NCBI GenBank assembly: GCA_036925085.1
Contig: JAUPFP010000025.1
Coordinates: 496,001-560,000 of the forward strand
Direction of reading: 5' to 3'
DNA: 64,000 bases
Source: Brachycybe producta
Taxonomy: Eukaryota; Arthropoda; Diplopoda; Playtdesmida; Andrognathidae
Position numbers and translations under genes: made by a program. Below are positions 1 through 64,000 of this stretch, piece by piece. Position 1 is the stretch's first letter; the number at the start of each line of letters is the position of its first letter. The notes beneath the pieces are model-generated. The model ran no database searches. It was not told where the DNA came from and worked only from the letters and a program-made list of their open reading frames with translations.

Positions 1-1814
1 AAGTCACTTCTGGAATACTGGAAAACATTTCGTATCGATGACGGTTTTTTATCGTCTTCAAGTTTAATCGGGAATCTTAGTGCTACTGGGTTGGGTCCTC
101 CAAAAGGAAGCTTATTGAGACAACGAGCAAGTTTTCCTTTCCCAAATATGGCGCCCTTTTTCTTGAAGCAGTATGTCAAGGGACACGCAAACGATGTTTT
201 CGAAGCGTACTCTCAACTTTTGACCGAAATGGTCTTGCGACTTCCATATCAAATGAAAAAGATTGCAGATTCTTCTCTCGGTTCCGTACCTTCGCCAAAC
301 TTTGACCAAGTTTGGTTCTTTTATCTTTGCGAATACATGATGATGCAACAAACTCCGTTCGTTCGCAAACAAGTGCGCAAATTATTACTGTTTATTTGCG
401 GATCGAAAGATCGTTACCGTCAGCTACGAGATCTTTACGTACTGGAATCTAATCTGAAAGAGGTCAAGGCGCTTTGCAGTCAGGGCGGTTATATATTCGG
501 AAATGACGAACCCACTAAAAGCAAATCTGTTAATTCAGTTTCGTTACCTTACGACTCATTGATCACACTTATCGAACACCTGAAGGCATGTGAAGAAATT
601 GCGACTTCTCGTACGCTAAACTGGCAACACTTTTGCGAGAAAGATGAATCGGTGTTACCGTTTCTTATTCACGTCAGCTATTTGCTCGACGAAGGCGTTT
701 CTTCTATAATTTTGCGTTTGTTGCAATGTGCATTGTGTCCAGTCTCGGCATCGTCTTCGGTAACACAAGTTCAGCAACCGTTAACGACTAAATCAAATTC
801 GGATTCCTCTGACGGTCAAGTGTCGAGCAAGCAACGAGGCAAAAACTCCGACACTGCAAGTACTAGTGAAGGAAGTGTTGCTTCTTCTACTCTTTTGCAA
901 CATTCCGACGAGAACGATAAGCAATGTGCAGGTGTCGTCTATCAAGTGAATCGATACGTCGATTGGTCGGTTCTTTGCTGTTTCGTTAAGGCGTTTCTTC
1001 TCGAGTCAAACCAGAGTGCAATTCGTTGGCAAGCACATTCTTTGATCCATAGCTTATTTGTTCATTCGACACATTCGCATCAAGAGGCTCTTCTAGATCT
1101 TATGTGGCGGCTTTGGCCAAAGTTACCGTCTTACGTTTGCAAAGCGGCTCAGTTTGTAGACCTGTTGGGCTACTTTGTAATTCGTGTGCCACCGTCCGAG
1201 CACAAAGCGCAAGAATACGTCGACCGCGCCTGCACTCTTCTTCGTGATCAGAACCGTATTCTAGCGTATCATTCGAATGCGGCTCTTTACACTGCGATTC
1301 AAGGTCTAGTCGAGTTCGATGGCTATTATTTGGAATCTGAGCCATGTCTCGTTTGTAACGATCCCGAAGTACCTTTCACAAACACGAAGCTTAGTTCACT
1401 CAAGATGGACTCTTGCTTTACGACAACCACTCAGATTGTAAAGCTGATTGGAAGCCACGTTATATCGAAGATTGTCTTGCGTATTGGCGATCTCAAGCGT
1501 TCGAAAATGGTCCGTAATATAGTGATTCACTATAACAATCGTTCCGTTCAAGCCGTAGTCGAGTTAAAGAACAAACCGGCAATGTGGCATAAAGCCAAAA
1601 GGTGCACTCTTGCTGCCGGCCAGACGGAGCTCAAAGTAGAATTTCCACTTCCGATTGTCGCATGCAATCTAATGATCGAATACACGGATTTCTTCGAGAA
1701 CGTGCAGGCGTCTTCCGAGACACTTCAGTGTCCTCGTTGTAGCGCTTCTGTACCGGCGAATCCTGGAGTTTGCTCCAATTGTGGCGAGAACGTGTTTCAA
1801 TGTCACAAGTGCCG
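1..1814 (+). CDS. UBR4: UBR4 exon a (5' truncated by window edge)
   Basis: Frame 1 is open from base 1, so the exon begins outside the window. It encodes about 604 residues of helical-repeat scaffold. A Ser-rich linker lies near residues 243-275. At the 3' end are Cys pairs (CPRC, CSNC, CHKC) that begin a conserved zinc-rich segment. The donor is GTCAGT at 1815, splitting an Arg codon after two bases. Reading on past the donor gives only a tail of repeat sequence before a stop. Confidence 0.93.
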
Positions 1815-4800
1815 GTCAGTTAAATTAACGTTTCTCTGCGCACTTTCTGCGTTTCAGAAGAGCAACACTAAGAATGGTAGCTGAATCACTTAATTGTATT
1901 TTCATGTTGAAATCTTTTAAAATAAACTTTTTATAGACACAAATTAAAAAACCTTGTCTTGCTTAATGTTGGTTCATTTTCAAACTGACACAAAAAGTTT
2001 ATTTTGAAAGATATCAACGTGAAAATACAATTAAATGATTGTTACCCTTCTAGTTTCCAAAATACTTTCAAGTTTCTTTTAATTTTGCTTCTGAAAGACA
2101 GAATAACTGGATTTCGGGTGATGTTTACACTTTAAAATCACCGTAACCCGATGTATTTGTTTACAGAGCCATCAACTATGACGAAAAAGATCCGTTCTTG
2201 TGTAACACTTGTGGATTCTGCAAGTACGCCAAATTCGATTACACATTGACAGCGAAATCGTGTTGTGCCGTTGATCCAATCGAGAACGAGGAGGATCGAA
2301 AGAAGGCAATCACTTTCATCAACACGCTTCTCGAGAAAGCCGACAGAGTTTATCGGCAATTAGTTGCTAGTAAACCAGCTCTAGAGGTGAAGAATCAAAT
2401 TGTAAATCGAATTTTTTTGGAAATTTATTGATCTTCATTTCTAACGATTTTAGGTGTTGCTTTCTAAAATCAATGAACACAATTTTGAGGGTACGGCCGA
2501 TGATTCTCCGGTTGTTAATGGTAATGCGGTGGGAAGTGGAGGTGGAGGGGGAGGAGGAGCACCGGCAAGTGTGGGTGGAGGTGCCTCTTCTTCGTCTTCG
2601 GGAACTGCAAGCGTCAATAAGGCCATACAACAACTCGCTCAACGTTACTGTTGCGACTGTAAGTCGTCTTTCGAAGAGCTTGGAAAGATCGTGCAGAAGG
2701 TTTTGGCTACGAGAAAGGAACTTGTTGAATACGATCGTCACCAACGAGAATCTGGACCACGAACGGCCGGTCCGTCTACGCCAGTCAGCCGAGAGTCTCT
2801 GCTTAGGTCTCTTTCGGGACCGAGCGTTGAAGAACCTCAAGCGCTATCCTCTGGAAGGTGTTACGGTTGCGCAAGCGCGGCGACTGAACATTGCATAACA
2901 CTTTTGAGAGCTCTTGCGACGAACACGCACACAAGACTCGTTCTTTGTGGTCAGGGGCTGATCAGAGAACTGATAGACTATAACTTACGACAGTGTTCTG
3001 TCCAGGAAAGTTTTAATCAACGAAAACAATTTCATTCGCCTTCATTTGTTAATTTTATTTTAACTTTTTTTTAAAAAAAAACAGGTTTGCGGCGAGGTAC
3101 GTCAGTTGTTGTGTCTCTTGACGCGAGACAATCCGAAGGGAACAGAAGAACTGAATTCGATCATCATGGAGAAGATCAGTTTGGCGCTTCGTAATCACCT
3201 TAACACATCCGATTTTGCTTCTTCGGTTCATCACGAAATGGCCGTTCTTACTGCAACCGTTCAACGTAACGATAGCTGTTGGGAGCAACGTCTTCGTTGC
3301 GTCATTAATCTCTTTCTATTGGGAGTCAATTCGAGAAGTCCAGTCGTAATGGAGAATATTACTCTTCCTTGTCTCTGTATTCTTCAATGGTTGATAGGAT
3401 CAACTCCTCCGACGAGCAAGAAACATAAGGATAAATCGCTAGATTCATTGGCCACTGTACACATCGAGGGTAACGATGTCCGAATCGATCTTCACAAGTG
3501 GTTAGCCGGTGACGCCAGACACTCGTTTCAACAATGGAGAAACAGAGTGCCGACTAGTACAAGTGCCGTTTCGTCCGAAAAGAAACCAAAGAAGGCAGAG
3601 TCGAGAGCTCACTTTTTGGCCGAGAAGTACAGCTCGAAGTGGCGCCACAAAGCTCGAAAGGACGTGATTCCGGTCAAACTTGTCAATTCTGCATGGCTTC
3701 GTCGCGTCCTTTTTGATCCTTCGTCTCACGCGACGAGACACGAGGCTTGCAAGGTAGTCGAGTCGCTTTGTTCGAATCCAGTCCGCAAGAAAGAGGTAAC
3801 CTTTTCCCACCAAAATAGGTTTCATCTTTGTTGTTTCGTAACATAATTTGGTGGTTATGGATTTATTAGATCCTAGATTTACTGACAACTTTCTTGGATG
3901 ATCTTGGCAAAGCCGGAGAAAGTGCCACCGAGTTCCTGACTCTTTATCAGAACTTGATCAAGCCTCCTCAATGGAAATCATATCTTGCAATTCGTGGAGT
4001 TCTTCCTCATATCGGAAACCTCATCACAATGGAGATCTCTCACTTGACTTATCTCGAAGAGACGACACTTAAGTCTGATCTGTCTGAGGGTGGGTTCTCT
4101 TGAAAAACGTGTAAACGCCCCCCTCGAACTCTAGTTATTCTTTAGTTCAGGAGCAAAATTAAGAAGCAACTTTGAGAAGAAATTGAAAGTGTTTTAGAAA
4201 CTAGAAGGGTAGCTTGTTTTTTTTACCATTCTAGTTTTTTTTTTTTTAACAAAGTCTGTATTTCTTGTGAAAGTTGGCTTCATGAGTAAAATGATGAGAA
4301 ACTTGAAAGTGTTTTAAAAACTAGAAGGGTAGCTCAATCACTTAAGTGTGTTTTTATGTTGATATCTTTTAAAATAAACTTTTTATGTTGACATCTTTTA
4401 AAATAAACTTTTTATGTCTGTTCTTAAATGACCCAACTTTTAAAAAGATATTTTTTTTTTCATTTTTGTCTACAGAAAGTTTATTTTGAAAAATATCAAC
4501 ATTTTATTTCTTGAACTCATCTAGTTTCTAAGCACTTTAAATTTCTTCTGAATGTTGCTTTTTAAAAGACTTGGAAAATCTTCTAAATGTCAAACAGCAT
4601 GTTCTCCCAATTTTTCTAGTTTTTAACAACTATGGTTACTTCATGAGTAAAATGATGAGAAACTTGAAAGTGTTTTAGAAACTAGAAGGGTAGCTCAATC
4701 ACTCCAAATATTTTTTTGCTAAAATATTGTGAAGAATTACCCAACAATTGGGAAAATGATTATTAAAATATAAAATAAGTCATTAAAATATAATTAAAAA

Positions 4801-7800
4801 AAATTAAAATTAATTAACTATTCATAAATGGTGTTTATCATAATAAGGTGTGACACCAAACAACAGTCATTGGCAACAAAAAGAAACCCCGAAGCCTACC
4901 TATCTACTCATATGCTGATGTTGTCACCTAACATTACTTTTAATTCTCTATTGAAATACATGTATTCCCTGTTCATATCAAAGTCTACTATGACTTTGAT
5001 ATTAGCATTATTATTCCACCTGACACCTGAGACTTTTTATTTGAAATATTATTTTTGGCAGTCGTTGGATTAGTCTTGGTAATAATTCAACATAAAATTC
5101 TTGAGGGTAATGGTTTTTTAAGAATAATTTAATGATGATATATTTTAAAATAGGCTTTTTGTGTCATTTTTGAAAGGACTCAAATATTTATCTATAAAAC
5201 GTTTATTTTGAAATATATCAACATAAAAGTAATTCAGGTAATCCGTTTCTAATTTCTAGAATTTCTTCGTAGTGTTGCTCTTCTGAAATGCACAATAATA
5301 AGAATTTGTAAATCAGCTTTTAATTGTTATTGTGTTGTTTCTTTCTGTTTAATAGGATACGCTTTACGGATTTTGACCGAACTTCTTGCTTCGTTTACGG
5401 AACAGGACAACATCAGACGTCACTATAAGAGTCGTCTCGTAGGCACTGTTCTAAACGGTTACTTGAGTCTTCGTAAACTGGTTATCCAACGAACGAAAAT
5501 GGTTGACGAGACTCAAGAGAAGCTGCTCGAACTTCTCGAGGAGATGACCACCGGAAACGAAGCCGAAATACAGGCTTTTATGTCCGTATGTGTCGAAACA
5601 GTCAAGAAATATCCTTTGGATGATTTCCGTACGCCGGTCTTCATCTTCGAACGACTCTGTTCGATAATTTATCCGGAAGAGAACGACATGGGAGAGTTTT
5701 TTATGTTTCTCGAGAAGGATCCTCAACAGGAGGATTTCTTGCAGGGTCGTATGTTGGGTAATCCCTACTGTTCTAACGATCCTGTGATGGGACCTTTGAT
5801 GCGGGATGTTAAAAACAAGATCTGTCAGGATTGTGAGCTAGTGGCTCTTCTAGAAGACGACAACGGAATGGAACTTCTAGTCTGCAACAAGATCATTAGT
5901 CTCGATCTGCCTGTCAAAGAGGTTTTTATTTCGCGTTCAGTTATACAACGAAGAAAAAACTTTCTCGTAACTATTTTTTTTTTATTTGAAAATGTATTTT
6001 AGGTTTTCAAGAAGGTTTGGCAAGTTGAAAATCCCGAAGGTGAATCGATGCGTATCGTTTATCGCATGCGTGGACTTATGGGTGATGCGACTGAAGAATT
6101 TATCGAGTCGCTGGACGCTCGAGGAAGCGAAGAAGTGGACACGGAAGAAGTTTACAAGATGGCGAGTTGGATGGCAAGCTGCGGAGGTCTTCAGGTTATG
6201 TTAGATAGGTAAGTAAAAAAGGGTCTCGAAACCTTGATTTTCAGGTTCAGTTTTAGTCTTTCCTCGGGCGCAAAATTTCCTAATTATGACTCCTTTTCTA
6301 ATTGTTACGATGGTTGTGTTTTCTAAAGGCTGTTCTCGTTGAATGATTTGTCTCGAGGGCGCCCTCTGTTGTTGGTCCTCCTCAAACTTTTCGGTTACTG
6401 TACCAAAGTGAAGGCCAATCGTCAGGCTCTTTTTAAGCCGGAGATGAGTTGCATTAACACGATGCTTCACGTCTTACGTTTGGCACTCTCCAACGATGGC
6501 GAATCGCTCAATACGCCACCCGGCAATCCTTCGATCACGGAACAGTTACTTCAGATCATGGAGACGATTCTGGTGGAGGCTAGTTCTTCGAGTCCATCTG
6601 AGTATCCGGCGTTTGCCGAGACGAGTGGAGAAGCATCCGATATCGCGTTCCTTCTCGATAAACTCAGTTCTTTAGTCGTTCGTAATTCGGCTCCGATTCT
6701 GCAACGTCTTATGAGAGTCTTGTCGTTTTTGGCGACTGGAAATCCGGAAAAGTTGAATTTGCTCGTTGAGTTCTTTCAACCGTGTACCGATTTTGTTCGT
6801 TTCGACCTTGATCATCAGGCGAGCGACGACCTGAAAGTAATTTTGACTCCTTTTCTTTACTGTGCATTCCGTTTAGTCATCGACATATTCAGTTGTGTGA
6901 CGTCACGTTTATATTTATTTTTTGTAGATGGAGTGTCTTTGTCTTTTGGCTGGAAGTATCGAACGTAACGATCTTGGAAATCAACTGAAGGATCGAATGG
7001 TCGATGCAGGAATCGTTCGAAATGCATTGCAGTACATTCAAACGAATGCGCCACCGATTCGTTCCGCACTTTTTCTCGATTCTGACGAACTCAAGGAGTT
7101 CATTTCTAAGCCTTCACTTAAATATATTCTTAGACTTCTTACGGGACTTTCGTATGGTCACGAACGAACGCAGGTAATTACTTTTATAAACGGAAAATGT
7201 CTCTACAACTCTTGGAGTTATTCGGCTTCCTTATTTGCATATTGAATAATACGTTTTAAAATGAATCGATTCATTGAAATTATAAACAGAGCCTGGTGAG
7301 CGCCCATTGCATTCCGATCATCCATCGCTTGGAACAAGTTTCGAGTGACGAACACGTGGGATCTTTGGCCGAGAATCTGATGGAAGCTCTAAGAGAGAAC
7401 TCGGAAGTTGCTCAGAAGATCGAAGAAGTACGAAAGTTGACACGAGCCGAGAAGAAGAGACTTGCGATGGCCATGAGAGAGAAACAGTTGGCCGGACTCG
7501 GAATGAGTACTAACGAAAGAGGACAGGTTTGAAAAACGGCCCGGTTACGAGGAGAGAAAGAGAGAGAGAGGTTCATATTCATAACACGGATTTCGTGGTT
7601 TCGTTCTTCTTCAGGTGACAGCCAAGAGTTCGATTCTACAGCAAATGGAGGAATTGGCCGAAGAGAACGGTCTCGTCTGCGTGATCTGTCGAGAGGGTTA
7701 CCGATTTCAACCTACCAAAGTCCTCGGCATTTATACATACACGAAACGATGCAACGCCGAAGATTTCGAGAACAAACAGAGAAAGACTCAGGGTTATTCG

Positions 7801-10588
7801 ACGGTGACTCATTTCAACGTCGTTCACGTCGACTGTCACATGTCGGCCGTGAGATTAGCAAGAGGAAGAGACGAATGGGAGAGTGCCGCACTTCAGAATG
7901 CGAACACTCGTTGCAATGGACTCCTTCCGTTATGGGGTCCTCAGGTTACGGAATCGGCATTTGCAAGTTGTCTCGCTCGACATAACACTTACTTGCAGGA
8001 ATGCACCGGTCATAGAGACATCGGTTATCCGTCGACGATTCACGATCTAAAACTTCTGTTACTTCGTTTTGCAAACGAGAAATCGTTTAGCGAAGACAGT
8101 GGTGGGGGAGGGCCACAAAGTAACCTTCATCTTATTCCGTACATTTTGCACATGGCTGTTTACGTCATAAACACGTAATTTAATGCGCTTTCTCAGGGAT
8201 TAAGGTGGGCGTTCAGAGACGAGCGATTTTTAGTGGTCGAAAACGTGGTTGGCGTGTAGCTCCAAACAACCGATCACTCGAGTCGATTGCCTGCCAGGTT
8301 GGGAAGTGGTCGTAGTGTAGATTAATGAACTACAATTATTAATTCATTCAACTATACTATTGCCACTTTCTAACAGCGGGCAGTCGACTCGAGTGGTCGC
8401 TTTCGGTCACATGCCACCACTTTTTGCAGTTCATTTTAAACGCTAAAAAGTCGCTCATTTGTGAACGTCATCAAAATTAAGAAGCTGTTAAGAATATGCA
8501 AACGAATCAATAATCAGTGGCAAAGAAGAAATTGAAAGGGTTTTAGAAACTAGAAAAGCAAATAGATCGCTTTAAGTTGGCTTTAGAAACTAGAAAAGCA
8601 AGTGGATCGCTTTAAAAGTTGGTTTTAAAAAGTTTAAAAGCAAATGGATCGCTATAAGTTGGATTTAGAAACTAGAAAAGCAAGTGGGTCGCTTTAAAAG
8701 TTGGTTTTAGAAACTAGAAACTAGAACTCTGGTTATTCTGTAGGTGTATTTGTGAGAAAAATTGAGAAACTTGAAAAGTGTTCTAGAGACTAGAAGGATA
8801 ACTGATTGACTTTACATGTTTGATATCTTTCAAAATAAACTTTTATAAACAAAAATTAAAAAAAATAATCATCTGCTTAAAGTTGAGTCATTTTCAAACT
8901 TAAACATAAAAGGCTTATTTTGAAAGATATAAACATAAAAATATTCTTCACTGATTGAGCAACCCTTATAGTTTCTAAAACACATTCAAGTTTCTTTGTA
9001 ATTTTGTACCCGAAAGACAAGAATAATCAAGAGTTTGAGGCGACGTTTACACTTTAAAACCACCTTAAGTGATTCATTTACTCTTCTTCTTAATGTTGCA
9101 TTCTGAAAATGCAAAATTACCAGTTCCATTCCATTATTCGGTTTCATTTGCATATTTTGCATTGGCTTCCTATAAAAAACGTTTTAAAATGAAACAACTG
9201 TTAAATAATTCTGATAGGTTTTTATAACAATGTGTTTTAAAACGTAGAACGAGATCGGTTGCGAAAGAAGATGAAGCACTGAATGTGGCGTATCAGTTGC
9301 CGTCTTCAGCCTGGTTCGAGAACAGTTACGAAGTGGAAGGTCCTCTGTACAAGACGACAATGTCTCTGATCGTCCATTCTCCATCCAAGTGGAAACAGAC
9401 AAGAATTGGTTTTCTGAAACAGTTGATCGCATTGGCACATTGTCGTCATCTTTATCCGAAGGGATCGAACAGAATGTCCGATAAGGAGGTCAAAGAATAT
9501 GGCGTCTATAAGCCGACATTGATATTCTACGCGCTCGTCAATGGAATCTACTCTTATGTCTTTAAAGTGATCAACGATTTGTTTTATATTTTATCTAATT
9601 TTATGAACAGCTGATTTTCAAACTATTGATTATTCTGTCTTTCAGCTGAAAGAGCAAAATTAAGAGAAACTAGAAAGTGTTTTAGAAACTAGAAGCGTAG
9701 CTAAATCACTTAAGGGTAATTTCATGTTTGATATCTTTCAAAATAAACTTTTTATGTCAGATTTGTTGTCTATACAAAGTTTATTTTGAAAAATATTAAC
9801 ATGAAAATACCTGTAAGAGATTGAGTAACCCTTCTAGTTTCTAAAACACGCTCAAGTTGCTCTTTATTTTGCACCTGAAAAACATAATAGCTAGAGTTGT
9901 TAAAAACTAGAATAATTTTGTGAATGTGCCATATTGCGTTTAGACGATTTTCAATTTTCTGACATGGTTAAACATTCCAGTCAGCAAACATTCATAAGAA
10001 ATTGAAAGTGTTTTAGAAACTAGAAAAGTCATTTAATTCATGCTTTTTATTGACATAATTTTTTTTTAAAAAAGTTGGATCATTTTAAAACTTGCATAAA
10101 AAGCTTATTTTGAAAGATTTCAAAATGAAATTGAGCTACCCTTCTAGTCTCTAAAACACATTCCAGTTTCTCTGTAATTTGCACCTGAAAGACAGAATAA
10201 TCAGAGTTTGAGAGGGGCGTTTACAGCTTAAAACCAAGTTAAATATGAAGTTTAATCGTTGGGGTTTTTTTTTTTGGAAATTCGCAGAAGGTTAGCTGTG
10301 GATCGGAAACCGATTGGCCGACAACTTTGGCCGATTACATTCGTAACAACGATCAGCCACTTCTGGAAGGTGGAGATAAGCTGTTAGCTCACTATCAAGA
10401 CGAACTCCTTCCTTGTCAGTCATTCGCCGAGTTTTGTGATGTGACCGGTAAACGTCAAGTTCCATTTCCTCCGCGATATCCTTCGATAAAAACGTTTTAA
10501 ATATGTTTTTTTTTTGTTAGATCTTCTGAGTGACATTGCTAACCCAGACGACTTTTTCTCAGACGCTCTAAGAAGCATTCATAGTTAA
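1..10588 (+). CDS. UBR4: UBR4 (poe/pushover) E3 ubiquitin ligase, 3' part, 14 exons
   Basis: Spliced gene-level entry; it is cut by the left edge of the window. Exons: 1-1814, 2167-2386, 2454-2999, 3085-3795, 3870-4089, 5356-5921, 6003-6208, 6329-6836, 6928-7173, 7290-7526, 7615-8174, 9248-9566, 10288-10447, 10521-10588. All junctions keep phase, giving about 2126 residues, roughly the last two fifths of a protein that is about 5200 residues in vertebrates. Recognised collinear UBR4 blocks include [78 protein letters not shown] and [10 protein letters not shown]. The family recognises N-degron substrates through a UBR box (upstream of this window) and transfers ubiquitin through a C-terminal zinc-binding module present here in exon 11. 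Small introns of about 70-120 bp alternate with introns enlarged by foldback repeats. The gene is convergent with Notch, 6.5 kb away. Confidence 0.95.
1843..2150. repeat. FB-A foldback element in UBR4 intron 1
   Basis: The left arm has AGAATGGTAGCTGAATCACT and TTTTAAAATAAACTTTTTAT; the right arm repeats them inverted as AAAGTTTATTTTGAAAGATA and ACCCTTCTAGTTTC. It starts about 30 bp after the donor of the preceding exon. Confidence 0.8.
2167..2386 (+). CDS. UBR4: UBR4 exon b
   Basis: It follows a TTACAG acceptor and completes the split Arg codon. The peptide [18 protein letters not shown] followed by KYAKFDY is nearly identical to the UBR4 family and finishes the Cys-rich zinc segment. The donor GTGAAG lies in phase 0 after Ala-Leu-Glu. 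Confidence 0.95.
2454..2999 (+). CDS. UBR4: UBR4 exon c
   Basis: The acceptor is TTTTAG at 2453. The peptide starts [13 protein letters not shown], passes through a Gly/Ser low-complexity loop, then a Cys-rich block (CCDC, CYGC) and ends near [14 protein letters not shown]. The 3' boundary is the least certain in the gene. The only in-phase GT is the weak GTCCAG at 3000; homology requires the exon to end just after DYNLR. Confidence 0.85.
3085..3795 (+). CDS. UBR4: UBR4 exon d
   Basis: It begins after AAACAG with [16 protein letters not shown], a conserved UBR4 armadillo-like stretch, and continues through [17 protein letters not shown] and the Lys-rich [14 protein letters not shown]. It ends RKKE at a GTAACC donor in phase 0. 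Confidence 0.92.
3870..4089 (+). CDS. UBR4: UBR4 exon e
   Basis: It begins [13 protein letters not shown] after TTATTAG and carries [18 protein letters not shown], a conserved UBR4 block. It ends with one base of a Gly codon before GTGGGT, so the intron is phase 1. The following intron of 1.27 kb is filled with foldback repeats. Confidence 0.92.
4108..4580. repeat. FB-A foldback with doubled left arm
   Basis: GTGTTTTAGAAACTAGAAGG occurs twice (near 4190 and 4308) before a single right arm with AAGTTTATTTTGAAAAATAT. Confidence 0.8.
4630..5310. repeat. FB-A foldback split by unrelated DNA
   Basis: The left arm is at 4630-4706 and the inner and right arm at about 5085-5310. Between them is about 380 bp of unrelated AT-rich sequence. 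Confidence 0.65.
5356..5921 (+). CDS. UBR4: UBR4 exon f
   Basis: It follows TTTAATAG and encodes one of the best conserved UBR4 parts: [19 protein letters not shown], then [19 protein letters not shown], then [12 protein letters not shown], then [15 protein letters not shown]. It ends DLPVKE in phase 0 at GTTTTT, an AT-rich donor supported mainly by homology across the junction. Confidence 0.94.
6003..6208 (+). CDS. UBR4: UBR4 exon g
   Basis: It begins [20 protein letters not shown] after TTTTAG and carries [17 protein letters not shown] plus an acidic stretch. It ends inside an Arg codon at a consensus GTAAGT donor. Confidence 0.94.
6329..6836 (+). CDS. UBR4: UBR4 exon h
   Basis: It begins [19 protein letters not shown] and aligns with the UBR4 segment that follows the acidic loop. 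About 169 codons, mainly hydrophobic helical-repeat sequence. It ends ASDDLK in phase 0 at GTAATT. Confidence 0.92.
6928..7173 (+). CDS. UBR4: UBR4 exon i
   Basis: It begins [20 protein letters not shown] after TTTGTAG and ends YGHERTQ in phase 0 before GTAATT. The conserved [10 protein letters not shown] matches the human LRLLRGLA region. Confidence 0.92.
7290..7526 (+). CDS. UBR4: UBR4 exon j
   Basis: It begins [20 protein letters not shown] after AAACAG, followed by the highly charged, probably coiled [17 protein letters not shown]. It ends NERGQ in phase 0. The 88-bp intron that follows contains a short GA microsatellite. Confidence 0.93.
7615..8174 (+). CDS. UBR4: UBR4 exon k, catalytic zinc module
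   Basis: This exon encodes the C-terminal E3 module, described in recent work as a hemi-RING with an adjoining UBR4-specific zinc fold. Visible ligand candidates are VCVICREGY, the [10 protein letters not shown] cluster and [15 protein letters not shown]. Downstream [10 protein letters not shown] and the Gly-rich loop before HLIPYILHM are family hallmarks. It ends with two bases of a Thr codon at GTAATT. A role in E2 recruitment is inferred from the family, not shown by this sequence. Confidence 0.95.
8545..8708 (+). repeat. 40/42-bp alternating minisatellite
   Basis: Four units start at 8545, 8585, 8627 and 8667, with the next start at 8709. The periods are 40, 42, 40, 42, so the true unit is an 82-bp dimer. 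The core is AGAAACTAGAAAAGCAARTG, part of the FB-A arm, followed by GATCGCT. Confidence 0.85.
8710..9075. repeat. FB-A foldback
   Basis: Both arms are present (GAGACTAGAAGGATAACTGA on the left, AACCCTTATAGTTTC on the right), and the tail ends in the typical GACGTTTACACTTTAAAACC. Confidence 0.8.
9248..9566 (+). CDS. UBR4: UBR4 exon l
   Basis: It completes the Thr codon to give [14 protein letters not shown], matching the human NTTRATS context across a 1.07 kb intron. The peptide includes [15 protein letters not shown] and [17 protein letters not shown]. It ends SYVFK in phase 0 at GTGATC. Confidence 0.92.
9605..9935. repeat. FB-A foldback, near full length
   Basis: It starts at CAGCTGATTTTCAAACTATT, runs through both arms and ends near TAATAGCTAGAGTTG. 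A good model copy of the family. Confidence 0.85.
9985..10250. repeat. FB-A foldback, inner part reduced
   Basis: The left arm GTGTTTTAGAAACTAGAAAA and right arm GAGCTACCCTTCTAGTCTCT are present; the left inner segment is shortened. Confidence 0.75.
10288..10447 (+). CDS. UBR4: UBR4 exon m
   Basis: It follows TTCGCAG and encodes [19 protein letters not shown] then [21 protein letters not shown]. This matches the WSCSLAEYIRHNDMPIYE region of vertebrate UBR4. The donor is GTAAAC, phase 1. It is too short to appear as an isolated ORF and was found by homology. Confidence 0.9.
10521..10588 (+). CDS. UBR4: UBR4 terminal exon n with stop
   Basis: It follows TTGTTAG. The peptide [19 protein letters not shown] ends IHS and a TAA at 10586-10588, matching the LLSEITDPESFL C-terminus of UBR4. 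It is a 68-bp exon found by homology and phase. Confidence 0.9.
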
Positions 10589-10735
10589 GGGAAATCTCTG
10601 AATTTCTACATTTGGTTTGTTTTTTCAGCAAATTACTATTTAGTTTTGGTATTTTTTGTTTCATGCTTTAATTGTATACTTCAAATATGGTTTTGTTCGT
10701 TAAAATAAATTTTCAGCTGCAAATTTGTTGAGAGC
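10589..10735 (+). other. UBR4: UBR4 3' UTR with polyadenylation signal
   Basis: AATAAA lies at 10704-10709, about 115 bases after the stop, followed within 30 bases by a GT-rich stretch. This is a plausible cleavage site near 10725-10735; the exact end is inferred. Confidence 0.6.
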
Positions 10736-10924
10736 AAGGTTTTATTATTATAAATTATTACAATAGCGACAAATTTTGTGTATTTGTATTCATCACAACT
10801 ACATCTTTGCGGCGAGTCATAGTTTTATTTAAATTTTATGAGGGACTTGGCACACAGGCGACTTTTGAAAGACTTTTCGGCGACAAAATGTCGCCAAAAC
10901 CGAACACTTTCAAAACATTGTGGT

Positions 10925-11035
10925 GTTTTTAACTAATTGAGTTACCCTTCTAGTTTCTGAAACCCTTTTTAGTTTCTCAAAACAAGATTAAACAATAGTT
11001 TGAGAGGCGTTTACACTTTAAAACTTTCTTAAATT
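10925..11035. repeat. FB-A right-arm fragment
   Basis: Only the right arm: GAGTTACCCTTCTAGTTTCT and the GAGGCGTTTACACTTTAAAA tail. Confidence 0.7.
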
Positions 11036-11262
11036 GGTATATTTCCATTGAACCCTATTGTAACTGTTGCACTAAGTACAGTTTGCGCCTTCTATTGGTC
11101 ACACTCAGTTTTGGCATGAAATCCTCCATAGAAAGAACTCTTAGTTGAGTTACCTCTATATTTATCTTGAATGTGCTCCATAGTTGAGTCACCTCTGGTT
11201 TACGATAATTTGGCGCTAAAATCTATAAGCGCCGCCTCCATTTTCAAACGTCACTTCCGCCC

Positions 11263-11368
11263 ATAGGCACGTAAGGACATAGAGATGATGCGTCATATAC
11301 CAAATATCAACCAATTAGAAAAATTAATGACGTTCATAAAAGGGCGGATGTATCCTTACTTGCCTGTT
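11263..11368. repeat. Divergent FB-B-like palindrome
   Basis: GGCACGTAAGGACATAGAGA at the left pairs with TATCCTTACTTGCC at the right. It also has AACCAATTAGAA and AAAAGGGCGGA as in FB-B. Confidence 0.5.
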
Positions 11369-12017
11369 TTTCCCGCCCACCTTGACTTCTGGACCGGAAA
11401 TGTTGTTAGTAATGGCGGGGAATTTTAGCAGGTGTTTTTTCCGCGTGTAATTAAGTTTTAAGTTATGCAATTTAAAGACTTTTTAAAGGTGTTTATTGTC
11501 TTCAAACTGTTTCTAAAGTTGGAAAAAAATAGTCGCGTTTATAGTTTTATTTGTGTTTTATTTTGTTTAATTGGTTAAATTAGTTTTAGAAAAAAGTGTT
11601 CAGATTTAGTTTCAAAACTCATCAGCTGATTTGTCAACTTAAAGGTACGGAATTTCATTTTCATTCTTATTTTTGTCACTTTTTTGTTATTTATTTTCTA
11701 TGTTTAATGCTTTCGTTTGTGTTCATTTTAAAATTATAATGTGAAATATTGTGAATCAAGTGTCTCTTTAGGGTCCTCACTGAAAGCAACCGGAAAAAAA
11801 AATCGATTTGTGTTTAAATGCCCTGAAAATGCCTCAGGAGAAATCAATTGACACCAGAATTTGTTAAAGGAATCCCTAATATAATTATAATAATATAAAT
11901 AGTACAAAGATTAAAGAACAAAATCAGAAGAAGAAAAAAATCAGCACATGAGCCAATGTGTTGGCTTCACTGTGGTTTTACTTGTGGGTTTTTAAAATTA
12001 TTTTTACGTATTTTTAC

Positions 12018-12161
12018 GGTGGCGCTGATCAAGCGCCAAATTGAACAAGCGCCAAATTGAACAAACGCCAATCTGAACTAACGCCAAACTGAATAAGCGC
12101 CAAATTTTTGGCTTTTATTCAGTTTGGCGTTTGTTCAATTTGGCGCTTGTTCAGTCGCCCC
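12018..12161. mobile_element. hAT-17 non-autonomous element, short form
   Basis: A 144-bp palindromic element beginning GGTGGCGCTGATCAAGCGCC and ending TTGTTCAGTCGCCCC, flanked by perfect 8-bp duplications ATTTTTAC (12010-12017 and 12162-12169). An 8-bp duplication points to the hAT superfamily. The arms consist of GCCAAATTGAAC-type units of 17 bp. No coding capacity. Confidence 0.8.
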
Positions 12162-12313
12162 ATTTTTACCAACATTTTAATGGATGTTTCGTTTTCTTAG
12201 AAATTCCCGATTTTGAAATATTTTTTTAAAAAAATAGAATCGCACTTACCAATTTTTTGTCATTCTATCACTCGATCAGCATATATTTAAGGTGCACATT
12301 ACACTTTGAACCA

Positions 12314-12485
12314 TCAAAATTGGACAACTTTAAATATGAAAAATATAAACATATTGCCGCCGCGACTGCTGTGTATTTTAAAAACTAACGTTTTTTCTTT
12401 AACAGTGGGTCTATGGGCTCAATAGAAAAACGATGCTAGCGCCCTTTATGGAGATTTTTCGAAGTAATTTTGCGATGTGTAGCCT
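12314..12485 (+). repeat. 172-bp direct repeat, left copy
   Basis: It shares AAAATTGGACAACTTTAAAT, AGAAAAACGATGCTAGCGC and TTTGCGATGTGTAGC with 12671-12848. The two copies flank an FB-B element. Confidence 0.85.
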
Positions 12486-12492
12486 CTCAAAA

Positions 12493-12671
12493 GAGAGGCA
12501 ATTAGAGACAAACAGAAGTTGGCTCCGCTTTTTTTTGGTTGGTTATGTAGTCTGACGTCACATGCTCCGCCCTTTTCAATGTCGAACCACACAACAAACC
12601 AATTAGAAGTTGCCGTTCATCATAAAAAGGGCGGAGCCAACTTCTGTTCATCTCGTTTTCTAATTGCCTGT
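12493..12671. repeat. FB-B palindrome, left arm internally deleted
   Basis: GAGGCAATTAGAGACAAACA and AGAAGTTGGCTCCGC at the left pair with AACTTCTGTTCATC and TCTAATTGCCTGT at the right. The inner left arm is missing, so the hairpin is asymmetric. Confidence 0.75.
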
Positions 12672-12848
12672 TCAAAATTGGACAACTTTAAATATGAACA
12701 ATAAACATATTGCCTCCGCGACTGTTGTGTTATTTTAAAAATTAACATTTTTTTCTTTAACAATTGGGTCTATGGGTTGAATAGAAAAACGATGCTAGCG
12801 CTCTTTGTGGAGATTTTTAGAAGTAATTTTTGCGATGTGTAGCATCTT
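12671..12848 (+). repeat. 172-bp direct repeat, right copy
   Basis: The partner of 12314-12485, nearly identical in order and spacing, with scattered substitutions. Confidence 0.85.
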
Positions 12849-12908
12849 AAGTGTATTCAGAGAGCTATAATTTCTAGTTTCTAAAATATTTTGAATTTCT
12901 ATTTAGTG

Positions 12909-13179
12909 CAGGGCCGTCTTTAAGTCTTTTGTGGCCCCTGGCACAAGATTTATTTGAGGCCCCCTCAACCATGATGATTTCCATTGTATTTATTGGAACA
13001 GGACTTTTATGAAGTAAAATCGCATAAGTGAATAGGCCTATTTATTTAAAATAGTAAAATGTTTTTGATGTCCGTTAAATTGAAATTAAAGATTTAAAAA
13101 TACAGAAAATAGTGACAATTAACTGACTGAGGCCCTAGTTTAGACGGAGGCCCAGTTGGCCCCCATTAAGATGGCACTG
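12909..13179. mobile_element. hAT-like non-autonomous element
   Basis: 271 bp from CAGGGCCGTCTTTAAG to CTTAA-like inverted end CATTAAGATGGCACTG. Flanked by perfect 8-bp duplications ATTTAGTG (12901-12908 and 13180-13187). GGCCCC-rich subterminal sequence is typical of some hAT families. It is inserted in an FB-A fragment. Confidence 0.8.
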
Positions 13180-14089
13180 ATTTAGTGTTAATTTAAGAAA
13201 AAAAGAAGAAAAACGCAAACAACTTTTAAATTATGGATGATGAAACAAAAGTTTTTTTTTATTCCACTGGGTTTCACAAAATGTAAAAAAAAATTTCACT
13301 TTTCATTTCTTTTTGGAATGATTTTTTTTTTTTTCTCGAAAAAAAAATATCGAAAAATATTAATAAAAATTCTTCCAAAAACATATTTTTTAAAAATAAA
13401 ATTCCTCATTTTTTTTCTTGTTCAAAAATTATGAGGTTACATTTTTACGTCATTTTTTTATAATATGGCAAAAACCTTGGATCTTTTTTTTTTTTAAATT
13501 TTTACAAACAAATTTAAAAATATACAAAAAAAAATGGCTGAAAATTATTAAACGAAAAACTTGAGACAAATTAAAAAGAGGGTCGTTTCCATAACCACAC
13601 ACATTACAAATATTATTACATTATTACAAAAAAACAATCATATTATAATAATAATGATGATGATATTACAAAGTACACTTTTTTTATACTATTGGCCTTA
13701 TACATTATATTTTTTTTTTAAAAAAAGGGTTAAAAAAATATTATATAAGAGAGAAAAAAAAAAATGGCGCTTAAATTCAATTTTCTTAACATATATATAT
13801 ATTAAAAAAAAGCTAAGAAAGTTGAAAAAGCATTTATTATTATTTGTACATTTTGTTTTTAGCTTCAAATGATTTATTTACACAAATACAAAAAGTCTAA
13901 ATTACAATATATAAAAAAAAATTGTCTCAATTTTAAAAGAAAAAAATCTTGAGATTCGATTTTTTTTAAAAAAAAGTCTTAAAAGTCTTTAAAAAGTCTT
14001 TCCAAATCTTCCAAATAATAGTAAAAAAAAATTAGTGACGTCACACAACCTCTTCTCAAGAACCCTCCCCTTTTTTGTGGTCTTCAATA

Positions 14090-14143
14090 GGTGTCACTAC
14101 TTGTCTCTCATAATGAGACAATTTCAATAAAGTGTGACACCAG
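14090..14143. repeat. Short foldback (GGTGTCACT ends)
   Basis: GGTGTCACTACTTGTCTC is followed by ATGAGAC and AAAGTGTGACACC in inverted order. GGTGTGACACC recurs at about 4847 in UBR4 intron 5. Confidence 0.5.
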
Positions 14144-14176
14144 GAAGAAAAAAAAAAAACTGGAATGTTTTCTTTA

Positions 14177-14315
14177 TACGGAGCTCTGAAAAGGACATTT
14201 TTATTTTTATTTTTTTTTGTCAATTTCTATAATCTGTTGCAATCAATTAAGTAATTATTTGCAACAGATTAGAATTGATAAAAATAAAAACAAAGGTCCT
14301 TTTCAGAACTCCGTA
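14177..14315. repeat. FB-F palindrome, short form
   Basis: TACGGAGCTCTGAAAAGGAC at the left pairs with GGTCCTTTTCAGAACTCCGT at the right. The inner arms AATCTGTTGCAA and TTGCAACAGATT flank a short loop. Confidence 0.85.
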
Positions 14316-14330
14316 TATTTTTGTTTAATA

Positions 14331-14445
14331 AAAAAACTAGTTCAAGTCAGAAAGCAACTCTAGACGGTGCTGTTGTCTCAAATAAGACAACAGTGCCACC
14401 TAGTGTTGCTTTATATGATATTTTATGACTTGTTTTTTTATTAAC
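14331..14445. repeat. Foldback with GTTGTCT stem
   Basis: AAGTCAGAAAGCAACTCTAG and GGTGCTGTTGTCT pair with AGACAACAGTGCCACC and CTAGTGTTGCTTTA then ATGACTTG around a short loop. Confidence 0.75.
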
Positions 14446-15291
14446 AAATTTGGTTGTACAAAAAATATATTAAAAAAGGATAATTTCTAAAATAAAAACT
14501 TTCAGAAAATGTTTTTTAATTTTCATTTTTTGTTTTTTTTTTTCTTCTTCTAAAACTAAAACATTCAATGAATTTGAATTTAGTTTTTATTATTTATAAA
14601 ATAATAAATAATAGAAAAAAGCTAAATTACAAACTTGAAATATATATAAAAAAAATTGGTCCCAATTTTTTTTTGTAAAAGGGGATTTTTTGGAAGATTC
14701 GAGAATATTATTTCGGTTGTGGAAATTTGAACTTTTTTTTTTAATCAAATTTCAAAAGAAAAGAATTTCTTTTTCGTAGAAGAAACTTTAAATTTTTAAT
14801 TTTTTTCTTTCTCTAAATCGATAATTTCTCAATTTATTAAAAAAAAAATCTTTAAAGTATTTTTTCTTCTACTTTTAAAAGGAAAAGAAAAGAAAAACAA
14901 CTTTTCTTTAGAAATTCTGATGGAAGACAAATTGGAATTAATTAATAATAATTTAAAAAAAAAAGCAATTTCGTCGAAGTTTAATTTTCTCTCGATAAAT
15001 TAAAATTCAAATTTCAATACTTTTGAATCCTTTAGAGAGAAAACTTTGCTTTTATTATTATTATTATTAAGATTCTTCTTTTTTTCATTCAAAAAAGAAG
15101 AATTATTTATATGAAAACCATTTTTTTTTAGGGTTTTTTGATACATTATAACAAAAAATCTAAAATTTTGACCATCTTTTTTTACTTAAGCTCTAAACAA
15201 ATTAAAAAAAAAATTGACCACGGTCCACTTTGCATTAAGTTTTTTTCTTCATGGTTTTTTTGTTTTGATTTTACAAAAATTTCAGATAAAA

Positions 15292-15462
15292 ATGAAATTT
15301 CTTTCAAAAAAGAATCGAAATTTCCTTCAAAAAGAAATAAAATTTCCTTCAAAATGAAACGAAATTTCCTTTAAAAAAGAAGTGAAATTTCCTTCGAAAA
15401 GAATCGAAATTTCTTTCGAAAAGTAGTGAAAATTCTTTAAAAAAGAAATGAAATTTCTTTAA
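15292..15462 (+). repeat. 22-bp tandem array
   Basis: About eight degenerate units of GAAATTTCCTTCAAAAAGAA type, downstream of the Notch stop. Confidence 0.8.
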
Positions 15463-15639
15463 ATTTTCAATAATTAAGGAACAATCTCTGCACCTAGTGA
15501 TCGAACTGTGCAGAACTATACGATCTTTTGTTTTATTTTCATTTATTTCTTTACTTTAAACTTAAAACTTAGTTACCATTTGACTTCATATTTCATAAAG
15601 AGTTAAAAAAAAACAGCGAAATTTGGAGTTAAAATTGGT

Positions 15640-15995
15640 TTACGAAAAGCTGATTTTCGAACTCTTGATTATTCCTGTTTTTCCGAAGAGCAAAATTTAG
15701 AGAGAAACTAAAAAGTGTTTTTTTAGAAACTAGAAAAGAAGCTCAATCACTTAAAAAGGTATTCTCGTATTGATATCTTTCAAAATAAACTTTTTACAGA
15801 CAAAAATTAAAAAATGTCTTTTAAAAACTCACTTAAAAAGCTTATTTTGAAAGATATCAAACATGAAAATAACTTTTAAAGTGATGTAGCGACCCTTCTA
15901 GTTTCTAAAACACTTTCAAGATTCTCTTTATTTTGCTTATTGAAAGACAGAATATAATCAAGAGTTCAAACGCTTTAAAATCACCTTAAATGACA
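15640..15995. repeat. FB-A foldback, near full length
   Basis: It begins AGCTGATTTTCGAACTCTTG, has both arms (TTTCAAAATAAACTTTTTAC and AAGCTTATTTTGAAAGATAT) and ends AATCAAGAGTTC then TTTAAAATCACCTTAA. Confidence 0.85.
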
Positions 15996-16100
15996 AAAAT
16001 TTTGAATAAAAGAAGTTACGAGAAATTAACGTTAACAGAAAAAAGGGGACCGGGGGCCCCAAATTGTGACCCTCAGAAATTAAGGACAGCTGGATCCTTT

Positions 16101-16298
16101 ACCCATCTTAAACGATGGTGAAGGGTTGGAGGTGGAGGCTAATAATGTGGTTGAAGCATGTTATTGTTGTAGAAGATGTTAAGTTTAGTTTCCGACGCGA
16201 CATCGAAACGCGAGTTGGAACATTCAGTGCTGTTGTTACGAGCACTGAATAGTTAAGTTAGCCTCCACATCCAACCCGCGTCGTCGTTTACGATGGGT
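16101..16298. repeat. FB-J foldback
   Basis: The left arm ACCCATCTTAAACGATGG plus GGGTTGGAGGTGGAGGCTAA pairs with TTAGCCTCCACATCCAACCC plus GTCGTTTACGATGGGT. The interior also contains CATTCAGTGCTG and CAGCACTGAATG-like inverted words. Confidence 0.8.
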
Positions 16299-17101
16299 TA
16301 CAGCCATTGTGATCAGTAAAAATCCCTATTTTAACCATTATAAAACATGAAGCCAACGAGTTACGTGAATGTCGAGAAATGGAAGAAAATTATCTTCGAA
16401 GTCTTTCAATTCTTATCGAAATTTGAAAGGAATTCGAGGGAGAAAAAAAAATACCCCTTTGAGAACGAAAAAAAAAAAAATCCGAAGCAAAGTGGTTTGT
16501 AGTCAAAAAAATAAATTCCTGATTAAAATTCTCAATAAAAATACAACTTTCTACTTTTGTGACCATTTTTAAAAGTTTCAAAATAAAATACTTTTGATGG
16601 TATGATGTTTTTTTTTCTTCTTCTTCAAAGAAAAATCGAGTGAAAAATAAAAAAAAATTATTAAAAAAAAATGCCGCAAACATAAAAAATATACATTATT
16701 TTTGTCGTTTTGATCGTAAATATATCGTTATCGTGTCAAAGAGTATATTGCTTCTTCGTAATTTTTTTGTTTTAAATAATTCTTAAGACACACTTTGTGA
16801 CCAAATTTTGTTATTATAAGAGAGTAACAAATCCCTTTTCTGTTTATCGAAACAAAGCAGGGGTTTTTTGTTGTTGTTCTCTTATGAGGTTTTTTCAATT
16901 ACCGAAAACAACCAACTCGCGAATGCCACACCGGGGTTTTTCTTCTTCTTCTACTATTCAGCCCGACTCTTCGAAGGCAAGTCGTCGACACGCACCACGA
17001 ACATCACAAAAAAAAAGTATTTTTTGTGGATAAGAATGGGGGCCTCTTTGATTTTTTTTTTCCCCTTCCTCATTTTTGCAAACAGATTTCCTCATCTCCT
17101 A

Positions 17102-54470
<37,369 letters not shown>

Positions 54471-54878
54471 CTATAATCAAAATTAATACAAAAATATTGA
54501 AACAATTATGGAAAAAAAGTTGGTTCACAAATTAATTATAATTTCAAGAGGCAAATTAATGAAACATAAAATGGTTGTTTAAAAAAAAAGCAACCTTAAA
54601 AGAGAGAAGAAGAAAAAACGTTTACTATTCTAGTTTTTAACTAAACTTTATATTAATTCAAAGTTAATAATAATCAAGTTAAAATACAAAATCCTTGTAA
54701 AATAGGCCTAATTCCCTTTCCACTTTAAACACTTTGAAATTATTTTATTCCTTATATTTTTATATCATAAATATGAAAAAGACAACTATAGTCATTGCAC
54801 TATAACTTGAAGCATATGACGTCAGACGGTTTAGGTGGTTCTCACCAAAATAACTATTATGACTATTTAAGTTCTGTC

Positions 54879-55177
54879 TAATACCTTGTACACACATCTT
54901 GATAATTTAAATAATAAACGTGTTCTACAGAGCCCTGTGAAGGACAAACAAACAATATGTCGAATTCAATTTATTCAGTTAATAATCTGAAAATATTAAG
55001 TTAATACTTAATAATATAGAAACTATTGACAAAATATTGATTTAGTATTTCAATTTATAATATTAATAATTAAAGTCAATTTTTATTTGGTGTTCATGTC
55101 CTTAACTGGATTCCGTATAATTCACCTAAACACATTTAATTTTGAATTCATTTAACTCGTGTGTGTACAAGGTATTA
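54879..55177 (+). repeat. FB-E element, copy 3
   Basis: TAATACCTTGTACACACATC at the left and GTGTGTGTACAAGGTATTA at the right; TACAGAGCCCTGTGAAGGAC at 54925. Confidence 0.85.
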
Positions 55178-55216
55178 GTACGATTTTAATTTGACAATGA
55201 TTATCTAAACTTTGTC

Positions 55217-55537
55217 TTAATACCTTTGTACACACATACAGTTAAATGAATTCAAATTAAATGTGTTTAGGTGAATTACACGGAATCCTGTTAAGGACAT
55301 GAACCAAATTAAAAATTGACTTTATTATTAATATTTTAAAAATTGAAATACTAAATCAATATTTTGTCAATAGTTTATATAATTATTACTTAAGTATTAA
55401 CTCAATATTTTGAGATTATTAACTGCATAAAATGAATTGGACATATTGTTTGTTTGCCCTTCACAGGGGGCTCTGTAGAACACATTTATTATATTTTAAA
55501 TTCATTTACATTATCAGGTGTGTGTGTACTAGGTATA
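55217..55537 (-). repeat. FB-E element, copy 4 (inverted)
   Basis: Head-to-head with copy 3, 40 bp apart. TTAATACCTTTGTACACACA at the left and CAGGTGTGTGTGTACTAGGT at the right; CCCTTCACAGGGGGCTCTGT inside. Confidence 0.85.
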
Positions 55538-55562
55538 AATGACAATCATTTGTGATTGTGAA

Positions 55563-55620
55563 TTATCCCTTCTGCCACAGGGCTTTTTCGAGCTGATTGC
55601 AGGCAGGTGTACTGAGTTGA
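55563..55620 (+). repeat. LINE/SINE-like 3' tail, copy 2
   Basis: CCCTTCTGCCACAGGGCTTT then GAGCTGATTGCAGGCAGGTG, then TGAATTGAATAATAA. Same layout as 39638-39700. Confidence 0.4.
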
Positions 55621-56227
55621 ATTGAATAATAATTTGTCTTCTGTGCTTAAAGTCAAGGATCATCTTCTGTTATGTTTACTAAGTAACTAAGGTAACGGGT
55701 TCCTATTTTTTTCTTGTTATTACTTCTCGGCTGGTTGATGGTGTGTGTCAGTAACTATAATAAAAAAAACACCCACAATCCTCTCTTTCTATCTCATCTA
55801 CCTGTGCCTTAATTATTACCCACCCCCCCCCCCCTAAAAAAAGAGATGACAAAAAGCGATGATCAGGAGGACTTTTTTTTACAAAATGGTTTCACGGTTG
55901 GCAAATGTTGCTGAACCAAGAATTAAGAGATTAGATCAATTGAAAGATGTTCATATTATAAGAGAACCAGTGAATATTATTGTCCAGTGTAAATCATCCT
56001 TTTTTACCACCCACAACACACCCCCTCAACCTTTTTGATGTAATTGTTGTGTGATCAACACCATGTCCAAATCATCATCATTATTATTATTATGGTGGGA
56101 TAAGGTTGGATTATTGGATTCTCTCTACCTTATTTTGAATACATTGCAAAATAGGATTACAATGAATAAAAATATGCATATATATTGCAGTTAATGGACA
56201 ATACTGGATTATGAATGCTACTGAATG

Positions 56228-56673
56228 GGTGGCTCTGATCTAGCGCCAAACTGAACTTGCACTAAATTGAATAAACACCAAGCTGAATAAGCACCAAATT
56301 GAACAAATGATAAACTGAACAAGCACCAAATTGAACAAACGCTAAGCTGAATAAGCGCCAAACTGAACAAATGCTAAACTGAATAAGCACCAACTTGAAC
56401 AAACGCCAAGCTGAATAAGCACCAAATTGAATAAGCACCAAATTGAATAAGCACCAACTTGAACAAATGCCAAGCTGAATAAGCACCAAATTGAATAAGC
56501 ACCAATTTGAACAAACGCCAAGCTGAATAAGCACCAAATTGAACAAATGCGAAGCTGAATAAGCACCAAATGGAATAATTGTCAAAATTTTCTAAATTAC
56601 TCTGTAAAGCGTTTGTTCAATTTGGCGCTGCTTCATTTCAGTGCTTATTCAATTTGGCGTTTGATCGGCGCCA
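56228..56673. mobile_element. hAT-17 element with AAGCACC satellite
   Basis: Starts GGTGGCTCTGATCTAGCGCC and ends GGCGTTTGATCGGCGCCAC. The interior is a 17-bp array of CTGAATAAGCACCAAATTGA type. It has no clear target duplication. Two long - strand frames here (CLFNLVLIQ repeats) are the array read through. Confidence 0.75.
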
Positions 56674-56837
56674 CTTTAAGAAATTTTCGAAAAATGCCAA
56701 CAAAAAAAAGTTTATTTTAAAAAATATCAAAAACATGGAGGGGGAAAAAAAACTTCCTTGACGATTCTAGTTTCTAAATAGATTTCCATTTCATTTAAAA
56801 AAAAAATACTTCTCAAGTTCTGAAAAGCTGCTGCAGC

Positions 56838-56932
56838 TTTTTTTACAATTACAATTACAAAAAGTACTCTGCTAGCAGCCAAATAAGGCCTATGGCAGAG
56901 GGCTACAAAGGCTAAAAAGTTAAGCATGTTTT
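56838..56932 (-). repeat. LINE/SINE-like 3' tail, copy 3
   Basis: On the - strand, CCTCTGCCATAGGCCTTATT then TGGCTGCTAGCAGAG and TTTGTAATTGTAATTGTAA; nearly identical to 39638-39700. Confidence 0.5.
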
Positions 56933-57272
56933 TTTAAAAAAAATATTCTATACAAGTTTCAAAACCTCCTAATTTAACCTGATTTTTTTTATCAACCAAT
57001 TTGAAAATGAAAAACGAAATAATATCCATTGAAAAGTTTATTTTGAAATATATATTAAAATACATTTTTTTAAAAAAAATCTCCCTTTGATTTGCAAGTT
57101 ATTTCTGAACTTCTTTCAAATTGGAATTTCATGGAAGTAAATTTTAGAGGAGAAGTGAAGTTTTTTGAGTTTTGAGTTGAAAGATTTAGAACACGTGTTG
57201 CCATCTTTTGCACTTTTCTAACTTCTAAGTAACAAACTTTAACCAAATCTTATCTGCTTATGCACTTGAGGT

Positions 57273-57277
<5 letters not shown>

Positions 57278-57335
<58 letters not shown>
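57278..57335 (+). repeat. TC microsatellite
   Basis: 58 bp of uninterrupted (TC)n, the longest dinucleotide run in the window. Confidence 0.95.
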
Positions 57336-57336
<1 letters not shown>

Positions 57337-58134
57337 ATTTCACCCAAATTTAAGAGAAAAAAACTTGAAAAAACCTCTCTAATCTTCAAGAACGTCTTGT
57401 CCAATTCATTTTGAAACATTCAAGTCACTATTTTTTTTTCCACCCACACAAACACACATTTCTTCTGACATATGGAGAGAGACGTGTGTGATTCAATACT
57501 TTAACCTCTGACCTCTTATATCCAATTTTCATCCTTTTTAACTTGGCGACCCACTTGCAACAAAAAAAAAATGTCTTCGAAATCTGAATGTAATGGTGGT
57601 GGTGGTGGTCAGGAAGGAGCCATGTGTGTGCCATATGATTACACATAGGAGGATGAAGAGGATGGTGTCTGGTTGTTGAAGGGATGGGATGATGGAATTT
57701 GGCTGCGCAAATTTGAGGATTTTTTTTCTTCTTCTTCTGCTGCTGCTGCTGCTGCTCAAGAGGGTGTCCTTTCATCACTTTCTAAGATGTTTTTCAAGTT
57801 TTTTTTACGTTTTTGAAACAAGTGTTTTTTTTACACTTAACTATCAAATTCTAAAAAAGTGGACAAAAAAAACATTGTCCAATTGGAAATTCCATCTTCA
57901 GAAGACTTAAAAACCAGACAGGAATTTTAGTTGCAAATAATCTAGATTGATGAAGGTCCTCCCTCCTTCATTTTTATACAGAGATGGTCAATTCTGGCTT
58001 GTTGTTAATCCTGGATTTCAATCCTGAATTGTCAAGAGGGTTCCACAGAACCACAGAAGTTCAGAAACCAATCTTTTTTTTTTTTCCCTTTGGTTTTCTT
58101 TTGGTACCTGGATAGAGGCTATTTTTTTCTTCTT

Positions 58135-58510
58135 CTCATTTTAAGATGTTTTTTATTAACAGCTAATTTTTCGAATTCTGAATATTTTTTCTTTCAGGAG
58201 CAAAATTAAGAGAGAGAAAAACAGAATGTGTTTTCTTAGAAACTAGAAGGGGCATTAAAAGCTTTCATGTTTGATATCTTTCAAAATAAGCTTTTTATTT
58301 CAGTTTGAAAATGAACTAACTTTGAGCAGATGATAATAACATGAAAATATCCTTAAATTATTAAGTTACCCTTCTAGTTTATTAAAACTCTTTCTAATTT
58401 CTCATCATTTTGCACCTGAAAAGACAGCAACAGAACGGGAATTCAAGAAGTAACTGTTCATAAACCCATCTTAACACGAAAAACTATTCCGGATCCCCTT
58501 CCATTTCGTG
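58135..58510. repeat. FB-A foldback, full length
   Basis: The outer ends TTTTAAGATGTTTTTTATTA and CATAAACCCATCTTAACACG are inverted, outside the usual arms. This suggests a full element of about 370 bp. Confidence 0.8.
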
Positions 58511-58559
58511 TTAAACGATTTCCACATTATTTAATATCAAACTACAACTCATATTTTCA

Positions 58560-58660
58560 TCTCCTTTTAAGATATTATTTTAAAATATCCTTAAATGATT
58601 GAGCCTACCCTTCTAGTTTCTTAAAATACTTTCTAGTTTCTCTTGATTTTTTGTTCATAA
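58560..58660. repeat. FB-A right arm
   Basis: GAGCCTACCCTTCTAGTTTC and the following TTTCTAGTTTCTC. Confidence 0.6.
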
Positions 58661-59153
58661 ATTATCTTAACATGTTTTTTAAACAATGTTTCTTTATAAA
58701 AAAAAATCCCCAACAATAATTTTTTTTCGAAATGGCTGATTTTTCACATTCTTATAACATTATACCATACATTTATTCGTTTAGTTTAATAACAGGGTTT
58801 CAGTTGTGTGTTCTCCATCTTGTTTTTTTTTTGGACAGGGGGGGGGAAGAAGTAATAATAATGTGGCCAATTTATTTATTATAGAAGACCCTCTTCTAAA
58901 CACATATATATGGACACATAATACAAAAACATACAACCTACATTTTTGTTTATGTTGATTTCCTCTCTCATATTTATATTTGTATATATATAGTAGAAAA
59001 AACAAGCTTCTTCTAGATAAGGAAGCTGGAATGGCTCAGTTTCCTGGAGAAAATTGCTATTTCTCTGATCCCCATGTTTTAAGATTGCTTTATGAACAGT
59101 GATAGTTCGTGAAATTGCAGACAATAAAACAAGAAATGTCGTCAATTTGTCTC

Positions 59154-59475
59154 TTAATACCTAGTACACACACCTGATAATTTAAATGCATTTAAATAAT
59201 AAACGTGTTCTACAGAGCTCTGTGAAGGACAAACAAACAATATATCGAATTCAATTTATTCAGTTAATAATCTGAAAATATTGAGTTAATTAACTTAAAT
59301 ATAATTAGATAAACTATTGACATTAAAATATTGATTTAGTATTTCAATTTAAAATATTAATAATTAAAAGTCAATTTTTATTTGGTGTTCATGTCCTTAA
59401 CTGGATTCCGTATAAATTCACCTAAACACATTTAATTTGAATTCATTTAACTGTATGTGTGTACAAAGGTATTAA
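59154..59475 (+). repeat. FB-E element, copy 5
   Basis: TTAATACCTAGTACACACAC at the left, GTGTGTACAAAGGTATTAA at the right, TACAGAGCTCTGTGAAGGAC at 59211. The cleanest copy, with both termini. Confidence 0.88.
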
Positions 59476-60061
59476 ACAATAGGAGTTTCTGTTTTGTTTG
59501 TCGTTTTTTTTCAGCTTGATGTGTTGATCCGGCCTAAATTTGCAGCTATTTTTCTTCTTCTAAATTTCTATCTTAGCTGCTGCTGTCTTTGCTAGAAAAG
59601 CTGCTTTTTCTACAACATATACATTACATGATTACAATATTACAATAGGCGCCCCCATCAGACACACACACACATCTCCGAAAATGAAGAAGGGAAACAC
59701 AATCACAATGTATTGTTATTTAAATGGCTTCAAGGGATAATTTAGTTGTTTCCAGTGGTTGTAATTCTTGTTATTTTGTTTTCCAGGGGTTTCTTGTTTT
59801 ATAAGTTTTATAAAATATAATATTATGTGTGTTTGCACGTAATAAGCAACAGATGAAATATTAATCAACCATCTCAAGTCTTTTTTTTATAATATATATT
59901 TAAATTTTTGACCTGACTGACTAGTTTTCTTAAGAAAAATTGTGCCTTTGGGGACAGGCCACAATTTTGTTCACTGATTGTTAGACCACTTTATTATGAG
60001 AGGGTAATAATTATATTTAAGACTACATTGAAAAGAACTGTCTACGTTATTTCTAATTATT

Positions 60062-60178
60062 AAGACTTGTTTAGAGGCTAGAAATTCAGATTAGATTAAT
60101 TGTAAGGTTGAACACTTGACACATCTTCTATCAACTTTGGAGCAATTGTAAGAATTCTAGCCTCTAAACAAGTCTCTT
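60062..60178. repeat. Small foldback with TAGAGGCTAG ends
   Basis: AGACTTGTTTAGAGGCTAGA and AATTC pair with GAATTCTAGCCTCTAAACAA and GTCT. The inner part AGATTAATTGTAAGG is partly symmetrical. Confidence 0.8.
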
Positions 60179-60374
60179 TGAATGAAAAACGCAATAATTC
60201 TTTTGATAATTCACTAATTTTAATTTTAAAATTTTCAGAGTAAAATATTTACCGTAATTAATAAACATAAATTATTCAGAATTAACAGCTTAATAATTGT
60301 TAAAAAAATTTCAAATCTATACTAATTAGAAATTTTAACAAATTTATTTACTAATTACAATAATAGGTATAATA

Positions 60375-60800
60375 TATCTCATCATGACGATATCTTTTAA
60401 AATAAACTTTTTGTTTTTTAAAAAAAAAACTGCATTTTAAAAAATACTTTTTAGGCTCTCATTCATCTGACTATTCTAGTTTATAACAAAGTTTTCTTTC
60501 TTGTTGTTTCAGATAGAGGCTATTTGAACTCTTTGATTAAATTCTGTCTGTCAGATGAGCAAAATTAAGAAAGTGTTGTTTTAAAAACTAGAAGGGTGGC
60601 TCGATCACTTAAGAATATATTCATGTTGGTATCTTTCAAAATAAACTTTTTATGTCAGTTTGAAAATGACCCCGATTTAAGCAGAGGCCATTTTTAATTT
60701 TTTTTTTTTTAGAATAAAAAGTTTATTTTGAAAGATATCAACATAAAAATACTATTAAGTGGATTCACCTTTACAATTTATTCTAGTTTTTAACACTTTT
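60375..60800. repeat. FB-A copies
   Basis: An inner piece near 60390-60485 and a complete foldback at about 60515-60800 (AAAACTAGAAGGGTGGCTCG; AAAAAGTTTATTTTGAAAGA). Confidence 0.75.
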
Positions 60801-60900
60801 AATAGTATTGATAAGCGTTTTAGAAATCAGAACTTCATAATTGACAACTTTCAAAATAAATATTTCCATAAAACGTTTATTTTTTAAAAAGACATTAATA

Positions 60901-61065
60901 TTCAACTACCATTCTAGTTTCTAACAGTCCTTTAATTTCTCCTTGGTGAAGTAGATTCAACTACCATTCTAGTCTCTAACAGTCTTTCAATTTCTCCTCA
61001 GTGAAGTAGATTCAACTACCATTCTAGTTTCTAACAGTCTTTCAATTTCTCCTTAGTGTTGGTTC
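60901..61065 (+). repeat. 55-bp tandem triplication in an FB-A arm
   Basis: Units begin TTCAACTACCATTCTAGT at 60901, 60956 and 61011, with exact 55-bp spacing and only a few substitutions. Confidence 0.9.
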
Positions 61066-61904
61066 TTCTAAAAACGCAGAAAAACCCCAGTGTTTGGTCA
61101 CACTGGACAGTATAAAATGGCCTTAAAATGTCACTTGTGTTCTTTGTGACAGATACAAATTTAGATATAACTTTTCTTCACTCCCCCCTCCCTTCCCAAA
61201 AAAAAAGGGTGGTCCTAATGGGTTATTATAGCCTCTTGAGAAGAAATCAAAAGGGGTTAAAAGTCAAAACCCTCCCCTTAGAGAGAACCCTTGCCCTACT
61301 TTTATTCTAAACTTTTAAGAGGAATCAACTTTTTTTTGTGTTTGTTGTTTAAATAATAATAATTATAATAATAACCTCATATATGTTAATGAGTTTGTAA
61401 ATTGTAAAATCTCCCTTAGGGAAATATAGATTGATAAATATAGGTGATGGCTGCCATTTTGTTTTGTTTCTTTTTTAAGTATTAACCTCAATTGCAGATT
61501 TGAGAAGAAAAATCTCCATCCCACTTTTGACCCCTCCACTTTTTAAAACATCATTTTTTTTGTCTTCTCATAATATATAATGGATTCCGTTTAAGAACCC
61601 AACCTACAATTCCATACAATTGTAAATGAGAAGTTAAAAAACTTCCAAACTAAACAATATGGGTTCCACAATACACATTTAGCCTCCTCCTCGTCCTCCT
61701 TCTGGGACATGATCTTGCATACATCTTCATCATTAGAATAAATGGGAAGATTGGTGGGGTGTCCCTCTCTGTCCCATCAACATCATCCATTATTCAGTGA
61801 ATATCATATCAGTTCATTGTCGTTAAACAATTCAATGACTGACACCTTGAACTTTTTAAAAGTCCGAACGCCCCTTGAACTTCTCTTGATTATAATAATG
61901 GCTG

Positions 61905-62985
61905 TCTTTCAGGTACAAAATGAAGAGAAACTTGCATGTTTTTTAAACTAGAAGGGTAGCAGCCACAATCACTTAAATGGTATTTCATGGTTGAATAATA
62001 TATTTTAAAATAAACTTTTTATGTCAGTTTGAAAAATGAGCGAACTTTTAAGCAGACAATAATTTTGAACTTTTTTTTGTCTGCAAAAAGTTTATTTTGA
62101 AAGATATCAAACATAAAAATACCCTTAAAGTAGTTGAGCTACTCCTCTAGTTTCTATTTAATTTTTTTCCTGAAAGACTAAAGACTATATAATCTAAGAG
62201 TTCGAAAATAGAGCTGTTCTTAACTGGAACTCTCTAAACAGGGTTCCAAAACAAACAAAAAAACCTAGTTCTATTGAGTTTGACAAGGTTTTTTTTTTCT
62301 ATGTTGGTGGCCCTGTTTTGAGAGTTTTTCGAACTCTGGTTAATTCTTTCGAGAGCAAATTAAATTGAAACTAGAAAGTGTTTTAGAAACTAGAATAGTA
62401 AGCTCAATCACTAAAGAACAATTTTCATGTTGATATCTTTCAAAATCAACTTTCTAAAAGAACATTAAAAAATAATGTCTGTTTAAAGTTGGATCCTTAT
62501 CAAAGTTCAAACTTACACAAAAAAGCTTATTTAAAAAAAAAAATAACTTTGAAAATTAAACTTAATATACCCTTCTAGTTTTTAAAACAAATACAAGTTT
62601 CTCTTCATTTTGCACAGAAAAATAAACCCATAAAATAATCAAAATTTAAGAGGTGTTTTCACTTTAAAACCACCTTAATTAGGGAAGTGTTTTAGAAACT
62701 AGATGGGTAGCTCAATCACCGAAGGATAATTTTAATGTTGATATCGTTCAAAATAAACTTTTTTTAGAGACAATATTTTAAAAAAATATCATCTGTTTAA
62801 AGTTGGATCATTTTCAAAGTTCAAACTCACATAAAAAGCTTATTTTAAAAGATATCCATCTAAATTTAAATAACATTTAAGTGAAATTGAATCTACCCTT
62901 CTAGTTTTTAAAACAAATTCAAGTTTCTTTTCATTTTTTTGCACAGGAAAAACAGAAACATACTTGAAAACTACCACCTTAAGTA
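61905..62985. repeat. Three consecutive FB-A foldbacks
   Basis: Copies at about 61905-62230, 62340-62665 and 62675-62985, each with left TTTTAGAAACTAGA-type and right CCCTTCTAGTTT-type arms in the same direction. Confidence 0.8.
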
Positions 62986-63022
62986 AGCCTACAAAGTTTC
63001 CATCTTGAATTTGGGCCTTTAA

Positions 63023-63085
63023 TATTACTATTACAAAAAAATACTCTGTGCAAGCAGCCGGTTGGCCTGTGGCAGAGGGATCTTA
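63023..63085 (-). repeat. LINE/SINE-like 3' tail, copy 4
   Basis: On the - strand CCTCTGCCACAGGCCAACCG then GCTGCTTGCACAGAGTATTT and a TTGTAATAGTAAT tail. Diverged. Confidence 0.4.
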
Positions 63086-63374
63086 AGATGCAAGTGCAAT
63101 TGCTCAAAAGCAACTTGCAAACTCCAAAAAAAAAAAAGGTATGAGGTCTTCATACTTGATTCTATGGTTGAGAATTATCTTTTTTGTGTGAAATTGACCT
63201 TTTCATGTCTTGTTGTGGAGATTAAAAAGATGAATCCTCAACACAATAAGAATGAGAAGAAGAAGAAAAATCCAATTAAAACAGAATTTCAAGTTCTGTA
63301 TTTAAAGATTTTTATGTGTTGGAAAAAAATAAAGACATTTTAAGTGTTGAAGATAAAATATTAAAAAAAAAAAT

Positions 63375-63635
63375 GGTTGATGTCATTTATGATAATATAT
63401 TTTATTATTAATGTATATGTTATTGTCAATCTGCGGAAATCAGTCAATCTTTATATTGCCTAGGTAATCTGCAAAAAAAACAACCAACCTGCTGCTAGTT
63501 AATCTGCAAAATTCAATACATTTTAGTTGTGTTGAATTTTGCAGATTCACTAGCAAAACAGGCTGGTTGTTTTGCAGATTGCCAATATGCAGATTGACTG
63601 ATTTCCGTAAATTGACAGAAACACATTTATATATA
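63375..63635. repeat. FB-G palindrome, copy 2
   Basis: TGTCAATCTGCGGAAATCAG to CTGATTTCCGTAAATTGACA, with the same GCAAAATTCAATACATTTTA centre as copy 1. Confidence 0.88.
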
Positions 63636-63867
63636 TACGGAACTTGTTTTGTTTTTTTTTTTGGTCGACAATTTTTATCTTCTTGATTGACCGGTTAACA
63701 GATTTAAAAATCTATTATTCTAACTTATTAAAATGAAATTTATTATTGAGGATGTTCTATTTCTTCTCCATGAGAACATGGCCCACAATAAAAAAAAATT
63801 TTCATATGGGAAGAAGAGCTAGGAGAAAACGCCTCAAACCGAAATTTAATAAATAAAACTCATCATT

Positions 63868-64000
63868 AAGGCTCGGATTTTTATGCAATATTAAATGCAA
63901 ATATTTCTAAATTTGTGTCCCAAGTGCCAATTGTGAAGTAATCATCATCATCATCATTAGAGCAACTTGCAATTATGATTTTTTTCTTTTTTAATAAAAA
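63868..64000. repeat. FB-C left half, cut by window end
   Basis: GGCTCGGATTTTTATGCAAT, CCCAAGTGCCAATTGTGAAG and a CATCAT run present; the right half would lie beyond 64000. Confidence 0.75.

Follow-up and report, generated by a model that had tools for sequence, protein, structure and literature searches.

A probable foldback MITE family built of 16-bp units in Brachycybe producta, with arrays of variable length and an optional TTAGG core

The closest precedents for the elements described here are Tetris and miDNA4. In the portions of PMC4079207 devoted to it, Tetris (TIR-220) of Drosophila virilis is a non-autonomous foldback with 8-10 bp duplications and variable tandem repeats within its inverted ends; its repeat shares a stretch with the end domain, the array size varies between alleles and no autonomous partner is reported there. 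The same text mentions that tandem repeats in the terminal inverted repeats (TIRs) of Galileo, a Drosophila foldback of the P superfamily, carry additional transposase binding sites. miDNA4, a Xenopus Tc1/mariner MITE, is presented in the relevant part of PMC12628747 as an element whose internal satellite varies in copy number and as a proposed source of satellites. Merlin elements, as outlined in PMC8101967, combine GG termini and 8-bp duplications with tandem repeats that differ in number between copies, and the P. gingivalis account in PMC4596501 places a minisatellite within a MITE. The family described below resembles these systems in the respects named, the binding sites being putative in our case. 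Among the papers listed for TTAGG with transposons or MITEs, for foldbacks, for internal repeats and for the tip letters, no title or abstract opening describes the element itself.

The window that we analysed is a stretch of 64,000 nt on the forward strand of Brachycybe producta contig JAUPFP010000025.1 (positions 496,001-560,000; assembly GCA_036925085.1), and coordinates below refer to it. The left end GGTGGCGCTGATC is found exactly at 12018 and 32246 and with one mismatch at 35082 and 56228; with up to two mismatches there are six matches in the window versus 0.31 expected from shuffling. A preliminary description had recognized four elements with such related left ends and lengths of 144, 445, about 490 and about 446 bp, and we measure 144, 445, about 489 and about 448 bp. 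It had explained the differences in length by the number of 17-bp units. The array period in the window's elements is, however, 16 bp, and the second element also holds a 125-bp core that is not made of 16-mers, so that the elements differ in length by more than their number of units. Outside the four elements the window contains two isolated unit-like 16-mers (at least 13/16) versus 0.9 expected (30 Markov simulations, maximum 2).

E1 (12018-12161, plus strand), delimited by its target site duplication and decomposition into units, is a coreless copy of 144 bp, or 9 x 16, that reads tip, five forward 16-mers, 8-nt spacer, three reverse 16-mers, tip. It is flanked by the perfect 8-bp duplication ATTTTTAC (12010-12017 and 12162-12169), and folded as DNA its hairpin has z = -12.3. 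A related empty site in L027 matches at 89% over 110 columns and has one target copy. E2 (32246-32690, plus strand), a cored copy of 445 bp delimited in the same way, is flanked by the perfect 8-bp duplication TTTCTAAC (32238-32245 and 32691-32698). Its left array decomposes into nine forward 16-mers, the first of which belongs to the tip (32250-32393, plus strand); the core, read from the sequence, follows (32394-32518, plus strand) with a TTAGG-like array at about 32413-32452, then seven forward 16-mers (32519-32630, plus strand) and the inverted arm, decomposed on the minus strand into the 8-nt spacer, three reverse 16-mers and the right tip (32631-32690). These perfect duplications are those reported in the earlier proposal, and its view that copies moved as units is supported by the duplications and by related empty sites. 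E3 (35082-35570, plus strand) and E4 (56228-56675, plus strand), both recognized by array and tips, are decayed coreless copies of about 489 and about 448 bp. The right tip of E3, whose right boundary is approximate, agrees with the consensus at 11/20, and in E4 the left tip is resembled at both ends, at 18/20 and 17/20. Read by eye, the flanks of E3 and E4 show no target site duplication.

The exact left tip occurs 648 times genome-wide and its reversed control 0 times. We delimited 60 elements (144-1654 bp), chosen because their duplications agree at 7/8 or better; in 51 the agreement is perfect. Among 53 exact-tip pairs taken irrespective of the duplication, 34 show 8/8 and six 7/8, the remaining 13 being at 6/8 or below. 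Shuffling of the right partners of the 60 delimited copies gives a mean of 1.06 and a maximum of 6 at 7/8 or better. When 11 copies beyond the 60 were scored by hand with the boundary sliding by +/-3, nine got no further than 4-6 of 8. In 14 of the 60 elements the flanks, once joined, align over the junction with other sequence that was fetched; ten of these matches are ungapped there and do not belong to the family itself, with E1, L048 and L076 as the clearest cases. The longest stop-free stretch in the 60 elements is 207 aa, in a repeat-rich copy of 1599 bp. Since no transposase-sized frame is seen in the copies examined, many loci being covered over only 1.1-1.5 kb, we regard the family as non-autonomous. 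Its lengths, inverted ends, number of exact tips, cores of non-coding repeats, fixed 8-bp duplication and empty sites are those of a MITE. By eye, L001 and L075 are old short relatives with few units. In L072 non-array DNA follows the tip, and we weighed this locus as the end of an autonomous element; we rejected it, since it has no long frame and a second copy is missing from the loci.

One foldback plan is common to all 60 elements, with inverted ends made of 16-bp units and variable arrays inside. As the right ends consist of inverted 16-mer units, that is, of inverted repeats made of tandem subrepeats, the elements are foldbacks, and each end is itself a diverged 16-bp unit. The full order is the end unit, a variable forward array, an optional TTAGG core, a second forward array, the 8-nt spacer and the inverted array. 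A core is present in 39 elements (40 core segments), and 21 of 60 consist of 16-mers, 4-nt tips and the spacer and nothing else. In 38 cored copies (L049 is counted as coreless here, versus the 39/21 split) the arrays hold 3-29, 2-34 and 3-19 units, whereas core length ranges over 91-1270 bp. The units also follow a 32-bp higher-order period (lag-2 identity 0.319 versus 0.124 shuffled, 0/500), and their identity is 0.152 within runs and 0.094 between runs. We conclude with good confidence that these elements form a foldback MITE family built of 16-bp units, one that is non-autonomous, moves by cut and paste and was active recently; its arrays probably change during movement as well as in place.

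The superfamily can be named only tentatively. The tips are GGTGGCGC / GGGGCGAC, with termini starting GG, and no autonomous partner or transposase linked to these ends was found; the earlier label 'hAT-like', which had the 8-bp duplication as its sole basis, is not supported. Merlin elements are characterized in the pertinent part of PMC8101967 by 5'-GG termini, TIRs of 24-462 bp, 8-9 bp duplications and, in some, internal tandem repeats. The tips found here fit, with both the GG termini and the 8-bp duplication, whereas the Merlin transposase domain DDE_Tnp_IS1595 (PF12762) gives 0 candidates in the assembly, a count that a lost, unassembled or intron-split partner would escape. Membership in Merlin is possible, with the balance somewhat against it.

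Mobilisation by a hAT transposase, a kind abundant in this genome, agrees with the 8-bp duplications and with at least 149 matches to the hAT dimerisation domain (150 of 350 candidates scored), some of them with long open frames. However, hAT termini have a CA-type start, which the tips here do not have, and the long-frame hAT at L013 387-2927 has no family tip at its putative ends (up to two mismatches, in 7.5 kb of sequence). Among the matches listed, three hAT lie within 10 kb of C1 tips versus 1.0 expected, which is not significant (P ~0.09). We consider this source unlikely. As a separate matter, CAGGGCCGC was tried as the ends of the L013 hAT and rejected: the motif lies 3' of the frame, but its 5' counterpart is direct, not inverted.

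Most foldbacks are assigned to the Mutator (MULE) superfamily, whose duplications are 8-11 bp, and both the foldback structure and the duplication length found here are compatible with it. Tetris, with its 8-10 bp duplications, was placed in Mutator according to the section of PMC4079207 on that element. The 51 perfect 8-bp duplications do not, however, extend to a ninth base (9/51 and 8/51 at the next two bases), and we hold an assignment to Mutator to be improbable.

The arrays themselves record two histories. Different loci have unit types in common beside tips, core and hairpin centre, thus the arrays travelled with the element and existed before its dispersal. Other runs are private. Five identical AAACTGAACAAACGTC units follow each other in E3 (35247-35326, plus strand), and E4 has a stretch with a GCACC-type tandem dimer (56408-56503, plus strand; dimer at 56408-56439 and 56472-56503); the variant clusters noticed earlier are present, CGTC within E3, AAGCACC within E4. 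Each of these dimers is confined to one locus in 295 Mb of genome, as is the variant run of L078, a copy with intact tips and a perfect duplication. As these runs stand at no other genome site, local growth is real. The arrays are thus older than the dispersal and were later remodelled. The preliminary description had claimed separate expansion after insertion; the single-locus runs of E3, E4 and L078 uphold the claim, and the shared unit types show that expansion did not take place only then. A single-locus run could have grown at a donor site since vacated; the decayed E3 and E4 offer the best case for growth in place. That arrays were instead complete in a few master copies and then only shrank or recombined, apparent growth being loss of sister copies, is improbable: the recurrence of unit types across loci and a within-run likeness not far above that between runs agree with it, but five units in E3 and eleven (nine + two) in L078 are of types absent from other sampled copies, the tandem dimers of both are each confined to one locus, and the E3 run is uniform despite the decay of the E3 right tip.

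The suggested satellite birth was not seen in the form of a free-standing array. Five copies of the majority 32-bp dimer in tandem have 23 overlapping exact matches genome-wide, and the longest perfect run is 288 bp; since perfect runs stop there, no free-standing satellite of that dimer, the only one searched, is present in the assembly.

The 39 cored copies have one common core, in which an array of TTAGG/TTTGG/ATTGG varies; L011 is among those where the TTAGG core is long. From 36 copies we recovered a core segment of 64 nt, and in 34 of them it is equal in length with 0-3 mismatches to one form. This second, telomere-like array was missed by the preliminary description. TTAGG is the probable telomere motif of the genome, and a TTAGG tract lies near the left end of C1. 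Genome-wide we counted 429 starts of interstitial (TTAGG)3, and 166 of them fall inside this transposon's core. Interstitial telomeric sites are usually explained as fusion scars or repair products; the core of a transposon is a concrete vehicle for such repeats.

We suggest that the 16-mer may be a repeated transposase recognition site, as was proposed for Galileo and Tetris, in which case extra units would be tolerated or favoured. Array length would shift through slippage or unequal exchange, or when gaps in the hairpin-prone DNA are repaired, presumably both during transit and in the resident copy. Coreless copies may be deletion derivatives between similar units flanking the core. The TTAGG array of the core might have been captured from telomeric DNA, or seeded by it, and then spread passively by transposition.

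A wider reading, which we regard as evenly balanced, is that of a mobile satellite, a transposon with hardly any need for unique DNA: it would consist throughout of the 16-bp motif of its ends, repeated and inverted, would transpose as a pure array and go on growing where it landed, its cored form would be a major scatterer of telomeric TTAGG into chromosome interiors, and the arrays within one element would evolve separately. The route by which mobile DNA seeds repetitive DNA is known and appears here in a new version. Hundreds of copies, many of them young and with countable 16-bp units, make a natural experiment on array growth in mobile DNA, where features inherited with the element can be separated from those that arose at one locus.

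Galileo differs from the element here by longer repeats, another duplication length and other termini, and miDNA4 by its superfamily and its duplication, which is TA. The miDNA4 repeat is, in the part of PMC12628747 concerned, said to be captured and internal, whereas in this family the ends, too, are formed by the 16-mer. The Merlin elements described in that portion of PMC8101967 are transposase-bearing ones of protists, unlike this family, for which no Merlin transposase is found in the assembly, and the MITE treated in PMC4596501 is bacterial. Tetris, as far as PMC4079207 describes it, has a unit of about 220 bp, compared with 16 bp here, that lies within TIRs reaching 1,735 bp, and it has three complete copies together with kb-long satellite-like arrays, in contrast to 648 exact tips and no long array found here. 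Unlike Tetris, 21 of our 60 elements consist almost entirely of the unit, and the family has a telomere-like core.

The window, C25:496001-560000, carries four members of one foldback, MITE-like repeat family in 64 kb of a 295-Mb genome. E1 (12018-12161, 144 bp) and E2 (32246-32690, 445 bp) are flanked by perfect 8-bp duplications, as the preliminary description had claimed for two copies. E3 (35082-35570, ~489 bp) and E4 (56228-56675, ~448 bp) are decayed, and inspection of their flanks revealed no 8-bp duplication. The arrays have a period of 16 bp, not the 17 bp given originally. E4 and the copy at another locus, L037, carry the left-tip type at both ends instead of the usual left/right pair. 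The E2 target flank (CTAGTTTCTAAC, 32230-32250) is similar by eye to a 55-bp tandem repeat at 60900-61058, which is without an element. UBR4-like (PF13764) and Notch-like gene pieces lie at 5373-8178 and 17102-24120; the Notch-like gene has ankyrin and EGF domains, with Notch as its best match among solved structures. A poly-G run of 39 bases occupies 25891-25929, and AG/TC runs occur elsewhere in the window.

The exact left tip has 648 matches in the 295 Mb of the genome, its reversed control none. Copies were sought in 78 sources: the window, 30 loci of contig C1 (all of its 31 exact left tips), 18 of contig C2 (exact tips up to 10.97 Mb) and 29 that rank high among BLAST matches to E1, which bias the sample toward E1-like copies; L029 was excluded as a duplicate of E1. 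With tips and a duplication of at least 7/8, the boundaries being free to slide one base, 60 elements were delimited in 59 sources. The duplication is perfect in 51 of the 60, a figure conditional on this selection; among 53 exact-tip pairs unselected for duplication, 34 score 8/8, 6 score 7/8 and 13 at most 6/8. Eleven further copies, scored by hand, gave 8/8 in two (L034, L073) and 4-6 of 8 in nine.

The left tip, itself a diverged 16-bp unit, is followed by n forward 16-mers, by a core in some copies and by m further 16-mers in the same orientation. A spacer (AAAAATTT in 44/60) then leads to reverse 16-mers and the right tip. Reverse units number five in 23 and three in 9 of 38 cored copies. 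As single-stranded DNA, E1 forms a long hairpin (z -12.3). The core is absent from 21/60 elements, and 17 of these 21 are exact multiples of 16 in length; among the 35 delimited C1 and C2 copies, chosen without regard to E1 similarity, 27 are cored and 8 coreless. The 39 cores form a single family: AAAATGTGATAAACACATTG, a variable 5-bp array, then a tail of ~80 bp. Anchor-based reading of 31 copies counted 1 to 106 of the queried 5-mers per copy (TTAGG 468, TTTGG 103, ATTGG 81, others 11). Nesting or exchange among family members is seen in L017:532-2130, where another left tip lies 134 bp into the element, and in L052, which sits within the array of a different copy. Short old relatives at L001 (~1350-1513) and L075 (from 147), seen by eye, combine a left tip and few units with different middles and are possibly a pre-array form of the family.

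Within the examined loci, the joined flanks of 14/60 elements have matches elsewhere that span the junction. Removal of L052 and of three matches gapped at the junction leaves 10, some modest in identity or inside repeats of the same locus. The clearest empty sites, each with a single target copy, lie in L027 for E1 (89% across 110 columns), in L022 for L048 and in L015 for L076. Together with the 8-bp duplications they bear out the earlier view that copies moved as units. E1 and L048 are pure-array copies, and therefore such copies move.

Duplications of 8 bp would suit hAT, Merlin and P alike. hAT elements start with CA, which the GG termini of the present elements do not match; hAT domains are abundant in the genome and none is linked to the family; the hAT-like label is unsupported. 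The termini fit the GG described for Merlin in a passage of PMC8101967, and the domain search of the genome found no Merlin domain. At the 49 exact tips of C1 and C2 (to 10.97 Mb), delimited elements contain no stop-free stretch above 207 aa, the 207-aa one sitting in a repeat-rich copy, and undelimited copies have none longer than 157 aa in 7 kb, or than 105 aa where 1.1-1.5 kb was examined. Separately, L013:387-2927 (+) holds an open hAT-type transposase frame of 846 aa whose domain score recurs at five other genome places, which suggests recent activity of this hAT type.

In 36 copies a unique 64-nt stretch of the core could be retrieved; 34 of these stretches are equal in length and differ from one form by 0-3 mismatches. 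Over the 38 cored copies, arrays span 3-29 (left), 2-34 (post-core) and 3-19 (right) units and the core 91-1270 bp; the left array shows no correlation with the length of the core (rho 0.23, P 0.17) or with the array after the core (rho 0.12, P 0.49). Therefore the arrays change fast and separately. Units have mostly been amplified as 32-bp dimers (identity 0.319 at lag 2 vs 0.124 in shuffles, 0/500 as high). Unit identity is 0.152 within runs vs 0.094 between runs.

Expansion after insertion, as first proposed, holds in part. Unit types are largely common to different loci, so much of the array is inherited with the element; the first forward unit is of the same type in 51/60 copies and the last in 45/60. 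On the other side, exact genome-wide searches placed the E3 tandem dimer with CGTC (4 overlapping matches), the E4 dimer with GCACC (2) and the L078 variant (9) at their own loci only. The tips of L078 are intact and its duplication is perfect; its run counts nine plus two units. Because cut-and-paste elements can vacate the donor site, a unique run proves that growth followed the split from every copy that survives. The ends of E3 and E4 are decayed, and the simplest view of these two is that their arrays grew once immobilised.

Birth of a satellite, as a free-standing array, did not find support: five exact copies of the majority dimer (160 bp) give 23 overlapping matches, its longest perfect run is 288 bp (contig C64), and this exact genome-wide search met no free-standing satellite of the dimer in the assembly.

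The second, TTAGG array was absent from the preliminary description. TTAGG is probably the telomere motif of the host, itself probably an insect or another arthropod; a minus-strand tract near the left end of C1 is perfect over at least positions 5001-5545, and overlapping matches to the 50-mer (TTAGG)10 number 450 in forward and 7016 in reverse orientation. Among 429 (TTAGG)3 starts in the whole genome, counted where preceded by G and that G by non-G, 166 (~39%) bear the element's exact left core anchor; this misses copies with any anchor change, and islands in other start contexts enter neither count. Of 133 islands in the tip-selected loci, 115 fall inside delimited elements and 17 inside further family copies, with 1 elsewhere. 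At C6:487122-489053 five island starts are spaced ~479 bp apart, none among the listed matches of the exact anchor; this may be a separate tandem repeat containing telomeric motifs.

We found no description, in the literature searched, of an element built wholly of its own end motif with a TTAGG-carrying sister form. Tetris of D. virilis, as portrayed in part of PMC4079207, resembles the present family as a foldback element with variable tandem repeats in its inverted ends, which there feed a satellite, and a review (PMC12628747) describes MITE satellites, among them miDNA4 and Xstir. Thus, the class of phenomenon is already known.
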